Shown here: piece after piece, positions 1 to 64,000 of the stretch
Numbering within the stretch: the first letter of the stretch is position 1
Layout of the letters: every line of letters begins with the position of its first letter
Assembly (NCBI RefSeq): GCF_024138395.1
Contig: NZ_JAMYDU010000006.1
Coordinates: 186,001-250,000, forward strand
Source: Pseudomonas mandelii
GTDB lineage: Bacteria; Pseudomonadota; Gammaproteobacteria; Pseudomonadales; Pseudomonadaceae
Length of the DNA stretch: 64,000 bases
Reading direction: 5' to 3'
Position numbers and translations under genes: made by a program
The notes under the pieces: generated by a model
What the model was told of the DNA's origin: nothing
Databases searched by the model: none
What the model saw: the letters and a program-made list of their open reading frames with translations, nothing else

Positions 1-2
1 AC

Positions 3-1754
3 TCCAACAGCGCCTTGCCGTGGTACTACAAATTCAGCGCCGTCTGGGGCGCTCACGAAGGTTCGTTGCTGCTGTGGGCATTGATCCTCGGCGGCTGGAC
101 CTTCGCGGTGTCGGTGTTCTCCCGACAATTGCCGCAAGTGATGCTGGCTCGCGTATTGGCAGTGATGGGCATGATCAGCATCGGCTTTCTGCTGTTCCTG
201 ATCCTGACGTCCAACCCGTTCACCCGAATCCTGCCGCAGATGCCGACGGATGGGCGCGACCTTAATCCGCTGCTACAAGACATCGGTCTGATCGTTCACC
301 CGCCGATGCTGTACATGGGCTATGTCGGCTTCTCCGTGGCCTTCGCTTTTGCCATCGCCGCGTTGCTGGGTGGTCGTCTCGATGCGGCGTGGGCGCGCTG
401 GTCCCGTCCTTGGACCATCGTCGCCTGGGCCTTCCTCGGTATCGGTATCACGCTGGGCTCCTGGTGGGCCTATTACGAACTCGGCTGGGGCGGCTGGTGG
501 TTCTGGGATCCGGTAGAAAACGCATCCTTCATGCCTTGGCTGGTGGGCACGGCGTTGATTCACTCGTTGGCGGTCACGGAGAAACGTGGCGTGTTCAAGA
601 GTTGGACCGTGTTGTTGGCCATCGCCGCGTTCTCGTTGAGCTTGCTCGGGACCTTCCTGGTACGGTCCGGCGTGCTGACCTCGGTTCACGCCTTTGCCTC
701 CGACCCTGAGCGCGGTGTGTTCATCCTGATCTTCCTGCTGTTTGTGGTCGGTGGTTCGCTGACGTTGTTCGCCCTGCGCGCGCCCGTGGTCAAGAGCCAT
801 GTCGGCTTCAATCTCTGGTCCCGGGAAACCCTGCTGCTGGGCAATAACCTGGTGCTGGTGGTGGCCGCTTCGATGATCCTGCTCGGCACCTTGTATCCGC
901 TGATTCTCGACGCGATGACCGGCGCTAAACTGTCGGTCGGCCCGCCGTACTTCAACGCGCTGTTCATTCCGTTGATGGCGATACTGATGGTGGTGATGGC
1001 GGTCGGCATGCTGGTGCGCTGGAAAGACACTCCGGTCAAATGGCTTATAGGCATGTTGACCCCGGTGTTGCTCGGCAGCGCTGCGCTGGCCGTGGTGGCC
1101 GGTGTCGCCTACGGCGATTTCAACTGGGCGGTGCTGGCGACGTTCATGCTGGCTGCCTGGGTGTTGCTGGCCGGTGTGCGGGATATCTTCGACAAGACCC
1201 GTCACAAAGGCCTGATCAAAGGTCTGCCGACTTTGACCCGCAGCTATTGGGGCATGCAAGTCGCGCATTTGGGCATTGCCGTGTGCGCGCTGGGTGTCGT
1301 GTTGTCCAGCCAGAACAGTGCCGAGCGTGATCTGCGCCTGGCGCCGGGTGAGTCCATGAGCCTGGCGGGTTATCAATTTGTGTTCGAAGGCGCCAAGCAC
1401 TACGAAGGGCCGAACTTCACGTCCGACAAGGGCACCATCCGGGTGATCCGCAATGGCAAGGAAATCAGCGTGCTGCACCCGGAAAAACGCCTGTACACCG
1501 TGCAGAACTCGGTGATGACCGAAGCCGGGATCGACGCCGGTTTCACCCGTGACCTTTACGTCGCACTGGGCGAGCCGCTGGGCGAGGGCGCCTGGGCTGT
1601 CCGCGTTCACGTCAAACCCTTCGTGCGCTGGATCTGGTTCGGTGGGTTGCTCACGGGGCTCGGCGGGTTGCTGGCGGCGCTGGATCGTCGTTATCGGGTC
1701 AAGGTGAAAAGCCGCGTGCGTGAAGCGCTCGGCATGACGGGAGCCACCGCATGA
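3..1754 (+). CDS. ccmF: Cytochrome c-type biogenesis protein CcmF (5' end missing)
   Basis: Inner-membrane haem lyase subunit that works with CcmH/CcmI to attach haem to apocytochromes c in the periplasm. The open frame runs in from the window edge and gives about 584 residues; the family is usually near 650, so roughly 70 N-terminal residues lie outside. The Trp-rich haem-handling (WWD) segment is read at about nt 483-540 (GWGGWWFWDPVENASFMPWL). Many hydrophobic helices and a large C-terminal periplasmic loop are present. Its last 4 bases overlap the next gene, so the ccm genes are translationally coupled. The upstream ccmA-E genes are presumably off-window. Confidence 0.97.
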   Translation, partial: SNSALPWYYKFSAVWGAHEGSLLLWALILGGWTFAVSVFSRQLPQVMLARVLAVMGMISIGFLLFLILTSNPFTRILPQMPTDGRDLNPLLQDIGLIVHPPMLYMGYVGFSVAFAFAIAALLGGRLDAAWARWSRPWTIVAWAFLGIGITLGSWWAYYELGWGGWWFWDPVENASFMPWLVGTALIHSLAVTEKRGVFKSWTVLLAIAAFSLSLLGTFLVRSGVLTSVHAFASDPERGVFILIFLLFVVGGSLTLFALRAPVVKSHVGFNLWSRETLLLGNNLVLVVAASMILLGTLYPLILDAMTGAKLSVGPPYFNALFIPLMAILMVVMAVGMLVRWKDTPVKWLIGMLTPVLLGSAALAVVAGVAYGDFNWAVLATFMLAAWVLLAGVRDIFDKTRHKGLIKGLPTLTRSYWGMQVAHLGIAVCALGVVLSSQNSAERDLRLAPGESMSLAGYQFVFEGAKHYEGPNFTSDKGTIRVIRNGKEISVLHPEKRLYTVQNSVMTEAGIDAGFTRDLYVALGEPLGEGAWAVRVHVKPFVRWIWFGGLLTGLGGLLAALDRRYRVKVKSRVREALGMTGATA

Positions 1755-2287
1755 GACGTTGGTTGATGCTGTTGCCACTGGCGATTTTTCTGGTGGTCGC
1801 TGTTTTTCTGTATCGGGGTCTGTACCTGAACCCGACCGAGCTGCCTTCGGCGATGATCAACAAACCGTTCCCGGAGTTTTCGCTGCCCTCGGTGCAGGGT
1901 GACAAGACCCTGACTAAAGCGGATCTTCTGGGTAAACCGGCACTGGTCAACGTCTGGGGCACCTGGTGCATTTCCTGCCGGGTCGAGCACCCGGTGCTGA
2001 ACAAACTGGCCGAGAAGGGCGTGGTGATCTACGGCATCAACTACAAGGACGTCAACGCCGACGCCTTGAAGTGGCTGGCCGAGTTCCACAACCCCTATCA
2101 ACTGGACATCCGTGACGATGCCGGCACCCTAGGCCTGAACCTCGGCGTGTACGGTGCCCCGGAAACTTTCTTCATCGACGCCAAGGGCATCATCCGCGAC
2201 AAATTCGTCGGTGTGATCGATGAACAAGTCTGGCGCGAAAAACTGGCGGCCAAGTATCAGGCGCTGGTCGATGAGGCCAAGCCATGA
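1751..2287 (+). CDS. ccmG: Thiol:disulfide interchange protein CcmG/DsbE
   Basis: Membrane-anchored periplasmic thioredoxin that reduces apocytochrome c or CcmH cysteines before haem ligation. The 178-residue product has an N-terminal membrane anchor (residues about 4-22) and a thioredoxin fold with active site WGTWCISC (Cys73 and Cys76), followed by the YGINYKD and GAPETFFID segments typical of the family. The ATG overlaps the ccmF stop, and the 3' end overlaps ccmH by 4 bases. Length and position agree with dsbE/ccmG of other gammaproteobacteria. Confidence 0.96.
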   Translation: MRRWLMLLPLAIFLVVAVFLYRGLYLNPTELPSAMINKPFPEFSLPSVQGDKTLTKADLLGKPALVNVWGTWCISCRVEHPVLNKLAEKGVVIYGINYKDVNADALKWLAEFHNPYQLDIRDDAGTLGLNLGVYGAPETFFIDAKGIIRDKFVGVIDEQVWREKLAAKYQALVDEAKP

Positions 2288-2757
2288 AGCGCTGGATCGC
2301 CGCCGCCGTTCTGGGCTTGAGCATGGCCGGTGTGGCCCATGCGGCCATCGACACCTATGAGTTCGCCAAAGAAGGCGACCGTGAGCGTTTTCGCGAGCTG
2401 ACCAAGGAACTGCGTTGCCCCAAGTGCCAGAATCAGGACATCGCCGATTCCAACGCACCGATTGCCGCCGACCTGCGCAAAGAGATTTTCCGCATGCTCG
2501 GCGAGGGCAAGGACAATCAGCAGATCATCGATTTCATGGTCGACCGCTATGGTGACTTCGTCCGCTACAAACCTGCCCTCAACGCCAAAACCGCACTGCT
2601 CTGGTTCGGCCCCGCCGGCCTGCTGCTGGGCGGTTTTGTGATCATCGCCGTGATCGTCCGCCGTCGTCGCGTGCAACGCACTGACTCCCCGGACACGCTT
2701 TCTGCCGAGGAGCGCGAGCGCCTCGACCACCTGTTGGATAAAACCAAGCATGATTGA
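2284..2757 (+). CDS. ccmH: Cytochrome c-type biogenesis protein CcmH
   Basis: Periplasm-facing redox partner in haem ligation, thought to reduce or hold the CXXCH motif of apocytochrome c. The 157-residue product has a cleavable signal (cut near VAHA-A at residue 20), the family motif LRCPKCQNQ with Cys45 and Cys48, and one transmembrane helix at about 100-122 followed by a charged cytoplasmic tail. It is the short (Pseudomonas-type) CcmH; the TPR half of the long E. coli protein is encoded separately as ccmI. It overlaps its neighbours by 4 and 8 bases. Confidence 0.96.
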
Positions 2758-3952
2758 TTTCTGGCTCGCTGCAGGCCTGCTGCTCCTGATTGCCCTGAGT
2801 TTTCTGCTGATCCCCGTTCTGCGTGGTCGCCGCGCTCAGTTGGAAGAAGACCGCACGGCACTGAACGTCGCACTTTATCAGGAGCGCGTGGCTGAGTTGC
2901 AGACTCAGCAGGAAGAGGGCGTGCTCAACGCCGAACAAATGGACACCGGTCGCGCTGAAGCCGCCCGTGAACTGCTCGCCGACACCGAAGGCGTCGAGGC
3001 GCCGCGTGTGTCGCGTCTGGGCAAGCCATTGCCATTGCTGGCGGCGATTCTGGTGCCGGTGCTGGGCCTTGCGTTGTACCTGCATTTTGGCGCCAGCGAC
3101 AAAGTCGAGCTGACCCGCGAGTTCGCCCAGGCGCCGCAGTCGATGGAAGAGATGACCCGTCGTCTGGAGCGTGCGGTTGCCGCCCAACCGGATTCGGCTG
3201 AAGGCCTGTACTTCCTTGGCCGTACTTACATGGCTCAGGATCGTCCGGGCGATGCGGCGAAGATCTTCGAACGCACCGTAGCACTGGCCGGTCGTCAGCC
3301 GGAACTGCTCGGGCAATGGGCTCAGGCGCAATATTTCGCCGATGGCAAGAAGTGGTCGGACAAGGTTCAGGCCCTGACCGACGAAGCGCTGAAAGCTGAT
3401 CCGAAAGAAGTCACCAGCCTCGGCCTGCTGGGTATCGCGGCCTTCGAAGGCGAGCGTTACCAGGACGCCATTGACTACTGGAATCGCCTGCTGGCGCAAC
3501 TTCCGCCGGATGATAAATCCCGCGCTGCGCTGCAAGGCGGCATCACTCGCGCCGCCGAGAAGCTCGAAGCCAGCGGTGGCAAGGTTGCCCAGGCGCCTGC
3601 GGCCAAAGCTGCGGCACTGCTCAAAGTGCAAGTCGATCTGGCGCCCGAGCTCAAAGCCAAGGTCCTGCCGGGTGACAGCGTGTTCATCTTCGCCCGCGCC
3701 ATCTCCGGCCCGCCCGCGCCGCTGGCCGCCAAGCGACTGACCGTCGCCGACTTGCCGGCAACCGTCGAACTGGGTGATGCCGATGCCATGATGCCGCAGT
3801 TGAAACTGTCGAACTTCCCCGAAGTCCAACTGGTTGCGCGCATCTCCCGCGCCGGCCAACCGACTGCCGGCGAATGGATCGGTCGCAGCCAACCCTTGGC
3901 CACCAGCACCACCGCGCAACAAAAACTGATCATCGACAGCCCGGATAAATAA
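2750..3952 (+). CDS. ccmI: c-type cytochrome biogenesis protein CcmI (TPR)
   Basis: Apocytochrome c chaperone that presents substrate to the CcmF/CcmH haem lyase. The 400-residue product has two N-terminal membrane helices (about 4-23 and 93-114) enclosing a cytoplasmic loop with a coiled-coil-like acidic stretch. A periplasmic TPR region follows (about 125-280; repeats read as [20 protein letters not shown] and [18 protein letters not shown]), then a C-terminal beta-rich domain. It closes the ccm operon, overlapping ccmH by 8 bases. Confidence 0.95.
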
Positions 3953-3966
3953 CAGGAAACGCCACC

Positions 3967-4371
3967 ATGACCGCCATCGCTCGTATCACTCTCCTCAGTA
4001 TGGTTTTGGGGTTAAGCGCTTGTGCGGTCCAGCAGCCCGAGCCCACACGGCTGCCGCCAATCCCGCCTTCGGGGCCAAGCACCAAACCGCCTCCGCCGAC
4101 GGTACCGAGCAAACCGAGTACCCCGGTCAAACCTTCGAAGTCGATTCCACGTACCTCCGCCAGCTTCGCCCCGCCACCGGGGGGCAACAGCCATTGGGAC
4201 GCGAAACTCGGGGTTTACGTCCTCGATGATCAGACCAACACCTTCTACCGCCAGCGCACCTACTACCGCTGGAACAACGGTTGGAGCCGCTCGATCAGCC
4301 CCAACGGGCCGTGGGAAGAGACGGACATTAATGGCGTGCCGGGTGGGTTAGGCAGAAAATTCGGGCAGTGA
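3967..4371 (+). CDS. Small proline-rich lipoprotein, function unknown
   Basis: Predicted 134-residue lipoprotein. A signal peptide ends in lipobox LSAC (Cys19), followed by a Pro/Lys-rich low-complexity linker (about 24-70). The short globular C-terminus is rich in Tyr/Trp/Asn (YYRWNNGWSRSISPNGPWEE). The gene starts 14 bases after ccmI and is followed by a strong terminator, so it is probably the last gene of the ccm transcript. The Pro-rich stretch resembles a spacer that lifts the C-terminal domain off the membrane. Family membership was not recognised, and no direct link to cytochrome maturation is shown. Confidence 0.8.
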   Translation: MTAIARITLLSMVLGLSACAVQQPEPTRLPPIPPSGPSTKPPPPTVPSKPSTPVKPSKSIPRTSASFAPPPGGNSHWDAKLGVYVLDDQTNTFYRQRTYYRWNNGWSRSISPNGPWEETDINGVPGGLGRKFGQ

Positions 4372-4375
4372 ATAG

Positions 4376-4409
4376 AAACGGCGATCTGAGGATCGCCGTT
4401 TTGCTTTTT
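4376..4409 (+). terminator. Rho-independent terminator after the ccm operon
   Basis: An 11-bp perfect stem (AAACGGCGATC, loop TGAG, GATCGCCGTTT) followed by a T-rich tail, 5 bases after the stop of the preceding lipoprotein gene. Confidence 0.9.
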
Positions 4410-4417
4410 GACGTCTG

Positions 4418-4512
4418 AAAGATCGCAGGCTTCGCCAGCTCCTACAGGATCGCGTACGACGATGAACGGCGGGTGTACGCAAATGTAGGAGCTGGCGAAG
4501 CCTGCGATCTTT
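4418..4512. repeat. REP-type inverted repeat (AGCTCCTACA / GATCGCAGGC family)
   Basis: Two 29-base arms (4418-4446 and 4484-4512) are near-perfect reverse complements, separated by about 37 bp. They carry the motif TGTAGGAGCTGGCGAAGCCTGCGATCTTTT, in pieces seen elsewhere in the window (9331-9432 and 43086-43190). It fills most of the gap between the ccm terminator and the orphan antitoxin. Confidence 0.85.
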
Positions 4513-4586
4513 TGATCTTGATTGTGTAGCTCAGGGAGCTGAGTACAAAACACATGCGTCATATACAGCGGTAAAAGGGGAATGCC

Positions 4587-5054
4587 TCACTCGTATCCTG
4601 TCCTTAACGCTTGTGCTTGCTCAGCGAGAAGCGCCATTGCTTGCTCGCTGGCGGTGTCGCGCCGGTTTTTATAGTCCATCAAATCGGCAAAGCGCACACG
4701 TCGGTGCTTGCCGGTTTTGTGGTAGGACAACTCGCCGGACTCCAGCAGTTTGATCAGGTGCGGGCGTGAGACATTGAGTAAGTCCGCCGCTTCCTGGGTG
4801 GTCAGTTCCGCGTGAACCGGGACGACCTTTACCGCATTGCCTTCAGCCAATGCAGCGAGGATGTCGACCAGCAATCGAAGGGCTGAAGTGGGCAGTTCGA
4901 CGCTGTGAGCTTCATTTTGCTCGTCGAAAATCTGGATGCGTTGGGTTTCGAATTGAGTCGCGAGATAGGCGGCGAGCGCGCGCTGGCCTTCGATAGCGGC
5001 CTGAACTTCGCGCGCGATGGGCAGGTTGATCGGTGGGTGGATGACTAGTGACAT
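4587..5054 (-). CDS. Excisionase-family HTH antitoxin, no toxin partner
   Basis: 155-residue DNA-binding protein. The C-terminal half carries an excisionase/MerR-like winged HTH (about 88-138; TTQEAADLLNVSRPHLIKLL followed by HKTGKHRRVRFADLMDY). The N-terminal part is helical. Proteins of this layout are usually antitoxins encoded directly upstream of a PIN-domain RNase toxin, and the C-terminal GYE ending is typical. Downstream on this strand there is only a REP repeat and the ccm terminator, so no toxin gene is present here. It could instead act as a stand-alone regulator. Confidence 0.8.
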   Translation of the reverse strand: MSLVIHPPINLPIAREVQAAIEGQRALAAYLATQFETQRIQIFDEQNEAHSVELPTSALRLLVDILAALAEGNAVKVVPVHAELTTQEAADLLNVSRPHLIKLLESGELSYHKTGKHRRVRFADLMDYKNRRDTASEQAMALLAEQAQALRTGYE

Positions 5055-5309
5055 GATGAATTCCTACATTCTGAGTAGCGATGCTGGAAGGCTATTCGAA
5101 TCAAACGAAAATCGCAATAAACGAAACAAAAGCCTGTTTAAGGCTCCTTTGCAGCAAGTCTGGACGTAATCGACAAACGACCGAGCCTTCGTAGGTCCGA
5201 TCAAAATCACACCCTGTAAAACAACCGAGCGTCGCGATCCGGATTTTTGTGCTTGAGTAAAAGTAACTCTAGGGTTATTTTTTGTTGGGCCGGAGCAAGG
5301 AGGCTGGTG

Positions 5310-5522
5310 GTGCAGAGCAGGTTATTGATCAAGGAACTGATAGAGGCGGGCTGGGCACTGGACCGGGTCACTGGCAGTCATCACATCTTCACTCACCGTT
5401 ACAACCCTTACACGCTACCTGTCCCTCATCCGAAGAAGGATTTGCCGGTCGGGACGGTTAAAAGCATCAGGAGGCGAGCCGGGCTTTATTGCCCGGGAGC
5501 CAGTTTGGCAGGAGATCCATAA
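5310..5522 (+). CDS. hicA: HicA-type mRNA interferase toxin
   Basis: Small double-stranded-RNA-binding-fold ribonuclease toxin that cleaves mRNA when not bound by HicB. 70 residues with the family's LIKELIEAGW opening and the catalytic His region GSHHIFTH, then LPVPHPKKDLPVGTVKSI. A GTG start at 5310 is chosen because AAGGAGG (5297-5303) sits 6 bases upstream and the protein then begins where HicA proteins normally do; a longer frame to 5247 has no ribosome site. The TAA stop overlaps the hicB ATG. Confidence 0.9.
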   Translation: MQSRLLIKELIEAGWALDRVTGSHHIFTHRYNPYTLPVPHPKKDLPVGTVKSIRRRAGLYCPGASLAGDP

Positions 5523-5926
5523 TGCAATACCCAATCTGTATCGAGTGGGGCGACGAGAACACCGCCATCGGTATTCAGATCCCCGATATTCCGGGTGCCG
5601 TTACGGCCGGGGATACGTTTGAAGACGCTTACAACGCGGCGGTCGAAATTGCCCACATCATGCTGCAGGAGATCATGGCAGACGGGCAATCAATCCCGAT
5701 GCCAACCTCAGCGGCTGCGCACCGCGAGAATCCGGAATTTGCCGACATGGGGTGGGGGATGCTGGAACTCGACATCTCGCCCTATCTGGGCAAGACCGAG
5801 AAGGTCAATGTGACGCTGCCTGGCTACGTGATCCAGCGCATTGACCGCTATGTTCGAGAGCACAATGTCAAAAGCCGCTCCTCCTTTCTCGCGGATGCGG
5901 CGATGGAGAAGCTGGTTCGGCATTGA
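5522..5926 (+). CDS. hicB: HicB-family antitoxin
   Basis: Antitoxin that binds HicA and autoregulates the pair. 134 residues: an N-terminal partial RNase H-like HicB fold (about 1-80; IPDIPGAVTAGDTFEDA) and a C-terminal ribbon-helix-helix-like DNA-binding segment (about 95-134; VNVTLPGYVIQRIDRYV, then SRSSFLADAA). The start is TAATG-overlapped with hicA, giving translational coupling. A longer frame to 5489 would only read into hicA. The order is toxin then antitoxin, as in most hic loci. Confidence 0.92.
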   Translation: MQYPICIEWGDENTAIGIQIPDIPGAVTAGDTFEDAYNAAVEIAHIMLQEIMADGQSIPMPTSAAAHRENPEFADMGWGMLELDISPYLGKTEKVNVTLPGYVIQRIDRYVREHNVKSRSSFLADAAMEKLVRH

Positions 5927-5948
5927 GTGGAGTCAGTGCCACCGTTAT

Positions 5949-6163
5949 CGCGGGCAAGCCCCAATGCCGGTCAGTTAAGCGAAATTTCTGTAGGAGCGAG
6001 GCTTGCCCGCGAAGAATGCACCGCGGTTTTTCAGGTATTACGCGTCATCGTTCTTCGCGGGCAAGCCTCGCTCCTACAGATTCCGCCTTAACTGACAGGC
6101 ATTAGGGCAAGCCCGCTCCCACAGGAATTGCGTAAACCTATGGGAGCGGGCTTGCCCGCGATG
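5949..6163. repeat. Cluster of REP palindromes (one doublet plus half-sites)
   Basis: The core doublet has 30-base arms at 5987-6016 and 6051-6080 that are perfect reverse complements (CTGTAGGAGCGAGGCTTGCC in each). Outside it are imperfect matching flanks (GGTCAGTTAAG versus CTTAACTGAC). A second pair of GGGAGCGGGCTTGCCCGCG type half-sites lies at about 6105-6162. It separates hicB from the convergent MFS gene and could act as a transcription end. Confidence 0.85.
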
Positions 6164-6174
6164 CTTTTGGCGGC

Positions 6175-7380
6175 TTATACCGTTGCCAACGAACGCCTGT
6201 CTGAAACACTCAAAAACCGCAACAACGCCAACAGCGGAAACGCACTACCCACAATCACGATCCACAACCAGCCGCCATGCTCATACACCGCGCTGGCCAC
6301 CGAAGAACCGAATGCGCCGCCGATGAAGATGCTGGTCATGTACAGCGCATTCAGGCGGCCGCGGCTTTTAGCGTCGAGGGTGTAGACCGCGCGTTGGCCG
6401 AGGACCATGTTCATTTGCACGCAGAAATCCAGCACCACCCCAGTCACCGCCAAGCCAATCACGCTGTAGACCGGGTGGATGAAGGCGGGCAGGAAGCTCA
6501 GGCTGGCGAATAGCAGGGCCAGTAGCGAAGCGATGCGGGTATGGCCGGCATCGGCCAGTCGACCGGCGATAGGGGCGGCAATCGCGCCGATGGCGCCGAC
6601 CAGGGCGAAGATCGCGATCTGGGTTTGCGACAAGCCATGATTGCGCGACAGTTCCAGCGGCACTGCAGTCCAGAACAGGCTGAAGGTGGCGAACATGCAG
6701 GCTTGATAAAACGCCCGTTGACGCAACACCGGCTGCTGACGCAACAGCGTCCAGAGCGAACCCAACAACTGGCCATAAGATGCGCTGTGATCAGGCTGGC
6801 GCTTGGGGATGGTCAGGGCCAGCACGATGCTGATCGCCGCCATCAACATTGCTGCAATGACGAACATCGCGCGCCAGCCGAAGTGGTCGGCTACTACGCT
6901 GGACACTGGTCGAGCCAGCAGAATCCCCAGCAGCAAACCACCCATGATGCCGCCGACCACGCGGCCCCGGGATTCTTCCGGCGCCAGGTGGGCGGCCAGT
7001 GGAATCAGGATCTGCACCGACACCGAGCTGAACCCCACCAGCAACGAGATCAGCAGAAACACATTCGGCTGATCGGTGAATGCCGCGCCCAACAGACTGG
7101 CAATCGCCACTACGGTGGTGATGATCATCAAGCGACGGTTTTCCAGCAGATCACCCAACGGCACCAGGAAGAACAGACCCAGCGCATAACCAATCTGCGT
7201 CAGCGAAACGATCAGGCTGGCCATGGTGTCGGTCAGGCCAATGTCCGGTGCGATCAGGTCTATGATCGGCTGGGCGTAGTAGATGTTGGCCACGATGGCG
7301 CCGCAGCAGAAGGCGAAGAGCGGCACCATGCCTCGGGTCATTGTCGCGGCACCGTGGGGCGCCTGAGTCGTTGGATTCAT
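6175..7380 (-). CDS. MFS transporter (drug/metabolite exporter type)
   Basis: Inner-membrane secondary transporter of the major facilitator superfamily. 401 residues with about 12 hydrophobic helices. The cytoplasmic loop 2-3 motif is read as PLGDLLENRRLMI near residue 80, with a central loop of basic residues near 195-215. The N-terminal NIYYAQPIID segment is common to a YgaY/NepI-like MFS branch. It stands alone between REPs and the next gene, so the substrate cannot be inferred from context. The start is the first ATG after a purine-rich stretch. Confidence 0.85.
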   Translation of the reverse strand: MNPTTQAPHGAATMTRGMVPLFAFCCGAIVANIYYAQPIIDLIAPDIGLTDTMASLIVSLTQIGYALGLFFLVPLGDLLENRRLMIITTVVAIASLLGAAFTDQPNVFLLISLLVGFSSVSVQILIPLAAHLAPEESRGRVVGGIMGGLLLGILLARPVSSVVADHFGWRAMFVIAAMLMAAISIVLALTIPKRQPDHSASYGQLLGSLWTLLRQQPVLRQRAFYQACMFATFSLFWTAVPLELSRNHGLSQTQIAIFALVGAIGAIAAPIAGRLADAGHTRIASLLALLFASLSFLPAFIHPVYSVIGLAVTGVVLDFCVQMNMVLGQRAVYTLDAKSRGRLNALYMTSIFIGGAFGSSVASAVYEHGGWLWIVIVGSAFPLLALLRFLSVSDRRSLATV

Positions 7381-7615
7381 AACGGATCTCGTTGAACAGA
7401 AAGGAATGCGGGGAGGCTAATCGGCGGGCTAGAGCGGCGGAAGAGGGAATAGGGTGATAGTAATCATGCCTCTGAAGAATGATTGAGAGAGCCGTTCATT
7501 TGCACCTTTGAATCCTCGGTCCCCATTGTCGCGTCCGATGATACATTCACTTACATGTTGCTCGATAGCGTGCTTATGTTCTCTCTTAATGCTTCATAAA
7601 ACGGAAGGCACTTTC

Positions 7616-8245
7616 ATGAATGCGATGTTCCGTCACCTGATCCGCGGCGTTTCAGCAGTCACCTTGATCACTGTGTTCACGATAACCTTGGCTCAAGCCC
7701 AGGACGCACCGGGTATGCGTATCGGTGTACGCGGCGAGATTATCGGTATAAGCGCTGACATTCTGAAAGTCCATGTCAACAGCGGCGAAGACGTGGTGAT
7801 CAACCTGACCAAGGACACCAAAGTCCGCGCCGTTACCGTGGCCAATATCGAAGACATCAAACCCGGCAGTTACATCGGCTCGGCTGCCGTGCCGCAGGAA
7901 GATGGCTCTCTCAAGGCTCTGGAAGTCCACGTGTTCCCACCGGAATTAGCTGGCAGCGGCGACGGCCATCGGCCCTATGATCTGGTCAAGGGCAGCAGCA
8001 TGACAAATGGCAGCGTGGGCGATCTGGTGGTTAGCAACGGCCGGGTTCTGACCGTCAACTACAAGGGCGGCCAGCAGAAGATTCTGGTGCCGGAGGATGT
8101 GCCTATCGTGAAACTGATGCCGGGGGATCGGAGCTTGTTGAAAGTGGGCGTGAAGATCGTGACGTTCGTCACCCAAAGCGCCGAAGGGACACTGACCGCT
8201 CAATTCATCGCGGCCGGCAAGGACGGCATAACCCCGCCAATGTAA
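7616..8245 (+). CDS. Secreted protein with DUF5666-like beta repeats
   Basis: 209-residue exported protein: signal peptide (to about 26, ...TLAQAQ), then two related beta-rich segments. The first (about 33-90) has the RGEIIGISADILKVHVNSGE pattern ending in KPGSYIGSAA, as in DUF5666 proteins that look like OB-fold modules. Start 7616 is chosen over an upstream in-frame ATG because GGAAGG (7603-7608) precedes it and the signal peptide begins there. It is monocistronic and closed by a terminator. Biological role unknown. Confidence 0.8.
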   Translation: MNAMFRHLIRGVSAVTLITVFTITLAQAQDAPGMRIGVRGEIIGISADILKVHVNSGEDVVINLTKDTKVRAVTVANIEDIKPGSYIGSAAVPQEDGSLKALEVHVFPPELAGSGDGHRPYDLVKGSSMTNGSVGDLVVSNGRVLTVNYKGGQQKILVPEDVPIVKLMPGDRSLLKVGVKIVTFVTQSAEGTLTAQFIAAGKDGITPPM

Positions 8246-8265
8246 TTGCATGACGCAAACCCCAG

Positions 8266-8299
8266 AAAAAAAAGGCGACCTTCATAGGTCGCCTTTTCA
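8266..8299. terminator. Bidirectional terminator between DUF5666-like gene and sbp
   Basis: Perfect 11-bp stem AAAAGGCGACC / GGTCGCCTTTT with a 6-base loop. An A-run on the left and a T-run on the right allow it to serve both converging genes. Confidence 0.9.
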
Positions 8300-8312
8300 T
8301 TGGAGTCAGAAA

Positions 8313-9311
8313 TTACTGACCGCTGTAAATCTGATCAAAAACCCCACCATCATTGAAGTGGGTCTTCTGCACAGTGCGCCAGTCACCAAAGGTCTTCTCC
8401 ACCGAAAGGAAATCCACTTTCGGGAAGCGATCGGTGTACTTGGCCAATACCGCCGGATCACGCGGACGCAGGTAGTTGGCCGCCGCAATCTCCTGACCTT
8501 CAGGTGACCACAGGTACTTCAAATATTCTTCGGCGGCGGCGCGAGTGCCTTTTTTCTCGACCACTTTGTCGACCACGGACACCGGCGGTTCAGCTTCAGC
8601 GGAAACACTCGGGTAAATCACTTCAAACTGATCACGACCAAACTCACGCGCAATCATTTCCGCTTCGTTTTCGAAGGTCACCAGCACGTCGCCGATCTGG
8701 TTGGTCATGAACGTGGTGGTCGCTGCACGGCCGCCGGTATCCAGCACCGGTGCTTGTTTGAACAGTTTGCCGACGAAGGCTTTGGCCTTGTTCTCGTCGC
8801 CGCCGTTTTTCAGCACATAGCCCCAGGCCGAGAGGTAGGTGTAGCGGCCGTTGCCCGAGGTTTTCGGGTTGGGGACGATCACTTGCACGCCGTCCTTGAG
8901 CAGGTCCGGCCAGTCTTTCAGGGCTTTCGGGTTGCCTTTGCGCACGATGAACACGGTGGCCGACGTGAACGGCGCACTGTTGTTCGGCAGCCGCGTGACC
9001 CAGTTGTCCGGGACCAGTTTGCCGTTGTCCGCCAAGGCGTTGATGTCGGTGGCCATGTTCATGGTAATGACATCAGCCGGCAGGCCATCGATCACTGAGC
9101 GCGCCTGTTTGCTGGAGCCGCCGAAGGACATTTGCAGCGTGATGTTTTCGTTGTGCTCGGCTTGCCAGTGTTTCTGGAAGGCAGCGTTGTAGTCCTTGTA
9201 GAAATCTCGCATCACGTCGTAGGAAACGTTCAGCAGGGTCGGTGCAGCCTGAGCCATGCTGCCCAAGGCCAGGCCAGCGGCTAGAAATGAGGCGCCAAAG
9301 AGTTTTTTCAC
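8313..9311 (-). CDS. sbp: Periplasmic sulfate-binding protein
   Basis: Periplasmic receptor of the CysTWA sulfate/thiosulfate ABC importer. 332 residues with a signal peptide (MKKLFGASFLAAGLALGS, cleaved near AQA). Family landmarks are LLNVSYDVMRDFYKDYN, the FGGSSKQARSV loop, NPKTSGNGRYTYLSAWGY, and the C-terminal YLYSPEG-like segment read as YLWSPEGQEIAA. The start is GTG at 9311 with AAGGAA 7 bases upstream; earlier in-frame starts would translate a REP repeat. The transporter genes are not adjacent, which is usual for sbp in Pseudomonas. Sulfur-starvation control is expected from the family but not seen. Confidence 0.93.
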   Translation of the reverse strand: MKKLFGASFLAAGLALGSMAQAAPTLLNVSYDVMRDFYKDYNAAFQKHWQAEHNENITLQMSFGGSSKQARSVIDGLPADVITMNMATDINALADNGKLVPDNWVTRLPNNSAPFTSATVFIVRKGNPKALKDWPDLLKDGVQVIVPNPKTSGNGRYTYLSAWGYVLKNGGDENKAKAFVGKLFKQAPVLDTGGRAATTTFMTNQIGDVLVTFENEAEMIAREFGRDQFEVIYPSVSAEAEPPVSVVDKVVEKKGTRAAAEEYLKYLWSPEGQEIAAANYLRPRDPAVLAKYTDRFPKVDFLSVEKTFGDWRTVQKTHFNDGGVFDQIYSGQ

Positions 9312-9330
9312 TGCGCATTCCTTGTTTTTT

Positions 9331-9432
9331 TGTAGGAGCTGCCGGAGGCTGCGATCTTTTGATTTCGTTGTTGATCTTAAATAGCCGACACAAATCAAAG
9401 TCAAAAGATCGCAGCCTGCGGCAGCTCCTACG
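9331..9432. repeat. Inverted repeat directly upstream of sbp
   Basis: Arms at about 9331-9362 and 9401-9431 (TAGGAGCTGCCGGAGGCTGC and its partner) lie only about 20 bases before the sbp start codon. It belongs to the same REP family as 4418-4512 and 43086-43190. Confidence 0.85.
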
Positions 9433-9511
9433 GGTTAGTTGTCAGTCATCGAAGCGGTGTTGCCACCATTTTGCCGGCGACTATAGCCGGGCTCGCATAG
9501 TCCTTTAAAGA

Positions 9512-10351
9512 TTAAAAAGCACTTTGCTTATTCCAGTTTCTTGAACAGTGCATTGCCGCAACGCGAGCAAAAGGCTGCGCCGTGTTCGTGGCTGTTTTTC
9601 TTGCAGGTCGGGCAATCGTGTGCAGTTGTTCGCCGCGCATGGCGTTGGCCAGTTCCGCGGTGAAAATCCCCGTTGGCACAGCGATGATCGAGTAACCGGT
9701 GATCATCACCAGCGACGAAACCACCTGTCCCAACGGCGTCTTGGGCACGATGTCGCCGAAGCCTACGGTGGTCAGTGTGACGATGGCCCAATAGATGCCC
9801 TTGGGGATGCTGGTGAAGCCGTGCTCCGGGCCTTCGATCACGTACATCAAAGTGCCGAACACGGTTACCAGAGTGCTGACGCTGAGCAGAAACACCACGA
9901 TCTTCTGCTTGCTGCCGCGCAACGCCGTCATCAAGTAATTGGCTTGCTTCAGATACGGGCTGAGCTTGAGCACGCGGAAAATCCGCAGCATCCGAATGAT
10001 CCGGATGATCAGCAGGTACTGCGCATCGCTGTAATACAGCGCGAGAATGCCAGGCACGATCGCCAGCAAATCCACCAGCCCATAGAAGCTGAACGCGTAA
10101 CGCAACGGCTTGGGCGAGCAGTACAGGCGCAGGCCGTATTCGATGGCGAAAACGACGGTGAAGCCCCATTCGATGTACGCCAGTAGGTCGGCGTAGTTCT
10201 GATGAACGGTGTCGATGCTGTCCAGTATCACGATCACCAGGCTCGCCAGAATGATCAACAGCAGAATGCTGTCGAAGCGCCGGCCGGCCGGGGTATCGGA
10301 TTGGAAGATGATGACGTAAAGGTCTTCACGCCAGTTTTTATTGCTGTCCAT
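9512..10351 (-). CDS. Voltage-gated potassium channel, C-terminus frameshifted
   Basis: Six-helix ion channel of the Kv type. 279 residues with S1-S3, an Arg-rich S4 (about 117-130, RIIRMLRIFRVLKL), S5, the selectivity filter TTVGFGD (about 194-200) and S6. After about residue 243 the frame departs from the family. In the neighbouring frame, about 9528-9620, the sequence encodes a zinc ribbon (CPTCKK and CSRCGN) ending KKLE, the tail expected for Pseudomonas members. A one-base deletion near 9617-9622 explains it. The pore is intact, so a channel without its zinc ribbon may still form. Confidence 0.85.
   Translation of the reverse strand: MDSNKNWREDLYVIIFQSDTPAGRRFDSILLLIILASLVIVILDSIDTVHQNYADLLAYIEWGFTVVFAIEYGLRLYCSPKPLRYAFSFYGLVDLLAIVPGILALYYSDAQYLLIIRIIRMLRIFRVLKLSPYLKQANYLMTALRGSKQKIVVFLLSVSTLVTVFGTLMYVIEGPEHGFTSIPKGIYWAIVTLTTVGFGDIVPKTPLGQVVSSLVMITGYSIIAVPTGIFTAELANAMRGEQLHTIARPARKTATNTAQPFARVAAMHCSRNWNKQSAF
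9528..9622 (-). pseudogene. Out-of-frame zinc-ribbon tail of the K+ channel
   Basis: This stretch reads in the frame next to the channel ORF and encodes about 30 residues with two CXXC knuckles (CPTC and CSRC, 14 residues apart), then GNALFKKLE and a TAA. Changing CTGCACAC to CTGCANCAC (one base) would join it to the channel and give a protein of about 274 residues. It has no start of its own. Confidence 0.75.
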
Positions 10352-10372
10352 GGAAAACGCCTGAACCCAGAA

Positions 10373-11287
10373 TCAGCGAAGCCTAGGTCGATTCTCCCCG
10401 GTAGCGCAAGGCGCGCTGTCCATGGCGGCCTGACGCAACACCCGAATGCCTGCGCGAATCAGCCAGCAGGCGAGGATGAAGGGCGCCGTCAGCGTTGCCA
10501 TCCCCAGTGCGGCGAAGCCCGGCGTGAGCAACACCGCCAGCAGGATTCCCAACAATGGCAGCCAAGGCTGGCGACGATTCTGGCTGAAGGCGAGGGCGGC
10601 GAGCACGGGGTTATAGCCGCTCAAACCCAGAAGCGCGGTTGATGTTTCGTGATGCAAAAGGGCGAATCCGAGGCCGGCAGCGGAGCCTAGCAATGCCCAT
10701 AGGAAAGCGCGGCGGTCGGCGATCAGTAATCCGACGGCAATCAGTGCGCCGGCCAGTGGATGCGCGAGAAACAGCACCTGACCGAGTCCTTTCAATGACG
10801 CGGCGAGCAGGTTGGGTGTGGTTATTTCGATCAGCGATACGGGTTGCTGGGGTGCGGCAAACGATAGAAGCAACCAACTTATCCCAACGAAGGGCGCGGT
10901 GTAGGCGGGAAGGCAATGATGATCGCGCGAATGCTTGAGCCATTGCTGAGTGAGCATCGCACTCAGGCCGCCAGCGGCAATAATCAGCGGTGGCAACAGC
11001 GCTGACCATGGGAAATAAAGGCTCAGCAGCAGGCCAAGCAGAATACCGTTGTAACTGAACAGCCCGGCCTGACGATCAGCCTTGGCGTACCCGCGACGTT
11101 GCGCGGTGAGCAACCCGGCGACCCCTCCCAGCAACGCACCGCCGAGCAAGGCCGGCGCGCTGAACAGAATCGCCAACAAACACAGCAGACCGCACAGCGG
11201 ATGACGCTGGAGATAAATTTGGCTGAAGCCATTGAGCAGGGCAGTGGCCCAGTCGGGGCAGTGGGTGTTGAAGTGGTTGGCGGGCAT
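10373..11287 (-). CDS. Urea transporter (UT/Yut family)
   Basis: Inner-membrane channel-like urea permease. 304 residues, almost wholly hydrophobic, built from two homologous halves. Each half carries an L-P-box-like region, read as LFSYNGILLGLLLSLYFPWS in the first and GLSGYNPVLAALAFSQ in the second. The ATG at 11287 is used; the longer frame would run into a REP. It lies at the end of the glyoxylate-pathway gene string on the same strand. Urea and glyoxylate are both products of allantoin breakdown, which may explain the neighbourhood (inference). Confidence 0.88.
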   Translation of the reverse strand: MPANHFNTHCPDWATALLNGFSQIYLQRHPLCGLLCLLAILFSAPALLGGALLGGVAGLLTAQRRGYAKADRQAGLFSYNGILLGLLLSLYFPWSALLPPLIIAAGGLSAMLTQQWLKHSRDHHCLPAYTAPFVGISWLLLSFAAPQQPVSLIEITTPNLLAASLKGLGQVLFLAHPLAGALIAVGLLIADRRAFLWALLGSAAGLGFALLHHETSTALLGLSGYNPVLAALAFSQNRRQPWLPLLGILLAVLLTPGFAALGMATLTAPFILACWLIRAGIRVLRQAAMDSAPCATGENRPRLR

Positions 11288-11321
11288 TTTAGGTCTGTGT
11301 GTCAGAGGAACCGTGTAATCG

Positions 11322-11390
11322 TTCTTCGCGGGCAAGCCTCGCTCCTACAGGAATGCGCTGTCCCTGTAGGAGCGAGGCTTGCCCGCGAAG
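11322..11390. repeat. REP doublet (hairpin) between urea transporter and pyk
   Basis: 27-base arms at 11324-11350 and 11364-11390 are exact reverse complements (CTTCGCGGGCAAGCCTCGCT core) with a 13-base loop. This is one of the most compact REP pairs in the window. Confidence 0.88.
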
Positions 11391-11405
11391 AGGCCAGTAC
11401 AGGCG

Positions 11406-12821
11406 CTAAACCAACGTCTCGATGCGCAGAGAATTGGTCGACCCCGGCTGCCCAAACGGCACTCCCGCAGTAATCAACAACGTATCCCCGCGCTGAGCCA
11501 TGCCCTGTGCCTGGGCAATCTCCAGCGCCGTCGAGCACACTTCATCCACCTGCCGCAGCCGATCATTGACCACCGAGTGCACGCCCCACGCCACCGTCAA
11601 ACGCCGCGCGGTTTGCAGGTTCGGCGTCAGGTTGAGGATCGGCACCGTCGGCCGTTCCCGCGCCGCCCGCAGACTCGAGGTGCCAGACTCGCTGTAATTC
11701 ACCAGCACCGCCACCGGCAGCACATTGCTGATGCGGCGGATGGCGCAACTGATCGCGTCCGACACCGTGGCCTCGGCTTTTGGTCGGCTCACGTCGAGTT
11801 GGGCCTGATAGTCCGGGCCGTTTTCCACCTGGCGGATGATCTTGCTCATCATCTGCACAGCTTCCAGCGGGTACTCGCCGGACGCGGTTTCCGCCGACAG
11901 CATCACTGCGTCCGCGCCTTCGGCCACCGCGTTGGCGACGTCAGTGACTTCGGCGCGAGTCGGGGCCGGGGAAAAGCGCATCGACTCCAGCATCTGCGTC
12001 GCCACCACCACCGGTTTGCCGAGTTGGCGGCAGGTACTGATGATGTTTTTCTGAATCTGCGGCACGCTTTCGGCCGGCACTTCCACGCCCAGGTCACCGC
12101 GAGCGACCATGATCGCATCGCTCAGTTCGGCGATCTCCCGCAGTTGCGTCACGGCCGATGGCTTCTCGATCTTCGCCATCAAATACGCCTTGTCGCCGAT
12201 CAGTGCGCGGGCTTCGCGAATGTCTTCCGGACGTTGCACGAACGACAGCGCGACCCAATCCACCCCCAGCTCCAGGCCGAAGCTCAAGTCGCGACGATCC
12301 TTGGCGGTCAACGGGCTCAGGTCGAGCACCGCTTGTGGCACGTTGACGCCTTTGCGATCCGACAGCTCGCCGCCATTGAGCACCGTGGTGTCGATGGCGT
12401 CGGCATATTTGGTCACCACTCGCAGGCGCAACTTGCCATCGTCCAGCAGCAGGTCCATGCCTGGCTCCAGCGCTGCGATGATTTCCGGGTGAGGCAAGTT
12501 GACCCGGCGCTCATCGCCCGGCGTCGGGTCCAGGTCCAGACGCAAGGCCTGACCGCGATGCAGCTGCACTTTGCCTTGGGCGAATTTGCCGACCCGCAGT
12601 TTCGGGCCTTGCAGGTCCATCAGAATCCCCAGCGGGTAATTCAGCTGGCGCTCGACTTCACGAATCCACTGATAGCGCTGGGCGTGGTCGGCATGATCGC
12701 CGTGGCTGAAGTTCAGGCGAAAGATATTGACCCCGGCCTGCACCAGCTCACGGATGTCGTCGATCCCGTTGGTGGCCGGGCCAAGGGTGGCGAGGATTTT
12801 GACCTTCTTGTCAGGCGTCAT
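11406..12821 (-). CDS. pyk: Pyruvate kinase
   Basis: Phosphoenolpyruvate + ADP to pyruvate + ATP. 471 residues with the N-terminal KVKILATLGPATNG, the catalytic-Lys/metal segment MAKIEKPSAV and the signature IMVARGDLGVEVPAE, then the allosteric C-terminal domain. It is a cytosolic tetramer in the family. Its first 11 bases overlap the end of the glycerate kinase gene, so 2- or 3-phosphoglycerate made from glyoxylate can be funnelled to pyruvate. Pseudomonas usually has a second pyruvate kinase elsewhere; this is the copy tied to the glycerate operon (pykF in PAO1 naming). Confidence 0.95.
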   Translation of the reverse strand: MTPDKKVKILATLGPATNGIDDIRELVQAGVNIFRLNFSHGDHADHAQRYQWIREVERQLNYPLGILMDLQGPKLRVGKFAQGKVQLHRGQALRLDLDPTPGDERRVNLPHPEIIAALEPGMDLLLDDGKLRLRVVTKYADAIDTTVLNGGELSDRKGVNVPQAVLDLSPLTAKDRRDLSFGLELGVDWVALSFVQRPEDIREARALIGDKAYLMAKIEKPSAVTQLREIAELSDAIMVARGDLGVEVPAESVPQIQKNIISTCRQLGKPVVVATQMLESMRFSPAPTRAEVTDVANAVAEGADAVMLSAETASGEYPLEAVQMMSKIIRQVENGPDYQAQLDVSRPKAEATVSDAISCAIRRISNVLPVAVLVNYSESGTSSLRAARERPTVPILNLTPNLQTARRLTVAWGVHSVVNDRLRQVDEVCSTALEIAQAQGMAQRGDTLLITAGVPFGQPGSTNSLRIETLV

Positions 12822-14091
12822 GTTTAGGGCTCTCGAGAATCAGGATGGCGCGGAAGTCGTTGACGTTGGTGCGGGTCGGCTCGGTGACGATCAGCGCATC
12901 CAGCGCGGCGAAATAGCCGTAGCCATTGTTGTTGTCCAGTTCATCGCAGGCAGCAAGGCCGAGGGCCGCGGCGCGGGCGTAACTGTCCGGGGTCATGATG
13001 GCGCCGGCGTTGTCTTCGGAGCCGTCGATCCCGTCGGTGTCACCGGCCAGCGCGTAGACACCGGGCAGGCCTTTGAGGCTGTCGGTCAGGCTCAGCAGGA
13101 ATTCGGCGTTGCGTCCGCCACGGCCATTGCCGCGTACGGTGACGGTGGTTTCGCCGCCGGAGAGAATCACGCACGGCGCTGCCAGTGGCTGGCCGTGCTG
13201 GACGATCTGCCGCGCAATGCCGGCGTGGACTTTCGCCACATCACGGGATTCGCCTTCCAGGTCGCCGAGAATCAACGGGCTGAAACCGGCCTGACGGCAC
13301 TTCACCGCCGCCGCTTCCAGCGATTGCTGCGGGCGGGCGATCAATTGGAAGTGACTGCGGGCCAGGCTCGGATCGCCAGGTTTGACCGTTTCAGATTCCG
13401 GGTTTTGCAGCCAGTTGCGCACCGAGGCCGGGACCTCAATGCCATAGCGCTTGAGGATCGCCAGCGCTTCGGCCGAGGTGCTCGGGTCGGCCACAGTGGG
13501 GCCGGAGGCGATGACCGTGGCGAGGTCGCCTGGTACATCGGAAATCGCATAGGTATAAACCGTGGCCGGCCAGCAGGCTTTGCCCAGACGTCCGCCCTTG
13601 ATTGCCGAGAGGTGCTTGCGCACGCAATTCATCTCGCCGATGGTTGCGCCAGATTTGAGCAGGGCTTTATTGATCGACTGTTTGTCGGCCAGAGTGATAC
13701 CAGCGGCGGGCAAGGCGAGCAGGGCAGAGCCACCGCCCGAGAGCAGGAAGATCACGCGGTCGTCTTCGCTCAAGTCGCTGACCAGTTCCAGCACCCGTTT
13801 CGCGACAGCCAGACCAGCCGCATCCGGCACCGGGTGCGCGGCTTCGACCACTTCGATTTTTTCGCACGGGGCGCCGTGACCGTAACGGGTCACCACCAGG
13901 CCGGACACTTCGCCCTGCCAGCAGCGCTCGACCACCTGGGCCATGGCGGCGGCGGCTTTACCTGCGCCGATGACGATCACCCGACCGCTGCGATCTTTGG
14001 GCAAGTGGGCTTCAAGGACGTGCTGCGGATGCGCCGCGTCGATGGCTGTGGCAAACAGCTCGCGCAGCAGTTGTTGCGGATCGACCGACAT
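12811..14091 (-). CDS. ttuD: Glycerate 2-kinase / hydroxypyruvate reductase TtuD (MOFRL family)
   Basis: Converts glycerate to 2-phosphoglycerate; the family name TtuD came from an earlier hydroxypyruvate reductase assignment. 426 residues with the MOFRL/DUF4147 landmarks VIGAGKAAAAMA, FLLSGGGSALLALP and YTYAISDVPGD in the N-terminal domain, and LSGGETTVTV, GRGGRNAEFLL and AGDTDGIDGSEDNAGA in the C-terminal MOFRL domain. It overlaps pyk by 11 bases and lies downstream of glxR. As a kinase it supplies the entry into lower glycolysis. Confidence 0.92.
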   Translation of the reverse strand: MSVDPQQLLRELFATAIDAAHPQHVLEAHLPKDRSGRVIVIGAGKAAAAMAQVVERCWQGEVSGLVVTRYGHGAPCEKIEVVEAAHPVPDAAGLAVAKRVLELVSDLSEDDRVIFLLSGGGSALLALPAAGITLADKQSINKALLKSGATIGEMNCVRKHLSAIKGGRLGKACWPATVYTYAISDVPGDLATVIASGPTVADPSTSAEALAILKRYGIEVPASVRNWLQNPESETVKPGDPSLARSHFQLIARPQQSLEAAAVKCRQAGFSPLILGDLEGESRDVAKVHAGIARQIVQHGQPLAAPCVILSGGETTVTVRGNGRGGRNAEFLLSLTDSLKGLPGVYALAGDTDGIDGSEDNAGAIMTPDSYARAAALGLAACDELDNNNGYGYFAALDALIVTEPTRTNVNDFRAILILESPKHDA

Positions 14092-14150
14092 GGCGGGCTC
14101 CCGGAATTCTTGTTATTGGGATAAAGCGAAAGCAGGTGTTGCGACGCGGT

Positions 14151-14241
14151 CCTGTGGGAGCTGGCTTGCCTGCGATTCAGGCGACACGGTTTTACAGGCG
14201 GACCGAGTCGATGCCATCGCAGGCAAGCCAGCTCCCACAGG
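14151..14241. repeat. REP-type inverted repeat between ttuD and glxR
   Basis: 26-base arms (14151-14176 and 14216-14241) with the core CTGTGGGAGCTGGCTTGCCT are perfect complements around a 39-bp loop. It sits within the gcl operon and may attenuate or stabilise segments of the transcript. Confidence 0.85.
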
Positions 14242-14265
14242 AACCGAGCCGGTTTCAGATCGGTG

Positions 14266-15156
14266 TTATTTATCGCGAATCGAGAAATTCGCCATGTGTT
14301 CCAGACCCTTGATCAGCGCCGAGTGATCCCAGTTGCTGCCACCGATAGCCGCGCAGGTGCTGAACACTTGCTGGGTATTGGCGGTGTTCGGCAGGTTGAT
14401 GCCCAGTTCGCGAGCGCCGGCCAAGGCGAGGTTCAAGTCCTTCTGGTGCAGGCTGATGCGGAAGCCCGGGTCGAAAGTACCCTTGATCATGCGTTCGCCG
14501 TGAACTTCAAGGATCTTCGATGACGCGAAACCGCCCATCAGCGCTTCACGCACCTTGGCCGGGTCAGCACCGTTTTTCGAGGCGAACAGCAATGCTTCGG
14601 CCACGGCCTGGATGTTCAGGGCGACGATGATCTGGTTCGCCACTTTCGCGGTTTGACCGTCGCCGTTGCCACCGACCAGAGTGATGTTCTTGCCCATGGC
14701 CTGGAACAGCGGCAGGGCGCGTTCGAACGCATCGGCATCGCCACCGACCATGATGCTCAAGGTCGCAGCCTTGGCGCCGACTTCACCGCCGGACACAGGC
14801 GCGTCGAGGTACTGCGCGCCTTTCTCGTTGATCTTGGCAGCGAAGGCTTTGGTGGCGGTTGGCGAGATCGAGCTCATGTCGATCACGACTTTGCCCTTGC
14901 TCACGCCCGCTGCAACACCATCGGCGCGGAACAGTACGTCATCGACCTGCGGGGTATCCGGTACCATGACGATGATGAATTCAGCTTCCTGAGCGACTTC
15001 TTTCGGGTTCGCCAGGGCGACGGCGCCGCCGGCAACCAAGTCGGCAGGGGCTGGGTCGTGGTGTGCCGACAGGAACAGGCTGTGACCGGCTTTCTGCAGG
15101 TTCAACGCCATTGGGTGGCCCATGATGCCGGTGCCGATAAATCCGATTTTAGCCAT
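14266..15156 (-). CDS. glxR: 2-hydroxy-3-oxopropionate (tartronate semialdehyde) reductase
   Basis: NAD(P)H-dependent reduction of tartronate semialdehyde to D-glycerate. 296 residues of the beta-hydroxyacid dehydrogenase family: N-terminal Rossmann motif GFIGTGIMGHPMALNLQKAG, substrate motif DAPVSGGEVGAK (about 121-132), catalytic Lys in GDGQTAKVANQI (about 172), then an all-helical C-terminal domain. The gene follows gcl and hyi on the same strand and feeds ttuD. The cytosolic pathway order is gcl, hyi/glxR, ttuD, pyk. Confidence 0.95.
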   Translation of the reverse strand: MAKIGFIGTGIMGHPMALNLQKAGHSLFLSAHHDPAPADLVAGGAVALANPKEVAQEAEFIIVMVPDTPQVDDVLFRADGVAAGVSKGKVVIDMSSISPTATKAFAAKINEKGAQYLDAPVSGGEVGAKAATLSIMVGGDADAFERALPLFQAMGKNITLVGGNGDGQTAKVANQIIVALNIQAVAEALLFASKNGADPAKVREALMGGFASSKILEVHGERMIKGTFDPGFRISLHQKDLNLALAGARELGINLPNTANTQQVFSTCAAIGGSNWDHSALIKGLEHMANFSIRDK

Positions 15157-15218
15157 GAGAAAATCCTCTTGTTTTTATTGCTCTGTTCGCAAAATTCGTG
15201 GGGTGACAGCGAGGACGC

Positions 15219-15290
15219 CTTCGCAGGCAAGCCTCGCTCCTACAGACAATTCTGGCCCCCCCCGTAGGAGCGAGGCTTGCCCGCGAAGAA
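15219..15290. repeat. REP doublet between glxR and hyi
   Basis: Arms at 15219-15245 (CTTCGCAGGCAAGCCTCGCT core) and 15264-15288 (reverse complement with one mismatch) flank an 18-base loop containing a C-run. Confidence 0.85.
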
Positions 15291-15308
15291 CGATAACTCG
15301 GTGTCAGA

Positions 15309-16091
15309 TCAAATCGCGTTATGGGTTTTCAACCAGCCAAGACCCGCTTCAGTGGTAGTCAGCGGCTTGTATTCGCAGCCAATCCAACCCTGATAATCGA
15401 TGCGGTCCAAGTGTTCGAACAGGAAGCGGTAATTGATTTCACCGGTACCCGGTTCGTTGCGTCCCGGGTTGTCGGCCAACTGGATGTGGTTGATCTCGCC
15501 CAGGTGCGCGGCCATGGTGCGGGCCAGGTCGCCCTCCATGATTTGCATGTGATAGATGTCGTATTGCAGGAACAGGTTGGCGCTGCCGACCTGCTCGCGA
15601 ATCGACAGGGCTTGCGCCGTGTTGTTCAGGTAGAAGCCCGGGATGTCACGGGTGTTGATCGCTTCCATCACCAGTTTGATGCCCGCCGCTTGCAGCTTGT
15701 CGGCCGCGTACTTGAGGTTGGCGACGAAGGTCCTTTCCACGGTGGCATCGTCGACGCCTTGTGGACGAATACCGGCCAGGCAGTTGATCTGGGTATTGCC
15801 CAGCACTTTGGCGTAAGCGATGGCCAGATCGACACCGGCGCGGAACTCTTCGACCCGATCCGGCAGGCACGCGATACCGCGTTCGCCCTTGGCCCAGTCA
15901 CCGGCCGGCAGGTTGAACAGCACCTGGGTCAAGCCATTGGCATCGAGCTTGGCCTTGATTTCGGCGGAACTGAAATCGTAGGGAAACAGGTATTCGACAC
16001 CACTGAAGCCGGCCTTGGCGGCAGCGTCGAAACGGGCAAGAAAATCCTGCTCGGTGAACAGCATGGACAGGTTGGCTGCGAAACGCGGCAT
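15309..16091 (-). CDS. hyi: Hydroxypyruvate isomerase
   Basis: Interconverts hydroxypyruvate and tartronate semialdehyde in the cytosol. 260 residues with a xylose-isomerase-like TIM barrel. It opens MPRFAANLSMLFTEQDFLAR and has VEYLFPYDFS, the metal-binding region LVMEAINTRDIPGFYL (Glu about 143), QYDIYHMQIMEGDL and a C-terminal GCEYKPL. The ATG at 16091 matches the family start; the longer frame would run into an inverted repeat. It sits between gcl and glxR, as in other glyoxylate-use loci. Confidence 0.94.
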   Translation of the reverse strand: MPRFAANLSMLFTEQDFLARFDAAAKAGFSGVEYLFPYDFSSAEIKAKLDANGLTQVLFNLPAGDWAKGERGIACLPDRVEEFRAGVDLAIAYAKVLGNTQINCLAGIRPQGVDDATVERTFVANLKYAADKLQAAGIKLVMEAINTRDIPGFYLNNTAQALSIREQVGSANLFLQYDIYHMQIMEGDLARTMAAHLGEINHIQLADNPGRNEPGTGEINYRFLFEHLDRIDYQGWIGCEYKPLTTTEAGLGWLKTHNAI

Positions 16092-16115
16092 GGTGGTCTC
16101 CCGTAAATATAAGTC

Positions 16116-16222
16116 CCTGTAGCAGCTGCCGAGGCACGAGGCTGCGTTGGGTCGCGAAGCGGCCCCCCACGGCGGTCCTGCGGACACGCAACGCAGCCTC
16201 GTACCTCGGCAGCTGCTACAGG
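16116..16222. repeat. Long-armed inverted repeat between hyi and gcl
   Basis: 32-base arms (CTGTAGCAGCTGCCGAGGCA at the left, partner at 16190-16222) with one mismatch surround a GC-rich loop of about 40 bases. Its core differs from the GCGGGCAAGC REPs, so it is a separate repeat family. Confidence 0.85.
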
Positions 16223-16235
16223 TGTCAGGTCATTC

Positions 16236-18011
<1,776 letters not shown>

Positions 18012-18037
18012 GGTTTTGTGCCTCTTACGTTTTGTAA

Positions 18038-18047
18038 TTGTATACAA
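18038..18047. promoter_or_regulatory. TTGTATACAA palindrome (operator candidate, gcl side)
   Basis: Perfect 10-bp palindrome 27 bases upstream of the gcl ATG. An identical copy is at 18176-18185 in the same divergent region, with centres exactly 138 bp apart. This is the kind of site bound by GntR/FCD regulators; P. putida controls gcl with the GntR-type repressor GclR, so a similar protein is the inferred ligand. Confidence 0.55.
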
Positions 18048-18175
18048 GTGGCTTTGCGCAGAGTGTATTCACGGCGGACGGCGCAGGTCAATCCATTTTC
18101 TCAAGCAGCTGTTTCATTCGTCGGATGCCCGAAGGACTGTGGCTTTTCGTCGCATGTGGCGCTTTTCGATAATTA

Positions 18176-18185
18176 TTGTATACAA
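18176..18185. promoter_or_regulatory. TTGTATACAA palindrome (operator candidate, divergent-gene side)
   Basis: Second identical palindrome, 91 bases upstream of the HbpS-like gene and in an AT-rich stretch. Two equal sites about 13 helical turns apart would permit looping between the divergent promoters (inference). Confidence 0.5.
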
Positions 18186-18276
18186 AAAAATAATTCATTG
18201 TGTTCTATTTGTTTCATCGGATTGCGCAACAGAAAGCAATCCAACGGCTTTCCAATAACAAAATGAGGACGGCACC

Positions 18277-18717
18277 ATGAGCGCTTTAACCTTGAACGTC
18301 GCAGTCAACCTGGCCAATCAGGCCATCTCCGCAGGTCGTGCAATCTCCGCCGCGCCCTTAACCGTTGCCGTGCTGGATGCCGGCGGGTACTTGATAACGC
18401 TGCAACGCGAAGACGGTGCGAGCCTGCTGCGCCCGCAGATCGCCATTGGCAAAGCCTGGGGGGCGATCGCCCTGGGCAAGGGCTCACGCCTGTTGGCCCA
18501 AGACGCCCAACAACGCCCGGCCTTCTTCGCCGCATTGAATAGCCTGGGGCAGGGCAGCGTCGTCCCGGTACCGGGCGGCGTGTTGATTCGGGATCAGGAT
18601 GGGAGTGTGTTGGGAGCGGTCGGTATCAGCGGTGATTTGTCTGATGTTGATGAGCAGTGTGCGATCAGGGCGATCGAGGCGCAGGGGTTGAGGGCGGATG
18701 CGGGGGTGGCTGGTTGA
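18277..18717 (+). CDS. HbpS/GlcG-like heme-degrading-domain protein
   Basis: 146-residue protein of the GlcG/HbpS (DUF336) family. LTVAVLDAGGYLITLQREDGAS and the RPAFFAALNSLGQ and VPVPGGVLIRDQDGSVLGAVGISG segments are diagnostic. Family members sit in glycolate, glyoxylate and diol operons and bind haem or cobalamin in some bacteria; the exact role here is unknown. It is transcribed divergently from gcl, and both share the two TTGTATACAA sites. AATAACAA at 18254-18261 fits the Crc/Hfq target pattern upstream of its start. Confidence 0.88.
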   Translation: MSALTLNVAVNLANQAISAGRAISAAPLTVAVLDAGGYLITLQREDGASLLRPQIAIGKAWGAIALGKGSRLLAQDAQQRPAFFAALNSLGQGSVVPVPGGVLIRDQDGSVLGAVGISGDLSDVDEQCAIRAIEAQGLRADAGVAG

Positions 18718-18740
18718 TCTTCAGCGTCTGATCGAATGTC

Positions 18741-18803
18741 ATCGCGGGCAAGGGATTATCTGAATGACAGAGATCCCGTGTGGGAGCGAGCTTGCTCGCG
18801 ATG
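18741..18803. repeat. REP sequences left of the RAYT gene
   Basis: A complete REP (about 18777-18802, GTGGGAGCGAGCTTGCTCGC) is paired with a degenerate inverted half-site (TCATCGCGGGCAAG at 18739-18752). It uses the TTGCTCGC variant, the same as on the right side of the transposase gene. Confidence 0.85.
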
Positions 18804-18900
18804 ACTATCTGCCAGACACATCCAGCTAAAGGTTTGCCCCATCCACAAGCATTCACAGGTCTAGCCTTCTTCATGACTTGATCAAGAAAGGGGCAAAGGA

Positions 18901-19359
18901 ATGCCTGATTTACCTGCTTCACATCGCTTGCGCATTGGTCGCTATGCGGAGCAAAACCGCATTTATCTTCTTACTACCAACACACTCGGTCGAGAACCGG
19001 TTTTTTATGATTACTTTTTGGGCAGATTGATCGTTGATCAATTTCGAAGCGCGCAGGATCAGGGTTGGGCAAATTCGTTGGCCTGGGTAGTCATGCCGGA
19101 TCATTTTCATTGGTTGATCGAGTTGCAGCAGGGATCATTGAGCGAACTGATGCAAAAAACCAAATCATTGAGTACACAAGCGGTGAACATGTCCTCTGGT
19201 CGCAAGGGCAGTCTTTGGCAGCAGGGCTATCACGATCGAGCGCTGCGGCGAGAGGAGGACTTGGTAGGGTTGGCTCGTTATGTAGTCGCCAACCCACTGC
19301 GGGCAGGGTTGGTAGAGCGGCTTGGCGAGTATCCGCTGTGGGATGCTATTTGGGTTTGA
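18901..19359 (+). CDS. REP-associated tyrosine transposase (RAYT)
   Basis: 152-residue Y1/HUH-type nuclease of the TnpA_REP family that binds REP hairpins and is held responsible for REP/REPIN spread. Seen here: HUH motif MPDHFHWLIEL (about 60-70) and the catalytic-Tyr helix region with GYHDRALRREEDLVGLARY, followed by VVANPLRAGLV, which is typical of RAYTs. The gene lies between REPs on both sides (18741-18803 and 19380-19453), giving the usual RAYT-REP unit. It appears intact, with no frameshift or stop. Confidence 0.93.
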   Translation: MPDLPASHRLRIGRYAEQNRIYLLTTNTLGREPVFYDYFLGRLIVDQFRSAQDQGWANSLAWVVMPDHFHWLIELQQGSLSELMQKTKSLSTQAVNMSSGRKGSLWQQGYHDRALRREEDLVGLARYVVANPLRAGLVERLGEYPLWDAIWV

Positions 19360-19379
19360 TCAGAAATCGAGTCGTCCCT

Positions 19380-19453
19380 ATCGCGAGCAAGCTCGCTCCC
19401 ACAGGGGATAGCGTCGTACTTAGATCCAATGTTTGAGCGGGCTTGCTCGCGAA
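19380..19453. repeat. REP sequences right of the RAYT gene
   Basis: Two half-sites in opposite orientation: 19380-19404 (ATCGCGAGCAAGCTCGCTCC) and 19434-19453 (TGAGCGGGCTTGCTCGCGAA). The TTGCTCGC core matches the REP left of the transposase and differs from the TTGCCCGC core of most other copies in the window. Confidence 0.85.
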
Positions 19454-19468
19454 TGGCCGCACCGCGGT

Positions 19469-20077
19469 CTACCGATCCAACTCACACCCCTTAAGCACCA
19501 ACCGGATAATCGTCTGCGCCGCCGCTTCATAGTCGGCCTCATCCAGCTTGGCCTTGCCGGTAACCGCGGAGATCTGCCAGTCGAAGTCGGCGTAGGTCTG
19601 GGTCGCGGCCCAGATGCTGAACATCAGGTGGTTGGGGTCGATCGGGGCGATCTGGCCGCGGTCGATCCAGGTCTGGATGCAGTCGATGTTGTGCCTGGCC
19701 TGGCTGTTGAGCTGCTCGACCAGGTCGGGGCTCAGGTGCGGGGCGCCGTGCATGATTTCGCTGGCGAACACCTTGGAGGCGAAGGGCAGGTCACGGGAGA
19801 TGCGGATCTTCGAGCGAATGTAACCGCTCAGCACTTCGCTGGGCACGCCATCAGCGTTGAACGGCGTCGAGGCCTGCAGGATCGGCTCGATGATGCTTTC
19901 CAGGACCTCGCGGTAGAGATTTTCCTTGGATTTGAAGTAGTAATAGACGTTAGGCTTGGGCAGCCCGGCTTTGGCCGCGATGTCACTGGTTTTGGTCGCA
20001 GCGAAGCCCTTGTCGGCAAATTCTTCACTGGCGGCACGCAGGATCAGTTCTTTGTTGCGCTCGCGGATGGTGCTCAT
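19469..20077 (-). CDS. TetR-family regulator, RutR-like
   Basis: 202-residue repressor-type protein. The N-terminal TetR HTH (about 10-55) contains FADKGFAATKTSDIAAKAGL and PNVYYYFKSKENLYREVL. The C-terminal ligand domain resembles E. coli RutR (pyrimidine-sensing): ISRDLPFASKVFASEIMHGAPHL in pieces, then GQIAPIDPNHLMFSIWAATQ and a YADFDWQISAVTG stretch. The ATG at 20077 begins MSTIRERNKE. A nucleobase-related signal is therefore likely. Its target is not shown; the urea/glyoxylate genes nearby are candidates. Confidence 0.85.
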   Translation of the reverse strand: MSTIRERNKELILRAASEEFADKGFAATKTSDIAAKAGLPKPNVYYYFKSKENLYREVLESIIEPILQASTPFNADGVPSEVLSGYIRSKIRISRDLPFASKVFASEIMHGAPHLSPDLVEQLNSQARHNIDCIQTWIDRGQIAPIDPNHLMFSIWAATQTYADFDWQISAVTGKAKLDEADYEAAAQTIIRLVLKGCELDR

Positions 20078-20211
20078 AAACCAAGGAGTTCCTTGCCTGT
20101 TCTGGCGGTTGCGCATGGTAGCACCGGCCTCGCGCAGCGCTCAAGAATGCCCCGTCTGGCCTCGGGTCGCGCTATGCTGCGCACCATTCATTCAAAAAGG
20201 AAACCTGATTC

Positions 20212-21126
20212 ATGGCTGGAAGCAGTTTGTTGGTGCTGATCGACGACATCGCCACCGTACTGGACGATGTGGCGTTGATGACCAAAATGGCCGCGAAGAA
20301 AACCGCCGGCGTGCTTGGCGACGATCTGGCGCTCAACGCCCAGCAGGTTTCCGGCGTGCGTGCCGAGCGGGAAATCCCGGTGGTGTGGGCGGTGGCCAAG
20401 GGTTCGTTCCTCAACAAGCTGATCCTGGTGCCGTCGGCCTTGGCTATCAGCGCGTTCATTCCGTGGCTGGTCACGCCGTTGTTGATGGTCGGTGGCGCTT
20501 ACCTGTGCTTCGAAGGCTTCGAGAAACTCGCCCACAAATTTCTGCACAGCAAAGCTGAAGATCAGGCCGAACACGCAGAATTGGTCGAAGCAGTAGCCAA
20601 CCCTGCGGTCGATCTGGTGGCGTTCGAAAAGGACAAGATCAAGGGGGCAATCCGTACCGACTTCATCCTCTCGGCGGAAATCATCGCCATCACCCTGGGC
20701 ACCGTGGCTGAGGCTTCGCTGACCCAGCAAGTGATCGTGCTCTCGGGCATCGCCATCGTTATGACCATCGGCGTCTACGGCCTGGTGGCCGGCATCGTCA
20801 AACTCGACGACCTCGGTCAGTGGCTGGCCCTGAAGCCCGGCCAGATGGCCAAAAGCGTCGGCGGCGGGATTCTGCGTGCGGCGCCGTACATGATGAAAAG
20901 CCTGTCGGTGATCGGTACCGCGGCGATGTTTTTGGTCGGCGGCGGGATTCTGACCCATGGCGTGCCGGTGGTTCATCACTGGATCGAAAGTGTCAGTGCG
21001 AGTGCCGGTGGTGGCGGGTTTATCGTGCCGACGTTGCTGAATGCGGTGGCCGGGATTGTGGCGGGTGCGGCGGTGTTGGTTGGGGTGATGGCTGTCAGCA
21101 AGGTTTGGAAAACGGTAAAGGCCTGA
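20212..21126 (+). CDS. DUF808 family membrane protein (YedI-like)
   Basis: 304-residue inner-membrane protein with the DUF808 hallmark [20 protein letters not shown] and [27 protein letters not shown] segment precedes a charged cytoplasmic stretch, followed by several transmembrane helices to the end. Function of the family is not established. It is a single gene with its own promoter region after the TetR gene (divergent) and is followed by a REP and a terminator. Confidence 0.88.
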
Positions 21127-21127
21127 A

Positions 21128-21223
21128 CCTGTGGGAGCGAGGCTTGCCCGCGAAGGCGATATCACCTTCAATATTGATGTCGACTGACACACCGCTATCG
21201 CGGGCAAGCCTCGCTCCTACAGG
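21128..21223. repeat. REP doublet after DUF808
   Basis: Arms 21128-21154 (CCTGTGGGAGCGAGGCTTGC core) and 21197-21223 (complement) around a 42-bp loop. The loop contains TCGACTGACAC, shared in sequence with loops of the pairs at about 44.9 and 59.4 kb. Confidence 0.87.
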
Positions 21224-21250
21224 GATTGGTGGTGTTTGAGACATCGCGCA

Positions 21251-21290
21251 TAAAAAAGGCCATTCGACGCAAATCGAATGGCCTTTTTTG
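21251..21290. terminator. Bidirectional terminator between DUF808 and the mlaA-like gene
   Basis: Stem AAAAAAGGCCATTCGA / TCGAATGGCCTTTTTT (16 bp, perfect) with a 6-base loop and runs of A and T on either side, between two converging genes. Confidence 0.92.
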
Positions 21291-21302
21291 TCGCCGTCGG
21301 AA

Positions 21303-22091
21303 TTACTCGGCAACCTGCAGCTTGCGCGACTCGGTGTACACGTAACGCACCTTCTCGTACTCGAACGGCGTGTTCAGCTGGCCGTAGCGGAAGCTGGTCT
21401 GATAGCGCTTGTCGATGGTGCGCAATGCCAAGACTTCCGGGTGGTTGGAGCTGACTTCGGCAACGTTCAGGAAGTTGATCGCCGATTCGGCCGTGTAATC
21501 GACCGCCAGACCCGCAGTGTCACGCAAGTTCGATGGGCCGAGGATCGGCAGCACGAAGTAGGCGCCGCCCGGTACGCCGTAAAAGCCCAATGTCTGACCG
21601 AAGTCTTCGCTCTGGCGTGGCAGCCCCATGGAGGTGGCCGGATCCCACAGGCCGGCGACACCGATGGTGGTGTTGAGCAGCAGGCGCGCGGTGGTTTCCA
21701 TCGAACGCTGCCCCTTGAATTGCAGCAGGCTGTTCATCAGGTTCGGTACATCGCCGACGTTGTTGAAGAAGTTGCTGACGCCGGTGCGCAGGAAACTGGG
21801 AGTGATGTAGCGATAGCCGTTGACCACGGGCAGGAACACCCATTGGTCGAAACGGTAGTTGAAGTGGTAGACGCGGCGGTTCCACTCTTCCAGCGGGTCG
21901 TAGACGTTCAACGCGTTGAGCGTCGAGCGTTCGAACTCGCGCTGATCCAGCCCCGGGTTGAATTTGAGTTTGCTCAGCGGTTCCTTGAAGCCGTCACTAT
22001 CGACCACCACAGGTGCATTGGCTTTGCTGTTGTCGGCGTTGGCGACGCCTGCACAGAGTAACGCTGCGATCAGCAGGGGGTATTTAGCCAC
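21303..22091 (-). CDS. MlaA/VacJ-family outer-membrane lipid-asymmetry protein
   Basis: 262-residue member of the MlaA (VacJ) family, whose outer-membrane members remove phospholipids from the outer leaflet. Landmarks: DPLEEWNRRVYHFNYRFDQW, the INFLNVAEV region and GFYGVPGGAYFVLPILGPS. The signal peptide ends ANA-D, and the residue before the only early Cys (ALLC) does not form a lipobox, so this copy looks like a soluble or peripheral form rather than a classical lipoprotein. The start overlaps the end of the upstream hydrolase gene by 8 bases, which implies joint expression. Confidence 0.87.
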   Translation of the reverse strand: MAKYPLLIAALLCAGVANADNSKANAPVVVDSDGFKEPLSKLKFNPGLDQREFERSTLNALNVYDPLEEWNRRVYHFNYRFDQWVFLPVVNGYRYITPSFLRTGVSNFFNNVGDVPNLMNSLLQFKGQRSMETTARLLLNTTIGVAGLWDPATSMGLPRQSEDFGQTLGFYGVPGGAYFVLPILGPSNLRDTAGLAVDYTAESAINFLNVAEVSSNHPEVLALRTIDKRYQTSFRYGQLNTPFEYEKVRYVYTESRKLQVAE

Positions 22092-23382
22092 GGAAAAACT
22101 CCAGCATGGCGTCGCTGTTGACGCGATAGTTGAGGTTGCCGCAATGGCCGCCCAATGGATAAACAGTCAAACGGTCGCCGAAGGTCCGACGCAGAAACCC
22201 CAGGTCGCCAGGGCCGAGGATCACGTCGTCAGCGTTGTGCATGACGGCGATTTTCGGGCTGTCGTGCAGGTAGTCCTTGAGTGCATACAGGCTGACCTGA
22301 TCGATCAGTTGCAGCAGGCTGCCGCCGTCGGTGCGGGCGCGCCACATCGGAATGACCTGTTCGGTCAGGTAGCAGTCGAAGTCGCATTGCAGCGCGCGTT
22401 TGAGGAACGGCGTGAGGGTGGTGCCTTCGGTGATCGGGTATTTCGGTGGGGTGATCAGGCCGCGGCGGTTGATCAGGTCCGAGGTAAAGGCAATGTCCGC
22501 CGCCGAGAAACGGAACGAAGTGCCGATCAGCATGGCCATCTGCTCGTTGCTCAAGTGCTGCTTGGACTGCTGGAAGTCATAGAGCAAGGCATCGTTGAGG
22601 TCGATGTAGCCCTTCTGCTGGAAGTAGCGGGTCAGTTTGTCCAGCACCAGCTCATAGAAGGTGGTGCTGTTGTTGATGCCCTTCACCTCTGTTTGTACCA
22701 GCTTGTCCAGGTTGGTGATCGAGGTGTAAAGGTTGACCGGCGGGTTGAGCAGCAAGACTTTCTTGAAATTGAAGCTGCGACGGGTTTCATCCAGATGCGC
22801 CACAAAGGCCGCATCCAGGGCACCGAGGCTATAGCCGCTCAGGTAATAGTCGGTGACCGGCAGTTTCGGGTTTTGCGCCCGCACGGCCTGCATCACCCGG
22901 TACATGTCTTCGGCATCTTCCTTGGTCACGCCGGGGGTGGCGAAACGCGAAGCAGCGGTCATGAAGTCGAAGCTGGTCGGCGACGACAGCTGCACCACGT
23001 GATAGCCGGCTTTGTAGTAGAGCTTTTTCAGGTACTCATTGAGGGTGCTGTCATAGCGTGCGCCGGTGCCGGAAATCAGGAAGATCAACGGTGCCGCTTG
23101 ATCTTGCGTGGCGATGCGGTAGGTGAGTTGCTTCACCGGCCAGAAGTTGTCCGGCAGGCTGAATTCACGCTCGGGGCGCATCGTGACGCTGCGGTCCGAC
23201 TGATTGATGTCGTCGTCCAGCGGTAATTCCGGGCGTAACTCCGGCGGTGTCGTGGCGATGGTCGCCTCGAACGGGTTGGTCAGAGGGTAGCCGTAACTGG
23301 CGGCATCAATGTCGGCCGCCAGTGCGGACGCACTTAAAATCAAGCCGCCAAACAGGGCGGCGCAGCGCAAGGAACGGAGCAT
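22084..23382 (-). CDS. Secreted alpha/beta-hydrolase-fold protein
   Basis: 432-residue exported protein (signal MLRSLRCAALFGGLILSAS, cleaved near ALAA). An alpha/beta-hydrolase layout can be read: FLISGTGARYDSTLNEYLKK near the first strand, nucleophile elbow GYSLGALDA (about 189-197), candidate acid in MHNADDVILG and His in LGGHCGNLNY near the C-terminus. Homologues are sometimes annotated as a serine/threonine kinase, but no kinase motif is visible. It overlaps the MlaA-like gene, so a role in envelope lipid metabolism is a reasonable guess. Confidence 0.75.
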   Translation of the reverse strand: MLRSLRCAALFGGLILSASALAADIDAASYGYPLTNPFEATIATTPPELRPELPLDDDINQSDRSVTMRPEREFSLPDNFWPVKQLTYRIATQDQAAPLIFLISGTGARYDSTLNEYLKKLYYKAGYHVVQLSSPTSFDFMTAASRFATPGVTKEDAEDMYRVMQAVRAQNPKLPVTDYYLSGYSLGALDAAFVAHLDETRRSFNFKKVLLLNPPVNLYTSITNLDKLVQTEVKGINNSTTFYELVLDKLTRYFQQKGYIDLNDALLYDFQQSKQHLSNEQMAMLIGTSFRFSAADIAFTSDLINRRGLITPPKYPITEGTTLTPFLKRALQCDFDCYLTEQVIPMWRARTDGGSLLQLIDQVSLYALKDYLHDSPKIAVMHNADDVILGPGDLGFLRRTFGDRLTVYPLGGHCGNLNYRVNSDAMLEFFRG

Positions 23383-23604
23383 GACTAGATCCCTTAGAGG
23401 AAGGTGCGGAATGAAGTTCGCACCCTATGACCATCGGATTTGCGCCAAAGTGCCATGATGGACAGCAAACAGGCCTGATTTCGGAGCAACGGTAGCGGAC
23501 GATACACTTTGCAGCTATTTCATGAACAGTTATCTGTTGATGTCACTTGCTTACCGCAGGCGGGAGATTAAGCTGGCCGCCGATTTCGTTTATTGGAGTG
23601 CTTC

Positions 23605-23973
23605 ATGTCCCGCCGTCTGCCCGTGATCCTGTTGCTCGTTCTTCTGCCATTATGGCTGGCTGCCAGTTATGGCGCGCGTTATGGCTTCATGGAGGATGCT
23701 CAATGGGTCGGCATCTGCGTTGATGAGGCCAGTCGCTGGGAATGTCAGGTCCGGTCAAATCTAGGCCTGATGATTCATTTCAAGGTATTGGGTTGGACGG
23801 CATTGGCCGCCGCCGTGATCGGTTTTGTGTTGCCGGGGCGAGCGGGGTGGTGGCTGGCGGTGCTGGCGCTGGTATTCGGATTTCCGGCACTGGCGTTGTA
23901 CAACACCACGTTGGCGGTGTTTGCGGTGGTGATTGCTGCTTTGCGTCTGGTCCGGGCTTCTCGTCGCGCCTGA
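23605..23973 (+). CDS. Small membrane protein, unknown function
   Basis: 122 residues, mostly hydrophobic: a helix at about 4-22, a short loop with two Cys (GICVDEASRWECQV) that may face the periplasm, then helices at about 58-77, 82-100 and 103-118, and a basic C-terminus (RLVRASRRA). The ATG at 23605 is preceded by GGAG at 23595-23598. No family was recognised. It is flanked by its own upstream gap and a REP pair downstream. Confidence 0.7.
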   Translation: MSRRLPVILLLVLLPLWLAASYGARYGFMEDAQWVGICVDEASRWECQVRSNLGLMIHFKVLGWTALAAAVIGFVLPGRAGWWLAVLALVFGFPALALYNTTLAVFAVVIAALRLVRASRRA

Positions 23974-23980
23974 TGGTCAG

Positions 23981-24072
23981 TCTTCGCGGGCAAGCCTCGC
24001 TCCTACAGGGTTGTGTCGGTTTCATTATTTATGAACGACTCAAATTGTAGGAGCGAGGCTTGCCCGCGAAGA
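23981..24072. repeat. REP doublet between a small membrane gene and the GH17 gene
   Basis: Arms 23981-24009 (TCTTCGCGGGCAAGCCTCGC core) and 24045-24072 are reverse complements around a 35-bp AT-rich loop, between converging genes. Confidence 0.87.
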
Positions 24073-24093
24073 GGCCCGCAAGCACGCTAAAGA

Positions 24094-25647
24094 TCAGCCC
24101 TTGCGAACCCGCAAGCTGCGCCACAACGCCGCCACCATCAACACACTCACCAGCGCCCAACCCAAGGCCTGCTGGTTCTGCAAACCTTCTTGATACAGTT
24201 GCGGCGCAATGCCGGCGCCGATAATGAAGGTCAGCAGGGCAATTTCCCGACGCGGTACGCTCACCGGGCGGCACAGGTACACCAGCGCCGGCAGGATGAA
24301 CGCGACACTCGGGAAGCTGCGATAACGCGGATCGAACACCAGCTCCAGCATCGTCACCGCCGCGGCAAAACCTGCCGCTGCCAACCACCAGCCGGCTCTA
24401 CGCTCCAGTGCATTGAAGGCGCGTTCACGCCAGCCGGTACGAGCGCTCAAGGTCAGCGCGGCATGCGCCAGCACCAACAGATTCAACCCCGTCAGCAAGG
24501 CGACCCATAGCCATTCACTGGCAAACCGTGTCGTGACACGGGCCAGATCGCCCCAAGCGCCAATCGAGCAGGCCGCCAACGCGCCGAGCAGTGGCAGCAC
24601 CAACGCCGCGCGGGTGCTGCGAACGCGACCGCCCAGAAGCAGCGTGCCGATGAAGATCAAACCACCCACCGCCAGCCATTGCGACCAGTACGGCACGTTC
24701 GAGACCGGCCCGGCGAGCACGCCCTTATCCTGACGATCGGCGTCGAACAAACCCCAGTAACCCCCGACCGCGCCTTCGCTGGCGCGTTTCCAAGGCTGAT
24801 CGAATGCCTCGATCAGGTTGTAATGCCAGCCTTGCTGTTCGGCCATGATCACAAAGCTGCGAATGAACTTGGCTTCATTGACCCGGCTCGGCAAAGCGGT
24901 TTCGCGCTGACGGCCTTCGCTGGGCCAGCCGGTTTCGCCAATCATCACGTCTTTGGGCGCAAATTTGTTGCCGAACACCTGACGCACTTCGGCCACATGC
25001 TGCAGTGCCGCGTCGATGTTCGACGGATCGTCTTCCCAGTACGGCAGCAAATGGATGGTCAGGAAGTCCACCGCCGGAGCGATTTCGGGGTGCTTGAGCC
25101 AGAATTCCCAGACGTCGGCGTAGGTCACCGGTTGTTTGACCTGGCTTTTGACCTTGTTAATCAGCGTCGCCAACTGTGCGCCGGTGACTTCCTTGCGCAG
25201 CAGGGTTTCGTTACCTACGATCACTGAGGTCACGACATCGGCGTTGGCATTGGCCGAGGCGATCAGCAGGTCGACTTCCTTGGCGGTGTCTACCGGGTTG
25301 CCGTTGACCCAGGCGCCGATCATCAGCTTCAAGCCGTGCTTGCGTGCCAGATCGGGCAGGGCCTCGAGGCCGGTCATGGAATAGGTGCGGATGCATTCGA
25401 AACGGGTTGCCAGCAGCGCGAGGTCGGCGTCCATGCGCTCGGGGCGCAGTTTGAACGGTACATCGAACGGCGATTGGTCTTTGTCGAACGGGGTGTAGGA
25501 GGCGCATTGCAGCTTGTGCGTCGCGCTGGCCACGTCGGGCAAGATCACCGGTTTGCCGAGGCCATACCAGAAGCCGCCGAGGGCAAAAAGCCCCAGCAGG
25601 CAGGCAAATAAATAAGCAAAAAAAGTAAAGCGGGATGTCGCGGGCAT
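24094..25647 (-). CDS. GH17-family membrane glucan enzyme (beta-1,6/1,3-glucan synthase-like)
   Basis: 517 residues: an N-terminal membrane helix (about 7-28), a periplasmic GH17 glycoside-hydrolase/transglycosylase domain (about 45-330) and a C-terminal block of about 7-8 helices. GH17 catalytic signatures are SVIVGNETLLRKE (acid/base Glu) and MIGETGWPSEG (nucleophile Glu). Related proteins are annotated as beta-(1-6)-glucan synthase and are linked to branching of cyclic or osmoregulated glucans (NdvC-like). The ATG at 25647 (MPATSRFTFF) is chosen because it opens the membrane anchor. No glycosyltransferase 2 domain was seen. Confidence 0.82.
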   Translation of the reverse strand: MPATSRFTFFAYLFACLLGLFALGGFWYGLGKPVILPDVASATHKLQCASYTPFDKDQSPFDVPFKLRPERMDADLALLATRFECIRTYSMTGLEALPDLARKHGLKLMIGAWVNGNPVDTAKEVDLLIASANANADVVTSVIVGNETLLRKEVTGAQLATLINKVKSQVKQPVTYADVWEFWLKHPEIAPAVDFLTIHLLPYWEDDPSNIDAALQHVAEVRQVFGNKFAPKDVMIGETGWPSEGRQRETALPSRVNEAKFIRSFVIMAEQQGWHYNLIEAFDQPWKRASEGAVGGYWGLFDADRQDKGVLAGPVSNVPYWSQWLAVGGLIFIGTLLLGGRVRSTRAALVLPLLGALAACSIGAWGDLARVTTRFASEWLWVALLTGLNLLVLAHAALTLSARTGWRERAFNALERRAGWWLAAAGFAAAVTMLELVFDPRYRSFPSVAFILPALVYLCRPVSVPRREIALLTFIIGAGIAPQLYQEGLQNQQALGWALVSVLMVAALWRSLRVRKG

Positions 25648-25975
25648 GGTCAGGCCGTCTGGGAACAAAGCCGCGCATGTTACCTGCATTTGTCCCGGGC
25701 TTGGTGGCCTGCATAATTTTGACATGCAAAGTTCGGGCGGGGTGGCGGATGGATTTGCGACGGTCGCAATTAATGGCCTTCTGATGTCGTTTCTCGATGC
25801 CTTGAGGTCGCTGGCAGAGCAGGTCATCGCGGGCGTGAGGTTGATCATCCAATCGTCAGTACTCCGCTGATGTTTGAACGAGTTTGCAGTGAGGCGTGAT
25901 GGGGGCGCTGTGCACCATAACAATACGTTGAGCGGCTCGGCATCCGTCGAGCGCAGCACTTTCGGGGAAGTAACG
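25648..25975. other. Intergenic region, divergent promoters for GH17 and betaine-binding genes
   Basis: 328 bp without a gene. It holds a 15-bp palindrome around a central base, TTGCGAC G GTCGCAA (25755-25769), that could be an operator. No terminator or clear -35/-10 pair was identified with confidence. Confidence 0.5.
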
Positions 25976-26827
25976 ATGAAGATGCGACGACTCTTGGGCG
26001 CAGGTGCCGCTTTGGTGCTGGCGATCAGTTCTACGGTGGCCAGCGCCGAAGGCAAGGCAGTGACGATCGGTTATGTAGACGGCTGGTCGGACAGTGTCGC
26101 CACGACCAACGTGGCTGCCGAGGTGATCCGGCAGAAGCTCGGTTATGACGTGAAGCTGCAAGCCGTTGCCACCGGGATCATGTGGCAGGGTGTGGCGACT
26201 GGCAAACTCGACGCCATGCTGTCGGCGTGGCTGCCTGTGACTCACGGTGAATACTGGACCAAGAACAAGGATCAGGTCGTCGATTACGGACCGAACTTCA
26301 AGGATGCGAAAATCGGCCTGATCGTGCCGGAGTACGTCAAGGCCAAGTCTATCGAGGATCTGAAAACCGACGACAGCTTCAAGAATCGTATCGTCGGCAT
26401 CGACGCCGGTTCAGGCGTGATGCTCAAAACCGATCAGGCCATCAAGGATTACGGTCTGGACAACTACACCCTCAAGGCCAGTTCTGGCGCCGGCATGATT
26501 GCCGAGCTGACCCGTGCCGAGAAGAAAAACGAATCCATTGCCGTCACCGGTTGGGTGCCGCACTGGATGTTCGCCAAGTGGAAACTGCGTTTCCTGGAAG
26601 ATCCGAAAGGCGTTTACGGTGCGGCTGAAACCGTGAACAGCATCGGCAGCAAAGGCCTGGACGCCAAAGCGCCGGAAGTTGCGAAGTTCCTGAAGAACTT
26701 CCAGTGGGCGTCGAAAGACGAAATCGGTGAAGTCATGTTGGCTATTCAGGAGGGCGCCAAGCCTGAAGCCGCAGCGAAGGATTGGGTGGCCAAACACCCG
26801 GATCGCGTTGCCGACTGGATCAAATGA
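25976..26827 (+). CDS. Glycine betaine/quaternary-amine ABC substrate-binding protein
   Basis: 283-residue periplasmic receptor of the OpuAC/ProX-like type (signal MKMRRLLGAGAALVLAIS, cleaved near ASA-E). Aromatic ligand-cage residues appear in IGYVDGWSDSVATTN, GIMWQGVATGKLDAM and VTGWVPHWMFAKWKL. It resembles the stand-alone binding proteins (CbcX/CaiX/BetX) that share one ABC transporter encoded elsewhere; no permease or ATPase gene is adjacent. The start ATG at 25976 has GGGGAAG about 8 bases upstream. Expected roles are osmoprotection or use of choline metabolites. Confidence 0.88.
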   Translation: MKMRRLLGAGAALVLAISSTVASAEGKAVTIGYVDGWSDSVATTNVAAEVIRQKLGYDVKLQAVATGIMWQGVATGKLDAMLSAWLPVTHGEYWTKNKDQVVDYGPNFKDAKIGLIVPEYVKAKSIEDLKTDDSFKNRIVGIDAGSGVMLKTDQAIKDYGLDNYTLKASSGAGMIAELTRAEKKNESIAVTGWVPHWMFAKWKLRFLEDPKGVYGAAETVNSIGSKGLDAKAPEVAKFLKNFQWASKDEIGEVMLAIQEGAKPEAAAKDWVAKHPDRVADWIK

Positions 26828-26859
26828 TTTGAGTTGAAGCGTCTAGTCAGCACCTCTCG

Positions 26860-26900
26860 AGGCCTCTTGGCATAAATGCCAAGGGGCCTTTTGCTTTTTT
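26860..26900 (+). terminator. Rho-independent terminator after the betaine-binding gene
   Basis: 14-bp stem AGGCCTCTTGGCAT / ATGCCAAGGGGCCT with one mismatch and a 5-base T-rich tail. Confidence 0.88.
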
Positions 26901-27025
26901 ATGTGTCTATTGCATGCTGAAAAATGGCGACTCTGTCATGTCGTTCTAATACTAAGGTCGTCTGGAACCTGTCCGGCAGCCGCATAGAGTGGATACCGTT
27001 CCAACTAAATCTGTGCTGCGAGGAT

Positions 27026-27033
27026 AAAAACAA
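27026..27033 (+). promoter_or_regulatory. Crc/Hfq catabolite motif candidate at the DUF485-actP start
   Basis: AAAAACAA fits the AANAANAA target of Hfq/Crc and overlaps the A of the ATG at 27033, where such a complex would block ribosome access. The inference is that acetate uptake is held back when preferred carbon is present. Confidence 0.45.
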
Positions 27034-27344
27034 TGAACGACAGCATTTACCTCTCGATTCAAAACAGCTCGCGCTTCAAGGAGCTGGTCAGCAAGAGAGA
27101 GCGATTCGCCTGGATTCTTTCAGCGATCATGCTTGGGCTGTACGCCGGATTCATCCTGTTGATTGCTTACGGGCCGCATATCCTGGGCGCGAAAATCAGC
27201 CCCGAGTCCTCCATTACCTGGGGCATTCCGATCGGTGTCGGGCTGATCATTTCGGCCTTTATCCTGACGGGCATCTACGTGCGACGCGCCAACGGCGAAT
27301 TCGACGACTTGAACAATGCGATTCTCAAGGAGGCTCAGCAATGA
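27033..27344 (+). CDS. DUF485 membrane protein (YjcH-like)
   Basis: 103-residue inner-membrane protein with two helices (about 27-48 and 62-85), the DUF485 opening [19 protein letters not shown] and a short acidic tail. E. coli yjcH lies between acs and actP and is co-transcribed with the acetate permease. The same gene pair appears here, with a 4-base ATGA overlap to actP. It is thought to assist or modulate ActP; the mechanism is not known. Confidence 0.92.
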
Positions 27345-28999
27345 TCCGGCGTCTAATGGCTCTATTGAGCATCGCGGCTTTTGCACCTGGCGCCTGGGCG
27401 GCTGACGCCTTGACCGGTGCAGTGGCCAAACAACCCCTGAACGTCGCGGCGATCCTGATGTTTGTGGCGTTCGTCGGCGCGACTTTATATATCACTTACT
27501 GGGCTTCCAAGAAAAACAACTCGGCCGCCGACTACTATGCGGCGGGCGGCAAGATCACCGGTTTCCAGAACGGTCTGGCGATTGCCGGTGACTACATGTC
27601 CGCGGCGTCCTTCCTGGGTATTTCCGCCCTGGTGTTCACCTCTGGCTACGACGGCCTGATCTACTCGATTGGCTTCCTGGTAGGCTGGCCGATCATTCTG
27701 TTCCTGATCGCCGAGCGCCTGCGCAACCTGGGCAAGTACACCTTTGCCGACGTGGCGTCCTACCGCCTTGGGCAAACCCAGATTCGCTCGCTGTCGGCAT
27801 GCGGTTCGCTGGTGGTGGTGGCGTTCTACCTGATCGCGCAAATGGTGGGTGCCGGCAAGCTGATTCAGCTGCTGTTCGGCCTGGACTACCACGTTGCGGT
27901 GATCCTGGTGGGTATCCTGATGTGCGCCTACGTGCTGTTCGGCGGCATGCTGGCGACCACTTGGGTACAGATCATCAAGGCTGTGTTGCTGCTGTCCGGT
28001 GCCTCGTTCATGGCGCTGATGGTAATGAAACACGTCAACTTCGACTTCAACGCGCTGTTCTCCGAGGCGATCAAGGTTCACCCTAAAGGTGAGGCAATCA
28101 TGAGCCCCGGCGGTCTGGTGAAAGACCCGATCTCCGCCTTCTCCCTTGGTCTGGCGCTGATGTTCGGTACCGCTGGCCTGCCGCACATCCTGATGCGCTT
28201 CTTCACCGTGAGTGACGCGAAAGAAGCTCGCAAGAGCGTGTTGTATGCAACCGGCTTCATTGGCTACTTCTACATCCTGACCTTCATCATCGGCTTCGGC
28301 GCGATCCTGCTGGTCAGCACCAACCCTGCCTTCAAAGATGCGGCTGGCGCGCTGTTGGGCGGCAACAACATGGCGGCGGTGCACCTGTCCAACGCGGTCG
28401 GGGGCAGTATCTTCCTGGGCTTCATCTCGGCGGTGGCGTTCGCGACCATCCTGGCGGTAGTCGCTGGTCTGACCCTGGCCGGTGCTTCGGCGGTGTCCCA
28501 TGACCTGTATGCCAGTGTGATCAAGAAGGGCAAGGCCAACGAGAAGGACGAGATCCGTGTCTCGAAAATCACCACCATCGCTCTGGCGGTGCTGGCGATC
28601 GGCTTGGGCATTCTGTTCGAGAAGCAGAACATCGCGTTCATGGTGGGCCTGGCGTTCTCTATCGCGGCGAGCTGTAACTTCCCGGTGCTGCTGCTTTCCA
28701 TGTACTGGAAGAAGCTGACGACTCGCGGTGCGATGATCGGCGGATGGCTGGGTCTGGTCAGTGCTGTTGGCTTGATGGTGCTTGGGCCAACCATCTGGGT
28801 ACAGATCATGGGTCACGAGAAGGCGATCTTCCCGTATGAATACCCGGCGCTGTTCTCCATGGCCATTGCGTTTGTCGGGATCTGGTTCTTCTCGATCACC
28901 GATAAGTCAGCCGAGGGTGTGAACGAACGTGCGCTGTTCTTCCCGCAGTTTGTTCGTTCGCAGACCGGGTTGGGGGCGAGTGGGGCGGTTTCGCACTGA
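27341..28999 (+). CDS. actP: Cation/acetate symporter ActP
   Basis: Sodium:solute symporter (SSS) for acetate, glycolate and similar short acids at the inner membrane. 552 residues with a signal-like first helix ([20 protein letters not shown]) followed by 13 helices. The SSS core is seen in [20 protein letters not shown] and the signature region [20 protein letters not shown]. The ATG at 27341 overlaps the DUF485 stop; a longer in-frame extension upstream is only read-through of DUF485. Both genes are closed by the terminator at 29034. Confidence 0.95.
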
Positions 29000-29033
29000 G
29001 GCTTTGAGTTTCTATATATAAGCTGAGCTACAC

Positions 29034-29067
29034 AAAATGCCCTGGTCGAGAGATCGGGGCATTTTTT
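29034..29067 (+). terminator. Terminator after actP
   Basis: AAAATGCCC and GGGCATTTTTT arms with a 13-base loop and a T-run, 35 bases after the actP stop. Confidence 0.85.
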
Positions 29068-29090
29068 ATTGGGCGGTTATCGCCCCTTGT

Positions 29091-29114
29091 AGGAGCGAGG
29101 CTTGCCCGCGAAGG
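29091..29114. repeat. Single REP sequence
   Basis: TGTAGGAGCGAGGCTTGCCC core, in one orientation with no close partner. Confidence 0.8.
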
Positions 29115-29140
29115 CGTCTTGATAGCCGACCGGTATTTTT

Positions 29141-29896
29141 GATCGTGTACATATCCGTTTCTGCGGTCACGGCCGCTGGCGGTTTCGCTCTTACAGCGAG
29201 TCCCTTTTCCAAACGCCGAAAAGGAACCAAAAGGCTTTGCCCCGCCATTCGGTGCCTCGCCCAGGCTCGGCATGCCCTCACTCCGGCATTGCTCCGGGGG
29301 CCCGCCGCCATCGGCCATCCATGGCCGGGGGCGGCTACCGCGGCATCCTTGCCGCGGTGCCCCCTACGCAATACCTGCGTTCGGCCTCTGGGAAAGGGGC
29401 GGCAGATCAAGATCAAAAGCCAAAGCCAAAGCCAAAGCCACGGCAACGGCAAGATCAACAGCTTCGCGAGCAAGCCCGCTCCCACCGTTGGGTTGGGTAC
29501 ATCCGGCGAAGATGGGTCGGCTGACAGATTGCCATCGCAGGCAAGCCAGCTCCCACAATAGATCGGCGTACGACAGCGCTTTTCACCACTCAACAGGCCG
29601 AGCGTTAGCTCGCCTGCAGCTTTTGATCTTGATGCACCGCCCCCTCGAGAGGCCGAGTGGAGGTTCTGCGCAGTGGGCAACCCGGCATGGATGCCGGGTT
29701 AGCCGCGCACGGCCATGGATGGCCGATCGCGGCGGGCCCACGGAGCAGGGCCGGAGCGAGGGCATGCCGAGCCTAGGCGAGGCACCGAACGACAGGGGCA
29801 AAAGCGCTTTGGTTACTTTCGCGCTTTTCGAAAGTGACTCGCTGTAAAAGCGAAACCAATAGAAGCCATGACCGCAGAAATGGATATGTACACGAC
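29141..29896. repeat. Long imperfect inverted repeat, ~280-bp arms, no gene
   Basis: Left arm 29141-29421 and right arm 29619-29896 are reverse complements with scattered differences. Shared landmarks are GTGTACATATCC, TTACAGCGAGTC, GGCTCGGCATGCCCTC, ATCGGCCATCCATGGCC and ATCAAGATCAAAAGC. Each arm contains its own small hairpin (ACCGCGGCATCCTTGCCGCG and its AACCCGGCATGG counterpart). The 197-bp spacer contains a six-base tandem run (AAAGCC x4, about 29416-29440) and two REP half-sites (29463-29486 and 29532-29558). Frames across it have no convincing coding features. Confidence 0.85.
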
Positions 29897-29998
29897 CAAA
29901 GAGCCGGGAGGGGCACGCAAGGCCCACAAACAAAAACGGCCCCTATCTACATAGAGGCCGTATCCGGTACAGCTCAAGACATTATCGCAAGACAGCTC

Positions 29999-31288
29999 TT
30001 ATTCGCGATCTTCCAGCTTGATGATATCGCGCGACTCATAGCCAGTGTACAACTGACGTGGGCGGCCAATCTTGTACGGGCTGGAGAGCATTTCCTTCCA
30101 GTGGGAAATCCAGCCGACAGTCCGCGCCAGGGCGAAGATCACGGTGAACATACTGGTCGGAATACCGATCGCCTTGAGGATAATCCCCGAGTAGAAATCG
30201 ACGTTCGGGTACAGCGAGCGTTCGATGAAGTACGGGTCAGTCAGGGCGATCTCTTCCAGGCGCATGGCCAGTTCGAGTTGCGGATCGTTGGTGATGCCCA
30301 GTTCTTTCAGTACTTCGTCGCAGGTCTGCTTCATGACGGTGGCGCGTGGGTCGCGGTTTTTGTAAACCCGGTGACCGAAGCCCATCAATTTGAACGGATC
30401 GTTCTTGTCCTTGGCCTTGGCGATATACGTGTCGATGTTCGAAACATCGCCAATCTCGTCCAGCATGGTCAGAACAGCTTCGTTCGCACCGCCGTGGGCA
30501 GGGCCCCACAGTGCAGCGATACCGGCGGCGATACAGGCGAACGGGTTGGCACCCGACGAACCGGCCAGACGCACGGTAGAGGTCGATGCGTTCTGCTCGT
30601 GGTCGGCATGGAGGATGAAAATCCGGTCCATGGCCTTGGCGAGTACCGGGCTGATCGGTTTGATCTCGCACGGGGTGTTGAACATCATGTGCAGGAAGTT
30701 TTCCGCGTACGACAAATCGTTGCGCGGGTACATCATGGGTTGGCCCATGGAGTACTTGTAAACCATTGCGGCCAGGGTCGGCATCTTGGCAACCAGGCGG
30801 ATCGCGGAGATTTCGCGATGCTGCGGGTTATTGATGTCGAGGGAGTCGTGGTAGAAAGCCGAGAGGGCGCCCACTACGCCGCACATGACGGCCATCGGGT
30901 GGGCGTCGCGACGGAAGCCGTTGAAGAAGGTCTTCAACTGCTCGTGAACCATGGTGTGGTTCTTCACGGTGCCGACGAACTGGGCCTTCTGTTCTGCGGT
31001 CGGCAATTCGCCGTTGAGCAGCAGATAGCAGGTTTCCAGGTAGTCCGACTTTTCAGCCAGCTGTTCGATCGGGTAGCCGCGGTGCAGCAGAATGCCGTTG
31101 TCGCCGTCGATATAGGTGATCTTCGACTCGCAGGAGGCAGTCGACATGAAACCAGGGTCAAAGGTGAAACGGCCCGTGGCCGTCAGGCCCCGAACGTCGA
31201 TAACATCGGGACCAACGGTGCCGGTTAAAATGGGCAGCTCGACGGGGGCTGCGCCCTCGATGATCAACTGCGCTTTTTTGTCAGCCAT
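29999..31288 (-). CDS. gltA: Citrate synthase (type II, hexameric)
   Basis: Condenses oxaloacetate and acetyl-CoA, the entry step of the TCA cycle in the cytosol. 429 residues with [20 protein letters not shown] near the N-terminus and catalytic residues in [25 protein letters not shown] (His) and [15 protein letters not shown] (His). It is allosterically inhibited by NADH in this class. Ribosome site AGGAGG lies at 31293-31298. It is transcribed away from sdhCDAB, with a sigma-70 promoter at 31347-31374. Confidence 0.97.
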
Positions 31289-31346
31289 GTGGCCTCCTAT
31301 TTATGCTTGAAATCATCAGACAGACCCCCCACGCAGGGCCCGCACC

Positions 31347-31374
31347 ACTATAGTGAGATAAATTCGAATGTCAA
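31347..31374 (-). promoter_or_regulatory. Sigma-70 promoter of gltA
   Basis: On the minus strand TTGACA (31369-31374) and TATAGT (31347-31352) are separated by 16 bases, about 60 bases before the gltA start. The -10 is close to consensus and the -35 is exact. Confidence 0.7.
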
Positions 31375-31488
31375 TTTGCCTAAAGTCTTGCTCCAGAAGG
31401 CTTTAACCGGACTTTTTCCTCGAAATTGACTGCCATTTACGCCTTTTATCCCGCTTGTGCAATCAGCTATTAGGGGAAGGTGAACGCG
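31375..31488. other. gltA-sdhC divergent intergenic region
   Basis: The whole gltA-sdhC gap is 31289-31651 (363 bp). It contains the two facing promoters listed separately and an A/T-rich centre. No further operator could be assigned; control sites for oxygen or carbon regulators may lie here. Confidence 0.4.
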
Positions 31489-31517
31489 TTGTCATTAGTA
31501 GCCTAACTGTCTATACT
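31489..31517 (+). promoter_or_regulatory. Sigma-70 promoter of sdhCDAB
   Basis: TTGTCA (31489-31494) and TATACT (31512-31517) with a 17-base spacer. Predicted start is near 31524, leaving a leader of about 130 bases before sdhC. Confidence 0.65.
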
Positions 31518-31651
31518 CGGCCACCGACCGCCAGGGGCTTTTGGGCCTGCTTTATTGGGGGTCGCATCCCTGGGTGGTGGTTACCTGACCAGTGCACTCC
31601 CCAACAACTTTGCCCTGATTGTTAGGGGCTCTTCAGTGTGAAAAAAAAGCC

Positions 31652-32026
31652 GTGAAAAGCCAACGACCTGTAAACCTAGACCTAAGGACCATCAAACTCC
31701 CCATCACCGGCGTTACGTCGTTTCTTCACCGTGTTTCCGGCATCATCCTCTTCCTGGGCCTTGGCTTCATGCTGTATGCATTGGGCAAGTCTCTGGGTTC
31801 CGAGGAAGGTTTTGCCGACGTGAAGGCATGCTTGACCAGTCCGCTGGCCAAGTTCGTAGCATGGGGCCTCCTGTCCGCTCTTCTATATCACCTGGTAGCT
31901 GGTGTGCGCCATTTGATCATGGATATGGGCATCGGTGAGACGCTGGAAGGCGGCACGCTGGGCTCGAAAATCATTATCGCCGTGTCTGCGGTGTTGATCG
32001 TTCTGGCAGGAGTTTGGATATGGTAA
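31652..32026 (+). CDS. sdhC: Succinate dehydrogenase cytochrome b556 subunit
   Basis: Membrane anchor that binds haem b and ubiquinone in complex II. From the GTG at 31652 the product has 124 residues: KSQRPVNLDLRTIKLPITGV, then three helices. Haem-ligand His is in LLSALLYHLVAGVRHLIMDMG, and the N-terminal quinone-site SFLHRVSG is present. An A8 run at 31641-31648 sits just before. An earlier in-frame TTG at 31619 is possible but has no better ribosome site, so the start is uncertain. It overlaps sdhD by 7 bases. Confidence 0.9.
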   Translation: MKSQRPVNLDLRTIKLPITGVTSFLHRVSGIILFLGLGFMLYALGKSLGSEEGFADVKACLTSPLAKFVAWGLLSALLYHLVAGVRHLIMDMGIGETLEGGTLGSKIIIAVSAVLIVLAGVWIW

Positions 32027-32388
32027 CCAGCGTTACGAACCTTTCGCGTTCGGGCCTCTATGACTGGATGGCACAGCGTGTGTCTGCGGTCGTTCTCGCG
32101 GCTTATTTCATCTTCCTGATCGGATACCTCGTTGCGAATCCAGGCATTGGCTACGACCAATGGCATGCCCTGTTCGCCCACAACGGGATGCGTATCTTCA
32201 GTCTGCTGGCCCTTGTAGCCCTCGGCGCTCACGCCTGGGTCGGCATGTGGACCATCGCGACTGACTACCTGACGCCAATGGCGCTGGGCAAGTCCGCGAC
32301 TGCAGTACGTTTCCTTTTCCAGGCAGTATGCGGCGTTGCGATGTTCGCTTACTTCGTCTGGGGTGTGCAGATTCTCTGGGGTATCTGA
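32020..32388 (+). CDS. sdhD: Succinate dehydrogenase membrane anchor subunit
   Basis: Second membrane subunit of complex II. 122 residues from the ATG at 32020 (MVTSVTNLSRSGLYDWMAQR), three helices, with the haem-ligand His in VALGAHAWVGMWTIATDYL. CAGGAG-like ribosome site lies about 9 bases upstream inside sdhC. It is followed 3 bases later by sdhA; all four sdh genes form one transcript. Confidence 0.93.
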   Translation: MVTSVTNLSRSGLYDWMAQRVSAVVLAAYFIFLIGYLVANPGIGYDQWHALFAHNGMRIFSLLALVALGAHAWVGMWTIATDYLTPMALGKSATAVRFLFQAVCGVAMFAYFVWGVQILWGI

Positions 32389-32391
32389 TTC

Positions 32392-34164
32392 ATGGCTAAC
32401 ATTCCAACGATTTCTTTCGACGCCATCATCATTGGTGGTGGCGGTGCCGGCATGCGCGCAGCGCTGCAACTGGCGCAGGGCGGTCACAAGACTGCCGTGA
32501 TCACCAAGGTTTTCCCGACTCGTTCGCACACCGTATCGGCCCAGGGCGGCATCACCTGCGCCATCGCGTCTGCCGATCCGAACGATGACTGGCGCTGGCA
32601 CATGTACGATACCGTCAAGGGTTCCGACTACATCGGTGACCAGGACGCTATCGAATACATGTGTCAGGAAGGTCCTGCCGCCGTATACGAGTTGGACCAC
32701 ATGGGTATGCCATTCTCGCGTACCGAACAAGGTCGTATCTATCAGCGTCCGTTCGGTGGTCAGTCCAAGGACTACGGTAAAGGTGGCCAGGCCGCCCGTA
32801 CCTGCGCCGCTTCCGACCGTACCGGTCACGCGCTGCTGCATACCCTTTATCAGGGCAACCTGAAAGCCGGTACCGTGTTCCTGAACGAGTACTACGCTGT
32901 CGATCTGGTGAAGAACGGCGAAGGCGAGTTCGTTGGCGTGATTGCCATCTGCATCGAAACTGGCGAAACCACCTACATCCGTGCCAAGGCCACCGTACTG
33001 GCTACCGGCGGTGCAGGTCGTATCTACGCTTCGACCACCAACGCCCTGATCAACACCGGTGACGGCGTTGGTATGGCGCTGCGTGCCGGCGTACCGGTAC
33101 AAGACATCGAAATGTGGCAGTTCCACCCGACCGGCATTGCCGGCGCCGGTGTACTGGTTACTGAAGGTTGCCGTGGTGAAGGTGGTTACCTGATCAACAA
33201 GCACGGCGAGCGTTTCATGGAGCGTTATGCTCCGAACGCCAAAGACCTTGCCGGTCGTGACGTTGTTGCCCGTTCGATGGTTAAAGAAATCATCGCCGGC
33301 AACGGTTGCGGTCCGAATGGCGACCACGTAATGCTCAAACTCGACCACCTGGGCGAGGAAGTGCTGCACAGCCGCCTGCCAGGCATCTGCGAATTGTCGA
33401 AGACTTTCGCACACGTCGACCCGGTGGTCGCTCCGGTTCCGGTCGTTCCGACCTGCCACTATATGATGGGCGGCGTTGCCACCAACATTCATGGCCAGGC
33501 GATCACTCAGGACGCCGACGGCGTAGACACCATCATTCCAGGCCTGTTCGCGGTCGGTGAAGTGGCTTGCGTATCGGTTCACGGTGCCAACCGTCTGGGC
33601 GGCAACTCGCTGCTCGACCTGGTGGTATTCGGCCGTGCTGCCGGCCTGCACCTGGAAAAAGCGCTGACCGACGGTATCGAATACGACGACGCTACCGACG
33701 CCGACATCGAAGCTGCTCTGGCACGCCTGTCCGCTCTGAACGAGCGTACTGAAGGTGAAGACGTCGCAACCCTGCGTCGCGAGCTGCAAAACTGCATGCA
33801 GAACTACTTCGGTGTGTTCCGCACCGGCGAATACATGCAGAAGGGTATTGCTCAGCTGGCTGATCTGCGTGGCCGTATTGCCAACGTCAAGATCAATGAC
33901 AAGAGCCAGGCGTTCAACACCGCGCGTATCGAAGCGCTGGAACTGCAGAACCTGCTGGAAGTGGCCGAAGCTACCGCCATTGCTGCAGAAGTGCGTAAAG
34001 AGTCCCGCGGTGCTCACGCCCGTGAAGATTTCGAAGACCGTGACGACGAAAACTGGCTGTGCCACACCCTGTACTTCCCGGGTGACAAGCGCGTTACCAA
34101 GCGTGCCGTGAACTTCTCGCCGAAAACTGTCCCGACTTTTGAACCCAAGATTCGGACTTATTAA
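32392..34164 (+). CDS. sdhA: Succinate dehydrogenase flavoprotein subunit
   Basis: Catalytic subunit that oxidises succinate to fumarate with covalently bound FAD. 590 residues: FAD Rossmann motif [20 protein letters not shown], covalent-FAD His in [14 protein letters not shown] (about 45), substrate residues in [20 protein letters not shown], Arg in ARDVVARSM-type segment ([12 protein letters not shown]), [11 protein letters not shown] and [18 protein letters not shown]. The C-terminal helical domain ends TFEPKIRTY. Length equals that of other Pseudomonas SdhA. Confidence 0.98.
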
Positions 34165-34175
34165 GGGTGGCCGCC

Positions 34176-34880
34176 ATGTTGAAAGTCAGTGTTTATCGTT
34201 ACAACCCTGATCAGGACGCTGCGCCGTTCATGCAGGAATTCCAGGTTGATACCGGTGGTAAAGACCTGATGGTGCTGGACGTGCTGGCCCTGATCAAAGA
34301 GCAGGACGAAGGTTTCTCCTATCGTCGCTCTTGCCGTGAAGGTGTTTGCGGTTCCGACGGCATGAACATCAACGGCAAGAACGGCCTGGCGTGCGTTACG
34401 CCGCTGTCTGCCGTTGTAAAAGGTAACAAGTTGATCGTTCGTCCTCTGCCAGGTTTGCCGGTTATCCGTGACTTGGTCGTCGATATGAGCATCTTCTACA
34501 AGCAATACGAAAAGGTTAAGCCATACCTGCAGAACGACACGCCGGCTCCGGCCATCGAGCGTCTGCAGTCCCCTGAAGAGCGTGAAAAACTCGACGGTCT
34601 GTACGAGTGCATCCTGTGCGCTTGCTGCTCGACTTCGTGCCCGTCCTTCTGGTGGAACCCGGACAAGTTCCTGGGTCCAGCTGCCCTGCTGCAAGCGTAC
34701 CGCTTCCTGGCCGACAGCCGCGACACCAAGACGTCCGAACGTCTGGCTGCGCTGGATGACCCGTTCAGCGTATTCCGCTGCCGGAGCATCATGAACTGCG
34801 TCAACGTATGTCCGAAAGGCCTGAACCCGACTAGGGCTATCGGTCACATCCGTAACATGTTGCTGCAAAGCGGCGTGTGA
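34176..34880 (+). CDS. sdhB: Succinate dehydrogenase iron-sulfur subunit
   Basis: Carries electrons from FAD to ubiquinone through three Fe-S clusters. 234 residues: [2Fe-2S] ligands in CREGVCGSDGMNINGKNGLA (plus a later Cys), [4Fe-4S] ligands in CILCACCSTSCP, and [3Fe-4S] plus remaining Cys in CRSIMNCVNVCPKGLNP. The ATG at 34176 is chosen over a GTG at 34167 because AAGGGTGG lies just before it. It ends the sdh operon; sucA follows after 261 bases. Confidence 0.97.
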   Translation: MLKVSVYRYNPDQDAAPFMQEFQVDTGGKDLMVLDVLALIKEQDEGFSYRRSCREGVCGSDGMNINGKNGLACVTPLSAVVKGNKLIVRPLPGLPVIRDLVVDMSIFYKQYEKVKPYLQNDTPAPAIERLQSPEEREKLDGLYECILCACCSTSCPSFWWNPDKFLGPAALLQAYRFLADSRDTKTSERLAALDDPFSVFRCRSIMNCVNVCPKGLNPTRAIGHIRNMLLQSGV

Positions 34881-35141
34881 TTCAGCTGCTGTACCCGTAG
34901 GACCGCAATACCGTAGATGCTGCGGCGCAGGCTTCAACCGGCGCCGTAGTTTTAACCTGGGCAGCAGCTTAAAAGGCTGCCGCTCTTATTTTGAAGAAAT
35001 GAGACAAGCAGGGGCATCCGGGCTGGTACCCGGACTATCAGCGTGATCCTAAGTGGCTTGTTTTAGTCGCTGCATTCGGACTTCTGCAAGTTTGCTCGGT
35101 GTCGACGCCGGTGGTGTTCCCCTAACCGAGGGTGACCAAGC

Positions 35142-37973
35142 ATGCAAGAAAGCGTGATGCAGCGCATGTGGAACAGCGCCTACCTATCCGGTAGTAACGC
35201 TGCCTATGTGGAAGAGCTCTACGAGCTCTACCTGCACGACCCTAACGCTGTGCCAGAAGAATGGCGCACCTACTTCCAGAAGTTGCCTGCTGACGGCAAC
35301 CCTGCCACTGATGTTTCGCACTCCACAATTCGCGATCATTTCGTCTTGCTGGCAAAGAACCAGCGCCGCGCCCAACCGGTTTCCGCCGGCAGCGTGAGCA
35401 GTGAGCACGAGAAGAAGCAAGTTGAAGTGCTGCGATTGATCCAGGCCTACCGTATGCGTGGCCACCAGGCAGCCCAGCTTGACCCGCTGGGGCTGTGGCA
35501 GCGTCCTGCACCTGCAGACCTGTCGATCAATCATTACGGCTTGACCAATGCCGATCTTGATACGACCTTCCGTGCCGGCGACCTGTTCATCGGCAAAGAG
35601 GAGGCGAGCCTACGCGAAATTCACGAAGCGTTGCAGCAGACATATTGCCGCACCATCGGCGCTGAATTTACGCATATCACCGATTCCGAGCAGCGCCAGT
35701 GGTTCCAGCAGCGTCTGGAAAGCGTGCGCGGCCGTCCGACGTACTCCGCCGACATCAAGGGCCACCTGCTCGAACGCGTCACCGCCGGCGAAGGTCTTGA
35801 AAAATACCTCGGGACCAAATACCCGGGTACCAAGCGTTTCGGTCTGGAAGGCGGCGAGAGCCTGATTCCGATGCTCGACGAGTTGATCCAGCGTTCCGGG
35901 TCCTACGGCACCAAGGAAATCGTCATCGGCATGGCCCACCGTGGTCGTCTGAACGTACTGGTCAACACCTTCGGCAAGAACCCGCGCGAGCTGTTCGACG
36001 AGTTCGAAGGCAAGAAGAAGGTCGAGCTGGGTTCCGGTGACGTTAAATATCACCAGGGCTTCTCGTCCAACGTGATGACCACCGGCGGTGAGGTTCACCT
36101 GGCCATGGCGTTCAACCCGTCCCACCTGGAAATCGTTTCCCCGGTGGTCGAGGGTTCGGTTCGCGCCCGTCAGGATCGTCGTAACGACCCTACCGGTGAG
36201 AAGGTTCTGCCGATCTCCATCCACGGTGACGCGGCATTCGCCGGTCAGGGTGTGGTGATGGAAACCTTCCAGATGTCGCAGACCCGCGGTTTCAAGACCG
36301 GCGGCACCGTGCACATCGTGATCAACAACCAGGTCGGTTTCACCATCAGCAACCCGCTGGACTCGCGCTCCACCGAGTACGCGACCGACGTTGCGAAGAT
36401 GATCCAGGCGCCGATCCTCCATGTAAATGGTGATGATCCGGAAGCCGTATTGTTCGTGACCCAACTGGCCATCGACTACCGCATGCAGTTCAAGCGTGAC
36501 GTGGTCATCGACCTGGTCTGCTACCGTCGTCGCGGCCACAACGAGGCCGACGAGCCTAGCGGCACCCAGCCAATCATGTATCAGCAGATCACCAAACAGC
36601 GCACCACCCGTGAGCTGTATGCCGATCGTCTGACCCAGGGCGGTGTGCTGGACGCAGAGCGTGTTCAGGCGAAAGTCGACGAATACCGCAATGCGCTGGA
36701 CAACGGTCTGCACGTAGTAAAAAGCCTGGTCAAAGAGCCGAACAAAGAGTTGTTCGTGGACTGGCGTCCGTATCTGGGCCACGCCTGGACTGCGCGTCAT
36801 GACACTCGCTTCGATCTGAAAACCTTGCAGGAACTGTCCGCCAAGCTGCTGGAAATTCCGGAAGGCTTCGTGGTTCAGCGCCAGGTCTCGAAAATCTACG
36901 AAGACCGTCAGAAAATGCAAGCCGGCGGCCTGCCGATCAACTGGGGTTACGCCGAAACCATGGCGTACGCGACCCTGGCGTTCGAAGGTCACCCGATTCG
37001 CATGACGGGTCAGGACATCGGTCGCGGTACGTTCTCGCACCGTCACGCTGTCTTGCACAACCAGAAAGACGCGGGTACCTACGTCCCTCTGCAAAACCTG
37101 TACAAGGGCCAGCCACGTTTCGACCTGTACGATTCGTTCCTGTCCGAAGAAGCCGTGCTGGCGTTCGAATACGGTTACTCGACCACCACGCCTGAGGCGC
37201 TGGTGATCTGGGAAGCCCAGTTCGGCGACTTCGCCAACGGTGCCCAAGTGGTCATCGACCAGTTCATCACCAGTGGCGAGCACAAGTGGGGTCGTCTCTG
37301 CGGTCTGACCATGCTGCTGCCGCACGGTTATGAAGGTCAGGGTCCGGAGCACTCTTCGGCTCGTCTGGAGCGTTACCTGCAGCTGTGCGCCGAGCACAAT
37401 ATTCAGGTAGCCGTGCCGACTACGCCGGCTCAGATCTACCACTTGCTGCGTCGTCAGGTGATTCGCCCGCTGCGCAAGCCGTTGATCGTTCTGACTCCGA
37501 AGTCGCTGCTGCGTCACAAACTGGCCATCTCGACCCTGGAAGATCTGGCCGAAGGTTCGTTCCAGACTGTTATCCCGGAAATCGATGCCCTGGACCCGAA
37601 AAAGGTCGAGCGCGTTGTTCTGTGTAGCGGCAAGGTCTACTACGACCTGCTGGAAAAACGCCGTGCCGAAGGTCGTGATGACATCGCCATCGTGCGTATC
37701 GAGCAGCTGTACCCATTCCCTGAGGACGACTTGAACGAAGTCCTGGCTCCGTACACCAACCTCAAACATATCGTTTGGTGTCAGGAAGAGCCGATGAACC
37801 AGGGTGCCTGGTACTGCAGCCAACACCACATGCGCCGCATCGTTGGCAATCACGACAAGTCTCTCGTACTTGAGTACGCGGGCCGTGATGCTTCTGCTGC
37901 ACCTGCTTGTGGTTACGCATCGATGCACGCTGAGCAGCAGGAACAACTGCTGCAAGACGCCTTTACTGTTTAA
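35142..37973 (+). CDS. sucA: 2-oxoglutarate dehydrogenase E1 component
   Basis: ThDP-dependent decarboxylase of the 2-oxoglutarate dehydrogenase complex. 943 residues: an N-terminal E2/E3-binding helix (about 1-40, WNSAYLSGSNAAYVEELYEL), ThDP domain with MAHRGRLNVLVNTFGKNPRE, GDAAFAGQGVVMETFQMSQ and the RRGHNEADEPSGTQP region, then the pyrimidine-binding domain with GQDIGRGTFSHRHAVLH and QFGDFANGAQVVIDQFI. It is coupled to sucB, 42 bases downstream. Confidence 0.97.
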   Translation: MQESVMQRMWNSAYLSGSNAAYVEELYELYLHDPNAVPEEWRTYFQKLPADGNPATDVSHSTIRDHFVLLAKNQRRAQPVSAGSVSSEHEKKQVEVLRLIQAYRMRGHQAAQLDPLGLWQRPAPADLSINHYGLTNADLDTTFRAGDLFIGKEEASLREIHEALQQTYCRTIGAEFTHITDSEQRQWFQQRLESVRGRPTYSADIKGHLLERVTAGEGLEKYLGTKYPGTKRFGLEGGESLIPMLDELIQRSGSYGTKEIVIGMAHRGRLNVLVNTFGKNPRELFDEFEGKKKVELGSGDVKYHQGFSSNVMTTGGEVHLAMAFNPSHLEIVSPVVEGSVRARQDRRNDPTGEKVLPISIHGDAAFAGQGVVMETFQMSQTRGFKTGGTVHIVINNQVGFTISNPLDSRSTEYATDVAKMIQAPILHVNGDDPEAVLFVTQLAIDYRMQFKRDVVIDLVCYRRRGHNEADEPSGTQPIMYQQITKQRTTRELYADRLTQGGVLDAERVQAKVDEYRNALDNGLHVVKSLVKEPNKELFVDWRPYLGHAWTARHDTRFDLKTLQELSAKLLEIPEGFVVQRQVSKIYEDRQKMQAGGLPINWGYAETMAYATLAFEGHPIRMTGQDIGRGTFSHRHAVLHNQKDAGTYVPLQNLYKGQPRFDLYDSFLSEEAVLAFEYGYSTTTPEALVIWEAQFGDFANGAQVVIDQFITSGEHKWGRLCGLTMLLPHGYEGQGPEHSSARLERYLQLCAEHNIQVAVPTTPAQIYHLLRRQVIRPLRKPLIVLTPKSLLRHKLAISTLEDLAEGSFQTVIPEIDALDPKKVERVVLCSGKVYYDLLEKRRAEGRDDIAIVRIEQLYPFPEDDLNEVLAPYTNLKHIVWCQEEPMNQGAWYCSQHHMRRIVGNHDKSLVLEYAGRDASAAPACGYASMHAEQQEQLLQDAFTV

Positions 37974-38015
37974 CGCCTTCGCGCACCTGAAACCGAATTT
38001 AAGGACTCACAGATA

Positions 38016-39230
38016 ATGGCTATCGAAATCAAAGCCCCCACTTTCCCGGAATCGGTTGCCGATGGCACCGTTGCCACTTGGCACAAAAAACCGGGCGACG
38101 CCGTCAAGCGTGACGAACTGATCGTCGACATCGAAACCGACAAAGTCGTACTGGAAGTGTTGGCTACCGCTGACGGCGTGCTGGGCGCTATCGTCAAGAA
38201 CGAAGGCGACACCGTTCTGTCCGACGAAGTTCTGGGCTCCATCGGTGAGGGCAGTGCTGCTGCCGCTGCTCCAGCCGCCGCTGCTGCACCTGCTGCCGCT
38301 GCTCCAGCCGAAGCGGGCGAAGAAGATCCTGTTGCTGCACCGGCTGCTCGCAAGCTGGCTGAAGAAAACGGCATCAACATCGCTTCCGTTGCCGGCACTG
38401 GCAAAGGCGGTCGTGTGACCAAGGAAGACGTGGTAGCAGCTGTTGCCGCCAAGAAAGCCGCGCCGGCTGCCGCACCTGCCAAGGCTGCTGCACCTGCTGC
38501 CGCTGCCCCGGTATTCGCTGCCGGTGATCGCGTAGAAAAACGCGTACCGATGACCCGCGTGCGCGCCACCGTTGCCAAGCGTCTGGTTGAAGCTCAATCG
38601 AACATGGCGATGCTGACCACTTTCAACGAAGTCGACATGACCGAAGTCATGGCCCTGCGTTCGAAGTACAAGGATCTGTTCGAGAAGTCCCACAACGGCG
38701 TGCGCCTGGGCTTCATGTCGTTCTTCGTCAAGGCTGCCACCGAAGCGCTGAAACGCTTCCCGGCTGTCAACGCGTCGATCGACGGTGCTGACATCGTTTA
38801 TCACGGCTACGCTGACGTCGGTGTTGCTGTTTCCAGCGACCGCGGCCTGGTTGTACCGGTTCTGCGTAACGCCGAACTGATGAGCCTGGCTGAAATCGAA
38901 GGCGGCATCGCCACCTTTGGCAAGAAGGCTCGTGACGGCAAGCTGTCGATGGACGAAATGACCGGTGGTACGTTCACCATCACCAACGGTGGTACCTTCG
39001 GTTCGATGATGTCGACCCCGATCGTCAACCCGCCACAAGCGGCCATCCTGGGCATGCACAACATTCTGCAGCGTCCTATGGCGATCAACGGTCAAGTCGT
39101 TATCCGTCCGATGATGTACCTCGCTCTGTCCTACGATCACCGTTTGATCGACGGCAAAGAAGCTGTGACCTTCCTGGTTACCATCAAGAACCTGCTGGAA
39201 GACCCGGCTCGTTTGCTGCTGGATATCTGA
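38016..39230 (+). CDS. sucB: Dihydrolipoyl succinyltransferase (E2 of 2-oxoglutarate dehydrogenase)
   Basis: E2 core enzyme that moves succinyl groups from lipoate to CoA. 404 residues: one lipoyl domain (1-77; lipoyl Lys in [14 protein letters not shown]), an Ala/Pro-rich swinging linker (about 80-105 and again 145-165), a peripheral-subunit-binding domain ([20 protein letters not shown]), and the catalytic domain with His and Asp in [15 protein letters not shown]. It lies between sucA and lpd in the TCA operon. Confidence 0.97.
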
Positions 39231-39337
39231 TTTCGTTGCACGGGCCGTTCAGTGATGAGCGGCTCTTCTGTAATGACCAGCTTCGTCCCACGACGGTCCT
39301 CAAAAGGGATCGTCCGGTTTGATTCGAGAAGGAATGA

Positions 39338-40777
<1,440 letters not shown>

Positions 40778-40911
40778 GACAATAAGAAACCACGGCGGTA
40801 TGGCCCGTCGTGAGCCTTGCATGCAAGACTCACCGCGGAATATCCGCTGGACGCAGTCTTGCGTAGCTGCACCGGTTGTCCGGAAAGGTTACGCAAGCAG
40901 CAGTCACAGGT

Positions 40912-40939
40912 GGTGCGGCACTTGAACAAGTGCAGCACC
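40912..40939 (+). promoter_or_regulatory. Stem-loop in the lpd-sucC leader
   Basis: GGTGCGGCACTTG and CAAGTGCAGCACC form a 13-bp arm pair with a mismatch and a very small loop, 35 bases before sucC. There is no T-run, so it is not an intrinsic terminator. A processing or mRNA-stability role is inferred. Confidence 0.4.
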
Positions 40940-40973
40940 GAATGCGCAGTACCTAACGAAGACGGTAATAAGC

Positions 40974-42140
40974 ATGAATCTTCACGAGTATCAGGGTAAG
41001 CAGCTGTTCGCTGAATACGGCCTGCCAGTTTCGACCGGTTACGCAGTAGACACCCCGGAAGCAGCAGCAGAAGCTTGCGACAAAATCGGCGGCACCGAGT
41101 GGGTTGTCAAAGCCCAGGTCCACGCTGGTGGTCGCGGTAAAGCGGGCGGCGTAAAGCTGGTTCGCAGCAAAGAAGACGCCAAAGCATTCGCTCAACAGTG
41201 GTTGGGCAAGCGTCTGGTGACTTACCAGACTGATGCCAATGGTCAGCCAGTCACCAAGATCCTGGTTGAGTCGTGCACTGATATCGCTAAAGAGCTGTAC
41301 CTGGGCGCTGTCGTTGACCGTTCGAGCCGTCGCATCGTGTTCATGGCTTCCACCGAAGGTGGCGTGGACATCGAGAAAATCGCTCACGACACCCCTGAGA
41401 AAATTCTCAAGGCCACTATCGATCCACTGGTTGGCGCTCAGCCATTCCAGGGTCGCGAGCTGGCATTCCAGCTGGGTCTGGAAGGCAAGCAAGTTGCTCA
41501 GTTCGCCAAGATCTTCGTAGGTCTGGCCAAGCTGTTCAAGGATCACGACCTGGCTCTGCTGGAAGTGAACCCGCTGGTGATCAAGGCTGACGGCGATCTG
41601 CATTGCCTCGATGCCAAGATCAACATCGACGCCAACGCCATGTACCGTCAGCCTAAGCTGAAGACTTTCCACGATCCGTCGCAAGACGATCCGCGCGAAG
41701 CGCACGCTGCCAAGTTCGAACTGAACTACGTAGCACTGGAAGGCAACATCGGCTGCATGGTCAACGGTGCTGGCCTGGCCATGGGTACCATGGACATCGT
41801 CAACCTGCATGGCGGCAAACCAGCCAACTTCCTCGACGTGGGCGGCGGTGCTACCAAAGAACGCGTTACCGAAGCGTTCAAGATCATCCTGTCCGACACT
41901 AACGTCGCTGCAGTATTGGTCAACATCTTCGGCGGCATCGTTCGTTGCGACATGATTGCTGAAGGCATCATCGGCGCTGTGAAAGAAGTCGGCGTGAAAA
42001 TCCCGGTTGTTGTTCGCCTTGAAGGCAACAACGCTGAGCTGGGCGCTAAAGTACTGGCAGAAAGCGGTTTGAACATCATCGCTGCTACCAGCCTGACCGA
42101 CGCTGCTCAACAAGTCGTTAAAGCTGCGGAGGGCAAATAA
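40974..42140 (+). CDS. sucC: Succinyl-CoA synthetase beta subunit (ADP-forming)
   Basis: Substrate-level phosphorylation step of the TCA cycle. 388 residues: ATP-grasp domain with [18 protein letters not shown] and [19 protein letters not shown], then a C-terminal CoA/subunit domain ([46 protein letters not shown]). It overlaps sucD by one base (TAATG) and follows a 196-bp leader after lpd. Confidence 0.98.
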
Positions 42141-43021
42141 TGAGCGTCCTGATCAATAAAGACACCAAAGTTATCTGCCAGGGCATTACCGGTTCGCAAG
42201 GTAGTTTCCACACCCAGCAAGCCATCGAGTACGGCACCAAGATGGTTGGTGGTGTAACTCCAGGCAAAGGCGGCACCGAGCACCTGGGTCTGCCAGTGTT
42301 CAACACCGTGAAAGACGCTGTAGCTGCCACTGGCGCCACCGCCAGCGTGATCTACGTTCCAGCTCCTTTCTGCAAGGACTCCATCCTGGAAGCAGCCTTC
42401 GGCGGCATCAAGCTGATCGTTTGCATCACTGAAGGCATTCCTACCCTGGACATGCTGGATGCCAAGGTCAAGTGCGACGAGCTGGGCGTAGTCCTGATCG
42501 GTCCTAACTGCCCAGGCGTGATCACTCCAGGCGAATGCAAGATCGGCATCATGCCTGGTCACATTCACTTGCCAGGCAAGGTCGGTATCGTTTCCCGTTC
42601 CGGCACCCTGACCTACGAAGCTGTGAAGCAGACTACTGACGCCGGTTTCGGTCAGTCGACTTGCGTCGGCATCGGTGGTGACCCGATCCCGGGTTCGAAC
42701 TTCATCGACATCCTGAAGTTGTTCCAGGAAGACCCGAAGACCGAAGCGATCGTAATGATCGGTGAGATCGGCGGTTCGGCTGAAGAAGAAGCGGCTGCCT
42801 ACATCAAGGCAAACGTGACCAAGCCGGTTGTTTCCTACATCGCTGGTGTGACTGCCCCTGCGGGCAAGCGCATGGGCCATGCTGGCGCAATCATCTCTGG
42901 CGGCAAAGGCACTGCAGACGAGAAGTTTGCTGCCCTGGAAGACGCAGGCGTTAAAACCGTGCGTTCGCTGGCAGACATCGGCAAGGCTTTGTCCGAGCTG
43001 ACCGGTTGGGCGATCAAGTAA
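42140..43021 (+). CDS. sucD: Succinyl-CoA synthetase alpha subunit
   Basis: Partner of SucC; carries the phosphohistidine. 293 residues: CoA-binding Rossmann part ([38 protein letters not shown]), [20 protein letters not shown], and the active His in [10 protein letters not shown]-type segment, read as [20 protein letters not shown] (His about 247). It ends the TCA operon; a terminator follows 28 bases after the stop. Confidence 0.98.
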
Positions 43022-43048
43022 GCCTCGCGCTTAGCTTGTAACTCTGCT

Positions 43049-43078
43049 GACAAAGGCCACCTTCGGGTGGCCTTTGTC
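43049..43078 (+). terminator. Terminator after sucD
   Basis: Perfect 13-bp stem GACAAAGGCCACC / GGTGGCCTTTGTC with a UUCG tetraloop. The T-tail is short. Confidence 0.8.
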
Positions 43079-43085
43079 ATTTGCG

Positions 43086-43190
43086 AAAATCAAAAGATCG
43101 CAGCCTCGTTGCACTCGACAGCTCCTACAAGGTTTCGTATCCCCTGTAGGAGCTGTCGAGTGCAACGAGGCTGCGATCTTTTGATCTTTT
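43086..43190. repeat. Long-armed REP-type inverted repeat after sucD
   Basis: Arms of about 44 bases (43086-43129 and 43145-43190) are near-perfect complements: AAAATCAAAAGATCGCAGCC... and its partner. This is the same family as 4418-4512 and 9331-9432, with an added TCGTTGCACTCGA segment. The rest of the 390-bp sucD-brnQ gap holds only a small hairpin (43201-43220). Confidence 0.88.
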
Positions 43191-43411
43191 TATATGTAAA
43201 CGCGACATTGAAGTGTCGCGTATCGGATAGATCGCACCCTAACAGTGCGTTTGTCGTGCAAATTCGTTAGGCTAGCAGCCATTTTTGCGTCCGCGGCCCA
43301 CAAGGCAGCGACGCGCTAAACGGGTTAGTCCTATACGGGCCGACAGCATTTCCCTCACCCATAAGGGAAATCCCTCTCTAAATTCCGATTCAGTAGTGTG
43401 GTATTTCCTTA

Positions 43412-44725
43412 ATGAAAGTGTTGAAAGGCCAGGACATCCTGGCACTGGGTTTTATGACGTTTGCCCTGTTTGTCGGGGCTGGCAACATCATCTTCCCGCC
43501 TATCGTCGGTTTGCAGTCCGGGCCTAATGTCTGGATGGCGGCGCTGGGTTTTCTGATTACCGCGGTGGGTTTGCCGGTGATCACCGTTGTCGCCCTGGCC
43601 AAGGTCGGTGGTGCAATGGATGCCTTGAGCAGCCCGATCGGTAAAGTCGCCGGTGGCCTCCTGGCAGCCGCGTGCTACCTCGCTGTCGGCCCGTTGTTCG
43701 CGACCCCGCGCACCGCGACCGTGTCGTTCGAGGTGGGTTTGGCGCCGCTGACTGGCGAGAGCCCGCTGGCGCTGTTTCTCTATAGCTCGGTGTACTTCCT
43801 GGTGGTGTTCTTCATCTCGCTCTATCCGGGCCGCCTGCTCGATACCGTAGGACGTTTCCTTGCACCGCTGAAGATCATCGCCCTGGCCGCTCTCGGCATC
43901 GCCGCGTTCGCGTTGCCGGCCGGTGATATTGGCGTGGCCACTCCTGAATATGTCGCAGCACCGTTCTCCCAAGGCTTTATCAATGGTTACCTGACCATGG
44001 ATACCCTGGGCGCGCTGGTATTCGGCATTGTCATCGTCAATGCAATCCGCTCCCGTGGCGTGGAATCACCGGCGTTGATCACCCGTTACGCGATCATTGC
44101 CGGGCTGATTGCTGGCGTGGGTCTGGCGCTGGTTTATGTCAGTCTGTTCCGCCTCGGTTCGGGCAGCCATGAAGTAGCCGCCGGTGCTGCCAACGGCGCG
44201 GCGGTATTGCATGCGTACGTTCAACACACCTTTGGTTCGTTGGGCAGCGGTTTCCTTGCGGTGCTGATCTCCCTGGCCTGCCTGGTGACAGCGGTCGGTC
44301 TGACATGCGCCTGTGCCGAATACTTCAGCCGTGTACTGCCACTGTCCTACAAGACACTGGTGATCATCCTGGCTGCATTCTCGCTGTTGGTGTCCAATCT
44401 GGGCCTCACTAAGCTGATCGCGTTCTCGATCCCGGTGCTGACCGCCATCTACCCGCCGTGCATCGCCCTGGTAGCGCTGAGTTTCTGCAAGGACCTCTGG
44501 CATGAGCAGGGCCGCATTGTTGGTCCGGTGATGCTGGTGTCGTTCATCTTCGGTCTGATCGATGCCCTCAAGGGCGCCGGTCTGGCTGACTGGATGCCGA
44601 CTCAACTGACTCACTTGCCGCTGAGCGAGCAGGGTCTGGCGTGGCTGGTGCCGTCGGTCATGACGCTGGTAGTCGCCGTGGTCTGCGACCGTCTATTGGG
44701 CAAGCGCGAAGAAGCGCTGGCTTAA
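43412..44725 (+). CDS. brnQ: Branched-chain amino acid transport carrier BrnQ (LIV-II)
   Basis: Sodium-coupled importer of leucine, isoleucine and valine at the inner membrane. 437 residues, about 12 helices, with the LIV-II opening [20 protein letters not shown] and [13 protein letters not shown] and the later [15 protein letters not shown] segment. It stands alone between a REP/terminator block and a strong terminator. No leader peptide or operator was identified upstream. Confidence 0.95.
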
Positions 44726-44769
44726 GCTGCTTCATGGGCCGCCATAAGCGGGCCCTTGAGCTGCAAATG

Positions 44770-44806
44770 GAAATGCCCCGTATCAATCGATACGGGGCAT
44801 TTTTTT
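44770..44806 (+). terminator. Terminator after brnQ
   Basis: 13-bp perfect stem AAATGCCCCGTAT / ATACGGGGCATTT, 7-base loop CAATCG-type, and a run of T. Confidence 0.92.
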
Positions 44807-44854
44807 ATGGGCGGGATGCGGTGTCTTTTTCCTTGCGCTAACGTCGAAGCACTA

Positions 44855-44966
44855 CCTGTGTAGGAGCGAGGCTTGCCCGCGAAGGCGGTGTCACATGCAA
44901 AAAAATTATCGACTGACACGCCGTCTTCGCGGGCAAGTCGGATCGCCGCATCGCTCGCTCCTACAG
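44855..44966. repeat. REP doublet, right half with a ~16-bp insert
   Basis: The left REP (about 44859-44890) is normal. The right copy reads GCGGGCAAG then TCGGATCGCCGCATCG then CTCGCTCCTACA, so about 16 bases interrupt the conserved core. The same insert, with one change, occurs at 59391-59411. Confidence 0.85.
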
Positions 44967-44997
44967 GTTCTACTGCCAATGTCTCACAGGGAATTGC

Positions 44998-45735
44998 ATG
45001 TCGTTCATCCACGCCAATCTGATCCACATCCTCGCCGCGCTCTGGTTTGTCGTCTGCTGGGGCGGTTACACCCGTTACGCTTCATGGAAGGCCCGCGACA
45101 CCGCGTGCCTGGCCAGCGTGTTGCACTTGTATCGCGAAGACTGGATGCGCCGCATGCTGTTGCGCGACAACCGCATTGCCGATGCCAGCGTGATCGGTAA
45201 CCTGGAACGCAACGCCTCGTTCTTCGCTTCCAGCACGTTGATTATCCTGGCCGGTATTCTCACGGTATTGGGTGCGTCCGACAGAGCCGTGTCGTTGCTG
45301 GCGGATATCCCGATGGTGCAACAGGCCTCCCAAGGGATGTCGGAGATCAAGTTGTTGTGCCTGGCGCTGGTGTTTGTCTATGCGTTCTTTACGTTCAGCT
45401 GGTGCATGCGGCAGTACAACTTTGCGGCGATTCTGGTGGGCTCGGCGCCGATGGTCGGCGAGCGTCATGTGTCTGAGCAAGAGCGCAAAGCCTTCGCTTC
45501 CCGAGCCGCCCGTGTCATCTCCATGGCGGCCAACCAGTTCAACTTCGGTCTGCGTTCCTATTACTTTGGCATGACCATGCTGGCGTGGTTCGTCAGCCCC
45601 TGGTTGTTCATGCTGATGAGTGCCGGCGTCGTGCTGGTGTTGTATCGCCGCGAGTTTCACTCCGACGTTCTTGATGTAATGGTGTATACCCCTACAGAGG
45701 CGCCATTGCCTGAAGCGAACAAGGAGGCTGCTTGA
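44998..45735 (+). CDS. DUF599 family membrane protein
   Basis: 245-residue inner-membrane protein with four or five helices (about 8-24, 72-95, 115-137 and 185-220). The DUF599 hallmark GNLERNASFFASSTLIILAG is clear. A basic loop (ERHVSEQERKAFASRAARV) lies between helices. The family has no assigned function. It starts with an ATG at 44998 after CAGGGAATT and overlaps the next gene by one base. Confidence 0.88.
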   Translation: MSFIHANLIHILAALWFVVCWGGYTRYASWKARDTACLASVLHLYREDWMRRMLLRDNRIADASVIGNLERNASFFASSTLIILAGILTVLGASDRAVSLLADIPMVQQASQGMSEIKLLCLALVFVYAFFTFSWCMRQYNFAAILVGSAPMVGERHVSEQERKAFASRAARVISMAANQFNFGLRSYYFGMTMLAWFVSPWLFMLMSAGVVLVLYRREFHSDVLDVMVYTPTEAPLPEANKEAA

Positions 45736-46136
45736 TGAGTATTCCGTTCTGGTGTGTGTTTATCAGCGCATTGTTGATTTACGTGGCAAAGATTCCAGTG
45801 GCCAAGGCCATGAACGAGCAGGGGGGTTACAACAATCACCTGCCGCGCCAGCAGCAGGCGCAACTTACCGGCTTTGGTGCCCGTGCATTGGCGGCCCACC
45901 AGAACAGTTTCGAGGCGTTCTTATTGTTCGCGGTAGGGGTGTTGATGGCGCACACCACGCAGACGGCAGGATGGCTGATCGATACGCTGGCAATCATCTT
46001 TGTGATCGCGCGCATCATTTACTTGCTGTGCTATTGGGCAGATCTGGCCTGGCAGCGCAGTCTGGTGTGGTTTGTGGGTTTGGTGTGTTCGTTGTTGCTG
46101 ATGATTAGTCCGACTTTTAGAACAATTTTGCTCTAA
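45735..46136 (+). CDS. MAPEG-family membrane protein
   Basis: 133-residue protein with the four-helix MAPEG layout (glutathione/eicosanoid-type membrane enzymes; bacterial roles unclear). Landmarks are GFGARALAAHQNSFEAFLLF (about 50-69) and RIIYLLCYWADLAWQRSLVW. The ATG at 45735 overlaps the DUF599 TGA (TGATGA), so both genes are coupled. Followed by a bidirectional terminator. Confidence 0.85.
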   Translation: MSIPFWCVFISALLIYVAKIPVAKAMNEQGGYNNHLPRQQQAQLTGFGARALAAHQNSFEAFLLFAVGVLMAHTTQTAGWLIDTLAIIFVIARIIYLLCYWADLAWQRSLVWFVGLVCSLLLMISPTFRTILL

Positions 46137-46152
46137 CACTTATCGCCAATAA

Positions 46153-46184
46153 AAAGAAAACCCGCACTTGGCGGGTTTTCTTTA
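46153..46184. terminator. Bidirectional terminator
   Basis: AAAGAAAACCCGC / GCGGGTTTTCTTT stem (13 bp) with a 5-base loop, between the MAPEG gene and the converging lipoprotein gene. Confidence 0.9.
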
Positions 46185-46201
46185 TCACACTAAAAACGGT
46201 T

Positions 46202-46459
46202 TTAGTTTTTAGGTGCTTCTGGCGCTGGAGCTGGAGCGGCTTCTTTTGCCGCTGCTGCGTTCGATTCAGCCTGAGCTTTGGCAGCTTCGGCGTTTTCTTT
46301 TGCAGCCTCGTTCACTTTATCCTGAGCTTCGCCCATTTTCTCCTGAGCTTGCTCGGAATGTTTGGCGGCATCTTGAGCTTTGTCCTCGGATTTTTTATCG
46401 CAGGCAGCGAGACCGAGGGTAGCGGTCAACATCAAGGCAATAGCTAAAGTCTTACGCAT
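46202..46459 (-). CDS. Small alanine-rich coiled-coil lipoprotein
   Basis: 84-residue lipoprotein: signal MRKTLAIALMLTATLGLAAC with lipobox LAAC (Cys20). A long charged helix of Ala/Glu/Lys/Gln heptads (about 24-70; EKMGEAQDKVNEAAKENAEA) is followed by a Pro/Ala tail. The layout resembles small structural outer-membrane lipoproteins that form coiled coils. Function not known. The ATG at 46459 follows a GGAGAAAC ribosome site. Confidence 0.82.
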   Translation of the reverse strand: MRKTLAIALMLTATLGLAACDKKSEDKAQDAAKHSEQAQEKMGEAQDKVNEAAKENAEAAKAQAESNAAAAKEAAPAPAPEAPKN

Positions 46460-46616
46460 GGGGTGTTTCTCCTTATGGAAATATCTACTTGGCCTTTCGA
46501 GCACGGCGATCAGGGTTAAGTTCCTTAATTCGCACAGATATATAAGTTTGTTTTGCAGCGGAACTTTTGCCCTCTAGCCTGCTGCTTTGCCCGGACACTA
46601 AGAAGAGTTTTATCAA

Positions 46617-47093
46617 ATGGCCGAAAACCCCGTTTTTGAGCGTGCGACGCGCTTCCTGTCGGCATTGCGGCATTGTCAGGTACTCGGCATGCGTGTTCAC
46701 AGCGCCAGCAGCGAAGGGTTGACGGTAATTCTGCCCTACAGCCCGCAGATCGTCGGCAATCCGCAAACCGGGGTGATTCATGGCGGAGCGGTGACCGCGC
46801 TGATGGACACCGCCTGCGGCATGGCCACCCTTTGCGTGCTGCCCGAATTCGAAGTCTGTCCGACGCTCGACTTGCGCATCGACTACATGCGCGCCGCCGA
46901 GCCGCACAAGGACGTGTACGGCTTCGCCCAATGCTACCGAGTGACCACCGACGTGATCTTCGCGCGCGGTTTTGCCTACCAGGACGATCCCGAACAGCCC
47001 ATCGCCCATGTGGTGGGCACGTTCATGCGCATGGGCAAGGGCATCAAAGGCACTAAAGGTTTTGGCGGCGCCATGGCCGGAGGTGCGAAATGA
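46617..47093 (+). CDS. PaaI-type hotdog thioesterase (first of a pair)
   Basis: 158-residue hotdog-fold acyl-CoA thioesterase. Motif IHGGAVTALMDTACGMA (about 59-76) carries the Gly-rich active-site loop and the catalytic Asp, followed by TLDLRIDYMRAA and the VTTDVIFARGFAY strand. Substrate unknown. The stop overlaps the next gene by 4 bases (ATGA), so the two are co-translated. Confidence 0.88.
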   Translation: MAENPVFERATRFLSALRHCQVLGMRVHSASSEGLTVILPYSPQIVGNPQTGVIHGGAVTALMDTACGMATLCVLPEFEVCPTLDLRIDYMRAAEPHKDVYGFAQCYRVTTDVIFARGFAYQDDPEQPIAHVVGTFMRMGKGIKGTKGFGGAMAGGAK

Positions 47094-47542
47094 CCGACAC
47101 GTTCAAGGAACAACTTCAACAGGCTCATGCGCAGGGGGACTACGCCTCGCTGCTGCAGCTGATTCCCTACGCCAGGTTGATCGGCGTCGAATGTTCACGG
47201 GTGGGGGATGAGCTACTGTTTCGTCTGCCGGCCAACAAGGACAACATTGGTAATCCTTTATTGCCGGCGATTCATGGCGGAGTGATTGCCGGGTTCATGG
47301 AGCTTTCGGCGGCACTGCACCTGCTGATTTTCACCGGTTCGCCGGGCGTGCCGAAGATTATCGACTTTTCCCTCGACTACTTGCGCGCGGGGCAGTTTCG
47401 CGATACCTGGGCCAGATGCCAGGTGTGCCGACAGGGGCGCCGGGTCGCAAACGTGGCGATTACGGCCTGGCAAAGCACCGAAGCCGAGCCCATTGCCACG
47501 GCCCGGGCTCATTTCAAAATCGAGGAGCCCTTGAAATCCTGA
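47090..47542 (+). CDS. PaaI-type hotdog thioesterase (second of a pair)
   Basis: 150-residue paralogue of the previous gene. It keeps NPLLPAIHGGVIAGFMELSA and PKIIDFSLDYLRAGQFRD but replaces the usual Asp of the active-site helix region with Glu (GFMELSA). The two may form a heteromer. Its 3' end contains the -35 of the htpG heat-shock promoter. Confidence 0.85.
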   Translation: MTDTFKEQLQQAHAQGDYASLLQLIPYARLIGVECSRVGDELLFRLPANKDNIGNPLLPAIHGGVIAGFMELSAALHLLIFTGSPGVPKIIDFSLDYLRAGQFRDTWARCQVCRQGRRVANVAITAWQSTEAEPIATARAHFKIEEPLKS

Positions 47543-47557
47543 TCTCAGCCCCCAACT
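47530..47557 (+). promoter_or_regulatory. Sigma-32 (RpoH) promoter of htpG
   Basis: CTTGAAA (47530-47536) and CCCCAACT (47550-47557) with a 13-base spacer fit the heat-shock consensus (CTTGAAA / CCCCATNT). The -35 overlaps the last codons of the upstream thioesterase. Predicted start is near 47564, about 60 bases before the htpG ATG. Confidence 0.7.
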
Positions 47558-47623
47558 CTGAGGACAACCCGCCGCCGACCCTCAAGGTCGCGGCTTATGC
47601 CATCTGATTGGAGTTTGATGACC

Positions 47624-49528
47624 ATGAGTGTGGAAACTCAAAAGGAAACCCTGGGCTTCCAGACCGAGGTGAAGCAACTGCTGCACCTCATGATCCATTC
47701 GCTGTATTCCAACAAGGAAATTTTCCTTCGCGAATTGATCTCGAACGCCTCTGACGCTGTCGACAAGTTACGCTTTGAAGCGCTTGCCAAGCCTGAATTG
47801 CTGGAAGGCGGCGCTGAACTGAAAATCCGTGTGAGCTTCGACAAAGACGCTAAAACCGTCACCCTTGAAGACAACGGCATCGGCATGAGCCGTGAAGACG
47901 CAGTGACCCATCTGGGTACCATCGCCAAGTCCGGCACTGCCGATTTCATGAAACACCTGTCTGGCGATCAGAAAAAAGACTCGCACCTGATCGGTCAATT
48001 CGGTGTCGGCTTCTATTCGGCCTTCATCGTTGCCGACAAAGTCGACGTCTTCAGCCGCCGTGCCGGCCTGGCTGCCAGCGAAGGCGTGCACTGGTCGTCC
48101 AAGGGCGAAGGCGAGTTCGAAATTTCCACTGTCGAGAAAGCCGACCGTGGTACTCGCATCGTTCTGCACCTGAAGTCCGCTGAAGACGAATTCGCCGATG
48201 GCTGGCGTCTGCGCAACATCATCAAGAAGTACTCCGACCACATCGCCTTGCCGATCGAGTTGCCGAAAGAAGTGGCAGCCGTTGAAGGCGAAGAGCAGCC
48301 AGCCGTTGAATGGGAAACCGTCAACCGCGCCAGCGCCCTGTGGACTCGCCCTCGCACTGAAGTGAAAGACGAGGAATACCAGGAGTTCTACAAGCACGTC
48401 GCTCACGATTTCGAAAACCCGCTGAGCTGGAGCCACAACAAGGTCGAAGGCAAGCTCGAGTACACCTCGCTGCTTTATGTGCCGACCCGTGCTCCGTTCG
48501 ACCTGTACCAGCGTGAAGCGCCGAAAGGCCTGAAGCTGTACGTGCAGCGTGTGTTCGTCATGGATCAGGCCGAGTCGTTCCTGCCGCTGTACCTGCGCTT
48601 CATCAAAGGCGTGGTCGACTCCAATGACCTGTCGCTGAACGTGTCGCGGGAAATCCTGCAGAAAGACCCGATCATCGATTCGATGAAGTCGGCGCTGACC
48701 AAGCGCGTTCTGGACATGCTGGAAAAACTGGCGAAGAACGAGCCTGAGCAATACAAAGGTTTCTGGAAGAACTTCGGTCAGGTCATGAAAGAAGGCCCGG
48801 CAGAAGACTTCGCCAACAAAGAGAAAATCGCCGGCCTGCTGCGTTTCGCCTCCACTCAGGGCGACGACGGTGAGCAGGTTGTAGGTTTGGCCGACTACCT
48901 GGCCCGCGCCAAGGAAGGTCAGGACAAGATCTACTACCTGACGGGCGAAACCTACGCGCAAGTCAAAAACAGCCCGCACCTGGAAGTCTTCCGCAAGAAA
49001 GGCATCGAAGTGCTGCTGCTGACCGACCGCATCGACGAGTGGCTGATGAGCTACCTCAACGACTTCGACGGCAAGAGTTTTGTCGACGTGGCACGCGGTG
49101 ACCTGGACCTCGGCAATCTGGATTCGGAAGAAGACAAGAAAGCCGCGGAAGAAGTCGCCAAGTCCAAAGAAGGCCTAGTTGAGCGACTCAAGACCGCTTT
49201 GGGCGACTCTGTGGCTGAAGTGCGGGTTTCCCATCGTCTGACCGATTCCCCGGCGATTCTGGCCATCGGCGAGCAGGACCTGGGCCTGCAAATGCGTCAG
49301 ATCCTGGAAGCCAGCGGTCAGAAGGTTCCGGATTCGAAGCCGATCTTCGAATTCAACCCGGCTCACCCGCTGATCGAGAAACTCGACAACGAACAGAGCG
49401 ACGAGCGCTTCGGCGACCTCTCGCACATTCTGTTCGATCAGGCGGCCCTGGCGGCCGGCGACAGCTTGAAAGACCCGGCCGCTTATGTGCGCCGTCTGAA
49501 CAAGCTGCTGGTTGAACTGTCGGTTTGA
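47624..49528 (+). CDS. htpG: Chaperone protein HtpG (Hsp90)
   Basis: ATP-dependent cytosolic chaperone. 634 residues: N-terminal GHKL ATPase domain with [45 protein letters not shown] and GTRIVLHLK; a middle domain with the [18 protein letters not shown] Arg loop; a C-terminal dimerisation domain. The ATG at 47624 ([10 protein letters not shown]) matches family start; an ATG six bases earlier is also in frame. Expression under sigma-32 is supported by the promoter above. Confidence 0.97.
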
Positions 49529-49537
49529 CCGAGTTGT

Positions 49538-49566
49538 AAAAAAAACCCGCTTCGGCGGGTTTTTTA
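49538..49566 (+). terminator. Terminator after htpG
   Basis: AAAAAACCCGC / GCGGGTTTTTT stem with a TTCG-type loop, directly after the htpG stop. Confidence 0.92.
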
Positions 49567-49568
49567 TT

Positions 49569-49653
49569 GATCGTTCCCACGCGCAGCAAAGGAATGCCTC
49601 CAGTGACGCGCAGCGTCACGGGCTGCATTCCTTTGCTGCGCGTGGGACCGATC
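49569..49653. repeat. Palindromic repeat of a second family (GATCGTTCCCACGC type)
   Basis: Outer arms GATCGTTCCCACGCGCAGCA and its partner (to 49653) enclose an inner GTGACGC GCA GCGTCAC hairpin. The outer motif GTTCCCACGC...GTGGGAACGATC is unlike the REPs. Confidence 0.82.
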
Positions 49654-49663
49654 AGCCGATCAA

Positions 49664-50551
49664 TTACAGAGGCGTTGGCGGGCTTCGGTATTTCGGTAAT
49701 TCGATCCGCTCGCTTTCCCCCGGCACTGTCGGCCAATCCCCGGCCGCCCAGCGCCGACGTGCTTCATCGATCAATGCCGGATCGCTGGCCACGAAATTCC
49801 AGTTGATCCGTCGCGGCCCATCCAGCGGCGCGCCGCCAAACAGCACGGCATGACAGTCGCTCTCGGCGAACAGTGTCATCTCTTCCCCGGCCGGCAACAC
49901 CACCAGCGAATGCGGCTCCAGCGGTTCGCCATCCAGTTGCGCCTCACCGCTCAGCACGTACAGTGCCCGTTCGTCATGCTCGGTGGGAATCAGCAATGTG
50001 GTCGCCGTTTGCAGGTTCAATTCGGCGTACAGCGTAGGAGAAAGCACCGGGACCGGCGATTCGAGGCAAAAGCCTGACCCGGCGATCATGCGTATCTTCA
50101 CGCCAAGGTTATCGCTGACGGGCAGCGTGGCAGCCGGATGGTGGCTGTAATGTCCCGGGCCGTGTTCACGATCCATGGGCGAAGCCAGCCAGATCTGTAA
50201 GCCGTGCATCGTAAAGCCGCTGGCTTTCAATGGTTCGGGCGTGCGTTCGACGTGGGCAATTGCGCTACCCGCCGTCATCCAGCTGACATCGCCGGCATTC
50301 ACCACCTGATCGGAACCAAGGCTGTCCTTGTGCTGGATTTGCCCTTTGAACAGGTAGGTGAGGGTGGACAGGCCGATGTGCGGATGCTGACGGATGTTCA
50401 TGCCTTTGCCCGCCGGATAACGGGTTTCGAGCATGTGGTCAAAAAAAACGAAAGGCCCGACGTTGCGACATTTGGCTGACGGCAACGGGCGAAGAATCGG
50501 CTGGCCTTCGACATCTTCGGCGCGAGGGCGGATCACGAGCGGAGTGTTCAT
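49664..50551 (-). CDS. Pirin-family protein
   Basis: 295-residue bicupin. The pirin N-terminal domain carries FVFFDHMLETRYPAGKGMNI and the metal-binding HPHIGLSTLTYLFKGQI; a VERTP-like segment and the C-terminal domain with VLSGEAQLDGEPLEPHSLVV follow. Pirins are iron proteins, some with quercetinase or redox-sensor activity; the role here is not known. The start is the ATG at 50551 (MNTPLVIRPR). Confidence 0.9.
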   Translation of the reverse strand: MNTPLVIRPRAEDVEGQPILRPLPSAKCRNVGPFVFFDHMLETRYPAGKGMNIRQHPHIGLSTLTYLFKGQIQHKDSLGSDQVVNAGDVSWMTAGSAIAHVERTPEPLKASGFTMHGLQIWLASPMDREHGPGHYSHHPAATLPVSDNLGVKIRMIAGSGFCLESPVPVLSPTLYAELNLQTATTLLIPTEHDERALYVLSGEAQLDGEPLEPHSLVVLPAGEEMTLFAESDCHAVLFGGAPLDGPRRINWNFVASDPALIDEARRRWAAGDWPTVPGESERIELPKYRSPPTPL

Positions 50552-50612
50552 GGTGCATTCCAGGCTGAGCGGGTGACGCAGGGAGCATAACCCGCTTGTG
50601 CAGCCCTTGCCG

Positions 50613-51029
50613 CTATTGGCTGAAGGCACCTTCGGACAGATGGGTTTCGATGCTGATGTCAGAAGTGGTCATCAGCTTGTGTACCGGGCAGCGGTCGGCC
50701 ACGCGGTGCAGTTCGTCACGCTGGGCGTCGGTGAGCACACCTTTGAGCGTGAGTTCGACGTGCAGGGCGTATTTGCCTTTCTGCTCTTCACTGTTGTCGC
50801 GAGTGACCTCAACCTCGACGCCGGTCAGCGGGATGTCCTTTTTCTGGGCATACATTTTCAGCGTCAGGGCCTTGCAGGCACCCAGGGCTGCATCGAAGTA
50901 GTCGTGTGGTTCAGGCGCGGTGCCTTCGCCGCCAGAGGTTTTCGGCACATCGGCAAAAAGTTCGTGGTCATCGATCTGGACGCTGTGACGAAAACCTTCG
51001 GCGGAAACAGTATTGACGGTAACGGTCAT
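50613..51029 (-). CDS. OsmC-family peroxiredoxin
   Basis: 138-residue cytosolic OsmC/Ohr-like thiol peroxidase. It keeps the two redox Cys regions: LGACKALTLKMYAQK (about 50) and CPVHKLMTTSDISIE (about 113), with GGEGTAPEPHDYFDAALG before the first. It acts on organic hydroperoxides in the family. It starts 478 bases upstream of the pirin start and the 5' end of pirin is downstream, same strand. Confidence 0.9.
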   Translation of the reverse strand: MTVTVNTVSAEGFRHSVQIDDHELFADVPKTSGGEGTAPEPHDYFDAALGACKALTLKMYAQKKDIPLTGVEVEVTRDNSEEQKGKYALHVELTLKGVLTDAQRDELHRVADRCPVHKLMTTSDISIETHLSEGAFSQ

Positions 51030-51146
51030 GGGAAACCTCGCGGGCTGCAGGAAAAGTCATTCGATCAAAAAAAGACCCTGAAGTTATAGAGCATTCCTTC
51101 AAGTTCGCGTTCCACTTTTTGGGCGGTCGATTTGACCTTCCCCAAA

Positions 51147-51239
51147 CCTGTAGGAGCGAGGCTTGCCCGCGAAGAATACACTGTGGTTTTCAGGTATTAC
51201 GCGTCATCGTTCTTCGCGGGCAAGCCTCGCTCCTACAGG
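51147..51239. repeat. REPIN copy (sister of 5987-6080)
   Basis: 30-base arms (51147-51176 and 51210-51239, CCTGTAGGAGCGAGGCTTGC core) around a 33-base loop. Arms and loop nearly match the copy at 5987-6080, including CAGGTATTACGCGTCATCG. Confidence 0.88.
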
Positions 51240-51301
51240 TTGTCATCGTCCTGTCACCCCCGCGTCATACCCTCGCGCTCATCTCAATCAAGGAGCGCAC
51301 C

Positions 51302-51766
51302 ATGCACCTCACCCGTTTAACCGCCCTGGCCACAATGATGTTCGTCAGTGGTCTGGCCAGTGCCGAAGTCCGCGTCGAAGGCCCGGTGGAATACGGCGTG
51401 TTCGCTGGCCCGAAAGCCGAACTGCAATCGGGCGAGCGAGTTTTGCGCCGCAGCAATGAACAGATCCAGCAGACCGAAATCGTCCCCGCCAAACTTGGCA
51501 CCAAATTCGGTATGCGTTACCAGTTAGTTGGCAAGGTCGCCGAAGACCAGCCGCTGACGTTGCTCTATTTCACGCCGGGCATCCGTACTCCGGATGGCAT
51601 GCGTCACGACAAACTGGAAGTGACTCAAAAACTGGTACCCGGTGCTCCGCAGGACGTGATGGCGTACGAGTTCACCGAAAGCCACGAAGTCGTTCCCGGT
51701 GAATGGCGTTTCATGGTGTTCCAGGGCGATCGCCTGCTGGCCCAGCAAAGCTTTACCGTGCGCTGA
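51302..51766 (+). CDS. DUF3859 secreted protein
   Basis: 154-residue exported protein: signal MHLTRLTALATMMFVSGLAS cleaved near ASA-E, then a beta-rich domain (EVRVEGPVEYGVFAGPKAEL; GTKFGMRYQLVG; EVVPGEWRFMVFQGDRLLAQ). This is the pattern of DUF3859. The ATG at 51302 follows AAGGAGCG. Followed by a terminator. Function unknown. Confidence 0.8.
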   Translation: MHLTRLTALATMMFVSGLASAEVRVEGPVEYGVFAGPKAELQSGERVLRRSNEQIQQTEIVPAKLGTKFGMRYQLVGKVAEDQPLTLLYFTPGIRTPDGMRHDKLEVTQKLVPGAPQDVMAYEFTESHEVVPGEWRFMVFQGDRLLAQQSFTVR

Positions 51767-51794
51767 TCGCTCTCGCCCAGCCAAATGCCAGACG

Positions 51795-51824
51795 AAAAAA
51801 AGCCCCGCATTTGCGGGGCTTTCA
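51795..51824. terminator. Terminator between converging DUF3859 and DUF3108 genes
   Basis: AAAGCCCCGCA / TGCGGGGCTTT stem with a two-base loop and an A-run on the left. Confidence 0.88.
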
Positions 51825-51836
51825 TGTCGTTGCGAA

Positions 51837-52550
51837 TCAGCTGCCTTTGACCGGCTTGCCGTTGACCGTACCGTCGAGGAGCATGATGTTGTACTCCTTG
51901 CCGTCGGTTTCGACCTGTTGCAGACGGACCAGCAAATAATCCCAGTCCTTGGCGAACCACAGCACGGTGATGCGCTTGCTTTGTGTCGGGTCGCGCACGC
52001 GCTCGACCTTGATCGCATCGATCTGGCCAGCCTTGGTATCGACTTTCTCCGAGCCCAGCACGCGGAAGTCATAGGTATCGACTTCGCCGTCATCGACGAC
52101 CTGATAGCTCATGCTTTTCTTGCCGGCGGCCACGTCATGCTGCAGCGCCAGTTGATAGGTGGACTTGTCGACCATGCCGCGGTTGAGTGGAAGCTTGACG
52201 GCGTCACCGCGATCGGTGCCGGTGACCATCTTGTTGGTCCAGTCGAAATCCAGATCAGCCTTCTTGGCTTTGCCCAGGCCACCACGTTCGAAGTGGTAGG
52301 ACTGTGGCAGCAGCGTGTCCTTGTCCAGGGTCAGGGTGCTTTCTTCAGTCAGGCTGGCGATCATCATCGACGCCTTGAAGCTGAGTTTCCAGACGCCGTT
52401 GGCTCCCTTGGTCAGGCTGCGTTCGGCGGTGCCACTCATGGGCAACTGCTTCCAGTCGGCGGTGTAGCTGGCGGAGAAGGGTTGAAGGTCTGCGGCCTGC
52501 GCAAACGGCAGGGCGAGCAGAGCGCAAGCGAAGAGCAGGGCGCGACGCAT
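51837..52550 (-). CDS. DUF3108 periplasmic protein
   Basis: 237-residue exported beta-rich protein: signal MRRALLFACALLALPFAQA, then FSASYTADWKQLPMSGTAER, YHFERGGLGKAKKADLDFDW and VLWFAKDWDYLLVRLQQVE, matching the DUF3108 pattern often found next to purMN in pseudomonads. Its start is 9 bases after purN and on the same strand, so it is probably the last gene of the purM-purN operon. Function unknown. Confidence 0.85.
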   Translation of the reverse strand: MRRALLFACALLALPFAQAADLQPFSASYTADWKQLPMSGTAERSLTKGANGVWKLSFKASMMIASLTEESTLTLDKDTLLPQSYHFERGGLGKAKKADLDFDWTNKMVTGTDRGDAVKLPLNRGMVDKSTYQLALQHDVAAGKKSMSYQVVDDGEVDTYDFRVLGSEKVDTKAGQIDAIKVERVRDPTQSKRITVLWFAKDWDYLLVRLQQVETDGKEYNIMLLDGTVNGKPVKGS

Positions 52551-52558
52551 AAAATCTC

Positions 52559-53209
52559 CTAGGTTCGAATCAAGTGGCCGCTGGCCGCGAGTAACTGTCC
52601 GTCCAGTAAAGCACCTTGTTCACCGAGTGATAAACGACCTTCGGCAAACCAGCGTACAGCCATCGGGTAGATCAGGTGTTCCTGAGTATGGACTCGCTGC
52701 GCCAGACTCTGCGGCGAATCGTGCAACTCTACCGGTATTACTGCCTGTACGACCAGTGGCCCGCCATCGAGTTCCTCGGTGACGAAGTGCACGGAACAGC
52801 CGTGTTCAGTGTCGCCGGCCTCCAGCGCGCGCTGATGAGTGTGTAACCCTTTGTATTTGGGCAGCAGCGAGGGATGGATATTGAGCAGGCGACCCTGATA
52901 GTGGCGCACGAAGTCAGCGCTGAGAATGCGCATGAAGCCGGCCAGTACCACGAGTTTGGGGTTGAAGGCGTCGATCAGTTCGATCAGCGCGGCATCGAAG
53001 GCCTCGCGACCTTCGAAAGCCTTGTGATCGAGGGTGCGGGTGTCGATACCCGCGTCCCTGGCGCGTTGCAGGCCGTAGGCGTCGGCGCGGTTGGAGATCA
53101 CCGCAGCGATGCGAACCGGGCTGTCGCCGGTCCGCGTGCTGTCGATCAAGGCCTGCAAGTTACTGCCGGTGCCGGACAACAGCACCACCACATCACAGGT
53201 CTGAGACAT
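52559..53209 (-). CDS. purN: Phosphoribosylglycinamide formyltransferase
   Basis: Third step of purine synthesis: transfers formyl from 10-formyl-THF to GAR. 216 residues: nucleotide region VVVLLSGTGSNLQALID, folate/catalytic part VVLAGFMRILSADFVRHYQG, NIHPSLLPKYKGLHTHQRAL (catalytic Asn and His), and catalytic Asp in VTEELDGGPLVVQA. ATG at 53209 overlaps the purM stop by one base (TGATG on the minus strand). Confidence 0.96.
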   Translation of the reverse strand: MSQTCDVVVLLSGTGSNLQALIDSTRTGDSPVRIAAVISNRADAYGLQRARDAGIDTRTLDHKAFEGREAFDAALIELIDAFNPKLVVLAGFMRILSADFVRHYQGRLLNIHPSLLPKYKGLHTHQRALEAGDTEHGCSVHFVTEELDGGPLVVQAVIPVELHDSPQSLAQRVHTQEHLIYPMAVRWFAEGRLSLGEQGALLDGQLLAASGHLIRT

Positions 53210-54267
53210 CAATGAGCCTTGAGGTTCTTCAGTTCGACCTGAGCCGCGCCTTCGGCAGCGGTGGCGATCTGACCAATGACCCAAGGCTGCTCGCCGGCTT
53301 CACGCAATACGTTCAGCGCGGTTTCAACGTGCTCCTGGCCAACGCAGATAACCATGCCGACGCCGCAGTTCAGCACGCGGTGCATTTCGTTTTCATCGAC
53401 GTTGCCTTTCTCTTGCAGCCAGTCGAACACGGCAGGGCGAGTCCAGCTTGCAACGTCAACCACCGCTTGTGCGCCTTTTGGCAGAACGCGCGGAATGTTG
53501 TCCAGCAGGCCACCACCGGTGATGTGGGCCATGGCTTTGACGGCGCCGGTGTCCTTGATCAGCTTGAGTAGCGGCTTCACATAGATGCGGGTCGGGGCCA
53601 TCAGCAGGTCGGTCAGCGGTTTGCCATCGAGCTGGATGTTTTCGATGTCTGCACCGGACACTTCGATGATCTTGCGGATCAGCGAGTAGCCGTTGGAGTG
53701 CGGGCCGGAAGACGGCAGGGCGAGCAGGGCATCGCCGGCAGCGACTTTGGAACCGTCGATGATTTCGGATTTTTCCACGACGCCGACGCAGAAGCCGGCC
53801 AGGTCGTAGTCTTCGCCTTCGTACATGCCAGGCATTTCAGCGGTTTCGCCGCCGACCAGGGAGCAGCCGGACAGCTCACAGCCAGCGCCGATGCCGGTCA
53901 CGACCTGGGTCGCGGTTTCGACGTTCAGTTTGCCGGTGGCGTAGTAGTCGAGGAAGAACAGCGGCTCGGCGCCGCAGACCACCAGGTCGTTCACGCACAT
54001 GGCAACCAGGTCGATGCCGATGCTGTCGTGCTTGTTCAGGTTCAGCGCCAGGCGCAGTTTGGTGCCGACGCCGTCAGTGCCCGATACCAGCACCGGTTGC
54101 TTGTAACCGGCCGGGATTTCGCAGAGGGCGCCGAAACCGCCCAGGCCGCCCATGACTTCCGGGCGCGCAGTGCGCTTGGCGACGCTCTTGATGCGTTCGA
54201 CCAATGCTTCACCGGCGTCGATGTCTACACCGGCGTCCTTGTAGCTCAGGGAGGGTTGCTTGCTCAT
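53209..54267 (-). CDS. purM: Phosphoribosylformylglycinamidine cyclo-ligase
   Basis: Fifth step of purine synthesis, FGAM to AIR with ATP. 352 residues of the PurM/SelD ATP-binding fold: [84 protein letters not shown] and [18 protein letters not shown]. It is the first gene of purM-purN-DUF3108. The 388-bp gap upstream carries its promoter, which was not pinpointed. Confidence 0.97.
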
Positions 54268-54478
54268 GATCCAGGCCTTTAGGGGGGATTCAGGGGTAAC
54301 GACCGAGTCCAGTGGGACCGCCGAAACAAACGAAGGCGAGTGCCATCCGTGAATTTCAAGGTGCCCGGCTGTTGCCGGTCTGCGAAGGCGCGCGATTTTA
54401 TCAGGCTTGAGGGGCAGCGGCCATCCTCGTGCCGACGGGCAGAGGCATATCGCGTTAAAAAAACCGATATTGCCCGTG

Positions 54479-54506
54479 TTGGTGGCGTCCCGGATGGCTG
54501 TATAAG
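54479..54506 (+). promoter_or_regulatory. Sigma-70-like promoter candidate for the DUF2066 gene
   Basis: TTGGTG (54479-54484) and TATAAG (54501-54506) with a 16-base spacer, about 150 bases before the ATG at 54656. The purM-DUF2066 gap (54268-54655) holds no gene or repeat that was recognised. Confidence 0.35.
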
Positions 54507-54655
54507 GTATCGACGTTAACCGTCTATCGTTATGACAATGCGAAAACTTACCGGGATCGGGTGAATGTTTTGTTTGAACGTGTGGTCAACAGACCCTTGG
54601 TTCAATCATCTTCACGCGGTCTGTTCCAGCCGCTCTTGTCGTCAGGAATCTTTTT

Positions 54656-55714
54656 ATGCGTTTTCTTAAATTCTTGTTCGTGGGCTGTTTATCCATGGTC
54701 AGCCTGGCCGGTCATGCCGAAACCGTCAAAGGCCTCTATCAAGTGCGCGAGCCTGTCAGCAGCCAGACGCCGGAGGAACGCGATCAGGCGACTCAGCGGG
54801 CGCTGGATACCCTGGTGTTGCGCCTGACCGGCGACCCCAAGGCGGCGCAGAGCCCGGGTCTGGCGACTGTGCGCAAAGACCCTCAGCAGATCATCAGTCA
54901 GTTCGGTTATGAGGCCGGGCCGCCGCAAGTGCTGAAAGTCGATTTCGATCCGGCCACCACCGAACAGGCCTTGCGGCGTGCCGGGTTGGCCGTGTGGGGC
55001 AGCAACCGGCCGTCGATTCTCGGTTGGTGGTTGAACGAATCCAGCGAAGGTTCGAGCCTGGTCGGCGATGATCAGGCCAGCGCTACGCCGCTGCGTCGTG
55101 CAGCTCAACATCGTGGGCTGCCGTTGCGTCTGCCGCTGGCGGACCTGGAAGAGCAGATGATCGCCACTGCACCGAATCTGGAAAGTGCAGACCCGGCACC
55201 ACTGCGGGGCGCATCCGACCGCTACAATGCGGACGCCTTGCTGGCGGTGCATGCCCGTGAAGAGGGGGGGCAATGGCAAGCCAAGTGGCGTTTGTGGCTG
55301 GGCGATCAGAAAGAAGCCGGCAGTGTGCAGGGCGCCGATACCGCCGCGCTGGCCGATGCGGTGATGCTGGCCGTCAGTCAACGCCTGGCACCGCGTTTTG
55401 CCGCTAAACCGGGCGCATCGAGCGAGCAATTGCTGGAAGTGCAGGGAATGAGCCTGGAGCGTTATGCGACGCTCGGGCGTTTGCTGGAGCCTTTTGGCGC
55501 GCGTCTGCAGAGTGTCGACGGTGATCGCGTGCTTTATCGGGTCAACGGCAGCGCCGATCAATTGCGGGCGCAGTTGTCTTTGGCCAAGTTGCAGGAAATT
55601 CCGGCAGGTGAGGCGCCGGCCCCTGTGGCGCCTGTTCAGCCCGTGGTGGCTGGCTCGGCACCGGCCGTAGCGCCAGCCCCGGCACCGACGCCGCAGTTAC
55701 GTTTTCGCTGGTAG
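54656..55714 (+). CDS. DUF2066 domain secreted protein
   Basis: 352-residue exported protein: signal (MRFLKFLFVGCLSMVSLAGH, cleaved near GHA-E). An N-terminal domain (VKGLYQVREPVSSQTPEERD, then TQRALDTLVLRLTGD, about 20-60) marks DUF2066. A central domain and a Pro/Ala-rich tail (about 320-346) follow. Function not known. It precedes an AI-2E-family permease with 30 bases between them, and both read rightward. Confidence 0.85.
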   Translation: MRFLKFLFVGCLSMVSLAGHAETVKGLYQVREPVSSQTPEERDQATQRALDTLVLRLTGDPKAAQSPGLATVRKDPQQIISQFGYEAGPPQVLKVDFDPATTEQALRRAGLAVWGSNRPSILGWWLNESSEGSSLVGDDQASATPLRRAAQHRGLPLRLPLADLEEQMIATAPNLESADPAPLRGASDRYNADALLAVHAREEGGQWQAKWRLWLGDQKEAGSVQGADTAALADAVMLAVSQRLAPRFAAKPGASSEQLLEVQGMSLERYATLGRLLEPFGARLQSVDGDRVLYRVNGSADQLRAQLSLAKLQEIPAGEAPAPVAPVQPVVAGSAPAVAPAPAPTPQLRFRW

Positions 55715-55744
55715 TTTTTCTTTATATAGAAGCAGGAGTGGTAC

Positions 55745-56818
55745 ATGGCCGATACACGGCGTTGGTTCTGGCTCGGTGGGGTGGTCCTGCTTTGCGCGTT
55801 TGTTTACCTGTTGCACCCGATCCTGACGCCTTTCCTGGTGGCGCTGTTGCTGGCTTATCTGTTCGATCCGCTGGTGGATCGGCTGGAAAAGTACGGTCTG
55901 TCACGGACCTGGGGCGTGGTGGCGGTGTTCGCCTTGTTCACATTGATCGTCACCGCGTTGCTATTAGTGCTGGTGCCGATGCTCGCCAAGCAGTTGTTCC
56001 GCTTGTATGAGCTGACGCCGCAGATGCTCGACTGGTTGCAGCACACCGCCGTGCCGTGGGCGCAATCGAAGATGGGGTTGTCGGACGGCTTCTGGAAGTT
56101 CGACAAGCTCAAGGCGGCATTCAGCGAGCACATGGGCCAGACCACCGATGTGGTCGGCGTGGTGCTGAGTCAGGCGACGGCTTCAGGCCTTGCATTAATC
56201 GGTTTGCTGGCCAATCTGGTGTTGATCCCGGTGGTGAGTTTTTATCTGCTGCGCGACTGGGATCTGATGATGGCCAAGATCCGCAGCCTGCTGCCGCGTG
56301 ATCGTGAAGAGCGCGTCATGTCTCTGGCGGGAGAATGCCACGAAGTGCTTGGCGCGTTCGTGCGCGGTCAGTTGCTGGTGATGCTGGCGCTCGGCGTGAT
56401 CTACGCCGCAGGTTTGATGATCGTCGGGCTGGAGCTGGGGCTGTTGATCGGTCTGATTGCCGGTCTGGCGGCGATCGTGCCGTACATGGGATTCGTCATC
56501 GGGATTGGCGCGGCATTGATTGCCGGTCTGTTCCAGTTCGGTGGCGATCTGTATCCCATGATCGGTATTGTCGCGGTGTTCATGGTCGGCCAGGCACTGG
56601 AGGGCATGGTCCTCACGCCGTTGCTGGTGGGCGACCGGATCGGCCTGCACCCGGTGGCGGTGATCTTCGCCATTCTGGCCGGCGGCGAGTTGTTTGGTTT
56701 TACCGGCGTGCTGCTGGCATTGCCGGTGGCGGCGGTGATCATGGTCCTGGTGCGTCATATACATGATTTGTATAAGGATTCGGACATCTACGGTGGGGTC
56801 GACGAATCCACGCTGTAA
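55745..56818 (+). CDS. AI-2E-family transporter (PerM-like)
   Basis: 357-residue inner-membrane protein with about eight helices. Family landmarks are HPILTPFLVALLLAYLFDPL, LANLVLIPVVSFYLLRDWD, and the C-terminal block GLELGLLIGLIAGLAAIVPY and PLLVGDRIGLHPVAVIFAIL. Members include the TqsA exporter and antiporter-type permeases; substrate unknown. In several pseudomonads this gene lies between DUF2066 and hda, as here. Confidence 0.9.
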   Translation: MADTRRWFWLGGVVLLCAFVYLLHPILTPFLVALLLAYLFDPLVDRLEKYGLSRTWGVVAVFALFTLIVTALLLVLVPMLAKQLFRLYELTPQMLDWLQHTAVPWAQSKMGLSDGFWKFDKLKAAFSEHMGQTTDVVGVVLSQATASGLALIGLLANLVLIPVVSFYLLRDWDLMMAKIRSLLPRDREERVMSLAGECHEVLGAFVRGQLLVMLALGVIYAAGLMIVGLELGLLIGLIAGLAAIVPYMGFVIGIGAALIAGLFQFGGDLYPMIGIVAVFMVGQALEGMVLTPLLVGDRIGLHPVAVIFAILAGGELFGFTGVLLALPVAAVIMVLVRHIHDLYKDSDIYGGVDESTL

Positions 56819-57048
56819 GGGTTTTTGATCGCTCATGGCAGGCAGTCTGGTTTCGTGCCAGGTTTGCCCGTATCCCTCGTGTGGCTGTCACATGCGCCGC
56901 CAAAGAAACTGTCATAAAACCAGCACGTTAACGCAAACCTTTGATTTTGCTTGTGGTCTGTCGCATTGTGCGGTCAGCCTCACGGGTATAAACTTCGCAA
57001 ACTTTACACAGAGGCCACTAACGGTTCCTTTGGAACTGTTCAGTCAGC

Positions 57049-57753
57049 ATGAAACCGATTCAGCTGCCCCTAGGTGTGCGTCTGCGTGATGACGCCACCT
57101 TTATCAATTACTACCCAGGCGCCAATGCCGCTGCACTCGGCTATGTCGAGCGGCTTTGCGAAGCCGACGCCGGCTGGACGGAAAGCCTGATTTACCTCTG
57201 GGGCAAGGACGGGGTAGGGCGCACGCATTTGTTGCAGGCGGCGTGTCTGCGTTTCGAGCAACTGGGGGAGCGTGCGGTGTACCTGCCGTTGGCCGAGTTG
57301 CTGGACCGCGGCATCGAAATCCTCGATAACCTCGAACAATACGAACTGGTCTGCCTGGACGATCTGCAAGCGGTTGCCGGCAAGGCGGATTGGGAAGAGG
57401 CGCTGTTCCATCTATTCAATCGCTTGCGTGACAGCGGTCGGCGTCTGTTGATCGCCGCCTCGACGTCCCCGCGTGAACTGCCGGTGAAACTGGCGGACCT
57501 CAAATCGCGGCTGACACTGGCACTCATCTTCCAGATGCGCCCACTCTCTGACGAAGACAAATTGCGTGCCTTGCAGTTGCGCGCATCCCGTCGTGGCCTG
57601 CACCTGACCGACGAGGTCGGGCATTTTATTCTGACCCGCGGGACCCGCAGCATGAGTGCGCTTTTCGAGTTGCTTGAGCGTCTCGATCAGGCCTCCCTCC
57701 AAGCTCAGCGCAAGCTGACAATCCCATTCCTGAAAGAAACCCTTGGTTGGTAA
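57049..57753 (+). CDS. hda: DnaA regulatory inactivator Hda
   Basis: AAA+ protein that, with the sliding clamp, promotes hydrolysis of DnaA-bound ATP after replication starts. 234 residues: clamp-binding N-terminus (MKPIQLPLGVRLRDDATFIN; the QLPLGV part fits the beta-clamp motif), variant Walker A WGKDGVGRTHLL with Arg in place of Lys, as in E. coli Hda, Walker B VCLDDLQA, sensor I and an Arg-finger region. It has no DNA-binding domain IV. Confidence 0.93.
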   Translation: MKPIQLPLGVRLRDDATFINYYPGANAAALGYVERLCEADAGWTESLIYLWGKDGVGRTHLLQAACLRFEQLGERAVYLPLAELLDRGIEILDNLEQYELVCLDDLQAVAGKADWEEALFHLFNRLRDSGRRLLIAASTSPRELPVKLADLKSRLTLALIFQMRPLSDEDKLRALQLRASRRGLHLTDEVGHFILTRGTRSMSALFELLERLDQASLQAQRKLTIPFLKETLGW

Positions 57754-57779
57754 AAAACCTGGATCAGACTCAGGTTTTA
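57753..57779 (+). terminator. Terminator after hda
   Basis: AAAACCTG / CAGGTTTT arms with a 9-base loop and A/T-rich ends, right at the hda stop. Confidence 0.65.
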
Positions 57780-57980
57780 CACGGGGTTTCCCATATTTCA
57801 GGCGTCAAAAAATCCGCTTTCCTGCAAGAAGGCAGGCTGCGCAAAGGTTCAAAATGGTCTTAAGCGCTTAGATGTAAACGAGAAACCGATAAGTCACATA
57901 AAGATCGATTGAATTTGCAAATGAGGTTGATAGCGGGCATAGTCGCGGCTTCTTCAAAACTATCAGCCACGGTCGTGCCC

Positions 57981-58631
57981 ATGCTAAATCGCTTCGCACC
58001 CCTCGTGCCTCTCGCACTCGTCACCCTGTTGTTCGGTTGCGCTGCTCACTCTCCAGTGTCCCAGCAAGAGCCAAAACAGCAGGTTTCAAATTCAGTTACC
58101 GCGCAATCTTCCGTTCTTTTCCAGGAAGCTCTTTACCAAGATGGCGTGGCCACCGATAAAGAACTGGCAGACTTCGCCGGCGGCAAGTCATATCAGCTTC
58201 CGGTTCTGGCCGACAGCATCCTCGAACGTGGCATGTCTCTGATCGGTACCCGTTACCGTTTCGGCGGCACCTCCGAGGCTGGCTTCGACTGCAGCGGCTT
58301 CATCGGTTATCTGTTTCGTGAAGAGGCCGGCATGAACCTGCCGCGCTCCACTCGCGAAATGATCAACGTTGACGCTCCTCTGGTTGCTCGCAGCGCCCTC
58401 AAGCCGGGTGACCTGCTGTTCTTCGCCACCAATGGTCGTCGCGGTCGTGTCAGTCACGCCGGGATCTACCTGGGTGACAACCAGTTCATCCACTCCAGCA
58501 GCCGCAAAAGTGGTGGTGTCCGGATCGATAGCCTGGGCGACAGCTACTGGAGCAAGACCTTCATCGAAGCCAAGCGCGCACTCGCGATGGCGCCCGCTGC
58601 GACCCCGGCTATCGTCACGGCACGCAAGTAA
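57981..58631 (+). CDS. NlpC/P60 (C40) cell-wall peptidase, lipoprotein
   Basis: 216-residue lipoprotein: signal MLNRFAPLVPLALVTLLFGC with lipobox LFGC (Cys20), then an NlpC/P60 endopeptidase domain with catalytic Cys in GFDCSGFIGYLF (about 100), catalytic His in RVSHAGIYLGDNQFIHSS (about 151) and a third polar His in FIHSSS. It cleaves peptidoglycan stem peptides in the family. The ATG at 57981 is chosen over an in-frame TTG at 57909 because it opens the signal. Tandem paralogue follows. Confidence 0.9.
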   Translation: MLNRFAPLVPLALVTLLFGCAAHSPVSQQEPKQQVSNSVTAQSSVLFQEALYQDGVATDKELADFAGGKSYQLPVLADSILERGMSLIGTRYRFGGTSEAGFDCSGFIGYLFREEAGMNLPRSTREMINVDAPLVARSALKPGDLLFFATNGRRGRVSHAGIYLGDNQFIHSSSRKSGGVRIDSLGDSYWSKTFIEAKRALAMAPAATPAIVTARK

Positions 58632-58713
58632 GCGGACAGCTTGTAAGGCGAACTTAAAGTCTTACTTGAAGTTTGCCGCGTAGCCGCTAGAATCCTGATC
58701 TATTATTGATGGC

Positions 58714-58750
58714 AAACCGCCTGCGTTCTGCGCAGGCGGTTTTCTTTTCT
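58714..58750 (+). terminator. Terminator between the two NlpC/P60 genes
   Basis: AAACCGCCTGCG / GCGCAGGCGGTTT stem with a 4-base loop and a T-rich tail. Confidence 0.88.
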
Positions 58751-58796
58751 GCCTTTTCGGTGGAAAAAGCCGCAGCCAGATCAGGATGTTCTGTTT

Positions 58797-59333
58797 ATGA
58801 CGATGTCGGCCCGCCTCGCACTCATGTTCTTCGCAGCGCTGCTCAGCGCCTGCGCCAGCCGCACACCGCCACCTGCGCCGGTGGTTCGCGCTCCGATTGT
58901 TTTTGGTCCTTCCCAAGCCTTTTCCCCTGCGGCGGAAGACGTGCTGTTTCGCGCGTTGGGCCTGGTGGGAACGCCTTATCGCTGGGGCGGCAACACGCCG
59001 GATTCCGGGTTCGATTGCAGCGGTTTGATCGGCTATGTGTATCGCGATGTCGCAGGCATTTCCTTGCCGCGCTCCACCCGCGAGATGATCGGCATGCAGG
59101 CCCCTAGTATCGGCAAGGAAGGCCTGCAAACCGGTGATCTGATTTTCTTCGCCACCAATGGCGGCTCCCAAGTCAGTCACGCCGGGATCTACGTCGGCGA
59201 AGGCCGCTTCGTCCACGCGCCAGCCACGGGCGGCACGGTCAAGCTGGACAGCTTGTCCAAGGCTTACTGGCAGAAGGCCTATCTGAGCGCCAAGCGCGTC
59301 TTGCAACCCGGGCACTTGGCACAAAATCCGTAG
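58797..59333 (+). CDS. NlpC/P60 (C40) cell-wall peptidase, lipoprotein (second copy)
   Basis: 178-residue paralogue of the previous gene. The signal ends in lipobox LSAC (about Cys19), followed by a short Pro-rich segment and the catalytic domain: GFDCSGLIGYVY (Cys), QVSHAGIYVGEGRFVHAP (His). Length is 38 residues shorter, mostly in the N-terminal linker. It has its own ribosome site and lies after a terminator, so it is likely expressed separately. Confidence 0.9.
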   Translation: MTMSARLALMFFAALLSACASRTPPPAPVVRAPIVFGPSQAFSPAAEDVLFRALGLVGTPYRWGGNTPDSGFDCSGLIGYVYRDVAGISLPRSTREMIGMQAPSIGKEGLQTGDLIFFATNGGSQVSHAGIYVGEGRFVHAPATGGTVKLDSLSKAYWQKAYLSAKRVLQPGHLAQNP

Positions 59334-59380
59334 CGGATGTTGTCATGACCGCTCGATTGAAGGATGACGCTGCGCAGAAA

Positions 59381-59489
59381 CTGTAGGAGCGAGCGGTGCG
59401 GCGATCCGACTTGCCCGCGAAAGCGGTGTGTCAGTCGATATCAATGTTGACTGTGCTGCCGCTTTCGCGGGCAAGCCTCGCTCCTACAG
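59381..59489. repeat. REP doublet, left half with a ~16-bp insert
   Basis: Left copy reads TGTAGGAGCGAGC then GGTGCGGCGATCCGAC then TTGCCCGCG; right copy (about 59463-59489) is normal. The insert repeats that in the REP at 44.94 kb with one change. Confidence 0.85.
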
Positions 59490-59498
59490 TCGAACTGA

Positions 59499-60809
59499 TT
59501 ACTTGGCCGCGGAAACGCGCCACACCTTATTCCCCACATCATCTGCCACCAGCAAGCCACCCTGCTGATCGATCACCACGCCCACCGGCCGGCCCATGGC
59601 TTTTTCCTCGTCATTGAGGAAACCGGTGAGCACATCCACCGGCTGCCCGGTCGGTTTGCCGGCGCTGAACGGTACGAAAATCACTTTGTAGCCGCTGTGC
59701 GGCTTGCGGTTCCACGAGCCATGCTGGCCGATGAATGCACCTTGAGTGAACGGCGCCGGAAGTTTGCTACCTTCGGCAAACGTCAGGCCCAGTGACGCGG
59801 TATGTGGCCCCACCGCGTAGTCCGGTGCAATGGCCTTGGCCACCAGATTGGGGTTTTGCGGCTCGACGCGAACATCGACGTGCTGGCCGTAATAGCTGTA
59901 AGGCCAGCCATAAAACCCGCCGTCCTTCACGGATGTGATGTAGTCCGGTACCAGGTCGCTGCCGAGTTCGTCACGCTCGTTGACGGCGGTCCATAGTGCG
60001 CCGCTCTGAGGTTCCCAGGCCAGACCGTTTGGATTGCGAATCCCCGAGGCGAAGATCCGATGATTGCCGGTGGCGCGGTCCACTTCCCAGATCGCCGCGC
60101 GTCCTTCCTCCTGATCCATGCCGTTTTCACCGACATTGCTGTTCGAGCCCACGGTGACGTACAGCTTGCTGCCATCCTTGCTGGCGATGACGTTTTTGGT
60201 CCAGTGGTGATTCAGCGTGCCGCCCGGCAGATCGACCACCTTGGTCGGCTGCGACTTGATCGCCGTCTCGCCATTTTCGTAGTGGAAACGCAGCAGGCGA
60301 TCAGTGTCGGCGACGTACAGGTCATTGCCGACCAGGGTCATGCCGAAGGGCGAGTTGAGGTTTTCCAGGAATACCGTGCGGGTTTCGGCGACGCCGTCGT
60401 GGTCCTTGTCCCGCAGCAGGGTGATGCGGTTCGGGCTGGGGACGCCAGCACCGGCACGGCCCATGACTTTGCCCATCACCCAGCCGCGAATGCCGCCACC
60501 ATCGGGTTTAGCTGGCGCGTTGGTTTCAGCCACCAGCACGTCACCGTTAGGCAGCACGTAAAGCCAGCGCGGGTGCTCGAGGCCTTCGGCAAACGCCGCC
60601 ACTTGAGTCCCCGCCGCGGCGACAGGTTTCTTGCCTTCAGGCCAGCCGATCGCCGGGGCGATATTCACCGTCGGGATCAGGGTTTTATTGGGTTCTGGCA
60701 GCTTGGGCGAGGGGCCTGTGCCATCCGAGACTTGCAGGGTGGAGGTTTCACCACAGGCGGCGAGCCCTCCGGCGAGCGCGATGATGAAAACGAGTTGGGG
60801 TTTGCGCAT
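59499..60809 (-). CDS. Sorbosone-dehydrogenase-like (PQQ-dependent type) lipoprotein
   Basis: 436-residue lipoprotein ([19 protein letters not shown]; lipobox LAAC, Cys20) with a six-bladed beta-propeller of the glucose/sorbosone dehydrogenase family. Seen: [80 protein letters not shown] and [10 protein letters not shown] at the end. Enzymes of this family use PQQ and calcium to oxidise sugars or aldehydes. Substrate not known. It is followed convergently by a REP and the second NlpC gene. Confidence 0.88.
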
Positions 60810-60877
60810 TACTGATCTTCCCTATGAATGCATGGACGTAATCATAGAGAAGCGTAGACGCTCGATGGTTCAACCGG

Positions 60878-61462
60878 TCAGCCGCGGGCTTCCTTGAGCA
60901 GAATAGCGATGCCCGGGTGATAATTGCCGGCGTCATTACGCAACTTGCGGTAGGCGTAAGGGAAATACCAGGCCACGGCGCAGGTGTGTTCCTTTTGCAG
61001 GTCGTCGACCATGTCCTGGAGTTCTTCCGGGGTGGCGCTGTGCTGGGCTTTTTGTGGCGCGACAAACAGGCAGCCGAGTTTCAGGTCGCTGGCGTAGCTG
61101 ATTCGCTTCGCGTCACTTGTGATGTCCGCCAGTGCCTGAGTCAGGTTCAGGCTGTTGGCCCGCGGCCAGCGCTGGGTGGCCTGGAGATACGCGCGTTCTT
61201 CGCTGCTGGCGATAAACAAGTCGGCGCGGGCGTTGCGTTCGCCTTCTTCGATCTGTTTGCGCGTCGATGTTTGTGGCAGCGTGACCATTTCTGCCATCCA
61301 GGCTGCGGCGGAGAGCAGGCCAAGGTTGGCGTTTTCGTCATACCAGTAAGGTGTATCGTTATCGCCGCGCACGGCGTTGTAGCGGTCGATACAGTCAAAC
61401 CAGCGTTCCAGCACCGGCCGCAGGAATTCCAGCTTCGGATTGCTGATGATCATGCCTTGCAT
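60878..61462 (-). CDS. Hypothetical soluble protein, unknown family
   Basis: 194 residues with no signal or membrane helix, mixed alpha/beta. Segments: PVLERWFDCIDRYNAVRGDN, the Trp/Tyr-rich DTPYWYDENANLGLLSAAAW, RKQIEEGERNARADLFIASS and CAVAWYFPYAYRKLRNDAGN. No family recognised. The start MQGMIISNPK at 61462 is used; a longer frame lacks support. Transcribed away from the cobalamin riboswitch on the other strand. Confidence 0.7.
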   Translation of the reverse strand: MQGMIISNPKLEFLRPVLERWFDCIDRYNAVRGDNDTPYWYDENANLGLLSAAAWMAEMVTLPQTSTRKQIEEGERNARADLFIASSEERAYLQATQRWPRANSLNLTQALADITSDAKRISYASDLKLGCLFVAPQKAQHSATPEELQDMVDDLQKEHTCAVAWYFPYAYRKLRNDAGNYHPGIAILLKEARG

Positions 61463-61611
61463 GTGGCTCACCCTTGTTATTGTGTTGTCAGGTTGTGGCT
61501 CTTTGATATCACTGCTGCCAGTGTGGCACAAGATCGGCGGCAGGTATTCGCTTAGCGGCGCCCCGGCTTTAATTGACGCTCCACCCCCAACCCTCTAACC
61601 TTCGCGGCTTG

Positions 61612-62084
61612 TTTCAGGTGCTCTGTGACCTTGGTCGACAGAGTGAAACAGGGAAGCCGGTGAGTGAATTTCTTCCAGCGAAGAATGATCACGATCCCGG
61701 CGCTGCCCCCGCAACGGTAAATGAGTGAAGACTGCGCGAGGGCCTGTCATCAGCTTTTTCCTATACCGCGTTGAGGTCTGAAAGCGGACCAGGCAAGGCG
61801 CAGTCCGCTGGTAATGGTTGTTCCCTTACCAAGGACTGCAACGCAGTCTGGTCCGCTTTCAGACACAACCCGAAGGGCCGGGCCTGCTGTGGCGCAGGGC
61901 TGCGTTGCTCGGAGCTTGTTTGGAATGACCAAACCACGCTCCTCGCGCCTTGCCCTGCACCACAGCAGGCCCGGCGCGGTATAGGAAAAAGCTGATGACA
62001 GGCCCTAGCCACTGTGTCGACTGTCGATATGGGAAGGCGCGCAGTCGGGCGCAAGCCGCTCATGAGCCCGGAGACCGGCCTGAT
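61612..62084 (+). ncRNA. Cobalamin (B12) riboswitch, split by an inserted element
   Basis: Conserved parts appear in order: ACAGGGAAGCCGGTGAG (61666 on), CCGGCGCTGCCCCCGCAACG and GTAAATGAGTGAAG, then GACTGCGCGAG; after the insertion AGCCACTGTG, GGGAAGGC, GCGCAGTCGGGCGCAAGCCG, CATGAGCCCGGAGACCGGCC. CAGG (61615-61618) pairs with CCTG (62079-62082) in P1. Adenosylcobalamin binding would lower expression of cobO-cobB. The 268-bp interruption sits in the variable peripheral domain before GCCACTG. Confidence 0.88.
61739..62006. mobile_element. 268-bp palindromic insertion inside the B12 riboswitch
   Basis: Perfect 32-bp terminal inverted repeats (61739-61770 and 61975-62006, AGGGCCTGTCATCAGCTTTT at the outer end). 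Inside are two large hairpins in tandem: 61776-61864 (GTCTGAAAGCGGACCAG arms) and 61877-61975 (GCCGGGCCTGCTGTGG arms, one mismatch). No transposase gene fits inside. MITE-like by structure; a structured RNA extension is the alternative. No clear target duplication was seen. Confidence 0.75.
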
Positions 62085-62093
62085 TCATCCAAC

Positions 62094-62123
62094 GGCATCA
62101 CGGTGGGCGATGCCAGGCTTTTT
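62094..62123 (+). terminator. Candidate terminator of the riboswitch expression platform
   Basis: GGCATC / GATGCC stem with a 9-base loop, then AGGCTTTTT, between the aptamer and cobO. It is weaker than other terminators in the window. Confidence 0.4.
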
Positions 62124-62178
62124 GCCGTCTATTCTTGTGCCTGCCCGCCGTTATCCAGCCTCAACGGAGAGCTCCCCC

Positions 62179-62790
62179 ATGACTGATACTCCCGATCGTG
62201 ACGAACGCCATCTGGCGCGCATGCTGCGCAAAAAAGCCGTGATCGACGAACGCATCGCCAACTCGCCGAATGAATGCGGTTTGCTGCTGGTGCTGTCCGG
62301 CAACGGCAAAGGCAAGAGCAGCTCGGCGTTCGGCATGCTTGCGCGGTCCATGGGCCACGGCATGCAGTGTGGCGTGGTGCAGTTCATCAAGGGGCGCACC
62401 AGCACCGGTGAGGAGCTGTTCTTTCGGCGCTTTCCGGAGCAAGTGCGTTTTCATGTGATGGGCGAGGGGTTCACCTGGGAAACCCAGGACCGCCAACGCG
62501 ACATCGCCGCCGCCGAAGCCGCCTGGGCGGTGTCCCGCGAACTCTTGCGCGACCCGTCAGTTGGTTTGGTTGTTCTTGATGAGTTGAACATTGCCCTCAA
62601 GCATGGCTACCTCGATCTCGATCAGGTGCTCAGCGACTTGCAGGCGCGTCCGCCGATGCAACACGTGGTGGTCACCGGTCGTGGCGCCAAACCGGAGATG
62701 ATCGAACTGGCCGACACCGTCACCGAAATGGGCATGATCAAGCACGCCTTCCAGGCCGGAATCAAAGCGCAAAAAGGCGTCGAGTTGTGA
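62179..62790 (+). CDS. cobO: Cob(I)yrinic acid a,c-diamide adenosyltransferase
   Basis: Adds the adenosyl group to cobalt in cobalamin synthesis or salvage (BtuR/CobO type). 203 residues: a short N-terminus (MTDTPDRDERHLARMLRKK), P-loop LSGNGKGKSSSAFGMLARSM, WETQDRQRDI and LDELNIALKHGYLDLDQVL, and a C-terminal MIELADTVTEMGMIKHAF. ATG at 62179 follows CGGAGAG; a longer frame through the riboswitch is rejected. It is coupled to cobB 10 bases downstream. Confidence 0.95.
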   Translation: MTDTPDRDERHLARMLRKKAVIDERIANSPNECGLLLVLSGNGKGKSSSAFGMLARSMGHGMQCGVVQFIKGRTSTGEELFFRRFPEQVRFHVMGEGFTWETQDRQRDIAAAEAAWAVSRELLRDPSVGLVVLDELNIALKHGYLDLDQVLSDLQARPPMQHVVVTGRGAKPEMIELADTVTEMGMIKHAFQAGIKAQKGVEL

Positions 62791-62800
62791 GCTGCACTTT

Positions 62801-64000
62801 ATGAATAGCCATCGTCATTGCCCGGCGGTTCTGATCGCCGCGCCGGCCTCCGGTCAGGGCAAGACCACCGTCACCGCCGCGCTCGCTCGTTTGCATCGCA
62901 ATCAGGGGCGCAAGGTTCGCGTGTTCAAATGCGGCCCGGACTTTCTCGACCCGATGATTCTCGAGCGCGCCAGCGGCGCACCGGTTTATCAACTAGACAT
63001 GTGGATGGTCGGTGAGCAGGAAAGTCGACGGCTATTGTGGGAGGCCGCGGGCGAAGCCGACCTGATCCTTATCGAAGGCGTCATGGGGCTGTTCGACGGT
63101 ACGCCGTCCAGCGCCGATCTGGCGCGGCACTTCGGTGTGCCGGTGCTCGGCGTGATTGACGGCACTGCCATGGCGCAGACGTTTGGCGCGCTGGCCCTGG
63201 GCCTTGCGCGCTATCAGCCGGATTTGCCGTTTGCCGGTGTGCTGGCCAACCGGGTCGGCACCGTGCGCCATGCGCAGTTGCTCGAAGGCAGCCTGACTGA
63301 AGGCTTGCACTGGTACGGCGCGCTGTCCCGGGAGACCGGTATCGAATTGCCAAGTCGGCATCTCGGTCTGGTTCAGGCCAGTGAGTTGAATGACCTCGAT
63401 CTGCGTCTCGATGCGGCGGCCGAGTCACTGGCCAGCAGTTGCGACGTAGCGCTGCCGCCGGCCGTGGAATTCGCCGCGCCTGAAATGATCGCAGCCGAAC
63501 CCTTGCTGGGCGGTGTGCGGATTGCCGTGGCCCGGGACGAAGCTTTCGCGTTTACCTACGGCGCGAGCCTGGATCTGTTGCGGGCCATGGGCGCCGAATT
63601 GTCTTTCTTCTCACCGATCCGCGACACCGAATTGCCGGAGGCAGACAGCCTCTATCTGCCGGGCGGTTACCCTGAACTGCACCATGTGGCGTTGTCGCAA
63701 AACACGCCGATGCTGACCGCCATCCGCGCTCATCACGCAGCGGGCAAACCGTTGCTGGCCGAGTGTGGCGGCATGCTGTATCTGCTGGATTCGTTGACCG
63801 ATGTCGAAGGCACTCGCGCTGAACTGGTCGGCTTGCTGGCCGGTGATGCGGTGATGCAGAAGCGTCTGGCCGCGTTGGCCTTGCAGGCGGTCGAATTGCC
63901 GGAAGGTTTGCTGCGTGGGCACACTTATCATCACTCGTTGACCAGCACTGAACTTGAGCCGATTGCTCGTGGTTTGAGCCCGAATGGCGGGCGAGGGGCG
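62801..64000 (+). CDS. cobB: Cobyrinic acid a,c-diamide synthase (3' end missing)
   Basis: Glutamine- and ATP-dependent amidation of cobyrinate carboxyls a and c. 400 residues are visible: N-terminal P-loop domain (APASGQGKTTVTAALA; KCGPDFLDPMILERASGAPV; EGVMGLFDGTPSSADLA), then a class I glutamine amidotransferase domain with LPGGYPELH and the nucleophile Cys in LLAECGGMLYLLDSL. The family is about 430 residues, so the end lies just outside. Start ATG at 62801 matches family start (HCPAVLIAAPASG soon after). Confidence 0.95.
   Translation, partial: MNSHRHCPAVLIAAPASGQGKTTVTAALARLHRNQGRKVRVFKCGPDFLDPMILERASGAPVYQLDMWMVGEQESRRLLWEAAGEADLILIEGVMGLFDGTPSSADLARHFGVPVLGVIDGTAMAQTFGALALGLARYQPDLPFAGVLANRVGTVRHAQLLEGSLTEGLHWYGALSRETGIELPSRHLGLVQASELNDLDLRLDAAAESLASSCDVALPPAVEFAAPEMIAAEPLLGGVRIAVARDEAFAFTYGASLDLLRAMGAELSFFSPIRDTELPEADSLYLPGGYPELHHVALSQNTPMLTAIRAHHAAGKPLLAECGGMLYLLDSLTDVEGTRAELVGLLAGDAVMQKRLAALALQAVELPEGLLRGHTYHHSLTSTELEPIARGLSPNGGRGA

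Follow-up and report, generated by a model that had tools for sequence, protein, structure and literature searches.

A palindromic MITE, very probably of the IS5 family, within the cobO cobalamin riboswitch of Pseudomonas mandelii

Results

The cobalamin riboswitch upstream of cobO in Pseudomonas mandelii was interrupted by a palindromic block of 266 bp. The block is very probably a non-autonomous MITE of the IS5 family (IS427-like), which would be tolerated as an extra arm of the RNA, and the leader carrying it was perhaps recombined between species. The following features of the locus were assigned in the window, i.e., the whole analysed stretch of 64,000 nucleotides (GCF_024138395.1, contig NZ_JAMYDU010000006.1):

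61599 to 61737, forward strand: cobalamin riboswitch of cobO, 5′ portion, through the first strand GACTGCGC of the stem; RF00174 match from 61599
61738 to 61739, forward strand: GA preceding the element, where TA is modal in the family
61740 to 62005, no strand assigned: palindromic MITE, very probably IS5 family (IS427-like), 266 bp, GGGCCTGTCATCAG...CTGATGACAGGCCC
61740 to 61770, no strand assigned: perfect 31-bp inverted repeat at the left end
61776 to 61864, no strand assigned: inner hairpin 1 with the conserved internal-loop motif GCAAGGCGC / GCAACGCAG
61877 to 61975, no strand assigned: inner hairpin 2 with the motif GCAAGGCGC / GCAACGCAG in reverse orientation, read by eye
61975 to 62005, no strand assigned: perfect 31-bp inverted repeat at the right end
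62006 to 62007, forward strand: dinucleotide TA after the element
62008 to 62097, forward strand: 3′ part of the riboswitch with the GCCACTG arm, the 3′ strand of the stem (62039-62046) and the GAGCCCGGAGACCGGCC core, carried over by eye from the RF00174 alignments of empty relatives
62179 to 62790, forward strand: cobO, cob(I)yrinic acid a,c-diamide adenosyltransferase, from NCBIfam; reading frame open in three species

The palindrome and its host riboswitch

The initial annotation had described a 268-bp palindrome at 61739-62006 inside a cobalamin riboswitch, just before the GCCACTG box, with 32-bp perfect terminal inverted repeats and two internal hairpins. This description held, with the exact limits of the palindrome set at 61740-62005 (GGGCC...GGCCC). 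The terminal repeat was perfect over 31 bp from 61740 and comprised 32 bp when the outer A/T pair (A 61739, T 62006) was counted. The outer inverted-repeat arms were located at 61736-61770/61975-62009 (35 nt, 97%), those of inner hairpin 1 at 61776-61792/61848-61864 (17 nt, 100%) and those of inner hairpin 2 at 61877-61900/61952-61975 (24 nt, 96%). The element was built of the outer stem, the two inner hairpins and a small CCCGAAGGG hairpin between the two. Folded as DNA, 61739-62006 reached −116.7 kcal/mol, whereas shuffled sequences averaged −48.6 (z −18.3) and none of 200 equalled the native value. The element held no transposase gene; the one overlapping ORF of at least 80 aa (61761-62063, reverse strand) extended beyond the right border.

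The window leader matched RF00174 of Rfam with 40.5 bits at a gathering score of 31.5, and the 3′ end of the match was misplaced into the first ~22 bases of the element. Fifteen cobO leaders of other genomes were scored with the same model. The 13 empty leaders reached 91.2-106.7 bits over the full model, the leader of species G114, which holds a stump of the element, reached 93.5 bits over the full model and the filled leader of species G083 reached 40.1 bits. Conserved boxes and helices known from RF00174 flanked the insert on both sides and empty orthologues matched the full model, but unlike the RF00174 norm, a peripheral arm of the window aptamer was broken by 266 bp. According to the alignments to RF00174, the element entered the aptamer on the 5′ side of a short internal loop, where the GACTGCGC/GCGCAGTC stem gives way to the GCCACTG arm. 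The stem is formed by GACTGCGC (61730-61737) and GCGCAGTC (62039-62046), with pairs from 61730-62046 through 61737-62039. Downstream of the riboswitch, cobO and cobB were identified with NCBIfam at 276.6 bits (NF004637) and 433.1 bits (NF002204), respectively.

Elsewhere in the window, the cis-regulatory RNA motifs sucA-II and sucC of Rfam were present at 34920-35138 and 40903-40972, in full length and well above gathering scores. Two TwoAYGGAY RNA matches were located ~310 bp apart on opposite strands (29298-29362, reverse; 29675-29739, forward); both were partial to the model and slightly above the gathering score. The adjacent reading frames 57909-58631 and 58797-59333 resembled related NlpC/P60-type lipoproteins when their translations were compared by eye.

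Predicted effect on the switch

The leader was folded by RNAfold with 61741-62006 either cut out or present, a comparison that is blind to tertiary contacts and co-transcriptional folding. Without the block, 89 pairs had a probability above 0.5, and 88 of these stayed above 0.5 with the block. The one lost pair was 61738-62038, the last of the lower stem (0.67 to 0.13). Pairs between the block and its surroundings above 0.2 were confined to the closing pairs of the block's own stem. An effect of the insert on folding, which had initially been considered, was thus not reflected in the predicted aptamer pairing. By secondary-structure prediction, the insertion would be tolerated by the aptamer, and the switch probably still works, since the outer stem would stand as an extra arm with the predicted aptamer pairing kept.

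The insertion could also have damaged or rewired the switch, with RNase III cutting the stem or folding being slowed, leaving cobO constitutive or off. The outer stem represents a duplex of ~31 bp in the leader RNA, MITE stems in mRNA are reportedly cut by RNase III in the case of Correia elements (PMC10969869) and G114 carries an internal deletion. However, the near unchanged predicted pairing, the open cobO frame with mainly synonymous changes between species and the occurrence of the filled allele in two species argue against damage, which is considered unlikely. RNase III cutting of the long duplex is, we think, the likeliest route to any effect.

Copies in the genus and origin of the block

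At least partial copies of the element were detected at scattered sites in 166 of 398 Pseudomonas genomes, an undercount because two candidates per genome were scored. A full search of twelve genomes picked for good matches gave between 3 and 13 matches per genome, a count that includes matches of the palindrome to itself. The window genome had one full copy and one 75% partial match, and a covariance model of hairpin 1 gave one further weak match (C17:57216, 34.5 bits). The second copy of the window genome, G000:C20:15445-15550 (L125, L309), had kept hairpin 1 and differed in the outer arms and the second hairpin. In phage records, no match to the element was found; plasmid records held partial matches in five cases. 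Ninety copy loci were taken, two of which (L019 and L085) were dropped as contig edges, leaving 88 copies at 52 distinct sites.

The stretch after the element was matched in 389 of the 398 genomes. Among these, the 30 cobO leaders most similar to that of the window (L036-L065, window genome included) comprised 26 empty leaders, two filled ones (window genome and G083), one with a stump (G114) and one that was unreadable by pattern (L050). The linker of the empty leaders was CTTGA or similar. The genus-wide search and the comparison of cobO leaders, both proposed with the initial annotation, thus returned scattered copies in other contexts and empty sites in relatives. The annotation had left the choice between a MITE and a structured riboswitch module. 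The MITE is favoured because copies were scattered at unrelated sites and the cobO site was empty in 26 of 30 leaders; the module reading did not stand.

Evolution of the block within the riboswitch, as an additional structured RNA module that aids B12 sensing or signalling, would agree with the very stable independent fold and with the covariation of pairs across copies (60 of 109, see below). The covarying copies, however, occupied scattered unrelated sites, and the block was missing from the 26 empty leaders and had lost its interior in the sister species G114. When 60 of the 90 copy loci were compared with Rfam, only the two cobO loci matched a known RNA at gathering score; the block itself matched no family, with the two cobalamin matches straying slightly into the element. 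A riboswitch module is therefore regarded as highly improbable.

Flanks and target sites

Two of the 52 sites, L016 and L084, had poor end repeats and were left out of flank counts and alignments, leaving 50 sites. The commonest flanks were TA/TA, with 14 of the 50 sites with clear inverted repeat, and the cobO copy had GA/TA. The left position −1 was A in 37 of 50 sites and the right position +1 was T in 39 of 50; these counts depend on a boundary script that favoured GG ends and complementary ends. Eight insertion sites were compared with element-free relatives. A TA-type duplication fitted at L032 and L067, and a clean target duplication was absent at L013, L009, L075 and L011. With the GG..CC ends of the element, TA and CTAG duplications are hard to tell apart; the four-base CTAG duplication was rejected in favour of TA because several TA/TA sites had no outer C or G.

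Five of the 50 sites were inside the loop of an inverted repeat (score of at least 9), compared with ~0 expected. Relative to shuffled left/right pairs, the mean inverted-repeat score of the sites also indicated a preference for palindromic targets (permutation p 5e-5). The cobO site, with an inverted-repeat score of 4, was outside the palindrome-loop set. Copies in loops of strong DNA inverted repeats were L140, L132, L013, L030 and L069, with L140 and L132 being terminator-like with a T run. At the site of L075 and L148 (six copies), a copy of the same family was located right after a start codon, presumably that of tatC, and relatives read ATGAGCGATCTCCCC there.

Alleles of the cobO leader

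In G083, the insertion was at the same base as in the window genome and inside a contig of 70,554 bases. The stump in G114, AGGGCCTG ATGA CAGGCCCT, comprised 20 bp corresponding to the two ends of the element and is best read as the product of a 248-bp internal deletion between CTG repeats. A second such deletion likely occurred at another site in G005, where AGGGTCTGTCATCAG remained and met the right flank at a TCATCAG repeat. At further sites (L119-L124), the MITE occurred in forms shortened by internal deletion, of 52-58 bp and about 164-172 bp. Repeats are prone to misassembly, but the identical insertion base in G083 and the matching stump in G114 leave next to no probability for an artefact of assembly or contamination. 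The exact pre-insertion cobO site was unrecovered because the flanks were GA/TA and the empty linker was CTTGA or similar. Possibly, the element inserted between G and A with no duplication.

Between the window genome (G000) and G083, the element differed at 2 of 268 sites, and the riboswitch differed at 3 of 140 sites in the 5′ part and 4 of 93 in the 3′ part. The genes showed more differences, with 40 of 612 sites in cobO and 36 of 594 in the first part of cobB; at fourfold sites, the values were 14 of 100 and 22 of 117, respectively. Codon changes in cobO were 31 synonymous and 5 nonsynonymous, and the reading frame was open in all three species (G000, G083, G114). The leaders of G083 and G114 differed at 0/140, 2/93 and 0/78 sites, and their cobO genes at 34/612. 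The empty leader of G237 differed from that of G000 at 10/140 sites in the 5′ part and 6/94 in the 3′ part, and the empty leader of G005 at 16/139 and 1/94, respectively. Positions 62101-62178 were nearly invariant in every comparison made (0 to 2 differences).

The segment of low divergence of ~600 bp coincided with the leader. As the leader with the element was less diverged than the adjoining genes in the three species, the sequences suggest that the allele may have moved between them by homologous recombination in a tract of ~600 bp. Constraint or older mosaics may account for some of the low divergence, because 62101-62178 was near-invariant everywhere and G005 was empty yet had only 1/94 differences in the 3′ part. 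The insertion may instead have been selected for a changed B12 control, with the leader allele spreading between species for that reason. The few changes in the element compared with the fourfold sites of cobO and cobB, and the coincidence of the conserved segment with the leader, agree with selection. However, the leader of G114 was near-identical to that of G083 even though very little of the element remained in it, and hitchhiking in a neutral recombination tract, or simple constraint acting on the leader, fits the data equally. Selection for altered control is thus rated as improbable, and a tolerated insertion in a leader that was perhaps recombined is preferred.

Autonomous relatives and end classes

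The 30-base end of a related MITE copy in Halomonas was used in a search that led to IS5-family insertion sequences. An IS on a plasmid of Halomonas sp. A020 carried GGGCCTGTTGACGTTT at both ends with TA flanks, the same 16 bases as both MITE ends in Halomonas sp. PA16-9. Its transposase matched NF033580 with 281.6 bits. Among the genus genomes, 84 of 298 matched this transposase at 1e-10, in many cases distantly and in part; in the window genome, none was found at this threshold. Four 855-bp IS relatives in the genus (L175-L178) had TA-bordered ends of the type GGGTCTGTTGCCGTTTC. In G228, one contig carried the IS5 transposase in two overlapping frames with the left end GGGGGCGTTCTCA and another the 3′ part of the transposase with the right end GGGGGTGTTCTCA; no contig had both ends.

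The best 80 of 532 transposase relatives were kept and 28 of these loci were examined. TA was outside both ends in 21 of the 28, as located by a script that favoured TA, and these autonomous relatives comprised 818-908 bp. GTTCTCA was present at both ends in 12 of the 28 loci. The MITE end classes GGGCCTGTTGACG and GGGGGCGTTCTCA were matched to ends of autonomous ISs. For the end class of the cobO copy, GGGCCTGTCATCAG, the closest end among the 28 loci was GGGCCTGTCGTCAG of an IS from a Hyphomicrobiaceae MAG (L266), with 13 of 14 bases. An IS5 transposase bearing the exact end of the cobO copy was not found in the IS and transposase searches made. A pattern search for GTTCTCA-class ends in 16 genomes (up to three mismatches) returned only complete copies, mini copies and solo ends, with no IS-size pair seen by eye; 13 solo-end loci were looked at. 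Plasmid searches with 30-mer ends of the cobO copy's class and the GTTCTCA class gave weak hits only (E 0.4 or worse).

The IS5 family and an IS427-like type are assigned because the TA flanks and the two overlapping frames seen among the autonomous relatives match the description of the IS427 group; the group label is based on these traits rather than on ISfinder. An IS630/Tc1-like origin, suggested by the TA flanks, was rejected, with IS5 transposases with matching ends found instead. A Tn3-type MITE (MITEPsy2, TIME) was also rejected, as the ends and flanks of these elements are different.

Conserved core and covarying arms

Fifty aligned copies were evaluated against the 109 pairs of the cobO copy's structure. 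Of 5429 cells, 95.7% were paired; at least two Watson-Crick types were found for 60 of the 109 pairs and at least three for 32, figures obtained without a shuffle control and with the structure taken from one member. Because the two sites (of 52) whose end repeats were poor had been omitted, this set favours pairing of the outer stem. The conserved part of an ordinary MITE would be expected to be its ends. In the 50 copies, the outer stem was the most variable part, with both arms changing together, and the inner hairpins mostly kept their sequence.

The covariance model of hairpin 1 at 1e-4 was matched in 73 of 293 genomes of the order, representing 43 of 118 genera. Ten loci of this search (L297-L306, two in the same genus; window species, G083 and G114 excluded) were inspected for ends. 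A script that favoured A/T found an end pair in eight loci and none in two; of the eight pairs, four were flanked by TA at both ends and seven at one end or more. The end classes included GGGTCTGTTGACG, GGGTCTGATGGTG, GGGTCTGTTCCCG, GGGGGCGTTCTCA and others.

The end classes of the MITE resembled those of different IS5 lineages. From these sequences, we infer that MITE copies may use different IS5 lineages and that the arms of the palindrome are corrected against each other. A tentative, rather doubtful extension is that one ancient non-coding core of two inverted hairpins, both with the GCAAGGCGC/GCAACGCAG motif, may have spread through much of the order on different IS5/IS427 ends. On this reading, arm-to-arm correction rather than a fixed sequence would keep the palindrome and therefore allow the core to occupy natural hairpins, including an arm of the B12 riboswitch, as a tolerated RNA arm.

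Discussion

In the proposed course of events, a non-autonomous IS5-family (IS427-like) MITE would have inserted into the cobO cobalamin riboswitch on the 5′ side of a small internal loop that joins the GACTGCGC/GCGCAGTC stem to the GCCACTG arm. Its long outer stem would project as one extra arm and the pairing of the aptamer would be kept. The insertion is common to two Pseudomonas species, and an internal deletion between CTG repeats would have left the 20-bp remnant in a third. The leader segment with the element may have moved between these species by homologous recombination.

Several MITEs have already been described from Pseudomonas, including MITEPsy1 and MITEPsy2 (PMC3189936), TIMEs (PMC4133298) and the SBW25 repeats (PMC2718517). 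MITEPsy1 of Pseudomonas syringae is, like the present family, short, without a transposase gene and bounded by IS-type terminal repeats. These repeats resemble those of ISPsy2, whose family is given as 'IS5?', and the target is TA-centred, CTAG or YTAA (PMC3189936). MITEPsy1 is smaller, however, at 100 nt, with repeats of 18 nt and a duplication of 4 nt (PMC3189936), whereas the present family comprises ~266 bp, is built on a three-arm palindromic core and falls into several end classes. TIMEs are derived from Tn3 and share with the present MITE a similar form (262 bp), the lack of autonomy, inverted ends and folded transcripts, but their ends are of the Tn3 type and 38 bp long, and their duplications comprise 5-6 bp (PMC4133298). 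Correia and ERIC elements are likewise palindromic and mobile, enter mRNAs and can alter RNA processing (PMC10969869).

Tabulated members of the IS427 group such as ISPsp10 and IS1248 comprise 832-865 bp and nearly all have a 2-bp duplication, which is TA in ISPsp10; several have two overlapping frames (PMC4133298, PMC3281130). One element of the group combines the TA duplication with two frames (PMC4133298), and the group is characterised by two frames and mostly 2-bp duplications (PMC3281130). These ISs resemble the autonomous relatives found here, with 818-908 bp and TA outside both ends. The MITE differs from them in having no coding part and has only the ends in common.

In the accessible text of the open PMC literature searched, no report of the present MITE family or of a MITE within a cobalamin riboswitch was found. 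The family may be new, unless R200 or another SBW25 repeat (PMC2718517) belongs to it. In a review on the subject, the formation of riboswitches or terminators by MITEs is called merely conceivable (PMC10969869).

One riboswitch was present in close species as a natural series of an empty form, a filled form with 266 nt and a form with a 20-nt hairpin remnant. With this allelic series, it can be tested directly whether a cobalamin riboswitch tolerates a large insertion in its peripheral domain. The family also illustrates that strong covariation of pairs across copies can stem from a mobile DNA palindrome and is no proof of a functional RNA. One core apparently occurs across many genera and is bounded by ends resembling those of several IS5 lineages, which raises the testable question of how MITEs change their partner transposases.
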